This document shows positions 1-64,000 of a stretch of 64,000 nt of DNA, one piece after another; positions within the stretch are counted from its first letter, which is position 1; each line of letters opens with the position of its first letter. This stretch comes from Sorex araneus (lineage: Eukaryota; Chordata; Mammalia; Eulipotyphla; Soricidae), in contig NC_073303.1 in the NCBI RefSeq assembly GCF_027595985.1, positions 331,997,179-332,061,178 on the forward strand. Direction: 5' to 3'. The translations under genes and the position numbers were made by a program. Under the pieces are notes generated by a model. The model did not search any database and was not told the DNA's origin. It saw nothing but the letters and a program-made list of their open reading frames with translations.

Positions 1-405
1 AGGTCAAGAAGACCCTGCTTGGCAAGAGGTTCCCAGTCTCATGAGACAGGATGGGTAACCCCATAACCAGTGTCATTCCTGATCACACTGTATGTGCCAA
101 AACTTGGTACAGGGCACGATTTTACTGCTAGGGGAGCTGGACAGTGTGTGAGCAAACACATTTTTGGTGAGCACAGCTTCCTGTGCCAGAACTGGTCAGG
201 TGCTACCACATAACTTTATCATTTTATGGTCATGTATGTGAACTTTTTAAGAACTGTTCATCTAAATTGCAAGTTGATTGATTGCTCTCTTACTTCTCAA
301 GTCCATATCCTTTTATTTCAGTAATTTAAATGAGATTAATGACATGCAACTTAATGGAACTTTAAATGTTTGAATTAATTCCCCCTTTTAAGAAGGCAAA
401 ATATT

Positions 406-578
406 GGGGCTGGAGTGATAGCATAGCGGGGAGGGCATTTGCCTTGTACACGGCCGACCCGGGTTCGATTCCCAGCATCCCATATGGTCTCCTGAACACC
501 GCCAGGGGTAATTCCTGAGTGCAGAGCCAGGAGTGACCCCTGTGCATCGCCGGGTGTGACCCAGAAAGAAAAAAAAAC
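406..578 (+). repeat. Young shrew SINE with 14-bp TSD
   Basis: Full-length, with canonical ends. The direct repeat GAAGGCAAAATATT occurs at 392-405 and 579-592. Confidence 0.95.
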
Positions 579-640
579 GAAGGCAAAATATTAGGAAGAC
601 AAAAATGGGTAATTTCTTAATTCCAGATTTTTTGGAGGGT

Positions 641-745
641 GGGGCAAGGGGTACCCTGACTATGCTCAGGGTTTACTCCTGGTTCTGTGCTCAGATATCA
701 TTCCTGGCAGGGCTTAGGGGACATCTAGGTACACTTAAATGAAAC
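641..745 (-). repeat. Old SINE fragment
   Basis: Diverged antisense SINE text (ctcagggtttactcctggtt ... tggcagggcttaggggac). Confidence 0.6.
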
Positions 746-1324
746 CCATGTAACAATAACCCAAGGGCACAGTCTTTTTTAACCGGACAGAATTTATATT
801 TTTTAAACAAGGTTCTTCAGTGCTTCCTCTCTTAAGGTTTTGTGCTTTCCCTTATATGCTGGAATAAGAGTCACTTTGAGGAATAGAACTTTTATTGGCA
901 TTTCTGCAAAGTGGAAATTCAGTCCACCAATTCTAGAGAAATGTTGCTTGGGTTTAAATCCCACCTCTACCTTTAACTAGCTGAATGACCCCAGCTTGGT
1001 GAGCACAGAGTCACCAAGTATGTAAGGCATGCACCCTACCTATTGTACTATTGCTCTTGCCCCTGATGATTATTCTTAAATGTATAATTTGACACCACAA
1101 TTTTATTTAATATGGAGGTGGCAGGTGTGGGGTGATAATGCAGAAACATCAAAATTAACAGTATTGCAAATCACAGTAAACCCTGAGCACAGCTGTTTAA
1201 TTATCCCGTGCTTCATCTGAAAAATTTTGGAAAATAACAATACTTACCTTACCGGATAACTGAAGTAATAAATGAACATTGCCTGTCACATAATGAGTAC
1301 TTTTTAATATGATGTTTGTCTTGG

Positions 1325-1800
1325 GGTCACACCTAGTGATCACGAATCACGAAATCCTGTTAATCACCGATTTCTCCGGCGGGCTCAGTAACATCTCATT
1401 TCATCCTTTCCCTGAGATCTTAGAAGTCTATCTCGACTTGGCCCTCCTAATGGTGTTGCGCTGGGGGCTCTTCAGGGTCATGGGAATGAGATCCAGCTTG
1501 TTACTGGATTTTGCATATGAATACACCATGGGAAGCTTGCAGCCTCACACTTCTGAGAGCTTGCTTTTAAGTCTCTCTCTGGATGTTGGCCATTGATGGG
1601 ATTACACACACCTGGGTTCCTCTGCCGATACCTTCATGCATGAGGCCTGTCCGATCGTGTGGAGAGGGGCCTCCAGCATGGCTGTAGCTAGGTTCCGGTG
1701 GTCTTCGGTTGCCGGGAGCTCTGCTCGGGGTGGGGAGGGAAGCTGGAGCCCAACCCCTCCGAGGGGCCCCGGGGAAGACAGCCAGGCGTGAGGGCAAGAA
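1325..1800 (-). repeat. Long composite shrew repeat, antisense
   Basis: Shares its body with the longer SINE family (catcgattt, cctgagatctta, ctcttcagggtcatgggaat) and continues into a distal part (ggatgttggccattgatggg, cctgggttcctctgcc) that it has in common with the copy at 46265-46790. Confidence 0.65.
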
Positions 1801-1902
1801 ACTGCATCGCTCTCTTCTGAGAGAATACTTAGAAGACCATAATTATAAAGCTAAAAGCACTGGCAAGTTTTTCCTTAACTTTTATTTTTCAGGACTAGAA
1901 TT

Positions 1903-2075
1903 GGGCTGGAGCGATAGCACAGAGGGTAGGGTGTTTGCCTTGCATGCAGCCGACCCGGGTTCGATTCCCAGCATCCCATATGGTCCCCTGAGCACCGCCA
2001 GGAGTGATTCCTGAGTGCAGAGCCAGGAGTAACCCCTGTGCATCGCCAGGTGTGACCCAAAAAGAAAAAAAAAGA
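1903..2075 (+). repeat. Young shrew SINE (sense), left half of inverted pair
   Basis: Full-length. The near-perfect TSD is AGGACTAGAATT at 1891-1902 and AGGACTAGAGTT at 2076-2087. Confidence 0.95.
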
Positions 2076-2088
2076 GGACTAGAGTTAT

Positions 2089-2092
<4 letters not shown>

Positions 2093-2119
<27 letters not shown>

Positions 2120-2282
2120 CTTTTTGGGTCACACCTGGCGATGCACAGGGGTTACTCCTGGCTCTGCACTCAGGAATTACCCCTGGCGGTGCTCAGGGGA
2201 CCATATGGGATGCTGGGATTTGAACCCGGGTCGGCCGCGTGCAAGGCAAACGCCCTACCCGCTGTGCTATCTCTCCAGCCCC
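2093..2282 (-). repeat. Young shrew SINE (antisense), right half of inverted pair
   Basis: Starts with a T run of about 28 and ends ctctccagcccc. TSD TAGAGTTATTCTT lies at 2080-2092 and 2283-2295, overlapping the right TSD of the SINE at 1903-2075, so this one inserted later. Confidence 0.95.
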
Positions 2283-3294
2283 TAGAGTTATTCTTAAATA
2301 GAGGCCTGTTTTTGTGTGGATGATCAAATACATTGAATTATTTCACCTGTCTAGGTTATGATCTGAATAAAACAATCAGAGTCAGCAGTCACTGGAGAAT
2401 GATTTTCAAAACCTTTGAAGTGCTCTACAGTTACAAATAACTTTACATAATAACTTAGTACATGTCTAATACATGTATACACATACATAATTGTGTGCAC
2501 ACATAATGGAAGTGAAAGTTTTATGACATATACAAAGGATTATTAAAATCTGCATTCTAATATTTTTGATTCTATCTCATCTTGGGTTTTTATTTATTTT
2601 TATTTCAAACATGCTTATCTCAACTCTCTTAAATCTATTTCTCAAACCAGACATGGGCCAAAAATTTTTGGTGTGAAAGAGTAAAACACTGAGTTCAGAG
2701 TATCTTTGTTCAGAATCCTTAGAATCAAAGCATGAGATTCTGGCACCAGTTTTTTAAGGGGTGCCTTCAAGTTGAAATTTTAAGGGAATGAGGCCAGCAA
2801 GGTCAAGAAAAGGGAGAGGCAGAGCAAAGAAGGGCCCCCGTCACCTCTAGCCTCAAACAGAGGCTGAAGGAAACTCTGCAGCATAAATGAGCTAGGGTAA
2901 TCCTCTGGAGAAGGTCTGGGAACCAGACAGACAGACAGACTTGGTGTAGGTCTTTGCAGAATTATGTGCAAGGTACCAACATTACATGCTATGTGAAAAT
3001 TGCATCTTGATCTCTCTATTCAATGATTTCTGTATCCAGGTCTTTTTATTTGAGGAGCCCACCAATAGAAACAGCTATAGGAATCACTAGCTAGGTGTAT
3101 TTTTATATTAGTATAATATGTGTCTAGGGCATGAGGGTTCCAGGAAGAAATTCAGTCCATTTTATGTTCCACAAAAGCAGTTATTGATTGTGGAGAAACT
3201 GGTATAAATATGGCTTATGTTGGTAACATGTTTTTATGTGTAGAGCTAGTATATAATTATATTTAATTTCTAGAGAGAAAGCTAATGCTCGCAT

Positions 3295-3670
3295 CCATGG
3301 GAGCTTGTATGCAGGAGGCCCGAGCGCAATACTTAGCACTACCTGGTCCCCCCAAACACTTCCAGAAACCGCTCCTGAGCACTGTGTATGTATTCTTTTT
3401 TGTGAGGGGAGGTTTGGGACCACACTGGTGATACTTGGGTTTGGAACCACACAGGCAATGTTCAGGGAATATTCCTGTCTCTGCACTCAGAAATTACTCC
3501 TGGTGGTGCTTGGGGGACCAAATGGGATGCTGAGAATCAAACCTGATCGGATGCGTGCAAGGCAAACGCCCTACCAGATATATATTAATACTCTGTCCCC
3601 CATTTCTGAGCACTGGTCTTGGAGTGCCCTAACCATCACTGGGTGTACCATAAGAAACCAAAACCAAATA
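3295..3670. repeat. Old sense SINE interrupted by an antisense SINE
   Basis: Sense SINE ends lie at about 3295-3390 and 3596-3670. An antisense copy fills about 3395-3590 (gtctctgcactcagaaatta ... gtgcaaggcaaacgcccta). Confidence 0.65.
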
Positions 3671-3873
3671 AACTTAAAAAAAATTAACAACAGCAACAAA
3701 GAAACCACTGAAAACTGAGTGCTGTATGAGAACACTGAATACAGAATTCTCATTTTGTATTCTAGACTAATCATTTATGACACATCCTAGAATACAATCA
3801 CAGTGGAAAGGTGAATAATCTCTCTGCTTACTTGAAAATTTGAAAATTCAGATAAAATTAATTCAGAAAATCA

Positions 3874-4224
<351 letters not shown>

Positions 4225-4289
4225 CTATTTTCAGTCTTTTGACCTTATGGAAGTTTTCAAGTAGGTAAAATGGACCTGAATAAAATAAC

Positions 4290-4816
4290 ACTAAAATGGC
4301 CTGCTTTACAGGGATGTCATACATAACAGATGTAGAATATGTTGATTTTTCACTTCCCCTCTCCTTCTTTTCTGTGCTCTGGGGCAGCTCGCTGATACAC
4401 TGGTTCTCCTCCTTCAGGATATATGTGACATGACTGTCATTCCCTGTCATCTTGAAGTTGAGCACTGCCATCTTGAAAGTGATGAGTCTCACTTCTTGCA
4501 GGAAGCCTTTCAGAATGTTTGGGATTTCTCACATCCCCTCCCCACTGACAGTGGAACTCGTTTTCTCCATATGGTAGAATCTCTGTGATCCTGAGATGTG
4601 TAGCAGAGCCTTCCCGCAACTGTAACTGACGAGTGGGAGAGTCAGAAAGAACCCTTTGTATTCCCAAGTTGTTGAGATTCTGCAGTACTCTGTTATTACT
4701 GCAAAACAACTCTTGTGGACTGAGACGAGGTTATTGGAATTTACATAGTCATGCTTGTGAACAGCTTGATGACGTGTAAATATTATCCGCAGATTATGGA
4801 AGTGGCTATCTGCCAT
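4290..4816 (-). pseudogene. Unidentified coding-like relic in CLUL1 intron 5
   Basis: Three overlapping minus-strand frames (4816-4529, 4709-4437, 4492-4175) look like pieces of one protein. Text such as LREGSATHLRITEILPYGEN in one frame is followed in another by FLQEVRLITFKMAVLNFKMT and NDSHVTYILKEENQCISELP. The first and third frames share a register interrupted by one TGA; the middle part is shifted. This is the pattern of a processed pseudogene with a frameshift pair. I cannot name the parent family, and no poly-A tail or direct repeat was clear. Confidence 0.35.
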
Positions 4817-4861
4817 TTGGGATCATAAGAGACAGCTGTGGGAAAAGACCACACACTCAGG

Positions 4862-5048
4862 TCCCAAGAGATAGTATAATGGGCAAGGCGCTTGCCTTGC
4901 AAGTGGTTAGCTTGGGTTCAGTTCCTGGTGTCACATATGGTCTTCTGAGCACTGCCAGGAATGATTCCTGAGCAAAGAGCCAGGAGTAATCCCTAACACA
5001 AAGCCAGGAGTAAACTCTGAGCAACACTGAGTGTGACCACAAGACAAA
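4862..5048 (+). repeat. Older shrew SINE
   Basis: Diverged sense copy with an internal near-duplication of the 'agccaggagtaa' segment. Confidence 0.8.
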
Positions 5049-5113
5049 ACAAATGGAAAGACCACAGACTCTAAACTACGTCTTTTGATTTTACTTAAAA
5101 AAAGTCCTTCAGA

Positions 5114-5775
5114 GTGCTCTCCACCAAGATGTAACCCGGGTGGCCGCACGTGTGTGGCCTCTCCGTTGCTGGATGACCATGATCCCAGAGGCCAGCTAAA
5201 CTACCTTTGGTACCAGCAGCTTCTTGCTGAAATGTCTCTAGACTGTGAACTAAGCCACGGCCCCATGCCGCCCCAGGAGGAGAAAGGTTTTTCTCTCTCC
5301 ACTTTTCCTTTGTGGGGGAGGGGGAAGGGGTGGTGACTATAAGGACCACTAAAGAGAGGTACGAGCTTGCAATGATGCAATTTCTGGCAGAAATTTCCCT
5401 GGACTTAGTTACTAAAATACTAAAACACAGAAATCCCAAACCTCATATCTCTTCATTCTCAGCAATGAAAAACAAATTATTCAATGCTTCCTTTTCAGCG
5501 GGTCTGATTTTGGGGGGCAACTCTAAACAATAATAGTGAGGTTTTTTGTGGACATATTGAATGTAATCAAAGTAAAGAGAAAGTAAAATGAAAATTATCA
5601 GCTACACAGGCGGGAGGGATGGGGTGGGAGGGGAGGTATACCGGGGTTCTTGGTGGTGGAATATGTGCACTGGTGAAGGGATGGGTGTTCGACCATTATA
5701 TAACCGAGACTTAAGCCTGAATGCTTTGTAACTTTCCACATGGTGATTCAATAAAAAAATAAAAAAAACTTAAAA
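5114..5775 (+). mobile_element. 5'-truncated LINE-1, 3' UTR only
   Basis: Contains the shrew L1 3' end (gatgggtgttcgaccattat; ggtgattcaataaaaaaata) with A-rich tail. The 15-bp TSD AAAAAGTCCTTCAGA at 5099-5113 and 5776-5790 defines both ends. Short open frames inside are not genes. Confidence 0.9.
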
Positions 5776-6211
5776 GAAAAAGTCCTTCAGAAATATAGGG
5801 GTGGGAAACCTACCCACCAGAGACCAGGTGACTACCACAGATCTTAAGCATCAGTTTATCAGTTCTTTCTGATATGTAGATAGGAAAAGAAAAAAAATCT
5901 TCAAAAGAATACTTAGTCAGTAAACAATAGTTGCAATATTGCAATGGTATACAAATATTTGAGAAGTGATTTTGAGAAGATATTTGAAACAAAGGGAGTT
6001 TCAGTAAGCAAGAGTTAGGGTGCACTTGAAAGGTGATATGAATGTTTTTTGAATTTCTTCTTTAGAACTTCAGAGTTGCATATGCTGTACCACTGAGTTA
6101 TCACCTGCCCCAATAATTTTTTTTTAATTTTAAGTAAACTGTTCTGATTTCCTTTGTATCTTGGGCAAGAGTATATTCTAAATTTCTTTTAATTTGAATT
6201 TATTAAAATGA

Positions 6212-6380
6212 CTATCCCCGAGACCAGAATTATAGTACAAGGACAAGGCACTTGTCTTGAATAAGTGTTTAATGCCTGGCATCTTATGTGGTCCCTCTGA
6301 GCACTGCCAGCAGTAACTCCTGAGTGCAGGGCCAGAAGTTATCCCTGAGCACTGCAAAACAAAATAAAACAAAAAAAATT
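6212..6380 (+). repeat. Older shrew SINE
   Basis: Diverged sense copy ending in an A-rich tail (caaaacaaaataaaac). Confidence 0.75.
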
Positions 6381-6649
6381 AACTCAATGTTGCACATGCA
6401 TTTAAAGTTTAAAAAAAACAATTTGAAAAATGATTGAAAATGAAAACTTTTACATATAGTTTGATGATCAAGTGTTGATTATTCATTTAATATTATGGAA
6501 TTTTAGGGATTTAGCTTCATATTTGCATATGTGTGTGATTGTTGCCATTGCCACTACCAAAATGATTCCCTACTACGTCATCCCATGTGACCCTTCCCTT
6601 TCTTTCTGGGAATCTCTGGTTCCCTCTGGAACCATGTCATTTCACAAAG

Positions 6650-7720
6650 CTCAGGGGTTAGTTTTGTTGGTGTTATTTTACCAGTTTGTTTGCTTTTTTA
6701 ATTCATATTCCACATACGAACAAAGCAGCAGGCAGTTGTCCTTCAGTTCTTTACTTATGCCATTTAGCATAATCACCCCTAGATCCATTCATTTTGCCCC
6801 AAATAGTGCCACTGGGCCCGATTTTCTCTTTTTCCATGGTATTATATTGAATACTGTATCACAGATTCTTTTAATTAGTCATCTATTGATGAGTAGCTAG
6901 GCTGAGTCCGTGCTTTGACTATTATGAATAAAGCTCTTATGATCATCTTTTTAAGTTAGGTTTTCATGTTCACCAGATAAATCCCTGGGAATGGTATTAC
7001 CAGATCATAAGTAGTCTCCATTTATTGATCTTAGTTTTTACTGTCTCTTTTCATTTTTGCCCAGACGTGCTAGTGCTGGGAGCCTCTCCCTACTCACTGC
7101 TTAGATGTTGCCTCCAGAGATGCTTAGCGGTGTGGTGCAGGGATTGACCCTGGGCCACCTGTTTGTGATTCATGTGTTCAAGCCCTTTGAACTATCTCCC
7201 CAGGTCCATTTTTATGTTGTATAAGGAATCTCCTTAGAGTTTTCCATAGAGATGCACTAATTTACATTCCCACCAACTGTGCCTCTGTGTTGTTTTTACC
7301 TCCACAGCCTCACCAACAGTTCCTGTTTCCAGTCTGTTGGATATAGGCCATTCTCCCTAGTGTGAAATGATATTGTACTGTGGTTTTGCTTTGCATTTCT
7401 CTAATAATAAGTGATGGTGAGTGTTTATTCATGTGTCTGTGGGCCAGCTGTATGTTTTCTTTGGAGGCACATCCTTTTAGGTCCTTTGCCAATTTAAAAA
7501 CTGCATTGCTTGTTTTTTTTTTTTTATTGTGAAGTTGTGTGAATTCTTTATATTTTTTGAATCTAAACCTCTTGTCAAATGTATGATGTGAAAATATCTT
7601 CTCCCAATTGCTATTTTTGTGGTAGTTTATTTTGCTGTGTGCGAGCCATTTAATTTGATATCGGCTCATAAATACCCAAAACTTTTGCCAGTCATTGCAT
7701 AAACTCAAGTTTGACTAAAC
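6650..7720 (-). mobile_element. Old LINE-1, ORF2 C-terminal part and 3' region
   Basis: Minus-strand frame 7708-7310 contains ENIQLAHRHMNKHSPSLIIR and EMQSKTTVQYHFTLGRMA, the usual L1 ORF2 C-terminal text. The 3' part continues to about 6650. An old antisense SINE is inserted at about 7040-7205. Confidence 0.85.
7040..7205 (-). repeat. Old SINE inside LINE-1
   Basis: Antisense SINE text ending ctatctccccaggtcc, interrupting the ORF2-derived sequence. Confidence 0.55.
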
Positions 7721-7824
7721 ATAACCTCTTCCAAGTGGTCCCCAGAGTATAAATTTCCACACACCACAAAGTGAAGTTATACAGTAAAGTTGTAACAGCT
7801 CCCAAATCCCAATTTTAAAATGGA

Positions 7825-7975
7825 AAATAGTGGCTAGAGAGATAGAACAAGGGTTAAGACACTTGCCTTTCACCCAACTGACACCAGTTGGTTCCTGGCC
7901 ACTCATACGGTCACCTGACCACCTCCAGGAGTGATCCTTGAACAGTATCAGGTGTGGCCCACAAACCAACAAAAA
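7825..7975 (+). repeat. Older shrew SINE
   Basis: Sense copy (gctagagagatagaacaagg ... tcaggtgtggcccacaaacc). Confidence 0.75.
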
Positions 7976-8439
7976 AATTGGAAAAATGGGTTTCCCTAGA
8001 TGGTATTAGTAGTGGCTACAAGCACTTGAACACACTAACTTCTAAGGCAGTGACCATACCCACCATCACTGCCTACACCCATGAGATCAGTCTCAAAGAT
8101 GAGGCTGCAAAAAAAGGTTAAATCATAAATAATTAACAAAAACAGCCTAAACATGAGTAAAAGTAGGTAAAGTGCTACCTTTTCCTTAAGACTGAAATTT
8201 CCTGAAATGGCTATTATTGCTATTCCAAGAAACAACTCGACTTTTTGTCTCTGAATCTCTTCAAAACAACCTCAAACTAGGGTGAGAATGGAAGAGGTGA
8301 CCCACTGCTCTCTGGTATTTCTCCAGTAGGGTATAAATACAAGAAGAATTCTTTCAAAGATATCCACTTACACTTTTAGCATATGCTACCAGGAAAAAGA
8401 GCTTCCTAGAATAAGGGTGAAGATTCACACAAAACATAA

Positions 8440-9530
8440 TAACACAGGAAAGGAAAAGTTTCTATTCATAGAAGACGTGTTCTTGTCTACAGAAAACACT
8501 AAGGAACACACACACCTTAAAGTGAATGAAGAGTTCAGAAAGGCCACAGAAAACAAGATTCATATCAGAGAAAAGTCAAGTATTTTTGTACTCTAATAGC
8601 AGACCAAAAATGAAGAAAACAATGCTATTTGTGATTACATCAGAAAGAACAAGATGCCTATGAATGAAACATTAAAAAGAAGTGCAAGACTTAGACACTG
8701 AAAAAACGTCTTTGAAAATAATTATCAAAGACTTAAATAATAAATGAAAAGGCTTAATATTAATATGGTGACAAAAGTAAATGTATGCCTCCAGTATAAC
8801 AGTATGGAGGTTCCTAAAATTTTTTTAAAGTCTTACAAGCCAGTTACTTCAATAATTTAAAAATAAAAATAGAATTATCACATAAGCCAGCAATCCTTCT
8901 GAGTATTTATCTGAAGAAAACAAACAAAAACAGCCATTTGGAAAGATAGCTGCATCCTCATGTTCACTGCAAGAATTTTTAGTCCTGGAAACACAGGGAA
9001 CAATCTAAATGTTCTTCAGTGGATGAATGGGTAAAGAAAACGTATAGCTGCTTACCTGCTTCTATACCTGTTTACCTACCTATCTTCTATCTGTAGACCT
9101 ACCTACCTGCCCGTCTACCTATAGTCAGTGGAATATTATTTAGTCTTAAAAAAGGAGAAATATTGCCATTTTTGACAATCTGGAAGATCTTAAGGATTAT
9201 GCTTGCTGAAATAGTCATATAGAGAAAGACAAATATCACAGGATCTCACTTATATATGGAATCTGAGAACTAAACAAAAAAGAGGTCAAAGGAGCTGGAG
9301 AGATAGGATGGGGTTTAAGGCGCTTGCCTTTTACTCAGCTGACTCTGGTTCAATCCTTGGTACCCCATGTGGTCCCTTGAGCACTACCAGGAGTAATCAT
9401 AAAGCAGAAGTCAGTAGTAAGTCAGGTTAGCCCCAAAGAAAAATAAATAAATGAATAAACTCAGAGATACAGAGAATAGATTGGTGGCTGCCAGAGGTGG
9501 GGGGTAGGAAGTGGGTGAAAGGTGTGGAGA
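8440..9530 (+). mobile_element. Old LINE-1, ORF2 3' part and 3' UTR, split by a SINE
   Basis: ORF2-derived text (catagaagacgtgttcttgt; cagtggatgaatgggtaaag; atctcacttatatatggaat) continues after the inserted SINE with agattggtggctgccagagg, a standard L1 3' UTR phrase. Confidence 0.8.
9292..9440 (+). repeat. SINE inserted in LINE-1
   Basis: Sense SINE with a tail of taaataaatgaataaa, interrupting L1 sequence. Confidence 0.75.
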
Positions 9531-9980
9531 AAAACAAAAGGTACAAACATCTAAAGAGAAGATAAGTTTAGTTATAAAATAAAACATATGTTGAGTTAAC
9601 AATTCAAAGCATAGTTCAAAGTTGCTAAGATCTTAAAAGTTCATAGATAAAAGTGTAACATTTATAAAGAATATTTAAAAGTGTGTAACATCAAAAAGGC
9701 GTGTAGAATATAGTGATATGACTAGATTTATTGTGATTACTGTTTCACATTTTAAACAAATATCAAGTCATTTTATTAAACACCTTAAACAAATAGAATG
9801 TTGTATGCAAATTAAAACTAATAAAAAGCTTTATAAATCTACATGGAGTAGCACCATATGAAATGAACATCCCCAAAAAAATGCTGAAGAAAAAGAAAAT
9901 GAAGCCAGGATCCTTATAAAAATGAGATTCGGAAACCTGACCAGATTGCTATTGAAACCCATAAGAAAATAATAATTTAC

Positions 9981-10118
9981 CTTTGCATACATAATTCTGA
10001 TATTCTGGGCATCTTGTATGAAACTCAAAACATTCTGACACATTCAGGCCAACTTGCCCACAGAGTTCTTTCTCTGGCATCGACCAGTTCTTTGAATTCA
10101 GGTTTCGATAGTCAGAGT
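9981..10118 (-). CDS. CLUL1: CLUL1 coding exon 5 (second cysteine cluster)
   Basis: The exon encodes residues 286-331 (split codons at both ends, 138 bp). The acceptor is TTACTTGCAG and the donor is GCAAAG|GTAAAT. It holds the second cysteine cluster: Cys305, Cys315 and Cys322 are kept. Residue 325 is Tyr (context RCPEYQNY) where human CLUL1 has Cys. A new Cys appears at 330 (NYVCKE). A sequon NVS lies at 311-313. By homology with clusterin, residue 325 pairs with residue 116, which is also not Cys here. Confidence 0.93.
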
Positions 10119-10607
10119 CTGCAAGTAACACAGCACTTACACATTAGTGTCACTAGAGTCTCACTTTAGAGGAACGTGCATAACGTTATTTCTTTTACTT
10201 GCCAGTGCCTACAACATCTACATCCTGTGTACAGTCATAGGAGTGTATATTGGTGCAACCATTTGCCAGGGCAATTTGTCATCTATGAAATACTGTACAA
10301 GTATCTATTTGGGGAAGTCCAGTCTTCTCATTACTATGGTTGTTACTCTTCATTTTTAGAGCACACCCAAGAATGGTTAATATATATTTAATATATTTCG
10401 TTAATATGTTTAATGTAATTTATTTCATGCGAGGAATCATGAGGGATTGTTGATAATAGCCTTTGAGAGAAAGATTTGATGAGGTGGAAGGAAATTTAAA
10501 TTATTTTAAATGTGTTTTATTTTTATTATTTTTTAATGTCAATTTAATAAACTAAGCACAGGATTTAAGTCACTTTTCTCTTTTGACTTCTCGATTTAAA
10601 AAATTGT

Positions 10608-10960
10608 AGGGTTCAGAGAGATAGTACAGGGGGTGGGGCACTTGCTTTGCAAGTGGTTGACTTGAGTTCCATCCATGGCACCCCATATGGTCCCCAAGCA
10701 CTGCCAGGAGTGATCACTGAGTGCAAAGCCAGGAGTAGCCCTGAGCACAGTCCAATGTGCTGACAGCACCTGCCCCCTCCTCCCAAAAGAGACAAAGAAA
10801 AAAAATTCTGTACAGGAATTGAGGACACTTGTCTTACATGCAAGTGACCTAGGTTTTATAACTGGCAGCACATATGATTCCCTGAGCACCATCATGAGTG
10901 ACTCAGCATATAGAGCCAGGAGTAATCCCTGAGCACCTCTCTCTGAGTATGACCCCAAAA
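10608..10960 (+). repeat. Two older sense SINEs in tandem
   Basis: Copies at about 10608-10790 and 10810-10960, each running from the 'agagatagtacag' region to the 'gagcac' tail region. Confidence 0.75.
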
Positions 10961-10982
10961 CGGAAAGAACTTTTTTAGTATT

Positions 10983-11160
10983 TTAAGTTTTTTATTTCTT
11001 TTTGGGCCATACTTAAAGGTGCTAAGGAGTTACTCCTGACTCTGGGCCCAGGGATCACTCCTGGTGTGACTCAGGGGACCACATGGGGTGCCAGAGATTG
11101 AACTTGACTTGGATGCTTAAAAGGCAAGCACCTTACTCACTGTACTGTCACTCTGGTCCT
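10983..11160 (-). repeat. Older shrew SINE
   Basis: Antisense copy (tttctttttgggccatactt ... actgtcactctggtcct). Confidence 0.8.
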
Positions 11161-11500
11161 AATTTTTAAGATAATAATTGGAAAGTACATCAGAGTTATT
11201 GGGAATAATTGGGAAATGTATTAGAGGTATCAGAGATGTTCATGTCTAATCTGAACATTTGCGATTGTTTTATTACTGTGTTTTTGCTTTCATACATAGA
11301 CTTATGAACAGTGGATCAGAGATTTTGGAAAATACCTAAGGCAGACCAAAATTTGAGAAAAGTATTTTTTGGTCTGTGGGACCTAAGAATTTATCAAAAA
11401 TGATTATATACAGAAGCAGCATATGTAACTGAAAGTTGACAGTTCCCGCTTGTATTTCACAAAGGAAAAATTTATTGCAATGAATAACCTGATCATTTTT

Positions 11501-11674
11501 TTTTTTTTGCTTTTTGGGTCACACCCGGCAATGCACAGGGGTTACCTCCTGGCTTTGCACTCAGGAGTTACTCCTGGCGGTGCTCAGGGGACCATATGGG
11601 ATGCTGGGAATTGAACCCAGGTCGGCCGCATGCAAGGCAAATGCCCTACCCGCTGTGCTATTTCTCCAGCCCCC
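11501..11674 (-). repeat. Young shrew SINE with 15-bp TSD
   Basis: TSD AACCTGATCATTTTT at 11486-11500 and 11675-11689. Confidence 0.95.
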
Positions 11675-11729
11675 AACCTGATCATTTTTATATTTATCCT
11701 CAAAATTTAAAAACAAAGCTTTTCACTTT

Positions 11730-11898
11730 TTTTTTCTTTTTGGGTCACACCTGGCAATGAACAGGGGTTACTCCTGGCTCTGCACTCAGGAATTACCCCT
11801 GGCCATGCTCAGGGGACCATATGGGATGCTGGGATTTGAACCCAGGTCAGCCGCGTGCAAGGCAAACGCCCTACCCGCTGTGCTATCTCTCCAGCCCC
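11730..11898 (-). repeat. Young shrew SINE with 15-bp TSD
   Basis: TSD AAAGCTTTTCACTTT at 11715-11729 and 11899-11913. Same orientation as the SINE 55 bases to the left. Confidence 0.95.
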
Positions 11899-12149
11899 AA
11901 AGCTTTTCACTTTGAAATAAATTGTGAAGTAAATTGTATAAAGAACACATGGAGCATTTTTTGATTACTTGACATATCAGGCAACCATCTCTTTTGTTGA
12001 CTAGAAAGGCTTCTCTGCCAAATCCCTGAAGATTTAATTCTTTTGCCCTTATAGATACAAAACTTTCTATGGAAAAGTTTTGTAGAACTTATTTCTGCTC
12101 CATGCTACTCTCCGAGCCCCTGAGGAGAAGATGTATAGTCTGATACTTT

Positions 12150-12655
12150 ATTTTATTTTTGGTTTTGGGGCCATCTGGACCTGTCTTCATCTCTGTGCTC
12201 AGGAGTGACCATTCCCAGTAATTGAAGGACCATAGATGCTGCCAGGGACCCAACCAGGGTTGGCAGAATGCTAAGCAAGCACCTTAACCTCTGTAATACC
12301 TTGTTGGTTCCCAGTCTTGTTACTTTGTTTTTATTTTAGTTTGGGGGACATACCTGGCTGTGCTCAGGGATCACTCCTGGCAGTACTCAGAAGACCACTT
12401 GTCATGCTGGGGGTTGAACCCAGGTCAGCAGCATGCAAGGAAAGCTCTTTAACATTTGTATTATCTCTCTGGTTCCTTACTCTTGCTACTTTTGTTTTGG
12501 GGCCATACCTGGCAATGCCCAGGGGTTACTCCTAGCTCTACACTCATAAATTAATATTGGTGAGTCTTGGGAGACCATGTGGGATAGTAGGGATCAAACC
12601 TGGGTCAGTGAGGTACAAGGCACGCACCTTAACCCCTGTGCTTTCTCTCTGGCCC
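12150..12655 (-). repeat. Three older SINEs in tandem, all antisense
   Basis: Copies at about 12150-12310, 12330-12475 and 12490-12655, each ending 'tctctctggttcc'-like or 'ctggcccc'. Confidence 0.75.
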
Positions 12656-13309
12656 CTGATCTTGCTACATTAATCAAACTTTCTTCTTTTACTTGCCAGG
12701 TGGTAAGATAATTGTTCTCTTATGAATGTTCTGGACATTCATTCAGGTTATCACTGTATAGAAGCAGGAAAGAGACCCTGAGCACCTTGGGGGAGAGACT
12801 GGTCCCTTGATGTGTGAATGAAGGGAACCTGCAATTGCATTTGGAAAATCACTTAGATTCCTACTTATATGGAACTTTGCTATGTAACATAAAAGATAGA
12901 ATAGGTCAGGCGCATTGGGGGACACTTTTTTGTTTTAAAGAATGTATTCTGAATATTATTCTAGGACTATTGATGTTTGCTTAAGAGGTCAAGAAAAAAT
13001 TATTCCATATTACCTTAGATTGATGTATTTAGTTTAGTTTAGTGTCCTGATACTTTTCCTGAATGCTTGGTGATACCAAACACCTGACTTACAAAAAAAC
13101 GCTTATCAGACCCTGAAATAGAATCCAACAATTCCAGTAATGAAAACTCATGGAACAATGGGACAGGAAGGATATAATGCATGATTTCCTGGATTCGGTT
13201 TCTATGTGTGAGGTAAGCCCCTCCTGTACAGAGGCCAGTTACGCAATGCTGTGGCAACTGTCAGAAATTCATTTAGATATTGCCAGTGACATTTAAAAAA
13301 TCTGTAGCT

Positions 13310-13465
13310 AGGGCCAGAGAGAGTACAGGGGGTTAGGCACTTACCTTGTAATGTCCTGGATCAGCCCCCTGGCATCGTGTATGGTCGCCTGAGCACTGTC
13401 AGAGGTCACTCCCAATCAAATAATCCCTGAGCACCTCCAGAAGTGGCCCAAGCATCCTGTCCCAT
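13310..13465 (+). repeat. Older shrew SINE
   Basis: Sense copy (gggccagagagagtacaggg ... tccagaagtggcccaagc). Confidence 0.7.
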
Positions 13466-14447
13466 CCCCAGCGAATCTGTACATAACTACTATATACAAC
13501 TACTATGGCATAAACCAATCCATCACCTCTGAAAGTGTCATCTTGTGTCACTGTCATCATCATCACCATTATGTTATTATATCATTATTATTTACAAGAA
13601 TATTTAACATGGTATTACATATAAAGTTAATAAATAAATGCTTCTTAGCAACATTTTAAGTCTGCAAAGCAGTATCATTGACTATAAACAATGTGCTATA
13701 CAGTCAATCATCAGGATCCATTTCTTCCACATTACTGAAACTTTGTACTCTTGGGCCAATACCACCCCATCTTCCCCTTCCTTTAGCCACTGGGAACCAC
13801 CATTACATAATCTACTTCTATAGGTTTGACTATTTTAGATTCCATTAGAGGAGCCTCCTCCACACCCCTTCTTTTTTTTTATCATTTTAGAAATTAGCAA
13901 CTTTCACTTGTCCTGGTGGAAAATAAGAGATAAATCCAAAGAAATTAATTTTGTGTATTATGTTATGATTTTTAGGACTTACATTAGTGATGCCAAGGTT
14001 TCAGAGGGCCCCAAGTAACATGATGTATGTGACACTAGATTTATTTTTAGATGAGAATTGAAAAACTTTGACTTTAAAAGAAATCCCATGGGGTTAAAAT
14101 AGGATCAATCTTCATCTGTGGAAGTTTTCACAAAGGAAAACTTTCCTCCATAAAGTTTTCCCAAGAACTTGGTTTTCTAAAATTTTCACCTTAATTATAT
14201 TTTCTCTTCCAAAAACTGAAAATTTGCTTTAAGAAGAGAGAACAGCCCCACAAATGTCTTGATAGTGTTGGAAGAGGGATAAAACCATTGTTTGGCACAC
14301 TATAGAGCTGCTTCTCAGAGGCTCTAAAACTTTGATTATTCATAATGTCACTCAAAAAAGTATACAATGGCCTAGAAATTTTCAAAATTTCCAAAGCTAA
14401 ACAAAACTTGACTTTAGTATAGACATCTAAGTAAAAATAATCTTTCA

Positions 14448-16780
<2,333 letters not shown>

Positions 16781-16784
16781 TGAA

Positions 16785-16920
16785 TGGTGATGAAAAGATT
16801 GTACAAGAGTTAAGGCCCTTGCCTTGCATGTAACCTACCCTAGATTGAATCCTCAGCACCTCAAGCACTGCCAGGTATCACTTATGAGCACAGAGCCAGA
16901 AGTAGTTCTGAGTGTGAGTA
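16785..16920 (+). repeat. Older shrew SINE
   Basis: Sense copy (gccttgcatgtaacctaccc ... agcacagagccagaagtag). Confidence 0.65.
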
Positions 16921-17079
16921 GTTCTAAGTGCTGAGTATTGCTACCTTCCAAAATAAGATGAAAATTAGTATTTGGGGGGCCTCCCAAGAAGTAATCAGGG
17001 GGCATGGATGTTTCTCCAAGGCATTCTCAACAAGCTGGGCTGCAGTTCAAAGCAGCAAAGACATAATGCTACTTGGACC

Positions 17080-17285
17080 CTGTGGTGTGGGAATTACCTG
17101 GGTCATACTGGTGGTGCTTGGAGGACTCCAGCACCATTCCTGGTGATGCTTTGGAGACTGTATGGTGCTGAGGATGGAACTGGGGTTGACCACATGCAAG
17201 GCATATATATATATGTGTGTGTGTGTGTATTTATAAGATACATATATATATTTTTTTACACCCTATACTATCTCTCTGGTCCCAT
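17080..17285 (-). repeat. Older SINE with internal TA/TG microsatellite
   Basis: Antisense SINE text to 'accacatgcaaggca', then (TA)/(TG) repeats at about 17204-17262, then 'ctatactatctctctggtccc'. The microsatellite expanded inside the element. Confidence 0.65.
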
Positions 17286-17343
17286 ACATTTAGAATTTTA
17301 AAAAGTTGAAGAAGCTACCATAACTGTGAAATCTTGAGCTCTA

Positions 17344-17523
<180 letters not shown>

Positions 17524-17774
17524 CTAATTAAAAATTATAAACAAACATTATATTTCCACTTCATGATTTTGTATACCTCACTTGATTTCACCCTTGAACA
17601 TGTGTCTGTTGAAGCTGCATGCAAAAAAAGGTGCATGTGGACTGAGAAGAGAGCTAAAGAGTTAGAGAGCATGTCTGGAATGCACAGGGCCCACTTGGTC
17701 AGAGCACAGTTAGCTCCCAGCACTAGGAAGTCAAAAAGACTCCCCTCACCCCCCACCACCACCCTTCACTCCCC

Positions 17775-17935
17775 CCAAAATGTGCAGGCCTGGAGAGATG
17801 GCTTATTAGGCGGGAGCACATGTTTTGCATGCAGAAGGCCCAAGTTCAGTCCTGGCACTGCAAGGTCCCCTGAGCACAGAGCTGAGAATAGTCCCTGAGT
17901 GGTATAGGATATGACCCCCCAAACAAACAAAAAGT
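17775..17935 (+). repeat. Older shrew SINE
   Basis: Sense copy (gcctggagagatggcttatt ... accccccaaacaaac). Confidence 0.75.
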
Positions 17936-19800
17936 GAATACTATGAACGAATTTTTCATCCCTTTTTCAAGCCCCTTCATCCCTTCTTCAGGGTGGTAGG
18001 CCTACCCAAATACATTGTGTTTGATGAGGAAAAGACACCAAAGAATCTCTGTTGTGAAAATTGGGTCCATTTGTTCATTCACTTGTTTGCTCAGCTAGTG
18101 TCTAGTAATCACAGTGGCCCGGACATCATGCTAGATTGTTGTGAACCACAGCAATGGAGGTGTGCCCAGGGCCCCTCCTTTGGGAGGAGGACTAGGATCT
18201 CATTTGTCTTCATAACTAGTCTATGGAGGATGTGGAAAACAAGTTTGAAGTATTATAAAAGTATCACATTACATTTTAAATTATGCTTCCTTTAATTTTT
18301 AATGTCCTGAAACATTGAATGAAGTGTGCTTCTCAAGTCTCAATTCCAATCTGCCCATCGAATTACACTCTAATTGCGTTTCTCTCTTTTGCCATCTTTT
18401 TCATTCTGGTCCTTACTCGAGCACTCCCCCTTGTGGTGTCTGCTGTCCATCTGAACCCAAGACCCTTAGAGTCCTGCCTGCCCAGTCCCTGCCGGGCTTG
18501 CACCCCTTTCTGACTCACATGCCAGCCTTTGGACATCTGAGATCGACTCCCCTCATGCCTTGGGGATGCATCTTGGGGAGATGATCTACCTCCCTTTAAG
18601 TGAAAACGCATAGAAGAGAGTAGTTTCTGGACCTATTACCAAATTATTGTGATTCTTTCTCTTCCCTAATTGGAAGAAAAGGAAATCTTCCATTCCTGAC
18701 AAGCCCAAAGAACCCCCAGGGCACTGAAAAATCTTCCTCCTTTCCTCTGCAGGGCCCAGATTTTTCTGCTGTCCTCGGGACAGAGTTCTGAGCCAAGCCA
18801 GGTGGCAGTTGTTAATGTCCCACATAAGAAACCTGGTAGGACCCCAGTCAGCCAAATGCACCATGTGACCCCCCCAAAAGTTTCTTATATCCTTGGACTT
18901 TGCAGAGCAATCTTGAAGCCTACATCTTCTCAAGAAAGTTGACCTCACTCTCAGGAAACACCTGCCAGGATTCTCCTTCAGCGCCAGGCTGAAATATTTA
19001 TGCATTGTCACCATAAATCCAAACCCCTGTACTTCCAATTTCAAACTATACATATTGTATATCTCTGGGAAAATTAGCCATATCTATGAGTCTTGTTGTT
19101 CTCCTTATCAAGAAGGACAAACAATAGGATTCACCCCAAAAGCTTCGGTACTTTGCCAACATAATAAAAACCATTTATGAAATCACATGTCCCAAGTTTG
19201 GCAGGTTCAGTGTTGCCACAAATGAAGTCCTGAAGTTCTGGAATGACCCATTCAATTAAGAGTGCCATCAGCTGAGAGTGGCCATACTTAGAACTCTATA
19301 CCTATATTTTGCAATTGATCAAAATCCTATAAACCTGTGTGTGGGAAGGGGGAGGGCAGGTAAATCACTTTAAGCTCGCTAGGGTTTCCCCTTAAGTTTC
19401 AGATGGCTGACTAGGTATTAATGGGGAGAGGTTAGGTTGGTGATGTTAGTCACCTGACTTTAGATAGAGCTCTATGCTGGGACACTGGTGGTGTTCACCC
19501 CCCAGATGCCAATCCTTCACTTGTCTAAAGTAGGTTTTATTCAATGTTTTAAATAATTTCAGGGATGGAGACTCAGGCTAAACAAGTTTTTCTTCTTTTT
19601 TATTTTCTTAATTTTTAAAAAGAAACTTTGCCTTTATTAATAGGAATTCAATGATGTTCTGTTTAAAACAACACTTTTAAAAGCTCATGAGTTCACTTTA
19701 ACCCTTGACTGCTGGGAGCACTTTGAACTGATAAAACCTAGGAGCCCTCCTTTTTTTTTTTCTCAGATAAACTTGTTAATGGAGGGTCCAATCCTTGAGT
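17936..19800. other. CLUL1 intron 2, unique sequence
   Basis: No repeat, RNA or exon recognised. The longest frame (155 codons, 19053-18586 minus) lacks a recognisable domain and splice context. Confidence 0.4.
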
Positions 19801-19817
19801 AAAACTCAATGACTTTG

Positions 19818-19975
19818 TTTTGGTTTGGGGCCACACCCTTGATGCTTAGAAGTTACTCCTGGCTTTGATCTTAGGAATGACTCCTGGCAGGACTCAGGGC
19901 ACCATATGGGGTACCTGAGATAGAACCTGGGCTGGCCACCTGCAAGGTATATGCCCTACCTGCTAATCTATGTGA
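19818..19975 (-). repeat. Older shrew SINE
   Basis: Antisense copy (gtttggggccacacccttga ... ctacctgctaatctatgtga). Confidence 0.75.
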
Positions 19976-20664
19976 CTCTACACAAGAGGTAGGCTTTAAG
20001 CAAAAATAAAGTCTTAAAGTTCCCAGGATTCTTCAGAGCTACAACTGAAACCCATGCTTTCTGGAGCCTGCCACACTGCTGCTTTCTTTCCCTAGTGGTA
20101 CCTTCATGGCTTGCCAGGAGGCTTGGGAAAGTCACGGTTCCCATAGCTACAGCGCCAACACTTTCTCCCCAGTTGCTCATTCTAGGGTTGAGTCATTGAT
20201 CACCACCCCAAGCCTCCGTTTGCTTAGCTGGAGAGCTGGAAGTTAGCTGTTAGAATGTGAGAATGTGTCTTGTGAATGGCCTGTCAATGATATCTCTTGT
20301 CATTATCCCCAGACTTCCAACCTCACAAGCTCACCAGGAAGGAATCCAGGTCCAAAGCCTTCCACTGTTTCCTCACCAGGAGCCAAATATTATTTCCCCC
20401 AAATTATTTTATTACTGCCCAACGGGAGCAAAACTTAAAGCTGCTAGGAACCCTGACCATGGCATCAGCTCACTGGTGATAGATTTTGGGTTTAGACTGT
20501 GATGGAACTCTGTCCCACTTGCTTATGGGTACTCAGAATCCACTGAGCTTGGAAGGGAAGAGAATTCCAGTAGTTATGGGATGCGGTGACCTCTGACTTT
20601 ACAGGTCTTTAGGTTCAGGTCTAGGAGGACTTATCAAAACTCCTAGTTGTTTTCACTGAAAAAT

Positions 20665-20990
20665 TGGCTGTGGAAGCAGCTAATGGCTCAAGTGGCTGAA
20701 AGCACCTGCCTCGCAAACTTGAGGTCATGAGTTTGATCACTGGTACCTTCCACATGTGCCGTCTGAGATCATGGCAGCTCCGCCCCAGCTGATGCTCAGC
20801 ACTGCAAGTATTTTCAGCTGCACCACAGCCTCATGTGTGCAGGCACCACAACTAAAGGGTGCAACCCCCAACAGACACTGAATTAAGAAGCTGTGAGCAC
20901 TGTAGCCTGGAGTGCTATCCTTGGGGTGAGCAAGTAGGTGAGCAGCACAGCTAAAGTGTGCTCTGGCAATCATCATGGCTGTGTGGCTGA
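20665..20990 (+). repeat. Probable diverged SINE-like repeat
   Basis: Begins with a sense SINE-like arrangement (tcaagtggctgaaagcacct, gaggtcatgagtttgatcac), then diverges. Confidence 0.35.
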
Positions 20991-21259
20991 GCACACTGAT
21001 GTGTGCCTATGGACAAGTGCCACAACCAAGTGTCCAGTGAGATCCCAGGCTATGCCAACAACAGCATCAACAGAAGGAAGAGGAAAAAAATAAAAGTTGT
21101 ACAAAGACAAAATGGGCATAGAGTTTCACCTTTGCAGGATGGACAGAATTCTGGAGAATGGTCATATGACAGCGTGAAGGTACTTAGCACTGCACTATTT
21201 GAATGGTACAGAAAAAATATGGTTTACTAGCACCCAGAACTTCTTAAACATGAAAATAA

Positions 21260-21425
21260 GGCCATGGAGCTAGTTTAAGGATCATGGCTTTTGCCTTACA
21301 TGCTGCTTCCCCAGTTCGTCTCCAGAGTGCTGTCAGGAGTGACCCTTTAGCACAGAAGCAGGTATGGCTCCTGAGCACCTCTGGGTGTAGCCCAAATGCC
21401 TCCACCCTAACTCTTCCCCCCCCCC
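21260..21425 (+). repeat. Older shrew SINE
   Basis: Sense copy (gccttacatgctgcttcccc ... tctgggtgtagcccaaatg). Confidence 0.65.
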
Positions 21426-21544
21426 AAAAAAAAAGAAAATAAAAATAGAGAAAAATTTAGAAGCAAATTTATGCTCAAGGTTGAAAAATTATATCATCCA
21501 CAATAATGTTTGTTACAGTTTTGACTTCCTCTTTGATTTAAGGG

Positions 21545-21816
21545 TATCACTGTATCACTGTCATCTCATTATTGTTCGATTTACTCCAGCAGTCACCAGT
21601 AACATCTCGTTACTCGTTACTCATTACTGGTGACAGCCCTGAGATTTTAGCAGCCTCTCCTTACTTGTCTTTCCCAATGATTGGAGGCTCTTTTAGGGTC
21701 AGGGGACTGATGAGACCTATGGTTACTGTTTTTGGCATATCAAACACACCACAGGTAGCTTGCCAGGCTCTGCTCATGTGAGCGGGATACTTTTGGTAGC
21801 TTGCCAGGCTCTCCAA

Positions 21817-21820
<4 letters not shown>
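21545..21820 (-). repeat. Long-form shrew SINE, antisense
   Basis: Reads ctgtatcactgtcatctcat, then gagattttagcagcctctcc and aggctcttttagggtcaggg, then gtagcttgccaggctctcc. This carries the internal block absent from the short form at 58003-58244. Confidence 0.75.
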
Positions 21821-21868
<48 letters not shown>

Positions 21869-21893
21869 CACATATATGTATATATATAATATA
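21821..21893. repeat. (TA)n microsatellite
   Basis: About 70 bases of TA with a few TG/CA interruptions, at the 3' edge of the antisense SINE body. Confidence 0.95.
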
Positions 21894-23339
21894 TATCACT
21901 CTCTATGATTTGTTGCCTACTGTCTGAACTCCATCAAATATGGTGTGGTAATTATGGAAAATGGGTAGGAAGAGTCTTATAATGTGTTGCGCAGCTGACA
22001 CATTATCTGGGTTCCGTGGGACTTCATTCATGCGTGAGGCTCAGAGTGTCCAGAAAGTGGCCTGCAGTGTGGTGGTGGTTGGGTAATTTAAGGGAAATAT
22101 TGGAAAATGATGTTGGTATTTGGAATAAAAATCTGAGGTTTTTCTTATGTGAGGTATGTGCTTTATCACTGAGTCATGTCTCTAGCTAAAAAAAAGATAA
22201 TTTAAAAAATATTTTAATTGTCTTGACTGTTATGTTAATTCTCTGTTACTAAAATACAAGACATGGTATACCTAGGATTTAGAAATGTGAGTTTTATACT
22301 TTCTAACATATAAACAATTTTTAACACCTTCTATAGAAATTTGAAGATAATCTCCAGTAGTAAGAGAATTAGCTTGAAAGGTATTTGAATGAAAAACCTG
22401 ATTAAGGGTCAAAGAGAGTAGAGAGGGTACGACTTGGTTAGACTGATATATTATTTCATATATATTAATTTTTCTTTCAGTGCTTATGTCAAACTGATGC
22501 CTGTGGCTACATGCAAGGGACCGCCTGGGGCATTGGAAGGATGGGGTGTGGGTGGGGGGCCCTCCACATTCCAGAAGCCTCAGCAGCAACTCCCTCTTTC
22601 TTTGTTCTCTTGCATCCAGTTACAAAGAATTGTTATTCAAGAGGTAAACGATGGATGTTATTGTCTAGTTTTAACTAAACTAACCCTCACTGAACGGACA
22701 GGAGGCTTAAGAATTTCTTGGGAAAAACAACCAAGCACGTTAAAAGCAATTAAAAAAAAACATGAATAATAAAGCTCAGGTAGACAAGAAGCAAATGGCA
22801 GAACTGATCGTTTCATTATGCACTCTTTATTGGCTTCATGGGGAAGGAAAAATATAATGATTCAAGTAGATCTGGCAAGCCAGTTAAAAATAATAAATAT
22901 CAAAATAAATGGAAACATGGACTCACATCTATTCAAGCTAGTGATAACCTAAGTCTATTTTGTGTAATGAGATAAGGGTGGCAGCAATTCATGTACCTAA
23001 TTTGTAAATAAGCATGTATATTAAAGTAAATTTTTAAGTGTTTTAGTAATAGGGACAAGGGATCAGAAACTTGGGGAAATATTGATCTAGCTAAAATTTT
23101 CCTGAGCACTTTTGACTTTATAACCGAATTCAGGAGGGAATAAGGATAAAACATTTTAAAGGAAGCAGCTCTTCCCAATTAGATAAATTCCAGAGCTTCC
23201 AAGTGTAGAGACCTCTAGAGTCTATTCTGCAAGAAAGTTTCTCTTTAAAGAAATTTGAAGTTGCCTTCAACTTTTTCTGCAAATGAACTGCTCCCCAGAA
23301 AATCTTTTTTTAAAATTATCTTTGATGTTCATTTAGGTA
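21894..23339. other. CLUL1 intron 2, unique sequence
   Basis: AT-rich; no exon, RNA or repeat recognised. Confidence 0.4.
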
Positions 23340-23632
23340 TGAGACATGACTAAAGGATTTGACGCATTGCTTACTTTTGTAAGGTCTCTCTCCAGAACTG
23401 TCTCATGTAGCATGAGCTTGGAGAGGCTGCTAAAGGCTTTTTTACATTGTTTACACTAGTAAGGTTTCTCTCGGGAATGAATTATCTGCTGTCCAATAGG
23501 GCTGAGCACCTTGAAAGGTTTTCCTACATTCTTTACATTGTTAAAGTTTCTTTCCGGAATGAATTTTCTCATGTAGTTAGAAGTGAGCACCTGTTAAAGG
23601 CTTTTCCACATTCTTTGCATCTGTGAGTTTTT
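23340..23632 (-). pseudogene. Decayed C2H2 zinc-finger gene fragment
   Basis: On the minus strand the sequence reads THRCKECGKAFNRCSL, a canonical Kruppel-type finger start, followed by two further degraded finger units (REKPY-stop-CKQCKKAFSSLSKL, then a decayed third). Units repeat at about 84 bases as expected. Frameshifts, stops and lost Cys/His residues show it is dead. It sits in CLUL1 intron 2, just downstream of exon 2, on the same strand. Confidence 0.8.
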
Positions 23633-23735
23633 TTTTTTGTCCAGAATAACAGGGAAAAAAAGTAATTTACCAACAACACTAACAAATACAATGTTTTGGT
23701 CTGTGTTAAGAACAGATTCTTTTCAATGATCTTAC

Positions 23736-23884
23736 CTGCTTCTCTTCCTTGCATTTATTCAATGTTTTCATTAGATTGCTGTGTTCCTCCTCTCTTCTTT
23801 CCATCATGATTTTCATCTGCTTAATACCAATCAAAGCTTTCTTCACCTCTTCATCTAAATTTTTCTTCCCTGTCTTGGAAAAAT
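23736..23884 (-). CDS. CLUL1: CLUL1 coding exon 2 (N-terminal coiled-coil region)
   Basis: The exon encodes residues 36 (split codon) to 85 and includes [20 protein letters not shown], the amphipathic helix shared by all clusterins just after the signal peptide. The acceptor is CATATCTCTTAG and the donor is AAGCAG|GTAAG. The length is 149 bp: two bases complete the split Asp codon, then 49 whole codons, ending in phase 0. The region after the signal peptide ([12 protein letters not shown]) is more basic than the human equivalent. A decayed zinc-finger fragment lies in the intron immediately downstream. Confidence 0.93.
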
Positions 23885-23947
23885 CTAAGAGATATGTTGC
23901 AGTATATTTCTTTGAAATCTCATTAGAGACACAGTACACAATTCAAT

Positions 23948-23987
23948 GAGTTCACCAATTTTTCTTTTTTTGAGTTCACCAATTTTT
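23948..23987. repeat. Extra copy of a SINE target site separated by a T tail
   Basis: GAGTTCACCAATTTTT occurs at 23948, 23972 and (after the SINE) 24160. Copies 1 and 2 are separated only by cttttttt. Confidence 0.9.
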
Positions 23988-24159
23988 TTTTTTGCTTTTT
24001 TTGGGTCACACCTGGCGATGCACAGGGGTCACTCCTGGCTCTGCACTCAGGAATTACCCCTGGCGGTGCTCAGGGAACCATATAGGATGCTAGGAATCGA
24101 ACCGGGGTTGGCTGAGTGCAAGGCAAACGCCCTACCCGCTGTGCTATCACTCCAGCCCC
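23988..24159 (-). repeat. Young shrew SINE
   Basis: Full-length antisense copy. TSD GAGTTCACCAATTTTT at 23972-23987 and 24160-24175. Confidence 0.95.
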
Positions 24160-24903
24160 GAGTTCACCAATTTTTTATGTCCCCTAAATTTGAAATTTAC
24201 TTGTTCCTTTTTAGCATTGGACTCTGAAAGCAGATCATAAAGAGTTAGCTGTCAGCTGTCACATGGAGAATTCCTTCTGCTCCTCACTTCTGAACTCCTG
24301 GGCAAGTCAGGTTCATTTAGCATCATTCTTGTCATTTTCTGCAAGCCTGTTTCCATTTATCTTGCCTTTACCCCCTTAACTTAAGACCCAAGTGTGTTTA
24401 TATTAAAGAACAGTTCAAATTTTATTCATAAACAATTTATATTAAATGCCCAACTGGGAACTTCAAACAGTGAACAATTTCCCTTTCTTTCAGCTTCAAT
24501 TACCTTCCCAAGAGGCATCAAATATAGAAAATATCTCATCATGCAATATTTCTTAGTAACCCACTGAATATCTCTAACGCACCTTTAACAAGCCTTTTGT
24601 GGTTGTAAAATTTTTCTTGTTTGGTCATTCTCTTCACAGTAGCCCATGTGACTCCTAAGTCACTTACTCTTGTTTCCAAATATAATAATAGATCTCAAAT
24701 AGGCTTCACTTTAATAAGCTATTTTTCTAAGTGTTAGAGAGTCCAAGTATAGATTATCTAGCCAAGGTCACGAGTTAATAAGCACAGACCAACCAGATTC
24801 AATGCCATTATAATCCAGTTTCACTAAAGCACAGATTATTTTAATTGTTTAAAGTTTTTAAATGCTAGAAAAGAATTTCACTGTTCATTAAAGTTGTGCT
24901 TAG

Positions 24904-25048
24904 ATGACACCAAACATCTGGATGAAACTAAGAAAAGCAGTCCAAAAATTGGCAAGTTCTATCTACACGATAGCAAACATCTGGGTTTGTGAACGGTCTC
25001 AGATACTCAACTAGAATTTTCTATTTTTATCCAGATGTTTGGCGTCAT
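24904..25048. repeat. 145-bp segment with 20-bp inverted termini
   Basis: Left terminus ATGACACCAAACATCTGGAT (24904-24923) and right terminus at 25029-25048 are reverse complements at 19 of 20 bases. A related motif (gcaaacatctggg) lies between them. Confidence 0.7.
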
Positions 25049-25134
25049 GTCTATTTGGTTAAGAAGCCGAGAGAAGGTCTCAGCACGGAACTAGAGGGCC
25101 ATAATGAATACGATTATCTCTCAACTGTAAATCA

Positions 25135-27270
<2,136 letters not shown>

Positions 27271-27274
27271 TTTC

Positions 27275-27445
27275 AGGAGCCAGACAGATAGTACAGAGGG
27301 CAGGGAGTTTGCCATGCACGTGGCCAATCTGGGTCTGATCACTGGCATCCCATATGGTCTTCCAAGGCTGCCAGGAATGATTGCTGAGCATAGAGCCAGG
27401 AGTAAGCCCTGAGAACTGCTGGGTGTGGCCCCAAACCAAAAATAC
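27275..27445 (+). repeat. Older shrew SINE
   Basis: Sense copy (agccagacagatagtacaga ... gctgggtgtggccccaaacc). Confidence 0.85.
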
Positions 27446-27449
27446 CAAC

Positions 27450-30120
27450 AGCTTACTGTGTTTCAGCCACTGCTACGAGAAGTGGCAGCTGTTGGGTATA
27501 GGTGCTTGTGTTCAAGCAATTTGCAACCTAGGCTTTCTGCTCTTCTAGTGCCCTGTGATTAGTAATTACAGGACAGCCTCAACATCCAGACACACCCACT
27601 TGGTCGGTCTTGATTATCTGCTAATTCTCTGTTTTAATTGGAAACCTCTTTCAGTTGGAAACCTCTTGGCTCAGCTTAAACCAAAACGTGAACTATTATT
27701 ATTTTAAGCAGCTAATGTCACGCTTGGGCTGCTCACTCCATACTTAGACACAGAGGTGGCCTATCCCAAGAGGTTACTGCTTGGCCAACGGCGGAAGCAG
27801 CACTTGGGTATTTTTCTCAGAAAGAAAAAGAGCTGGAAAAGTCAGCCATAGGAAATCATCCAATAGCCTGACCCCGAGAATCCTTCTTTCTTCTCAGGAT
27901 ACTCTGGTCCATGTTCAGGCCTGTGTGAACTCATCTACCTCTTCCTTTCCAACAAACTCAAACTTTTTGGAAAATGGAACCACATTCTCTTTTTTTCTTT
28001 TTGTACTCCATGTTCCTCTCTGTAATTGTAATTTCTGAGAACAGAGCTTTCTTGCTTGCTAGTATTAATTACTTAAAAAATATCCCGAAGCTCCCAAAAG
28101 TTTCTTCCTTTGATTATTTCATCTGTTTTCACAGCTGCCATTTTGTTCTTAGGATTAAGCAATAATTCATGTGAATCCAGTTACTCTCATAATTATGACA
28201 TCATTATATCCATGATTTAAGTGGATTAGAAAATATTATAGATAGTTAGTAACTAAGGAGACAAAGAAGCAGGGGAGTTTTAATTAAGACAGCAAGAAAG
28301 TACATATGATATTGACTAAGAAACAAGGACCAGATAGACGACTCCAAGATAACAGGTCAGTTCTGACTGTCAGTGTCTTAAATGTGTGGCTGTCACAAAC
28401 TTATTTGCTGATTAGCAAGACCTCTGGTTAGATTTGCCAGGGCATAGCCAGGGCAACCTTGGCCTCCCCCTGAGCCACTCACTTGGCAGTGAGTGGCAGT
28501 GAGTCTATTCTCCATCCCAGCATGCAGGTGCTTCTCCCTGTTCAGAGTCGAGTTCCTAGAAACAGTGCTCAGGAATGCAACCCAGGAGCCCTGCACATGC
28601 GCCCAAAGCTAGAATTGGCCGTCTTACATCAGTCAGCTCAGAAAGGGAAAGAAAGGGAGATACAGCCTGATGAATTCTCCCGAAGAGTTGAGTGCTACCT
28701 ACTAGTGGAACCTCCCACGAACTGAACAAACTTAGCCCTGCTTGGGATGAGGATGAGAAGTTGGAGTGTTCCCTTGATGTAAGGCCCCCCACAGAAACAA
28801 GGGGACAGGCTCCCATATTTAGGGAGGGACACAATGTGTCAGAGAAGTAAAAGAAGAGATGAAAGTGTAAAGGTTCGAACAAATTATGTTGAACATAACA
28901 GGCACTCACTTCATGAAATTAATTTCTTTCTTCCTTTCATCTTTCTGTATCTTCATTGTCATTCATTTCATAAATGTAAAGCACACAATTCTCATTAAAA
29001 CAAAGTCCTCAGGTAGGGGCAGTGGCTCCACTCCGAGAGCACAGGCCTTACCTGTGGGAGGCTCTGGGTTCTGCCCCCGAATTCATATGCCTCATCTCTA
29101 GCTCCAGCATCTCTGGGTCTGGACCTAATGGCCCCTCAGAAACACCAGGTAGTTGCTGGTTTGCTCTTTGAGAGGAAGGCATAACATTGACTGAGTTTAG
29201 AGATCTGGTTCCATTAAAATCCCTACCATACCCTGTATTGTGGACATTTGTATCACCATTGGAAGATGAATAATCATTAGAAGAAATAATATCAAATACC
29301 TTTCCACCTCTAAAAATTCCCTTTAATCATCAATTTTATAACTTATCTATAAAATAAAACATTACATTTACTTGATCTCTCTTACAGAATTACTGACCTG
29401 GCCAAATTTGTTCACATAAACAAAATGTTTTCTTGCACCATAGAGAGCAAAGTAACTTTAAGGAAGGTAGATCAAGAACAGCTATTTAAAATTTAGACTA
29501 CACTAAAATTATTATTATTATTATTATTATTATTTTATCTCATATCACATAGGCAGCAAAAGCAGGCAGGGAGTCTAGACTTCCAAAACTTTAGTGAGAA
29601 AGATTATGCTAGAATACAATATGAGGAAATTATATCTCATTTAACCTCGCCATGAAATGAGAATTTCCTGTACATGTTCTTCCAGACCTACCACGTAGAT
29701 ACAATTATTAAGCAGGACTTATAGAAATATCAGATATATTCTGGGATTTCTGTTTCACCTAGCATCTGATTTCTCTTGCTTCTGTGAGCTCTGGTTTAGC
29801 GGATGTGCATCAGGCACCTGCTCTGCTCCATGTGTGGAGGATGCCTGGGAACAGATGCGCTCTAAGTTCTTCTGGAGCTCCTGCCATGTTCAGCTGGAGG
29901 GGAGGCGGAGAGTACGTGGATGGTACATGAGCAACCAGAGCATGGAGCTGGCGCAAGGAATGGGAGTAATTTGGAATAGAAAGGGCTCCTTTATGCTGTG
30001 GAGCCTAGGAAAGCTGTCTCTAGGAAGGGGGCCTCTTGCTGGTACAACCCCTGAAATCAGCCAGGCTACATAATTTGCAAGGCCAAATGCAAAATAAAAA
30101 GGCAGATCCCTCATTCAAAA
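27450..30120. other. Intergenic; no gene recognised
   Basis: Mostly unique. A diverged SINE-like piece occurs at about 29010-29145 and an (ATT)n microsatellite at 29508-29536. Confidence 0.4.
29508..29536. repeat. (ATT)n microsatellite
   Basis: About nine ATT units. Confidence 0.95.
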
Positions 30121-30127
30121 AATGTTT

Positions 30128-31819
30128 TTGGTGGGCCACACTGGTGAAGCTCCAGGCTGACTCCTGTCTCTGTGCTCAGAAATCTCTCTGGCTGTGGCAG
30201 CTCTGAGCCATCTTGCCCACCGGCCCTGACCCCTCCCTGTTCTCCAGGCAATTGGGATTTCCCCTTGGAGACCCCGCCCAACGTGGAGAAGCCCTTCCCT
30301 CCTCCCCTGCCCGCGGTGGGGGGCCTCTCAGAAGCCCCCAGCCCCGCCTGGCAGCTCTGAGCCATCTCGCCCACCGGCCCTGACCCCTCCCTCTTCTCCA
30401 GGTTAGGGGCGTGTCCTCTCGTCAGGGGGCGTGGTCTCAAAAGGGGGCGTGGCCTGTTTCTGGAGCAGCCTCAGTTATTTCTCCCATTCCATGCAAGCTG
30501 CCTTGGTCACACTCGGTATAACCTATTCCTCTTAAGATACCCTGGTCATCTTTGTCACTATATGCTAATAGTTAATTAGCCTATCCCATCCAAATTTCAA
30601 AAACACTATCAGTGAACACATCAAGCGGAACAAAAACTCCTTTTTAAAGAGATTATTGCCCCACGTCTTCATTTGAGGCCCCTCATAAGCTAAGGTAGTG
30701 CGCCTGACAGTAAAGCCCATAACAACATGAAGAAACAGAGAAAATCTCCACCGCCAGGAGAGATGGAAGAGAGGAGCTCAGAAACCCCAACAGGGACTTC
30801 CCAGAAATACAATCTCCTCTCAGATAAAGAACTCAGAGAGAAAATTGTGAAGATGGTTCATGAACTCAAAGCAACTATGGAACAAACATCCAATTAATTA
30901 AGGGAGGATATGGATTCAGCATTGGAACGGTCCATCAAGATAACCCAGGAAGAAATTAGAGCAGAAATCTCAAAGCTACGAACAGCAGTCACACAACTAA
31001 AAGAATTGGTAGATGAAATAAAAAACTCAGTAGGAGCCTCAATAATAGAATGGCTACAGCCGAAGACAGAATCAGTGAGCTTGAAGATGACTTGCAGAAA
31101 GCATATAGGCAACAACAAATAATGGCAAAAGATCTCAAAATGGCTCTAGAGCGAATTAGAATCCTAGGGGATGACCACAAGAGAAGCAACACAAGAATCA
31201 TTGGAGTGCCAGAACCACAGGGAACCAATCCCAATGAAAAAAACACAATCAAAGACATCATTGCTAAGAAATTCCCAGAGCTAGAGAATTCGGGCATCCA
31301 GATCCAAGGAGTCCGAAGGTGCCAGCTAAAAGGGACCCAAATAAAAAATCCCCAAGGCATATCATAGTCAGAATGATGGATGCTGTGGATAAAGAGACAC
31401 AATACTGCAAGCAGCAAGATCAAAGAAAGAAATCATATACAAAGGAGCACCCCTTAGATTCACAGTAGACCTATCAGAAGAAACCTTCCAAGCCCGAAGA
31501 CAATGGTGGGATATAGTGAAAAAACTTAATGAAATGAATGCCTCACCAAGAATATTTTACCCGGCTAAACTCTCAGTTAAACTTGAAGGAACCATACACT
31601 ATTTCACGGAGAAACAACAGCTCAGGAACTTCATAGACTCAAGACCAAACTTAAAACAAGGACTAAAAGAGCTACTATAAGACAAGGAAAAACCCTACAT
31701 AACAAGAAATCACTCTGGCTGTGCTCCATGCGCTGACTACGTGCAGTCCCAGGGACTGAGTCTGCACCGAACACATACAGGGCACACACCTTGTCCACTG
31801 CACTATCTTTCTGGCCCCT
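30128..31819 (-). repeat. Older antisense SINE split by an L1 insertion
   Basis: Left part 30128-30196 (gggccacactggtgaagctc ... tgtgctcaga) and right part 31724-31819 (cacaccttgtccactgcact, atctttctggcccc) are halves of one SINE. The L1-derived piece 30197-31704 lies between them. Confidence 0.8.
30197..31704 (+). mobile_element. ORF1-only LINE-1 with monomeric 5' end
   Basis: Flanked by a 19-bp TSD, agaaatcTctctggctgtg (30178-30196) and agaaatcActctggctgtg (31705-31723), one mismatch. The 5' part has two copies of GCAGCTCTGAGCCATCTYGC, starting at 30197 and 30351 (period 154). It is followed by three GGGGCGTG-type boxes (30405-30450), then an ORF1 relic beginning MKKQRKSPPPGEMEERSS (30728) and ending near 31680 with the ORF1p C-terminal domain (FYPAKLSVKLEGTIHYFT). 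Stops and frameshifts break it. There is no ORF2, 3' UTR or clear poly-A; it ends 24 bases after the ORF1 stop. Confidence 0.85.
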
Positions 31820-31829
31820 TGTTCAAAAT

Positions 31830-32172
31830 TATTAAGCATTTCAACAAACTTTGTATCTCATGGTGATTCAATTAAAAACTAGTTGGAAAAAATAATTTCA
31901 ATAGGGCAATAGCACTATACCTTCAGGAGAAGGTATACACAGGTCATACGTGCATGAAGCCAGCCCTACATGAAAGACAGAAAGTGCAAGTGCAAGGGAG
32001 GGAAACAAACTTGGCAGACCAGTGCAATAGAAGACAGTGAGGAGAGGATATTAGGTGAAGAGACAGAGTAATGCAGATCATGCTAAGGAATGACCCATTT
32101 AAAAATGAATTGTCTTTTCCACATGGTGACTCAATAAAAGAATAAATTAATTAAAAAATAATAATAAAAACA
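31830..32172 (+). mobile_element. LINE-1 3'-end fragments
   Basis: Two L1 tails: ctcatggtgattcaattaaa (about 31858-31877) and cacatggtgactcaataaaa (about 32120-32139) with an A-rich end. Confidence 0.65.
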
Positions 32173-32249
32173 AATTGTCTTATAGAGACCCTAGCAGTTC
32201 TCTGTAGGTGCAAGTAACCAACCCTCCAAGTACTCCTGCCCAATCAGTT

Positions 32250-32375
32250 CGAGGCTGGAAGTGCTGTGCTCCTTGGGGTCCACCAGGGCCATTCTAGTGG
32301 TGCTGGGGGACCACCAGGGCTGCATGCTGTGATGCTCAGGAGACCCTGTGGTGCTGGAGTTGAATCTTGGCCTGA
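32250..32375 (-). repeat. Old SINE fragment
   Basis: Diverged antisense text (ggtgctgggggaccaccagg ... gtggtgctggagttgaatct). Confidence 0.5.
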
Positions 32376-32559
32376 GGCATATCGGATAGATTCTGAGATC
32401 TCTCTTTCACCTGGCATCTAACTTCTCTTGGTTCTGTAAACTCTGGTCTTGGAATGGATTTAGTAGGTGTGTGTCAGGCACCAAAGGGTGGCATTAGCCA
32501 CTGCTTACTTCACATTCCTTCTCTTCTGTGTCCTGTATGGACCACCTGGTGCAGTGAGT

Positions 32560-32740
32560 TTTTGTTCATTTGTTTGTTTGGGGACCACACCTGGCAATGC
32601 TCAGGATTACTTCTGCCTCTGTACTCAGGGATCACTCCTGAGGGTACTTGAGCGACCCTGTGGGATGCTGTGGATCAAACTCGCGTTGGCCACATGCAAG
32701 GCAAATGCCCTACCTGCTGTGCTATTGCACTGGTCCCAGT
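32560..32740 (-). repeat. Shrew SINE
   Basis: Antisense copy (ggggaccacacctggcaatg ... ctgctgtgctattgcactgg). Confidence 0.85.
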
Positions 32741-32749
32741 TCCCCAGTT

Positions 32750-34160
32750 TAGTTTTTTTTTTTTCCTTCATTAGGCCTCTACTGTTTTGGTAGGAACAGT
32801 CTGACCCGTCTGAGTTCTTCTTTTAGAAAACATCTTTTATTTGTCATAAATTGGGATTGATTGTCTTTTCCTCTAACTTTTTCATTCTGCTCCATTCTCT
32901 CGGAGGTTTTCTATCCACGAAAGTCTCCTTTATCTTATTTACTCCAATCCCTCCAGGGAAAGATGTTGTCATAGGACTGTCACGGACACAGCTGTACTAT
33001 GCAAAGCTATCCTTACTGGTGAAGAGAGACTTTATCCTCTGAGTGCCCCCTCGGGAGAGTGATGATAAAGGCAGCAAGGGGGTTGATTGCTGAGGGTGAG
33101 CTGAACCAGGATGCTGGGGAAATAGAAGGAGACCAAGTAGGAGGGATCAAGGAAATGGGACACAAACTTAATGCTGATCTGCAGGTGAGCTGAGAAGTGC
33201 AGGCAAGACATGTTAGCACTTAGTTCCAGGCACACTTTTGATTAGTTCCCAGTAAGAAGTGGTGGAGTCTATTTGCCAGTCCAACCTACTGTGGCCTCCC
33301 CTGGCTGGACGATTCCTTGAATAATTATTCTGGAGTGCCTATGTGCCAGACACTAGACGCAAGCCCAGGCTTTTTTGTGAACCTCCTCTTCCTCTGTCTC
33401 ACCATGAGATATTTGTTTTCCTCAGGGTTTTGTTCGTGGGGAAAATTCCAGGCCACCCTCTTTGGCTGATGTGACCTAGAACCCCAGACACACATAGTTA
33501 ACCTTTGGGTTGTCTCTGTGCCAGACCCCCAGGGATTCCAGTTTCAACAGTTTCTAATCCAGCCTTTTCTTCTCAAGCTCACCCTGCCATGAGCTCCCTG
33601 TCACCAGATCCAGATATTTGGGAATTATCCCAGACCCCACTCTCTCCTTCAATCTAGTGGCCAGACCAAACAGACTGCCAGACAATGTAGTATATCCAGA
33701 TCCAAGGAATGTAAAGACTCATGTGAATTAATGGCATTAGAAGTGCTGAGCTTTGTTGTTGAATAAGCCCAAGCATGTAGAAATCAGTAGACCATCAGAG
33801 CATAAAAGTAAAATTATACTTGATTAAAAATCAAGTTTACAAAATCTTGCTACATTAGTAAGACCCTGGAAGATATGATTTCCTTCGGTTCTTGATCACT
33901 ACACAACAGGATGGATAAAAGACCATTAAGTATCTGGAGGGGTCTGTGGGCAAGTCATTGTAAGACTCCAGGCTCCACGTGGGAACTTAAGCTCCTTTCT
34001 GGGAGAGAATGATAAACTGGATGACACCCCCAGACAGAAACTTCAAAGGTCTCATTTATCAACCTTTGCTCCTGAGAATTGAAAGAATTCCTAGGAGGTG
34101 CAGGACCTGAAGGCTGCTGTTTTCCAGAGAGAGAGGGTGTGAGTTGCAATGTGTTCTCTC
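32750..34160. other. Intergenic; no gene recognised
   Basis: Unique sequence with no exon, RNA or repeat I can support. Confidence 0.4.
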
Positions 34161-34238
34161 TGCAGTGTTGTGTCTGTGACAGATCACAGGAACTGTCGCT
34201 CTGTCGCTGTCCTGCAGGAACCATCCTGGCTGTGAGAG
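34161..34238. repeat. 78-bp segment, copy A
   Basis: Begins TGCAGTGTTGTGTCTGTGAC. It matches 35386-35463 at 73 of 78 bases; all five differences are transitions. Confidence 0.9.
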
Positions 34239-34374
34239 CCAGGTGATTAATGGGTGTCTCCTGGGTGGCAGCTACGAAAATCAGGACACCAGCTACATGA
34301 CAGAGCTCCCTCTGAGAGACAGTGGAGTTCTGGACAGCAGCAAAAGGAGTGTGCCCAGAAAAGTGGACAGTCAC

Positions 34375-34480
34375 AGGATTGAACTTAGGCTGACTGCATG
34401 CAAGGCCTGGGGGCCCTGTCAGGGGTGATCCCTGAGTGCAGATCCAGGAGTAAGTCAGAAGCACTGCTGGCTGTACCCCC
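34375..34480 (+). repeat. SINE fragment, sense
   Basis: 3' half of a SINE (gctgactgcatgcaaggcct ... gctggctgtaccccc). Confidence 0.6.
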
Positions 34481-35342
34481 ATCTTCCATTATTACTCCTT
34501 CCCCACCACCCTGCCCTCTCCCTTTTCCCCAAAAAATAATTGTCAGTAAGCCCTAGGAATCTGCATCTCAGGCTGAAGCTGTGGTGTGGCCTACAGGAAG
34601 GTGGTAACTATTTAAAACTCTTTCTTCATAGTTCTAGTCCTGAGGGACCTGAGCAAATGCTCCACTGACCACCAATGGAGCAATGCAATGTAGAAGTGTT
34701 CCCTGGCAACAACAGCATAAAATGATGGTATGAGAAGAAGTAAGCTTCTTTCTAGAAGACACATTTTTCCAACTCTTTACATATAACACTCTCAGTGTGA
34801 CTGAACAAAAATATCTTCCCCACTCTTTAAAATTAGAATCTACTACTATACTATTCCACTCCCTTTTAATCTCTCTTGATTCCTTTGTGGGTAATCACAA
34901 AAAAGGGCAGTGGGGCTCTACCCCTCCCGCTGCCCATGTTCAGTAGTCTCATGCTGCTTCCCCCACCCTGGGGAGGTTGATGAAGATGGGCAGGCGAAGG
35001 AAGGAATGAGAGCCAGGCTGGTTGGTCTCAATTGCCATTTATTCCAATCTCCTTTCTATTCACTCCTGTCTTTCTATCTGCTTCTCTCCCCAGACCCCCT
35101 CTTACCACCTCGTTAAATCTCCAAAGCATGAGGGGTTGGTGCTTGCATATAGGTGTGGTCACAATCAATAGCATCCTCAGGGGATGCTTCTTCTAGGACA
35201 GATTCTCTTTCAGCAGGATGACCCACCCAAGGGCGGAATCACATGAGTGTATTTCTCCTCTTCTTGACCAACAAACATATAAGCATTCATAATATGAATC
35301 ATTTTGTATGGACACAGTAAGAGATACATTATAGAATTGCTC

Positions 35343-35516
35343 TATAGAATTGCTCTCCTGGGGTCATCTCGATCTCAGACTACAGTGCAGTGTTGTGCCT
35401 GTGACAGATCACAAGAACTGTCACTCTGTTGCTGTCCTGCAGGAACCATCCTGACTGTGAGAGAATTGCTTATAGAATTGCTCTCCTGGGGTCATCTCGA
35501 TCTCAGACTACAGTGC
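35343..35516. repeat. 46-bp direct duplication flanking a copied segment
   Basis: An identical 46-bp unit (TATAGAATTGCTCTCCTGGG ... ACTACAGTGC) occurs at 35343-35388 and 35471-35516. Between them lies an 82-bp insert whose core is copy B (35386-35463) of the 78-bp segment at 34161-34238. Confidence 0.9.
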
Positions 35517-35519
35517 TCA

Positions 35520-36779
35520 GGCTAGATTAGTCTTTCCTATCCTTAGCAGGGTTCTAGTCTTGTCGTTGCTTTTGGATCATGACAGCATTTGTCCATGATC
35601 AAGCTCTTAACTTATAGTTAAGAATCGTGGCAATTTGGCCTGTACCATTTCGATGCCAGAGTAGCTCACAGCTTGCCCTGGGTCCTTTCAGTCCCTTGTT
35701 GGGACCCTGCTTTTGGGGTGCTAGGAACTAAGGGCAGCTGAGGCTTAAGTCAAGAAAGCAGATGCCCAGAAATGTATAATATTTGAAGTCAACTAAAAAT
35801 CCCAAATTAGAAAGTATAATATTAACTGTCTTCCTGTGTCTATACAAAAAGGATATTGCTTTAAAGTAAACTATTCAAAAGACATAAGGAGAGGAGAAAG
35901 GCAATATTAACTTACAATACAAGTTCAGTGTCCTAGAAAGATCTAACCTTGCAAATTAACAGAGTCTGATTAGGGGGAAAAGCTGATTAACTGGTTAGGA
36001 AAGAGAGCCTAGAGAAGTGGTTGCAGATAAACAAAGAAATAGGAGTGACTCAGGAACACTGTGATGGGTGTGACCAGATAAACCTAAGTTCCTTGTGGCA
36101 AGGGAGAAAGGACAAAGCAATGTTATCCTACACCTTTGTGACAAAACAATGCCTCTGACTGACTACAGTGAACCAGAAGTCAGAGTATGCATCTCATGCA
36201 GAAAAAATTTTGGGGTGCATGGAACAAGGCATCGAAAAAAAAAAGTGCATCAAGCAAGAGAGTGGCAAAGAGAACAAGTAACCCACAGCGCACAGATGGT
36301 TGGTCACTGAAGACAAAACATTTCTCATTCATTTTTGTATCCCTCAGTACCTAGCACAAAGCTTGGCCCAAAGTCATCATTAAAAATATCTTTGTGAATG
36401 TCAACTACTATATTCAGTCATCTGCTGCACTAAACTTAGTATGTGTGGAGAGGTCAGCATGTAGACAGACAAGCTGTTTCTTTGGCCCACTTTCCATTCA
36501 CTTTTACACTTTTTTTAAAATCTTTCTTGATATCATATGATAATAACAGAATCAGGACAGAATCTGATGTCAATGTTAGTTTTGGTCATCCTGATTTGCT
36601 GAGTTCAAACTCATAGCTCCAAAAGCAACATGAACCTGGAAATAGGATTATTCATTTGGGACTATAGCACAGCCATAAAACATTAGAAACGTATTACTGA
36701 AGATGATTGTCTATGGATTGCACAATATCATCTCCAGATTCTGGAGCCCAGTGGGCAATAAATAATAGCTTGTTGACCA
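35520..36779. other. Intergenic; no gene recognised
   Basis: Unique sequence; short open frames only. Confidence 0.4.
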
Positions 36780-36964
36780 TTTGTGTCAGGCAAGCGAGGT
36801 AGAGTTTTGAGGCATGAAGCAATCCAGATACTCAGTATCATGACACAAATGAGGACATTGAGTAGGACAACCATTGATCCTGTTTGCCAGGAAATAGCCT
36901 GATTTTAGCACTAAAGGTCCTTCAGTCTGGGAAACCTGGGTACTAGGTCACTTGTAATAGTGGG

Positions 36965-37122
36965 TTTTCAATTTTTCTTTGTTTGTTTTTGGGTCACACC
37001 TGGTGGTGCTCAGGTATTATTCCTGGCAGCTTTGGAGGACCATATGGGGTGCCGGTGATTGAATCCCAGTTAGCTTTGAGCAAGGCAAGTACACTGCTTA
37101 CTGTACTATCTCCCCAGGCCAA
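36965..37122 (-). repeat. Older SINE in the palindrome spacer
   Basis: Antisense copy (tgggtcacacctggtggtgc ... ctgtactatctccccaggcc). Confidence 0.85.
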
Positions 37123-37176
37123 ACTTGGAATACTTGGTCACCCTACAATTAGGAACAACTGAACGGTTAGGTTTGG

Positions 37177-37350
37177 GAACCAGAGATAATACAGGGGTTA
37201 AGGCATTTTCCTTGTATGTAATCAACCCCCTTTTGACCCAGCTTGATTCCCAGTACTCCATATGGTCCCATGAAGCCTGGCAGAAGTGAACCCTGAGCGC
37301 AGAGCCAGGAGTAAGCCCTGAGTACTGCTGGGTATAGACCCCCCCAAACA
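37177..37350 (+). repeat. Older SINE in the palindrome spacer
   Basis: Sense copy (accagagataatacaggggt ... actgctgggtatagaccccc). Confidence 0.85.
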
Positions 37351-37717
37351 ATATGTTCAGTGTTCATTACTTCGTGTTCCCTGAGCTTCAGTGCTAAAAT
37401 CAGGCTATTTCCTGGCAAACAGGATCAATGGTTGTCCTACTCAATGTCCTCATTTGTGTCATGATACTGAGTATCTGGATTGCTTCATGCCTCAAAACTC
37501 TACCTCGCTTGCCTGACGCAAAGCTCAGGGAACTTTGTGGAACAGTATGGTTCAGTGGTCCCCAGACACATGATATCCTTTGGCCCTGACAGCAGCCCAA
37601 TTGGCTGAATATCAGCCTCAAGACTCCCCACACCAGTTAGATTGTGATTAACTTTATCAAGAAGTATTATTACAAGGTTATATTTTAAATTTCTCTTTTA
37701 AATTTATCTTAAGTTTT

Positions 37718-37887
37718 TTTTTTTCTCTTTGGATCACACCCGGCGATGCACAGGGGTTACTCCTGGCTCTGCACTCAGGAATTACTCTTGGCGGTGCTCA
37801 AGGGACCATATGGGATGCTAGGAATCGAACCGGGGTCGGCCGCGTGCAAGGCAAATGCCCTCCCCGCTGTGCTATTGCTCCAGCCCC
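37718..37887 (-). repeat. Young shrew SINE with TSD
   Basis: TSD TATCTTAAGTTTT at 37705-37717 and 37888-37900. Confidence 0.95.
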
Positions 37888-37918
37888 TATCTTAAGTTTT
37901 ATAAAAGGCAAAAACTTT

Positions 37919-38093
37919 CAGATCTGAGCGATAGAACAGAGGGTAGGGCATTTGCCTTGCACACAGCCGACCCGGGTTCGATTCCCAGCATCCCAAATGG
38001 TCCCTTGAACACCACCAGGGGTAATTCCTGAGTGCAGAGCCAGGAGTGACCCCTGTCCATCGCTGGGTATGACCCAAAAAGCTAAAAAAAAAA
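37919..38093 (+). repeat. Young shrew SINE with TSD, head-to-head with its neighbour
   Basis: Sense copy. Near-identical flanks aaaggcaaaaactttc and aaaggcaaaaaactttc mark the TSD. Confidence 0.9.
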
Positions 38094-38374
38094 AAAGGCA
38101 AAAAACTTTCTTAACTGAAATCTGTAAGTATACTGTTAAATCCATAAAGAACTTAAAAAAAACCTTGATTGTCATTATTTTCTTATTAATACTTATAAAA
38201 TGACAATTTCTCAGGTGTCAAATAAAAAGGTACTCTAGCATATTTATACAAAATCAAAATTCCCCCTCCCTCACCATCCCCCATGCTAATTTTTCTTAGG
38301 TTTCTGGATATATTTCTAAACACTTTATCAGTCTTCTCTATAATCTTTTGTTTTTAAATACAAATGTTTTTCTT

Positions 38375-39380
38375 TTATTTTTCATTCAAAAATTTTTAAT
38401 GAATATTTCATTAAAATTTTTTAATTGAATATTTTAATTGAATATTTGTGAGATAGACTATTACAAAGCTATTCATGATTGGGTTTCAGTCATACAATGA
38501 TCCAACACCCATCCCTCCACCAGTGTACATTTCCCACTACCAATGTCCCCCCTTTCCCCGTTTCCCAATATCTCTCCCTCCACTCCCAGCCTGCCTCTAT
38601 GGCAGGTACTTTTCATATTTCTCTGTCTCTCCTTTTGTGCATTATGGTTTGCAATACACATACTAAGAGGTCATCATGTTTGTTCAGGGTGTTCAGTATT
38701 TTTATCAGAAGGTAAGGCTTTTTAACTGGGTGGCAGTTTTGGGGTCTGGTCATGAAGGCCTGGCTTCAGAAGAGCTTACATGGTGGCACTAAAGTTGGTT
38801 CATGGGAGTGACTGCTGTACTTCCAGGAGTATAGGGAAGAGGTGGGAGGTAGACCATCCCAACTCTGAGAAAATCTGGAGATTTCAGTCACAAAACCTGC
38901 ATATCCAAATTTTTAACAGGTTAAAGTCTCCGTGAGATCCATCCTTGGATGGTGGAGTTTGGCTGGAGGCATGATGGCAATTTTGGATTGTGGAAGCAAG
39001 TGGCTGCCAGAGGCTCTGCTTGGACAGGCACCAGGCTGACCCACTCCCCTTAGATTTACCTTGGTCTGTTCATTCCTGTGTGGGTCCAAGATTAACTGAG
39101 CCTTTTGATCTCTTTTGAGATTTATTTATGGGTCTCGGAAGCAAGGCCAATAATTGAGCTTGGAGAGCTGAGCCAGAGGTAGTTTGTGGACGTGGCTCCC
39201 ACATACCTAACTTTTGGCCCTTTAATTTCTCAGGAAACTTGGTCCCGAATTGTTAGGGTCCATCCAGAGGCACAGTGGCAATTTTGGGGTATTAGGAAGT
39301 CTGAAGGCGCCATCAGGCTACTGATGTGGGTACAGGTTGACCTGTTGGTGGCACCACAGCCTCCTCTGTAAACTTTTAAG
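38375..39380 (-). mobile_element. LINE-1 3' UTR, antisense
   Basis: The L1 3' end in reverse (gtttcagtcatacaatgatc; caacacccatccctccacca; tggcaggtacttttcatatt) is clear to about 38715. Sequence to 39380 with repeated 'tggcaattttgg' phrases may be more of the same 3' UTR. Confidence 0.7.
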
Positions 39381-39899
39381 TCTTTTGTTCTGGGATTCTA
39401 CAATAGGAATATGCACAACAACAACTATTACACCAGTGACCATTTCTAATCTTTGTATATGTTAAATGAGAAAATAGTGAAGAGCTATATAAAACTCTTT
39501 TCAAACACCGTTTTTCCTCAATTTTTTGGCTGAGCTATAGAAACTTGATATGCAATAAAACTGCTGGGATTTTTAAACAGATAAATTCCTTTTATTGGTG
39601 AGAAACATCATATATGACGTACTGATTTATGTGTTCTTTATATAAGTACAGGAAATATTTAGTCGCTATTTAATATTATAATTTATGAGAATTTTTAGAG
39701 GAGAGAAAGGCAAATAGATGCTTGACTCCTGTTAGAAACGGTTAATGCTACTGAAGCAAGAAGGTGGGGGAGGGGAGGTAGAGAAAAATCCAGCTGCTGA
39801 GTGCAGTGATAATTGGCCCAAAACAGTTTGTATATGAGGAAAAAGATCACTCAGTCATCAATTAAGATTTTCTGTGTGTTGTGAATTTTGGGGGGTTCC

Positions 39900-40110
39900 T
39901 CCTAGTGGTTTTCAGCCACCCAGACCTACAGTTCCAGGCAACTGCCTGAGGATGTGGGGCTGCGGGGGCTCTGCAATGCCGGGATCATCTGGGTCTCTCC
40001 TGCAGTGCACGGAGGCTTCTCGGGCTGCACTTGGCAATACTGGGAGACCGTGTGGTTCTGAAGAACCAAACTGGGGTCAGCTATATGCCGTGTGTGTGCC
40101 TGCACCCCTT
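39900..40110 (-). repeat. Old SINE fragment
   Basis: Diverged antisense text (cttggcaatactgggagacc ... accaaactggggtcagc). Confidence 0.5.
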
Positions 40111-40215
40111 CTTACGCTCTCTCTGTCCCTTAATGATATGTTATGTGATATTAAGGAAAATTGTTTACTTCATGTGATTTAAACTATTTTTAATTTTTGT
40201 GATTATAGCAGACAT

Positions 40216-40451
40216 GGGCTGGAGTGATAGCACAGGGCGTAGGGTGCTTGCCTTGCACTCGGCCGACCCGGGTTCGATTCCTCCACCCCTCTCAGAGAGC
40301 CCGACAAGCTACCGAGAGTATCTCGCCTGCAGGGCAGAGTCTGACAAGCTACCTGTGGTGTATTCCATATGCCAAAACAGTAACAGCAAGTCTCACAATG
40401 GAGATGTTACTGGTGCCCTCTCGAGCAACGGGATGACAGTGACAGACAGTG
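40216..40451 (+). repeat. Second shrew SINE family (short form), with TSD
   Basis: Same head as the main SINE, but after 'ggttcgattcctcc' continues with gcaagctaccgagagtat-type text and ends gcaacgggatgacagtgaca. TSD ATAGCAGACAT at 40205-40215 and 40452-40462. Confidence 0.95.
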
Positions 40452-40482
40452 ATAGCAGACATATCTGGTGCTAAAAGAAAGT

Positions 40483-40622
40483 TTATTTTGGTGAGGGGGA
40501 GGGGGTGGCGCACCCAGTGATGCTTGGGGATCAGTTCCGGCAGTGCTTGGGGATCATATGGGATGTCAGGGATCAAACCCAGGTCAGCTCTATGCAAGGC
40601 AAGTGCCCTACCCTCTAGCCCC
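40483..40622 (-). repeat. Older shrew SINE
   Basis: Antisense copy (gcacccagtgatgcttgggg ... caagtgccctaccctctagc). Confidence 0.8.
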
Positions 40623-40639
40623 TTGAAAGTTTTAAATAT

Positions 40640-43010
40640 TTTTTTAAAAAAATGACTCTGAAGCTTAAGAAAGTCCCATACGTAATAAAATTACCGTCAC
40701 CTGAGAAAACCGTTACTAATAATTTCCTTTATTAAACACCTTACATTGTATCAAGCACCCTGAAAGGCATTTATAAAAATCTTATTTCATCCACTCAATT
40801 CTCTGATTTGACTCTTTCCAACTCTATCTTGTAGGGAAATAATAGGAGGAATAGAAAAATTAGTTAATTTGCTGAATATCACAGAACTGTAAGATTTTTA
40901 TTAAAGAATCCCAGTTAATCAGAATTCTACCTAACCCAGATCTTCTAGTGCTTTCCATTATATAATTACCTTAAACATAAAAACAAAAGCATGTAAAAAC
41001 ACTATTTTGATGACTGAATTATCTTGCTTTTCTGTGTAATTTCATTTTGTTTTGCTAATTAAGAGTGAAGTTAAATAAGCAAACTTATTCAGCATTACGG
41101 GACCCATAATGGTGCTTTGAATGCATTGTAGAGGCATTTGTACCATAAGTGTTTGTTGAATAGTACTTGCTAATTCTACTCATTTTGCTAATTTGCCCAT
41201 ATATTTTAATTTCTGGAAAAGTTGGCCACAGCTGTTAAAAACAGAACAATGGGCATATTTTCAAAGTCTAGTAAATCAAAACAACATGGGCACATGCTAG
41301 AGATTAAATGGGATCATTTACATATATGGCATTCTGAAAAAAAAAAAGGAGTTGCTTTTTTTTTAAGCGCAGAAAAAGGAATGTAACCTATTTCTTGCAA
41401 GGGCATATGAGTGGATCTCATATTCTCACACATGGCTTTGTTTTCAAATTCTTGAAAGTGTAGAAATTCTTTTAATTTAAAGGTGAGCCCATGGCAAATC
41501 AGGAACAGCTGTAGAAAGCTGCGGAGGAACCGGGTGCGATAGCCACTTTTTCAGTTTGCGACACCACCCCGGGGAGAGCTGACCCTTCGCTCACCACCGT
41601 TGTAAGTTATCAAAGAGGGGCACCGTCTCCCGTTACTACAAATGAGATGTTTCCATGGAATGAATTGTTTCATGAGCTGGTCCTGCTAGAAGAATGTTGA
41701 GTGTAGAGAGGAACTCAGGCAATCTATTAGTTAAAAGAGAGACTTCAGGCTGTCCAAGAAAGAAGATTCAGAAAAAGTTTCAACCCAGCAGATTAGATAG
41801 TAAGAGTTGGGAAACAGCCATATCTAAACACGCTATCTGAGGGACCTGGCAAAACATATCTCTATGACTTTCTCCGAGGTCATGCAGAGTTTAAGTGATT
41901 TTCACTACCCCACATTCCAACATGTCCTTCTCTATCGATTCATTTCCCATGGTAGTTCATCATTCTATATTTATGGCATTTTTATTAGGTAACAGTCTCT
42001 CATTTCTTCTAACTGTGCTGCTGCACATTTTTGGAAACATTTCTCTTGGTCACTGTCAGGAACTGTGGGGGTCTCATGAGTGCTGGCGAGGTGGAAAGTT
42101 TGAAAATTTGGTTGTCAAATGTGATAAAAATGGTCTTATTAGGAATTCTGCCCGCCAAGACCAGAAGACAGTAGCAGGGAGAGAATAAGCAGTTAATACC
42201 GTGTTGTGTTGTCAGCTGGTAAAATCTGTACATTAAAAGTAGGCTAAGCTGGAGTGATCGGCTTTAATAACCTTAAATAGCATAGGAGGTTCTTCCCTTC
42301 CTTAGCACTGGTTAACTGGACCCATCAGGAACGTAGATTAAAATCAACAGCTCATCTGTAGTTTCCTACTAGGCCAAATTTGAGGAATTTTGCTAAGAAT
42401 GCCACGAGCTGCCAGAGCATTGATGCATGCATGGCAGAGTGATTCTTTCTCTGCTTTTCTGTTGTTTTTGCCAAGATTTTTGTAGGGTTGGGTTGTCTCT
42501 TTGCAACTACTTCCTCTTCCTGAGTGTTTCAAGAAAGAGAGAAGCAATGGATTGAAATGATTTGGAGTTTTGCTGGCAGTCTCTGAAAATGAAAAGTGTT
42601 TCATTTTCCCAGAAAGATGCAAGGAGTGGCCTTGGTTCTGTCCACGCAAGAGAGACTGCACATTCCTGGAACTTGCTTGTCTGATAAAAGCCGCTTCCTC
42701 TGGCTCTGATATTATCCTTCACCTATCACTCACACAAGCGCTCAAGTGCTGCCCTCTGCAGGCACCTCTGCCACTATCTGAACGTGTCATGGAGTAAACC
42801 TCATGGAGACCTGGAGTGAGCCGCTCTGAAAGGATTAGCTGCCATTTGACTCTGGCTCAGTATTGCTGGGAAGGAATGTGGCCCTACTGTCCAAAAAACA
42901 TCCAGCTTTTGAAAGTAACACCTTTGCAGTCTTGCATGAAATTCCTTACTCCTCCTCTTCTTCCTCGTGTCTCCTTCTTCTCTTTCTCCTTCTTCTTCTC
43001 TGTCTGTGGG
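40640..43010. other. Intergenic; no gene recognised
   Basis: AT-rich unique sequence with one CpG-containing block at 41521-41632, listed separately. Confidence 0.4.
41521..41632. other. CpG-rich block of unknown nature
   Basis: Nine CpG dinucleotides in about 112 bases (gcggaggaaccgggtgcgat; tttgcgacaccaccccgggg; caccgtctcccg), within DNA nearly free of CpG. No match to the shrew SINEs. It could be a regulatory element, a non-coding first exon or an unrecognised young repeat. Confidence 0.35.
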
Positions 43011-43011
43011 A

Positions 43012-43165
43012 GGTGTCACACATGGCAATGCTCAGGGCTTACTACTAGCTCTGTGCTCAGGGGTCACTCCTGGTGGGGCTTGGGGAACCAACTATATTGG
43101 GTGCTGAGGATTGAACCCCGGTCAACCCCATGCAAGGCAAGGACACGTACAATCTCTCCAGCCCT
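43012..43165 (-). repeat. Shrew SINE
   Basis: Antisense copy (aatgctcagggcttactact ... caatctctccagccc). Confidence 0.85.
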
Positions 43166-43892
43166 TCAAAATTCCCACTTTTTCAATCTTGGCAGTCTAA
43201 CACAATTAAAAACAAACAAAACAAAAAGCGTTGTGATGGCAGGACATTTCACGTGGATAATGCCTTGTGAGAATTAGAAAAAGGTGCCCCTCTGAGGAGA
43301 CAAAGCAGGGAATGAAAAGCAGACAGTGCCGAGGTGCCAGGTAAAAGGTACCGCTGAGCGGGGGTTCTCTGGGCCAGGAGCTGGATTTAAGGAGGGTCTT
43401 GGCTGGATTTCAGCTTCCCTTGGCTGCTGACTGGGGACTTTGGGGTCATCCTGCACAGCTGCAGACAGCCCTCATATAGCTGCCAGAGTCAGTAAAAGTC
43501 AGATTCTGCATTGGGGCCTGAACTCACAAACTCTGGATGATGGAAGAGGTGGCCAGAGAGTGAAGAAGCCAACGCAAATTTCAAGGCTCCCTACTAAGGG
43601 GCCATAACATCTAAAGATATTTCCTTCCTTCACTGTGTCCCAACCCCGCTCTCAGTAGCCCTGCAAGGTGAATGTTGGATCGCTCGGTAGATAGAGATCT
43701 TTCTTCGGAGATCATTGCATTTTATAGATGAGGACATGTTTATTCTTCTGCTTTATCACTTTGTGATACACTTCACCTATTATTAATTTTAATATTTCTC
43801 CTTTACTGATATACTATAGAATTATATCTTTCCTTTCCTTTCCTTCTTATAAGCCATGAGAAATTACTTGAATTCTCCATTCCCGTTTTCTT

Positions 43893-44055
43893 TTTTGTTT
43901 GTTTGGTTTTTGGACCACACCTGGATTACTCCTGGCTTTGTACTCAGGGCTCACTTCTGGTGGTGCTTGGAGGTCCAGATGGGGTGCTGAAGATCCAATT
44001 GAGACCGTCTGTAAGGCATGGATTTAACCCTTGCACTACTCCCCTGCTCCTGGAT
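43893..44055 (-). repeat. Older shrew SINE
   Basis: Antisense copy (tttttggaccacacctggat ... gcactactcccctgctcc). Confidence 0.75.
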
Positions 44056-44779
44056 TTTCTTATATAAAATGAAGATAATGACAGAATGGGTAGAAGCTCC
44101 CACAACAGTTAATATTTTCTATAAGGAATCATCATCAAATTTAGTAATGCTATATACTTACATAGGAAACATAATTTTGATTGATTATTGAAATTATAAT
44201 GAAATCTTATTCTGAAGATTCCCTCTCTAAATGCATTATATTTCATTTTACATCCATGAAACTAGAGAAAAAATGAGATGCTGATATGGCATTGAATGGC
44301 CTGAAATATCTGTAGCACTTTGGCAAAATGTTCATTCAACCCATGTATCTGTACTTTATAATAGAAACACAAGATTTAGGCCATGTAGTTTGTCTTTTGG
44401 CAGGATTGGTTATTGAAAGCCCTTCCTGATACCAAGTTGAAGTCTCTTTGCTTTCTTATATCCTCTCAATGAAATCCCTGCAGCACCTGTGGAGCAAGTT
44501 TTTCTTTTCTTTTTTCTTTTGAGCCTATATGTTTTCCAAATATTTTATTTTTAGGTGAAACAGCCCAAGCTCAGCTAAATCACTTCTCTTCAGTTATGGT
44601 ATTGCATCCCTTCATCTTATCTCACTGCTTGCAACAGTCCTGCATTTCTGTAAGATGTAAAACTCAAAAGTGATCACATTTCTCCAGATCATAGAGACCC
44701 ATCTCCTTATTTGAATTATACTTTTACATGTAGTCAGGAGTATATTTATTTTTATTTTGGTTCAGTTGTCATTCTAACA

Positions 44780-45890
44780 GTATAAGCACACTTCCTAAAG
44801 TGCTAAAAGAAAATAATTTTTAACCTAGATTCCTATATTCAGTGTAAATGTCCTTTAGGAGTGAAGGAATAAATGAAGTTATTCTCAGAAGAAAGAAAAC
44901 TAAAAAATTACTGAAAAAATACAATGAGACATACTAAAGATAAATCAAGATAGAATGATTTAAAAATCATTGTAGCCAATATTGAGGCAGAAAGAAAACC
45001 TCAGGAAAACAAAAAATGGTTAGACTAAAGAGGTAGAAAATATTCAGAGCCATGAAATAAGCCTCAACAAATTGGAAAAAATTGAAGTTGTATGAATGTG
45101 CTCTGACAGTAAAATCAAATGAAAGATCAGCAATAAAAAGATAACAGGGAAATCTAAGTACTTGCAAACCAAGCAGATTTCTAAATAATAGAAAGGCCAA
45201 AGAAGAGGTGTCATGAAAGATTCAAAAATTATATAGAACTAAATGAATATTTAAAAACAATATATCAAAATTTGTGGTTCGTAGCTAAAGGTATATAGCT
45301 AAAGGGCTGAAGCAATAGCACAGAGGTAGGGCATTCGCCTTGCACGTGGCCGGCCGACCTGGGTTTGATTCCTCCGCCCCTCTCAGAGAGCACAGCAAGC
45401 TATCAAGAGTATTCCGCCCTCACTGCAGAGCCTGGCAAACTACCTGTGGTGTATCCGATAAACAGTAACAACAAGTCTCACAGTGGAGACGTTACTGGTA
45501 CCTGCTCAAGCAAATCGATGAGAAACGGGATGACAGTGACAGTGACAGTGACAGCTAAAGGTATGTTCAAGTAATGTAAGCTTCCATTTCAAGAAATGTA
45601 GGAAGAAAAAGCAAAGAAGAGTGACAGATAGGCAGAGAGTCAGATACAGAACATAAATGATCACTATCAGGAATTAAAAAAGGAGTATCAGTAAAGACAA
45701 TGCAGATATCAAAGAAGATAAGTAGGGCATACTACCATAGCACTAAACAAATGAATGTTACACTTCAGAAGAAATGGACCAGTTTCTCTTATAAACCAAC
45801 AACCACTACTATAATTTACTTACTATGCAATAGATGACTTGAATAACCAATAACTACTAAGAAAACTGCATATACAATTAAAACTTCCCC
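44780..45890 (+). mobile_element. Old LINE-1 ORF2 fragment, split by a SINE
   Basis: Text such as caagcagatttctaaataat, agaactaaatgaatatttaa and tatatcaaaatttgtggttc corresponds to the middle of L1 ORF2. Highly decayed. Confidence 0.7.
45304..45550 (+). repeat. Second shrew SINE family (short form)
   Basis: Sense copy inserted in old L1. Flanks share agctaaagg(tat). Ends with repeated gacagtgacagtgaca. Confidence 0.9.
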
Positions 45891-46264
45891 AGAAGCATCA
45901 TTATTATTTTTGCATGTTTTTATTATTAGCAATGTTATTTTTGTAAGGAAAATACTCTACTCAGACTCACTAAAAGACTGAGACTGAATAATAGAACTGC
46001 AGGATACTCTTCCCTGGCACTCACCTGACCACAACAACACAGTATACTAACGAGGGCCACAGCTTTAAAAATCATCACGCCTCAAACCCTATTTTGGGAG
46101 TCTCTAGGGAAATCCAAATGCAGCAGGGCAACAAAAACAAGAATACCTCAGGAAATTTTAGCTTCCGACACCACAGCTATAGCAAGCACATATCACTTAA
46201 CTTCAAGCTGGTAAAACATAAAAACCTCACACATCAAGGCAAATTTTCTCAGCTTTGTGTATTA

Positions 46265-46790
46265 TATACTGGCACTCTGTATTACTGTATCACTGTCATC
46301 CCATTAATCATCGATTTGCTCAAGTGGGCGCCAGCAACGTCTCCATTCATCCTAGCCCTGAGATTTTAGCAGCCTCTCTTTACTCGTTCTTCCCAGCAGA
46401 GCCACATTGGAGGCTCTTTCAGGGTAAGGGGAATGAGACCCAACATTGTTACTGTATTTGGCATATTGAATATGCCATGGAGAGCTTGCCAGGCTCTGCC
46501 CTGCGAGCAGGATGCTCTTGGTACCTTGCCAGGTTCTCTGAGAGGGAGAACAAGGCTATAAGAGGTCACGCAGCTGCAAATGCTCTTCTGGGAGCATTGT
46601 TTTATAGTCTCTGGATCTTGGCCGTTGATGAGATTACACGGCAGGGTGGGAGTGGGGCAGTTTGTGGTTGTGGCTGCCAAGCTGCTGGAAAATGGGGGAA
46701 TCTGGGTGTAGGAGGCCCAGTCCCAATCCGAGCAGGCTTGGAGATCCCAGCCCCAGGTCCCACACACCTGGATTCCTCTGCCAGTTCTGA
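46265..46790 (-). repeat. Long composite shrew repeat, antisense
   Basis: ctgtatcactgtcatcccat, gagattttagcagcctctct, gagcttgccaggctctgccc, then a distal segment (ctggatcttggccgttgatg ... cctggattcctctgcc) shared with 1325-1800. Confidence 0.8.
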
Positions 46791-46799
46791 CAGTCTATA

Positions 46800-47440
46800 G
46801 GGAAAAAAATCATATCACCTCAAAAAGACAAAAAATAAAACCTCACAGTCTGAGAGATAAAAATGAAGATTAAACAAGACTCAGAAATGGCAGAAATTTG
46901 AAATAGCTAAGGTTAATATAAAAAAATGAACAAAAATTGGACAATGTGAAGAAATGCATTTATAAATGAAAACTGGAAACTCTAGGAAGGAACAAAAGGA
47001 AATACTAGAAATTAAAAAAAAACCATGGAACAGAAATGAAGAATGCCTTTGATGGACTCATTATTAGATAGAGCCAAGAAAAGAATCAGTGAGCTTGAAA
47101 TTATGTCAGTGGAAACTTCCAAAACTGAAACATGAAGAGAACAAATAATGAAAAAGAACAGAATGCAGAAGAATTGTGAAACAATTACAAAAGATATGAG
47201 ACACATAAGGAGAATACCAAGAAAGGAAGAGAGAGAGAAGAAACTGCAGAAATATTGGAGGTAATAGACATTCACTGTAGCTCTATTTACTATACATAGG
47301 ATATGGTCTGTATACATAATAGGATGTGGTCTGTAATACAATGGGACATTCAGCCACGGTGCAGAGGCCGTGAGTGGAAGAAGAAACGTTGCTTTCTGTT
47401 ATATCATGGGTAAATCTGGAGGGGATTCAGATCTATAAAG
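46800..47440 (+). mobile_element. Old L1/HAL1-like fragment
   Basis: Contains gaatcagtgagcttgaaatt, an ORF1-type coiled-coil phrase, and agctctatttactatacata, an L1 3'-type phrase. Confidence 0.5.
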
Positions 47441-47686
47441 AAAAGAAGAGCATTAGAAAATAAATAAGTGATTATAAAACAAAATACTTGGTTTTATTAT
47501 TTTAATTGAACAGATCAACAATTTGTTCAAAGTAACAAAAACATATTTTATTATTAAGGTTTTTGGGAATGAAATACTTTCGCACTCTGAAGTAGTAGTG
47601 TTGCAAGTAGATTTGAATTGGCTGTAAATGTATGTTGCAATGTGTAGGACAATTACTAAAAATTTATTTATTTATCTATTACTAAA

Positions 47687-47903
47687 GGGCTGGAGCAATA
47701 GCACAGCGTTTGGGCTTTCGCCTTTCACGTGGCCGACTCAAGTTTGATTCCTCCGCCCCTCTTGGAGAGCCCGGCAAGCTACCGAGAGTATCAAGCCCAT
47801 GAGGCAGAGCCTGGCAAGCTACCCGTGCGTATTGGATATGCCAAAAACAGTAACGATAAGTCTCTCAATGAGAGAAGTTACTGGTGCCCGCTCGAACAAA
47901 TCG
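47687..47903 (+). repeat. Second shrew SINE family (short form), with TSD
   Basis: TSD ATCTATTACTAAA at 47674-47686 and 47904-47916. Confidence 0.95.
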
Positions 47904-48003
47904 ATCTATTACTAAAAATGGAGTTATAATCTTCTCTACACCAGAGAAGACACTAAAAGAATGGAGACAAAGGAAAAAGAGCAGTCAGTAGAAAACTAAT
48001 ATG

Positions 48004-48184
48004 ACAGACCCCAAGCAATAGTACAGCGGGTAGGTTATTTGCCTTGCATGCGACCAACCCAGGTTCCATCCCAGGCATCCCATATAGTCCCCCTGAACAT
48101 TTCCAAGGAGTGATTCCTGAGTATAGATCCAGGAGTAACCCCTGGGCTTGCAGGGTGTGGCCCCCAAAACAAAAACAAATAAAC
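48004..48184 (+). repeat. Shrew SINE with TSD
   Basis: TSD GAAAACTAATATG at 47991-48003 and 48185-48197. Confidence 0.9.
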
Positions 48185-48344
48185 GGAAAACTAATATGGT
48201 GAATATTAATCAGCTATATCACTAATTACTTGAGAGCACATGATCTAACCTTATCAGTAAAAAGAGAGTGAATAAAAAGCAAGACTATGATGTCTATAAG
48301 AGACACACTTTAAAAATAAAGACACAGATTAAAAATAAAGAGAT

Positions 48345-49300
48345 GAGGGCCAACAGGTAGTACAGTAGGTAGGGTAGGATGATTGGCATCCCATACTTTT
48401 TTTTTTTTCACTTTATTTAAACATCACATTTAAAAAGTTGTTCATAATACAGTTGGTACGGGGTTTTGATGTTCCAACACCAATCCCACCACCTGAGTGA
48501 CCCTCCTTCTAACATTGTGTCCATTTTCCCAACCACCCCCCATGCCTTCCCTTTTAGCAGGCACACAATAATTTGTTTTATGTTACTTGTTACAACCAAA
48601 TGGCTAAAGGAATTTCAAAATTACTTCAGTAACAGAAAATTTGTGAAAACTGTTATATTTCACTACAGGGTTTTAAAGTCTTTGAGAATTAACTAAGCTA
48701 TTTGTTGCTAGTTGAGCCTTCTGTGTTATTGTTTTGTTATTGTTGTTGTTGAGTTTAGTTGGCTTCTACATTACTTTCTCATCTAATTTGGTGTGCTCCT
48801 ATTGGGACTTCATACTGTGGAATTTGGAGGTGCCAGAAACTTCAGAATCTGTAGAATTGGGATGAGTATGCAGCAGCAGTGGCTTTCGCAGGGCACGGAC
48901 ATGGCCCACCTCCCTCCAAGGCCACCTCAGAGTTTTTAGAGGTGGGCTCATAAATGTCAGCGGCTTGCCCTGCATCTGCTTGGAGATTTAGGCTGTGAAT
49001 CTGAAGAGCAGGGCTAGTGGATAAGTTGACAGGGTAGCAGCTATGGGATGTGGCTGTGGTAACTGGAGCTTCTGGAAGCAAAGGGTGCGTTGGGGAGCTA
49101 TGGGGGGAGGCTGCTCACCCCCAACTTGAGAAGACCCCCGAGTTCTCAGCTCCACACTAGGGTATCTGGATTTATGCGATTTGGTGTCTCTGCAGAGATT
49201 CTAATTGAAGCTGTGAAATTAGGCCATAGGCTTCACATGGTTTTTTTGAGCACAGAGGCAGGAGTAATCCCTGAGCACCATCTGGGGTGGCACAAAAAAC
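48345..49300 (+). repeat. SINE split by an antisense LINE-1
   Basis: SINE 5' half to 'ggcatcccata' (about 48395) and 3' half from 'tgagcacagaggcaggag' (about 49245). The L1 lies between. Confidence 0.65.
48397..49235 (-). mobile_element. LINE-1 3' UTR inserted in a SINE
   Basis: T run, then reverse L1 3' end (gttcataatacagttggtac; gttccaacaccaatcccacc). The minus-strand tail faces left. Confidence 0.75.
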
Positions 49301-49814
49301 AAAATAATAATAGTAATAATAATAATAAAATGAAAGCAAAGAGATGTATGAAGAGTTACCAGACCAACACCAACTAAAAGAAAACAGTAGTTACATTCAT
49401 TTTAGACAACGCCAACTTCAGATCAAGGAAAGTCGACGGGGAATAAAAAGGCAATAAAAGTGCAAGAATAGAGGAATCCACTATTATAGCTTAAGACTTA
49501 AACACCTCTTTGACAGAAATGATCAGATCCAATAGGTAGAATTCTGGACACAGTAGTACATAGTTGAATTCAATAGCATCCTCAGTCAACCAGATGGGAT
49601 TAACATCCGGGGACTACAGATGATAACGGGGCCTAACACATTCTTCTCACTCACAGAGATTCACATGGAACATATATCATACCTTCACACATCTAACAGA
49701 ATATAAATCACATAAAGTTTGCTTTCCAGACCACAAAGGAATTAAATTAGGAAAGATAACAGTAAAAGAGATGGAAAATCACAATATATTAGGAGTTTAA
49801 GCAAAGTATTTCTT

Positions 49815-49980
49815 TTTTTGTCTGACTGGTTTTTGGGTCACACTCAGCTGTGCTCAGGGAATACCCTGGCCCTAGTTCAGGGATCATCCTTGGTGGGCTA
49901 GGGAGACCATAGGGGGTGCTGGGGATTAGAACCAGGTTGGCCACAAGACAAGTGCCCTCCCTGCTGTGCACCAGTCTCTA
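49815..49980 (-). repeat. Older shrew SINE
   Basis: Antisense copy (tttttgggtcacactcagct ... caagtgccctccctgctgtg). Confidence 0.8.
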
Positions 49981-50429
49981 AATTAAAATTTTCTAGATAA
50001 CTGGGTCAAAGAAGACTCAGAACTTAAAATTGATTTGAAACATAAAAAAATGAAAATGTAGCCTTTCAAGCTCTATGGAATACAAGATAGATGTGCTTAG
50101 AGAAAATTTATAGGTAAAATACATTTTTAAAAAAAGCTATAAAATTAGTAATATTATCAGGTAGGTAACTTGCAAAATAAAAAAGCATCACATCAGTGAT
50201 CAAACAGAAGCTGGGCCGAAGGACCTAATTTAACTACATGAGGATGTAGTCCAGGTTCTCATATAACCCTCAGTTTACACCATAGCCTCTGCCTCAGCTC
50301 ATACCTGTGACACCATGGGGGAAAGGAGTTCCTTTGGACAAGCTGTTAGAGCAATAAGTGGGATGAAATTGGTTAAAGGATATGTCAGTTTGGTGTATGG
50401 ATTACAAATACATTATAGAACTATTAAAA

Positions 50430-51130
50430 AGAAGCGCAGACTTAGATTTCAGTCATACAGTATTCCAACACCCATCCCTCCACCAGTGTACATTTTCCAG
50501 CATCAGTGACCCTAGGTTCCCTCCCATCACCCTCCACCCCCACCCCTGCCTGCCCCCGTGGCAGGTACTTTTCTTCTCCCTCTGTCTCTCTTTCTGTCTA
50601 TCTCCCTCTCCTTTTGGACATTATGGTTTGCAACATTGGTACTGAAAGTTTATCAAGAATATTCCTTTACCTACTTTTAATACTCATATTCTGTTCAGCA
50701 TAATCATTCCCAGCTATTATGGTCATACTGGTCTCTTTTCTATCTTACCTACCCTCAGCCCCACACACTTGTAGTTAGTTCCAACCATTCTCACAGTGAT
50801 TCATTAAAAAATAAAAAAATATATATACATAAATTGCAACAAATTAATATATCATATCTAAACAGACAGTAAAATGACATTATTGAAAATTCAATGCAAA
50901 AAAGAAAAAGAAAGAAGAGCAAGAAAAAGAAAAACCCACCAAACAGGCAGAATTTGTTATTGTCGGGTCACTGACTTTGTGTGGGAAGAGAAGGTATTAT
51001 ACTTGAGTGTTCTGTGCTCATTTTGAGGGTAAAGGGGATTATTAATTAATAATAATAATTTTCATTATATTAACCAAGTAAAAGCAAGGCCATTACCTAA
51101 GAGGGGTATAGACTTTGGAATTCAGATGTC
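50430..51130 (-). mobile_element. LINE-1 3' UTR, antisense
   Basis: atttcagtcatacagtattc, caacacccatccctccacca and ggtttgcaacattggtactg are reverse L1 3' UTR phrases. A 135-codon minus-strand frame at 51659-51252 may be an upstream part of the same element; I cannot identify it. Confidence 0.75.
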
Positions 51131-51729
51131 TCAAGGATGAGGACCGAGGTCATCCCCCCAGGTAAGCCACCTACATAAGCAGGGGTGCTGAAGCTGTAGG
51201 AGGGTGGGGGATTGATGGAATTAGTGGAGGGAGCTGACTAGAGAGTACTGTTCATGGCCTTGAAGCTTCTATTGTGGTAATGGCTACAGTTTCATCTGAA
51301 AATTCCTCAGGAAGAGAGCTCCAACATGTAAGATTAGCTTCAATTAGTGTCTCCCAGACCTTCTGTCCAGCCAGTAGATTTAAATGCTGAGGGGGTGGTC
51401 TGTCGAAGTTGTGGGACGTTGCATGCATCTCCCTGCACTTTGGCTGCTGTGAGTGCTGACAATTTGTCCCAATTTGGAATACCTCCACAGGGTTATATTC
51501 CCATGAAATCAACAGAGGACTTAGTTGAGACTGCATTATGTCCAACATCTCTCTACTTATTGATGGTTTCTTTTCCCTCTCTACCCATTTGGTCCAGAGA
51601 ACCAACTGGAATAAACTTCCTGCATCTATAAATCTCTGACTCAGTCTGAATCTTCCCATGGAAACTAACCTACAACAATTAGTTGAACTAAGCTCTTCCT
51701 TGATCTTATTTTACAAGGTATCTTAATAT

Positions 51730-51882
51730 CCCGCATGGCAGAGCCTGGCAAGCTACCCGGCGTATTCGATATACCAAAAACAGTAACAATAAGTCTCACA
51801 ATGGAGACGTTTATGGTGTCTGCTCGAACAAATCAATGTACAATGGTGTACAATGGGACAACAGTGCTACAGTGCTATCTTA
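51730..51882 (+). repeat. 5'-truncated second-family SINE with TSD
   Basis: Only the 3' half is present (gcagagcctggcaagctacc onward). TSD TATCTTAATAT at 51719-51729 and about 51883-51893. Confidence 0.9.
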
Positions 51883-51889
51883 ATATAAC

Positions 51890-54170
51890 TATGATGTTTT
51901 TAAGGAAGAAGAAATTTTGTTACTGTCCTCAGCTCGTTTGGAGGTTTTTCCTTTCTTGATCTAAATACAACCTTAATACTAATATATTTTCATCTTTGAC
52001 CCTATGATTAGTTTATCATATGGCACAAGCCTTCTATCAATAGAAAAGGCTTGTCAATATGGGGTTGTTTGGTATGTTTCCAACTTCATTACTGAAACCA
52101 TTTGTAATAGCCCAGTGAAATTTGTTTAGTTCTGAACCTTTACAACTGAGTTGTCTCGTCAGTAAACAAAAATAAATAGTCTTTGAAATTTTTGTTTTCT
52201 GCCTTTGTAAGACTAGGAGACTGCCTTTGTAAATGCCTGACCTAGTGACAATTTTGATCAACTTCTCTTACAATTCAGTAGTATGTCTGAACTTTGGTAG
52301 ACAGTCTCCACCCCACGCCCAATCTCCATGCCTCACTCTCTGGGCCAATTGACAAGCAAGACTGCTTTGCAAACTCTTTCTAAGCAGTAGGTGGGATTCA
52401 GAACTATTTTAGAGACACTCTTGCCTGTGCAGGATGGATTTTTGCCTTCAAAGCAACTTATTTGAGTTGTAGACTTTAAGATTGATTCCACAGGGATTGG
52501 ACTGCCTCACTGCTGAGTTTCACTTCTATCCTTCACTAAGCCAGAATTCAAGGTTGAACCCAGTCCAATTGGCTAAAGCTCTGACCCCTTCTTGTTTCTG
52601 CCAACTTTCCATGTTTCTGGTATTTCTACCTTGATCAATCTATAGATTCCTGGGCCAAGTCTTTAGTTAACAAGATGCCAGAAACTCTTGTTTTCTATAA
52701 TGCCACATTCCTCCACTAGCCTTCGGATCATACCCTTTTTGTTGTTGATGGTGCAAACTGCACTTTTATCCCCTAGACTGAACCTGAGTCTATAATAAGA
52801 CTTTGAACCCGAACTGTTTACATTTGGTTCTAGGTGGACACTTGCCCTATCTGAGTGACCAGCAGAATCATGTCTCACAGTGATTGCTCACATACCCCTC
52901 ATCACTTCAGTTAGTGCTCCTGTGTTAACAAATTTCTGCTAATGAGAATTACCTCCAAAGTTATTCTGCTGATTAGAGTTACCAATTTCCGAAGGCTGAA
53001 ATTTCTGGAAAAAATGAAAAAAATTACCAGAATTTCAGCAAGGTGTTAATGGACATTGTGTAATGACTTAATTTTAGTGGTGACCAAAATATCTTACCAG
53101 TTTTATAGTTTTGTTACATATTTTAAAAAAATTATGGTTAGGCCCTCCTCAGTAGATAAATATCTACCCATTATGATATTAATATTTTATGTTTTGTATA
53201 TATTCAAAGCTTATTTTATGGCAGAAAACAAACAGCATTAATACATGGCAAATCACAGTGAAGTTGTTTCCTTGGATTGTAAAGGAGTTACTTATATGCC
53301 AGACACTCTGGCACCAACTACATGCCTGAAAGAGACAAATAAAGTATCAAGAACCAATATGTTTTAAGAATTAACAGATTGATATTGGCTCATAATAAAG
53401 CAGTAATAAAATAACTAAGCTTTTATTTTAAGTAGCCTATTTGCTAAAATATTAGTTGGTCTTTCCAAGGACAAATAAGTAACTTAGAATGCATTGTCTT
53501 TTTGTAATTTCCTAAACTAAGTTCTTATACTTATATTTACTCATAATCATTACTTAGCTAATCTATTAAGCAAATAATACTTAATACTTTCCTTGAGCCA
53601 GTATTACATTTTATTTTTATTTTGTAGCCCAAGAATACAATCAGGTCTTGGATAATCATGGGAGGAAGATAATTTACACACAGCTGAAGAATCATTTACA
53701 TCTGAGACATCAGAGAGTAGCTGAAGTTCCAAACACACTAGCACCCGCAGGCCAGCTCATACTTTAGAAGGTGTTCTTCTTGTGCCCAGTTACTTGTCCA
53801 GCTGTTTTCTTTCAAACCTATATTAAGTGAAAAGCAAGAGCAAGGCAATCTGCAGATTGATTCTACCTCATCTTGCTAGAACAGTGACTTGAATTTAAGG
53901 AATAATATCTGAAGCAAAATTTTAAAGAAGCAACGAGAGAACCAGGCTTTGATGATCAGAAACCATTTAACCATTTAATCTAAAGAATGTGCACCCAGGC
54001 AGGGAGGCGGTGGGGAGACTGGCACCCCGGGGCCTTTGATTCAAACCTAGGATTTGCTCTTGATAAATAAAACTCAGAACTCAGGTGAAAAGGATCTTTC
54101 ACATTCTCTAACTGTGCCTAGAGGTTTGTAAACAGTAAACAAACCGGAAGGGAAGAAGGTAGGGTGGCCA
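51890..54170. other. Downstream of CETN1; no gene recognised
   Basis: Unique AT-rich sequence; no exon, RNA or repeat I can support. Confidence 0.4.
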
Positions 54171-54177
54171 CTGTCCT

Positions 54178-54183
54178 TTTAAT
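54178..54183 (-). terminator. CETN1: Candidate polyadenylation signal of CETN1 (ATTAAA)
   Basis: ATTAAA on the gene strand lies about 75 bases after the CETN1 stop codon. It is the commonest variant of AATAAA. No upstream AATAAA was seen between it and the stop. Confidence 0.4.
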
Positions 54184-54256
54184 GTAAAGTCTTACAACAC
54201 AGAGGCCAGGAACCCCCGAGCCCCCCGGCTGGCTGCACGCGGTGGGCGCAGGGCCA

Positions 54257-54775
54257 TCAGTACAGGTTGGTCTTCTTCATGATCCGCAGGAACTCGTCCT
54301 CGTTCACCTCGCCGTCGCCGTCGCGGTCGGCCTCGTCGATCATCTCCTGCAGCTCCTCGTCCGTGAGGTTCTCGCCCAGCTCGCTGGCCACGCGTTTCAG
54401 GTTTCGGAACGAGATCTTGCCCGTTTCGTCATCATCGAAGAGCCTGAAAGCCTTCAGGATTTCTTCCTTGGTGTCCTTCTCGGCCATCTTCTGGGTCATC
54501 ACCGCCAAGAAGTCGTTGAAGCTGATCTTGCCGGTGCCTTCCTTGTCCACCTCGGAGATCATCTTCTTCATCTCTTCCTTCCTGGGCTCAAAGCCCAGTG
54601 CCCGCATGGCCACCTTCAGCTCCTTCACGTCGATGGTTCCACTTCCATCGGCGTCAAAGAGGTCAAACGCTTCTCGAACCTCCTGCTTCTGCTCCTCCGT
54701 GAGCTCAGGCTTGGGGCCCATCTTTTTTTTATGGCTAGCAGAGCCCACACTTTGCTTCTTAAAGCTGGAGGCCAT
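54257..54775 (-). CDS. CETN1: Centrin-1, intronless retrogene
   Basis: This intact 172-codon frame encodes a centrin, the calmodulin-like EF-hand protein of centrioles, basal bodies and the connecting cilium. The four loops are [12 protein letters not shown] (41-52), [12 protein letters not shown] (77-88), [12 protein letters not shown] (114-125) and [12 protein letters not shown] (150-161). Loops 1 and 4 look like good Ca2+ binders; loops 2 and 3 depart from consensus as in other centrins. The C-terminus KKTNLY resembles the usual [26 protein letters not shown] points to CETN1 rather than CETN2 (which has KKEEIKKMISEIDKEGTGKM). CETN1 is known as an old intronless retrocopy expressed in testis; the absence of introns and the CLUL1 neighbour agree with that. 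The ATG at 54775 has A at -3 and G at +4. No frameshift or stop interrupts the gene. Confidence 0.97.
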
Positions 54776-54870
54776 CCTGCCGCAGCAGTTACCTTAACGG
54801 TGCGGGGGGCGGGGGCCTGAGTGGCTGCTGCGCCTGCGCTGGCCTTGTGCCCCCCCCCCCCCCCACTGGT
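54776..54870 (-). promoter_or_regulatory. CETN1: Putative CETN1 promoter / 5' UTR, GC-rich
   Basis: Just upstream of the CETN1 ATG is a short GC-rich block in otherwise AT-rich DNA. It includes a GC box (ggggggcggggg, about 54805-54816), a direct NRF1-like core (GCGCAGGCGC on the gene strand, complement at 54830-54839) and a homopolymer of about 16 C (about 54849-54864; G on the gene strand). No TATA box is evident. Assignment as promoter is inferred from position and composition. Confidence 0.5.
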
Positions 54871-54999
54871 GCCTCGAGTCGCCCCTTCAACAGCCAAGCC
54901 CTTTTTTGGTGCTCCAGGACTGCCGTCTGCAAGGGCTGATGTAGTGCACAATTCTGCAGCGTTCCCCCGATTTTACCCCGCTTCTGTAAACTGAGGCCC

Positions 55000-55660
55000 T
55001 GCAAGAAGTGTCTGTAGGCACAGTGATCTGCCGTGCATAGGCGCTTGCTGCTCTTCTGGTCCGAGTCGGGAGGACCAGTTTTCTAGGGTTATTTGGAGGA
55101 CCTACCCTTTGCTCTCCACACTCATCAAGAAACCCGCTTGGTCTGAATGACCCCAGATTGATTTTGATCACTTGGTATGAAACATGTGGCAGAAAAAGGA
55201 GAGAGAATATTAAAAGTTGCACCATGTGTTCGATTTGACACAAATGGAAAACAGATAAAATGGAAAAGTTATGTAGAAAATTTGTAGAAGTTTGTCTCCT
55301 GACATTACACTCAACAATAATAAAACTTCACTAGCGTAGTTGGCCTGCACTCAAATATGAAATGTAATATCTAAATGGATGATTTACTTTCAGTGTTTCT
55401 ATTTTACATTCTCAGGGTAATTGCCCTTGAGTAACGGTCATAATTTCATTCACTGGGTTTTTGACTCAGAAAGCTGGGGGTTGAAATACTGCATTCTGGC
55501 ATTCTGGCGTTATTTTTAAAGCCCTTGCAGCATATCCTCCTCACTGTTTATGATCGCATCAGAGCTGGGCTGAAATTCTGCCTTTCTTTGGCAGTGGGCA
55601 CCAGGCAGGGTTTGTGAGACTCTAAATTGTCTCTGGACAACAAAGGGACAGGAGAAAAAT
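55000..55660. other. Upstream of CETN1; no gene recognised
   Basis: Unique sequence without recognisable features. Confidence 0.4.
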
Positions 55661-55668
55661 GGAAGCTT

Positions 55669-55825
55669 GGGGCTGGAGAGATAATACAGTGGGTAGGGCA
55701 TTTGCCTTGCTTGAGGCACCCAGTATGGTCCCTGAAGTCAACCACGAGTGATCCCTGAGTGCAGAGCCAGCAGTAAGCTCTGAGCACCGCCAGTTGTGGC
55801 CCCATAAAACAAAAACAAACAAAAG
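55669..55825 (+). repeat. Older shrew SINE
   Basis: Sense copy with a small internal deletion (gggctggagagataatacag ... cagttgtggccccataaaac). Confidence 0.85.
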
Positions 55826-55949
55826 GAAAAAATGAATGAAAAAGGGAAGCTTTGTGGGTAAAATAAAATAAAGCCACAAAGGAATTATTCCTAGAGTTGT
55901 TTTGTAGTTCCCCCATCCCTTTCAGTTTCTGAATAGGGTCCACTCCCGC

Positions 55950-56105
55950 CACACTCCTGGGCGGTGGCAGAGAGGGTTCACTGCTCCATCTGGCCAGGAA
56001 GGTGTTGTGCCAGGTGGTGTTCAGGGAGCACCCAGGCCACTCCAGTGGTGCTCCAGGGGGTGGGTGATGTTGGATTGAATTCAAGGCCTTGTGTTGGTGA
56101 GCCAT
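55950..56105 (-). repeat. Old SINE fragment
   Basis: Diverged antisense text. Confidence 0.45.
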
Positions 56106-56403
56106 GTGATTTATTATCAGACTGAGCTTTCACTATTCTTTAAAAATACCTCAATTGATCACTACTCAATCAGCTCTAAGAGTCGGTCCTCTCCAGAGTT
56201 TCTAATTGAAGAATATCTATCTGTATCTCATGCTTGACACAGTAGGCAGTTTGATAAATATTTGTTGAATAAATGAATGACAATGCTGGTTCTAAAACAT
56301 TTCTGAATCATCATAATAAAAGAAACTAAGAAGATTAAATCATGCTCAGTGTTTTAAAAGTTCTGATTTTATTAATAACCTGATAAAATTTACATGACAT
56401 ATA

Positions 56404-56545
56404 TTTTTGTTTGTTTGGACCAGCTATACTCAGGGCTTACTCCTGGCACTGTGCTCAGAAATCATTCCTTCTGGCAACCAGGAGACCATATGTGGTTCTT
56501 GGTCAAGCGCCTTAAACAGCTTACTATCTTTCTGTCCCTATACGA
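56404..56545 (-). repeat. Older shrew SINE
   Basis: Antisense copy (cagggcttactcctggcact ... ttactatctttctgtccc). Confidence 0.75.
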
Positions 56546-56629
56546 CATGTTTAATTCACCATATCTCATTCCCTGCCCCTATCTATATGTGATATAAGGA
56601 CCCTAGGATACAGGTTTTCTAAAAGTCAT

Positions 56630-56750
56630 TCTTGGTGGGAAATATACATTGGTGAAGATATGGGTGTTGGAATATTACATGAGACTAAAACCTAATCATG
56701 AGCAACTTTGTTACTGGGTATCTTATCGTGATTCAATTTTTTAAAAAGTC
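56630..56750 (+). mobile_element. LINE-1 3'-end fragment
   Basis: tggtgggaaatatacattgg, gatatgggtgttggaatatt and cgtgattcaattttttaaaa. Confidence 0.85.
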
Positions 56751-56894
56751 AAGAAAATTTGCTGGGACTTCCACCTACAACTTTCCAGCACTTGTCAAAT
56801 GTCAACTCTGAGTAGAATTGGTTTTAACAAATAGATACACTGCACCAGTCCCGTCTTTCAACACTGCAAATTTACCTGCTTTTTCCCCTCCCTC

Positions 56895-57070
56895 TTCACC
56901 ACCACTTATTTTCCTCAGGGTTGAATTCAGGTCTTCACACTTGCCTTGGGTTTTCTTTTAGGTCCTTCCTGATGGGACTTTGAATGCATCATTTGGCACC
57001 CTGGTTTGAACTCATCACCTTGTGCTTGCCAGGCAAGTACTTTTAGCCTCTGAACCATCTTCCAGGCTCC
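56895..57070 (-). repeat. Old SINE fragment
   Basis: Diverged antisense text (gtttgaactcatcaccttgt ... ctgaaccatcttccaggctc). Confidence 0.45.
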
Positions 57071-57675
57071 CAATCCTGTTTACTTAACCTGATTGAAAGA
57101 CCAGAATCTCATCCCAGATTCATGCCTTACTGTCCCTATTGCCTCAAAAGCAAGTGTCTTAATCTCTCAAACTCAGTTGAAGAATCTATGAAGTAGGCAT
57201 AGTAATATGTCATACTCTCAGGGCTCCTGTGCGTGTTCAATGAGCCACTCAGGGAGTAGTTTCCTAGGGCGCTGGGAGAGGCTATGTGACTGTCATTCAG
57301 TCAGAATCCCTCCCAGGCATTGTGAATTTCTTTTGACCCCCACTCTTATGCCCAAATTCAGGCCAAGTTATGATGTATGGGGAAAAATTGAAAGATTGAA
57401 GTTGCCTTATATAGAGTTATATTGGGGCCAAACTAAGCTCAAAGCAAAAATGGTTGTCATGGCTTCCAGATGTGTGCAATCAGCAGACACAACTAAGGGC
57501 CACCAAAAGTTCCCTCTGTTGGAAAAAGTGCCTTCCATCAGAATCAGCTCTTGGTAGAAAGTTACTTTATGTTCCTATCTGTCATCTAATTTAAAGGTGA
57601 AGGGATATTTACATTGGTTTTGTGCCTAGCATTGGGTTTACTCATTGCATTTCCTGCCTTATTTGCTAATTTATT

Positions 57676-57795
57676 TGGATTTTTTATTGAATCACAGTGA
57701 AATACAGTTACAAGGTAGTTCATGATTGAGTTTCAGTTATATGATGTTCCACTACCCGTCCCTTCATCAGTGTACATTTCCCACCATCATATTTA
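57676..57795 (-). mobile_element. LINE-1 3'-end fragment, antisense
   Basis: ttattgaatcacagtgaaat, gtttcagttatatgatgttc and atcagtgtacatttcccacc. Confidence 0.85.
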
Positions 57796-57965
57796 TTTGG
57801 CTTTGGGACCATATCTGATGGTACTCAGAGAATGTTACTGACTCTGTGCTTAGAGGTCACTTGTGGCAGTGTTTAGGGGACTATCTGTGAGACTGAGGAT
57901 TGAACTATAGTTGGCCACATTCAAAGCAAGATACTTAACCCCTGCACTATCTCTCTGACTTCTTT
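57796..57965 (-). repeat. Older shrew SINE
   Basis: Antisense copy directly abutting the L1 fragment. Confidence 0.75.
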
Positions 57966-58002
57966 TGCCTCATTTAGTCGTTGCCTTTATGTCCTTACCT
58001 TA

Positions 58003-58244
58003 GCACGCACTGTCGTACCACTGTCGTCCCATTGTTCATCGATTTGCTCAAGTGGGCACCAGTAACATCTCCATTTGTGAGACTTGTTGTTACTGTTTTT
58101 GGCATATCAAACACGCCACGGGTAGCTTGCCAGGCTCTGCTGTGCGGGCGGGATATTCTCGGTAGCTTGCTGGGCTCTCCGAGAGGGACGGAGGAATTGA
58201 ACCTGAGTTGGCCATGTGCAAGGCAAATGCCCTACCTGCTGTGC
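58003..58244 (-). repeat. Second shrew SINE family (short form), antisense, with TSD
   Basis: TSD TATGTCCTTACCTTA at 57988-58002 and 58245-58259. Confidence 0.95.
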
Positions 58245-58259
58245 TATGTCCTTACCTTA

Positions 58260-58699
58260 TAGATAAAAATAAATGAGGTCCAAGAGAGACTCTATCTTAC
58301 CAAATAGTACAGAGCAAATAGAACGTGATGCTGGAGTTTTATTTGCCACACCATGCTGCCTTCTTCAATAGTTGAGAAAATGGTCCAGGTCCAGAGATGG
58401 TTCAGTGAGACATCGATGTTTCACATGGGTGAGGAACATGCATAAAAATAACAATTGTGATTATTAACAAAATACAGATGACTGAGAAGATACGATAATG
58501 ATTTTATTTCCTAAATCTAATGACAGCTAAACATCTTAGCGAGAAATATTTAACAGCATTTTGTTGGATTTTAGAGATGGTTCCATTCTGGAGTGATTCA
58601 ATGAGAAAGTATAAAGTGTTTGGTATTTATATCTGTCCTTGAATTCTACATTGCTCAGTTTTCAAGGTTTGATTCCAGATACAGTTTTCTCCTACTATC
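58260..58699. other. Intergenic; no gene recognised
   Basis: Unique sequence up to the U6 pseudogene. Confidence 0.4.
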
Positions 58700-58716
58700 C
58701 AAAAGTAGAACATTCT

Positions 58717-58804
58717 GTGCTCGCTTTGGCAGCACATACACTAAAATTGGAATGATACAGAGAGAAGATTAGCATGGCCCCTGCATAAGGATGACATGCA
58801 AATA
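58717..58804 (+). pseudogene. U6 snRNA retropseudogene, 3' truncated
   Basis: The segment starts GTGCTCGCTTTGGCAGCACA and continues through AGATTAGCATGGCCCCTGCA, a clear match to the first ~88 bases of U6 snRNA with a few substitutions. The 3' end (last ~18 bases and U tail) is missing. A perfect 16-bp direct repeat, CAAAAGTAGAACATTC, flanks it at 58700-58715 and 58805-58820. This is the target-site duplication of LINE-mediated retroposition. No upstream U6 promoter elements were seen, so it is not expected to be functional. Confidence 0.95.
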
Positions 58805-58820
58805 CAAAAGTAGAACATTC

Positions 58821-59505
58821 CATTTATTGTGATTGGGTAGGTCATTATTTGTGTCTATGTTACTGGTTCTGTGCTTAGAGGTCACTTGTGTAAAAAATAC
58901 TTAATATTTCTTCTATGGTAAAGAAGAGTAGCGCCAAAGAAGATTAGCTCAAAGGTCTGACATAGGAGCAATGATTGCATGTCTGTGTTCATCCATAGTT
59001 CCAGAGTCTTCCATATATTCAAGAATTCAAATATTGAGTAAAAAGATGCTTAGACTCAGAGATCGAAAACAGAACAGTGTATTGGAAAGTAGAAGAGAAA
59101 GAAATTCCCCTATGTGGGAAGGAATTTAGTACAAGATTAAATTATGGTTCATTTTGTGGGTTTTTTATAGAAAAATGGGGTCTTTGTGTTACTTGTGGTA
59201 GGAATGTTACAGAGAAAGTGAGGATTTTACAGAGCAGTCTGGCTCGTTTAGGTTCTTTTAGGTTATTTGTTTGGTTTTTTTGTCTAGTTATTGCCCTTTA
59301 TCAGTTTCCTGTGAGCCTAAAGTCTGGGACAAAAAAATCCTAAGGTTTTCTAAGATCATAGGAAATTGTTAACTTCCCGTTAACTTCTCTTTCTGAATCT
59401 AGGAGTTTGCAGGAACATTAAATGGGTAGAATGGAAACTGTTAAATTTGAGCTGCTCGTGCCACTGACAAGGGAAAACTGAGGCTTCCTCCTTCAGGACT
59501 GAAGT
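58821..59505. other. Intergenic; no gene recognised
   Basis: Unique sequence; an 88-codon plus frame (59077-59343) has no recognisable domain. Confidence 0.4.
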
Positions 59506-59509
59506 AGAT

Positions 59510-59730
59510 ATCTGGTATGTGGAGGTTCATGTTTGATTCCCAGGACTACATGGTGCCCCCAAACACCTCTGGGTGTTGCCCTCGTGACTTCTAGCACCAC
59601 TGGGCCCAAATTTGGGCCATGAGGTCCACATAGCTGGGCTGAGTATTTCTGGGAGGGACCCTGGTCCCCCTGAACACTGCTCTGGAGGCCTTCCCTCAAC
59701 TACTATTAATAGTATCCCCACACCCCAAAA
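59510..59730 (+). repeat. Old diverged SINE
   Basis: Sense-like text (gtttgattcccaggactaca, cccctgaacactgctctgga) ending in a CA-rich tail. Confidence 0.45.
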
Positions 59731-59921
59731 AGTGACCTACCAAATAAGACTATTGGAAAATGGGGAGGGGGAACCTAAAGAATTAGTGGGAGACAGTTTT
59801 GGCAAAGAAGCTCTGACTGGTATTAGTGCAGTTCTACATAACAATTGTGAAAACCAGCTTTATTGTTTTAAATCACATTTTGAGTTCTAATAAGACAGAT
59901 AAAGTAAATGAGATATCCTAG

Positions 59922-59994
59922 AATAACTACCAAGCAAACAAAATGCTAACATCCTAATAATAGAAGTTAGCATTTTGTTTGCTTGGTAGTTATT
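59922..59994. repeat. Perfect hairpin, 29-bp arms, 15-base loop
   Basis: Arms 59922-59950 and 59966-59994 are exact reverse complements. The core of the left arm is ACCAAGCAAACAAAATGCTA. Confidence 0.98.
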
Positions 59995-60061
59995 TGCTCT
60001 TAAAAGTTTTTGTACTATAATGTCTGAGTAATATGTAAAATCAGTTATTAAACCTGATTAT

Positions 60062-60307
60062 GGGCTGGAGCAATAGCACAGCGGGTAAGGCATTTGCCTT
60101 GCACTCGGCCAACCCGGGTTCGATTCCTCCGCCCCTCTTGGGAAGTCCAGCAAGCTATAGAGAGTATCTCGGCCCCACGGCAGAGCCTGGCAAGCTACCC
60201 GTGGCTATTCAATATGCCCAAAACAGTAACAACAAGTCTCACAATGGAGATATTACTGGTGCCTGCTTGAGCAAATCGATGAGCAACGGGATGACAGTGA
60301 TACAGTG
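60062..60307 (+). repeat. Second shrew SINE family (short form), with TSD
   Basis: TSD AAACCTGATTAT at 60050-60061 and 60308-60319. Confidence 0.95.
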
Positions 60308-60708
60308 AAACCTGATTATGGAAATTTAACAGCTGGAATGAGAAAAGAAAAGTGCTAGAATTTCACAACAGGGTCTGAAGCAGTTGAGATGGAGAGAAAG
60401 GAACCATGTGGCTTGCTTATCCTAATTATTTGGCTTTCCTTTTGACTTACATGGCACGCAAAAGGTGAGGCTCAGGAGTCTTTTAAAATTTAAATTGCAG
60501 TCAGCAAATTCCAGGTGTCACCTAAGGCAGAAAACATGCATAGTAAATTTTCTTTATTGCTGCCCACTTAATTTCCTTCAAATGCAGAATAGAGAAATAC
60601 ACATTTTGACTCTTCTGCAGAAGCAGAATAACTGCCTCTGTGGTGGAGGGATGATCCCCAAACCAACAACACAAGTAAACTATTTATTTTTTGTATTTCT
60701 TTTACAAG

Positions 60709-61028
60709 AAATGGACTCGGCAGCTCAAGTTTTACAATCCCGGTGGTCTCTGAATGAGAGTATAAAGTGGAGTGACTCAACACAAGTCTTTTCTGGCAAG
60801 TCCAGAAACAGATCTAAGCGTCCAGCCAAGGGCTATATAACTTCTCCTTCTGTGAAGCCCAGAAATAAAGAAATACCCGTCTCAATTACAAAAGCAGAAT
60901 GTGTTTTAGACAAGAATTTACCAGAATCTCACACCGCATCTCAATCATTCACCCAAATGCTCTTAATATCAAAGGAGATTGAAAGCAATCCCTTGAGGTT
61001 GACTGAAACATTTGGAAGAAACCTACAA
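60709..61028 (+). CDS. Candidate coding exon of an unidentified plus-strand gene
   Basis: I do not recognise this protein. The segment has a strong acceptor (long T-rich tract then TTTTACAAG) and a fair donor (CTACAA|GTATGA). Two bases into it is an ATG in good context (G at -3, G at +4). From that ATG the frame is open for exactly 106 codons to the donor. The product starts MDSAAQVLQSRWSLNESIKW and is rich in Ser, Lys and Asn, with a basic patch (GKSRNRSKRPAKGY) and no signal peptide or membrane segment. The frame is also open for 82 codons upstream, so openness alone is weak evidence. It could be a lineage-specific or testis-type exon, or chance. It is not COLEC12, the expected next gene on this side. 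Confidence 0.3.
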
Positions 61029-63200
61029 GTATGAATTTTTTTTTTGTATAATTCTGTGGTTTATATTTTTAAAAAGTGAATTTTGTTTTCTGCTTCATAG
61101 CACATTTACTGGTTCTAAAATGTTTTTCAATGATGGACATTGCACACATTTGAAAAATAAACACAGAAATAAAGACATCATGTTTATTTTGAGATTTTAA
61201 GTGCTGTCCATGGCATGGCCAGGGGTGAGGGAACTTTATGTTTTGTAGCAAACATCTAACATGAGTTTGAGGTGCAAGAACTACAGACCAATAGTTTCCT
61301 CCCATCCCCTCCCAAGTTTCTCCACTTATACATGTTTGTGATTTAGGAGTCAGAGAAGAGGGGAAGGTAGAATAGTGTGAGGAGAGCTTTAGAGCATTTG
61401 AAACTTGAGAATTTGAGTGAAATTAATGCATCAAGGAAAGCGTGCCCTCTCTTAACTGAACCCAACTTAAACACTCCTTTGATGGAGCAGGCACAATCTA
61501 TGTTGATGCAAACGCAAAGCAGAAGCTTGGGGTTTATGACGCAGCATTTGGTCTGCAGAGGGTTCACGGGACGGAACAGAAAATGCAGAGCCAAGAGGTC
61601 TGGGAGTAGCATAGTTGGATTTTAAAAATATGTCCAAACTAAGTTCCTGGTGTCATCTTTGATCTACCTTCTATTTTTTCCTACAAAGACTTCGAGACTT
61701 CAGCACCTAAGATGAACTTTGAGGCTGTTAACTGCAGAGCAGATTCTGTTCACCAGAGGTGGAAAAGTCAGAAGCTCACTGGGGTGTTAGTAATGCAGAA
61801 TAAGCCAAGTGGGATGCCTGTTAAGGGTGTATTCAGGGATTAGCAGTGGCCTGGAGAGTTTGTGCTCCCTTAAAAGACATTAAAATGCAGATCTAAATAT
61901 AAAACAAATAATGCTCAGGACAAAGAAAATAGGTCTTGAGAAACACAGGCCAAGCAGAACTTGACCTATGGGCCCCTTGTTGTTCAGGCAGACTGCATGG
62001 GCCACTTCTGCTGGGTCAAGTAGGAAAAATACTTCTCAGAGAGAACAGAGAGAGATTTGCGCTCTAGACCAGAGCTCTTTCAGAACTAGGTACTTTTTTT
62101 TATTAGACATACAGCATAAATACTCTGAAGGGTAGGGCATTGCTATAGACCAACTCCTGGGGAAAGTAAACCATGGTGGATATAACAGTCAATTTTCTTT
62201 CTTTTTTCCCCTGAACCATGTTCATAGGAGAGGAGCCTTCCCCACCTGCCTCATATCTGTGTTCTTATCTGCAGCTTCACTTAGGGCCCTGGGGGTCCCT
62301 TTGAGAGACCGCAAAGACTGTCACCCTCTTCCACAAATGCCGCAATAGCCATGTTTTCAGAAGTCTGTACCCCAACTCAGGGAAACAGGGAAATGACAGT
62401 GGATGGCAGATAAAAGATGCCCTTTGTAAAGAGAGAACATGCATTAACAAAGAGTTATACAAGTGGATTTCAAATAAAAATCAATTCTATGAGTGCAATA
62501 TACATTTAAAAATAAGCTTCTGAGCTAAATTACAGCTCTGCTGCTGCCTTTCAAAGTTTAGCAGTTGTGTCAGCAAACAAAACATCAAAGGAAACCAATA
62601 GGTCATGTTAGTCTCTTCTGAAGCAACAACTAGAAATCCCTTCATCAACATGTAATCATATTACAGCTCCCTCCTGCTAAGCCTCTAAATAGGAGAGGAG
62701 GTGCAATTAGGGCAGGAGGAGGTGATGTCTCCCTCATTCTTTCCACTTGGCAACTGATCATCCATGGAAGGTTTTCATTTAGATGTTGCTTAAACATCTT
62801 TTGAATCTCAGTGGGTTGCACCACCAGGAATCACTGGCTTTCTTTATTTTTCTTTATGTTCTGCATTTGCGACTTTGTGACTGCGACTGCGAAGTCCTTT
62901 CTAAATTCCTTTGGTTTCTGGATCATTCTTATCTGAAGCCCATGTTCTCCCCAACCTCTCAACCCCCACCCCTTTGGCACTGGTCAGGATTTCTTTTGCC
63001 TGGATGTTGTGCATGGGGCACAGTTGAGAATGGAAACTGGGTTATTTACTCGTGGTATTGTTTCCAATTACACCTCATGCCAAGTCTCTGCCTGCCAGTG
63101 TGATTTCAGGCCCCATTGCATGAGTGTGAATCCATAGTTTATTCAGTTTAAAACTTTCACGTCCTCTAAGAATAAATTTCTCACAGGCACGTTGAAAAAT
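61029..63200. other. Right-hand intergenic or intronic sequence; no gene recognised
   Basis: If 60709-61028 is an exon, this is its downstream intron. I found no acceptor/frame combination that continues it. No repeat recognised. Confidence 0.4.
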
Positions 63201-63204
63201 TAAA

Positions 63205-63740
63205 TTCCTTTTCTTCTTTTTTTAAATTTAATTGAATCACTGTGAGATACACAGTTATGAATTTGTTCATGATTGAGTTTCAGTCATATAATGTTGTGAT
63301 ACCTGTCCAAATGATCAGTGTACATTTCCTACCACCAATGCCCCCAGTTTCCCTTCCGCCACCCCTCCCCCAAAACTGCCTTTCAGCAGACACTATTCTT
63401 CTCTTTCTCTCTGTCTCTGTCTCTCTGTTAACATTTGGGCATTACAGTTTGCAATATAGGTACTGAAAGGTTATTACGTATGTCCCTTTACATCCTTTCA
63501 GCACTCAGTTCTTGCCCAAAATGGTCATTCCCAGCTATCATTGTCGTGGTGTCTCTTCTCTGTCCTATTCCCACCCTCCCACCTTCCACTTGTGGCAAGC
63601 TTCCAATGAACCCATTCTCCTGGCACTTGTTTCTACTATTCTTGATATTAGTCACATACTATGTTTCCATATATTCCACTACTATGTATTCTTATATTTT
63701 GTTTCTTATGTTCTTATACTTCAAGGATGGAAATGAGACA
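63205..63740 (-). mobile_element. LINE-1 3' UTR, antisense
   Basis: T-rich start, attgaatcactgtgagatac, gtttcagtcatataatgttg, ggcattacagtttgcaatat and gtcattcccagctatcattg. Confidence 0.85.
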
Positions 63741-64000
63741 GATGAGAGAGAGAGGAAGTGAGTTCTCAGATATAACTCATAAAACTCATCTAGAAATTGG
63801 GTTCAACAAAAAGCTTGCATCTCTCCCTGTACACCTTTGTAAACTTATCAAAAGTGAGACTACTTAGTGAACCTTAAGAAAGTGATAGACTTTATTTAGC
63901 TTTTCTGTACTGAAACCACAAACATCTTAATTTCCCAGCACATACAATTTTAGTGTACAAGGCAAACTATATATATCATGTGTATATATTATTCAAAATC

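Follow-up and report, generated by a model that had tools for sequence, protein, structure and literature searches.

Here we describe an inverted duplication in the genome of Sorex araneus that comprises two nearly identical 137-bp arms 469 bp apart, one of which is enclosed by the two halves of a short palindrome. The duplication lies in a 64,000-nucleotide stretch of contig NC_073303.1 (hereafter the window, in whose coordinates positions are given unless a contig prefix is used). On balance, and judged from sequence, we favour a reading in which template switching or templated break repair produced an inverted copy of the first arm, which entered the middle of a palindrome that was already present. 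We infer the roles of donor and recipient, the order of palindrome before insertion and the enzymology. Only the palindrome bracket is both unusual and open to testing. The locus is composed of the following elements:

36780..36916, + strand: arm 1, 137 bp, with a 128-bp core at 36785-36912; putative donor
36917..37385, no strand: spacer, 469 bp, with two SINEs in opposite orientation
37376..37388, + strand: left half of the bracket, GTTCCCTGAGCTT, its last 3 bases inside arm 2
37386..37522, - strand: arm 2, 137 bp, with its core at 37390-37517; putative inserted inverted copy
37521..37533, - strand: right half of the bracket, AAGCTCAGGGAAC on the + strand, its first 2 bases inside arm 2

The arms at 36780-36916 and 37386-37522 agree at 135 of 137 bases once one is reverse-complemented, which reproduces the coordinates and the match given in the initial annotation. 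A repeat search of the window returned the same pair as 140 nt at 98%, the highest complementarity among the 25 longest of its 65 inverted pairs of at least 60 nt. The two mismatches (T in arm 1 versus C in the reverse complement of arm 2 at 36784, and A versus G at 36913) are both transitions, one of them at a CpG. They are located at the fifth base from one arm end and the fourth from the other, and the inner 128 bp (36785-36912 and 37390-37517) are 100% identical. Two substitutions placed at random would hit the first five positions once and the last four once with a probability of about 0.002. Given this clustering, either the mismatches are point changes at unlucky places, or the true copied unit would be the 128-bp core, with 3-4 matching bases as short similarities at the joins. 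The similarity at the joins (TTTG and AAG, each beside a mismatch) is 3-4 bases long and is possibly part of a 137-bp copy that underwent two later changes.

A search of the 2.4-Gb genome with the arm, which passes over very common words, yielded two candidates, both of which were scored and correspond to the arm 1 and arm 2 sites. The arm is thus present at two genomic places only and is not a dispersed repeat; insertion of such a repeat twice, the outcome that the initial annotation said would refute its reading, is ruled out. The right flank (37536-37714) matches only itself in the genome. The arm ends are sharp, and one arm is the reverse complement of nearby single-copy sequence. Local alignment of the 40- and 100-bp flanks of the core against shuffles detected no homology outside the identical core (465, 453, 105 and 112 of 1000 one-flank shuffles scored as high). 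Old repeats running across the arm borders, sought in 264 kb as evidence of polarity, provided nothing useful; with self and arm-to-arm matches set aside, four matches were obtained (E 0.036-0.16).

The spacer, as initially described, is 469 bp long and contains two oppositely oriented SINEs. Compared with the SINE at 2111-2281, the first (approximately 36978-37120) is identical at 111 of 141 aligned bases (79%) and the second (approximately 37182-37341) at 112 of 147 (76%), against 90-95% for the four other SINE copies that were tested. The arms differ at 2 of 137 sites overall (98.5% identical) and at 0 of 128 in the core. The simple reading of these sequences is that the duplication event would be recent. 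The near-identical arms, the old SINEs, the lack of detectable outer homology and the lack of any other copy all fit a recent duplication-inversion by template switch or break repair, as had been proposed at the outset. The fold-back variant of that proposal fares less well, as a simple short-loop fold-back alone accounts neither for a spacer of 469 bp nor for the bracketing of arm 2. An old inverted duplication whose arms were kept identical by gene conversion, also raised initially, would account for the difference between the spacer SINEs (76-79%) and the arms (98.5-100%). However, old SINEs can simply predate a recent duplication, and conversion of an older, longer pair should leave diverged homology outside the core, none of which was detected. 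Gene conversion, for which the locus offers no positive evidence, is unneeded and appears very unlikely.

A perfect 13-nt inverted repeat (37376-37388 and 37521-37533) flanks arm 2. Its edges are separated from the core by 1 and 3 nt and overlap the 137-bp arm by 3 and 2 nt; the space between the halves is 132 nt, and the shared core is 128. Excision of the 128-bp core of arm 2 leaves GTTCCCTGAGCTT-CGCA-AAGCTCAGGGAAC, whose halves pair perfectly as a stem of 13 bp around a 4-nt loop, whereas the same excision at arm 1 leaves 4-bp stems only (loops up to 12). When all 137 bp of arm 2 are excised, 10-bp stems with one base between them remain (by eye); if the shared C at 37386 is assigned to the site, the 137-bp excision leaves a perfect 22-bp palindrome (by eye). 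Measured as the inverted repeat at the arm ends (inner edges within 5 nt), the bracket is 13 nt at arm 2 versus 4 nt at arm 1. Among 20,000 random 137-bp segments of the region, one had a bracket of at least 13 and seven had one of at least 11. The GTTCCCTGAGCTT half has G or C at 7 of 13 positions (by eye) and is thus not AT-rich.

The exact bracketed pattern, with 110-140 nt inside, is found at one place in the genome. The 11-nt halves of the bracket, with a gap of 0-30, are found at one other genomic place, C5:171332661, where a perfect 16-bp stem with a 7-nt loop (C5:171332661-171332699) lies in a SINE-like stretch that also contains further inverted copies of the same words (by eye). The bracket word resembles GGTCCCCTGAGC of the SINE, and because of this we take the likeness to be a coincidence of words, which seems more probable than that these palindromes form a family. 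Folded together with its bracket, arm 2 does better than shuffled sequences (z -3.97; 1 of 200 shuffles was as low), which we ascribe to the 13-nt bracket itself.

In the reading we favour, arm 1 would have served as template for an inverted copy of 128-137 bp that was placed some 0.5 kb downstream, in the middle of a short palindrome. For an insert of 128 bp, this palindrome would have had a stem of 13 bp and a loop of 4 nt; for one of 136-137 bp, its stems would have measured 10-11 bp with 0-1 nt between them. A replication fork would stall at the palindrome, or the tip of a hairpin or cruciform would be opened there. A few bases of a 3' end would then anneal to arm 1 close by, and arm 1 would be copied in the opposite orientation, after which the new strand would be released and rejoined to the other half of the palindrome, again through a few bases. 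The outcome would be an inverted duplication with the palindrome halves around the new copy. Several points stand against this reading: the joins share 3-4 bases only, each beside a mismatch; the short-range template switches that have been reported are for the most part far shorter (PMC7954356); the breakage described at palindrome centres concerns palindromic AT-rich repeats (PMC4940405) rather than a palindrome of 20-30 bp; and the bracket is known from one case.

The bracket could instead have been made in the same event, through a multi-switch process without a prior palindrome, in which the new strand, having copied arm 1, turned back on itself, used its own earlier stretch as the template for GTTCCCTGAGCTT and rejoined. 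Breaks are documented to acquire short inverted copies by foldback, most of 5-34 bp (PMC11724301), and compound local inverted duplications are found at C2:331879565 beside 331879871 and in the SINE-like stretch at C5:171332661. However, this route needs an extra switch, and no base pairing is seen (by eye) that could prime fold-back at the inner edge of the repeat; we regard it as a minor possibility. Somewhat less probable still is the reverse polarity, in which arm 2 came first, as the loop above an ancestral 13-bp stem, and was copied to give arm 1. The 128-bp core does almost fill the 132 nt between the repeat halves. Nevertheless, copying would need its start and its stop at the two stem edges, while a single insertion at the centre accounts for both ends together; moreover, closing the gap at arm 1 yields 4-bp stems only, so arm 1 has no target feature of its own.

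A direct duplication followed by a microinversion, in which arm 2 later flipped in situ between the inverted repeats on its flanks, is improbable to a much greater degree. The edges of arm 2 do fit the -5 to +4 nt boundary range given for human-chimpanzee microinversions (PMC8755829), but two events are required rather than one, the human-chimpanzee cases are only 17-33 nt long, and the bracket around a duplicate is left unexplained. We give the least credence to an assembly artefact or an unrecognized mobile element with terminal inverted repeats. The 158-bp bracketed unit superficially resembles a small element with 13-nt terminal inverted repeats, yet its interior matches single-copy DNA 0.5 kb away, its outer bases (CTTCGT versus TTTGTG, by eye) form no target-site duplication, and a search for exact patterns placed the bracketed unit at one genomic site. 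A small transposon or MITE was rejected, with the exact bracketed pattern at one place, the arm at two and no target-site duplication. As for an artefact, a fold-back read error would not be expected to bracket one arm.

The surrounding 264 kb (200 kb fetched plus the window) were scanned for inverted pairs of at least 24 nt within 4 kb, excluding words with more than six places. Sixty-three pairs were kept, 34 of them with low word counts. Of these 34, 29 have spacers of more than 1 kb, and many of these, clustered at 331937-331940 and 331952 kb, we take to be repeats. The remaining five, with spacers of less than 600 bp, were examined; they include the arms at 36780 and 37386, the longest pair with the longest identical core, together with the following four:

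C2:331879565: inverted pair, 91 bp, 6 mismatches, spacer 316
C2:331879871, beside C2:331879565: inverted pair, 34 bp, perfect, spacer 22
C2:331971548: inverted pair, 36 bp, perfect stem with a 6-nt loop, adjoining a SINE-like stretch
59922-59950 and 59966-59994 of the window: inverted pair, 29 bp, perfect, spacer 15, low regional word count

With five short-spacer pairs in 264 kb, local inverted duplication seems to be recurrent in the region. In the other four, the bracket is at most 6 nt, which makes that of arm 2 a single case. The pairs at C2:331879565 and C2:331879871 are compound, side-by-side inverted duplications that look like the result of repeated template switching. The same 264 kb contain ten non-simple hairpins with a stem of at least 11 and a loop of at most 12, four of which have a stem of at least 13. 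At this density a pre-existing palindrome is plausible, whereas an insertion that hits the centre of a palindrome by accident is not.

Any transcript of the locus is predicted to form a long duplex on either strand because of the inverted repeat itself (-436.4 kcal/mol on the + strand against a shuffle mean of -238.3, and -415.1 kcal/mol on the - strand against -227.4; 20 shuffles each). This is in keeping with the potential transcript duplex suggested in the initial annotation. We take the predicted duplex to be a by-product, as nothing indicates a function. A structured RNA gene was considered and rejected: the two gathering-level Rfam matches in the window are both outside the arms, and the interval 36600-37700 contains five weak matches (E 1.8-4.1). 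Separately, a full-length Rfam match to U6 snRNA is located at 58717-58825 (89.6 bits; gathering threshold 44) and represents a gene or a retrocopy.

Profile matches place the exons of a clusterin-family gene on the - strand of the window, at 3895-23888:

23736-23888, - strand: clusterin-family exon, profile positions 3-53
17353-17523, - strand: clusterin-family exon, profile positions 54-111
14442-14891, - strand: clusterin-family exon, profile positions 110-258
3895-4140, - strand: clusterin-family exon, profile positions 299-380
Left of the window: clusterin-family exon, profile positions 372-430

The duplication is 12.9 kb upstream of the first detected exon of this gene, within either a 5' intron or intergenic DNA. 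A Pfam scan of 20 of the 80 listed open reading frames of at least 90 amino acids gave one match, Clusterin, at 14445-14921; as this was the sole match among those scanned, a coding gene at the duplication locus was set aside. A second, compact clusterin locus with six profile matches is found at C1:301834253-301839087. Compared with solved structures, which include human clusterin, the exon at 14445-14921 had no match to a clusterin. The gene in the window is therefore presumably clusterin-like 1.

The locus is best regarded as ordinary in kind with an informative footprint: the origin of the duplication is most likely of a known kind, and the locus probably preserves a clear trace of a template switch or templated repair that was both long and local. 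Should the palindrome predate the insertion, short ordinary palindromes would be linked to the insertion of copied DNA. The locus also illustrates how a single step can yield a long near-perfect hairpin, from which double-stranded RNA could be made. A more speculative extension, to which we attach limited weight, is that short palindromes (20-30 bp) behave in this germline like weak forms of fragile palindromes, that an opened tip captures a copy of nearby DNA, and that bracketed inserts form a recognizable class of mammalian mutation. A limited search of titles and abstract openings found no description of a mammalian inverted copy flanked by the halves of a palindrome, and a narrow literature search on SINEs and inverted repeats in Sorex araneus turned up one gene-family paper, unrelated to the locus.

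The closest known systems are matched in part. Hairpins can be created by template switching (PMC8794818), and in template-switch mutations under the four-point model (PMC7954356) a nearby stretch is likewise reverse-complemented and inserted with a gain in length. In the gold-standard set of short-range switches in great apes (Walker et al. 2021, PMC7954356), the insert has a median of 12 and a maximum of 128 nt and was searched for within about 100 nt. By comparison, the copy at the locus (128-137 bp) is at or above that maximum, its donor is about 0.5 kb away and thus outside that range, and a perfect inverted repeat encloses the copy. At yeast double-strand breaks, foldback inverted inserts of 2 to about 150 bp are described (PMC11724301). 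These are also local, inverted and templated, with a few bases of microhomology at one join in the yeast cases; however, the priming described there is next to the break with a 41-nt loop, whereas the arms here are 469 bp apart. Class 2 templated sequence insertion polymorphisms (PMC5110952) similarly involve a templated insert without a target-site duplication or poly(A), but those inserts are described as templated from distant regions, and the copy at the locus is local and inverted. The definite human-chimpanzee microinversions (PMC8755829) are all flanked by inverted repeats, whose inner edge, two exceptions aside, is within -5 to +4 nt of the boundary. There as here, inverted repeats mark the borders of the inverted segment; by contrast, the locus has a duplicate, and its inverted segment is 128-137 bp long rather than 17-33. 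Finally, breakage at human palindromic AT-rich repeats is reported always to occur at the centre (PMC4940405). The event at the locus would share this position at the centre of symmetry if its palindrome is ancestral, although that palindrome is 20-30 bp long and not AT-rich, and the event is an insertion rather than a translocation.
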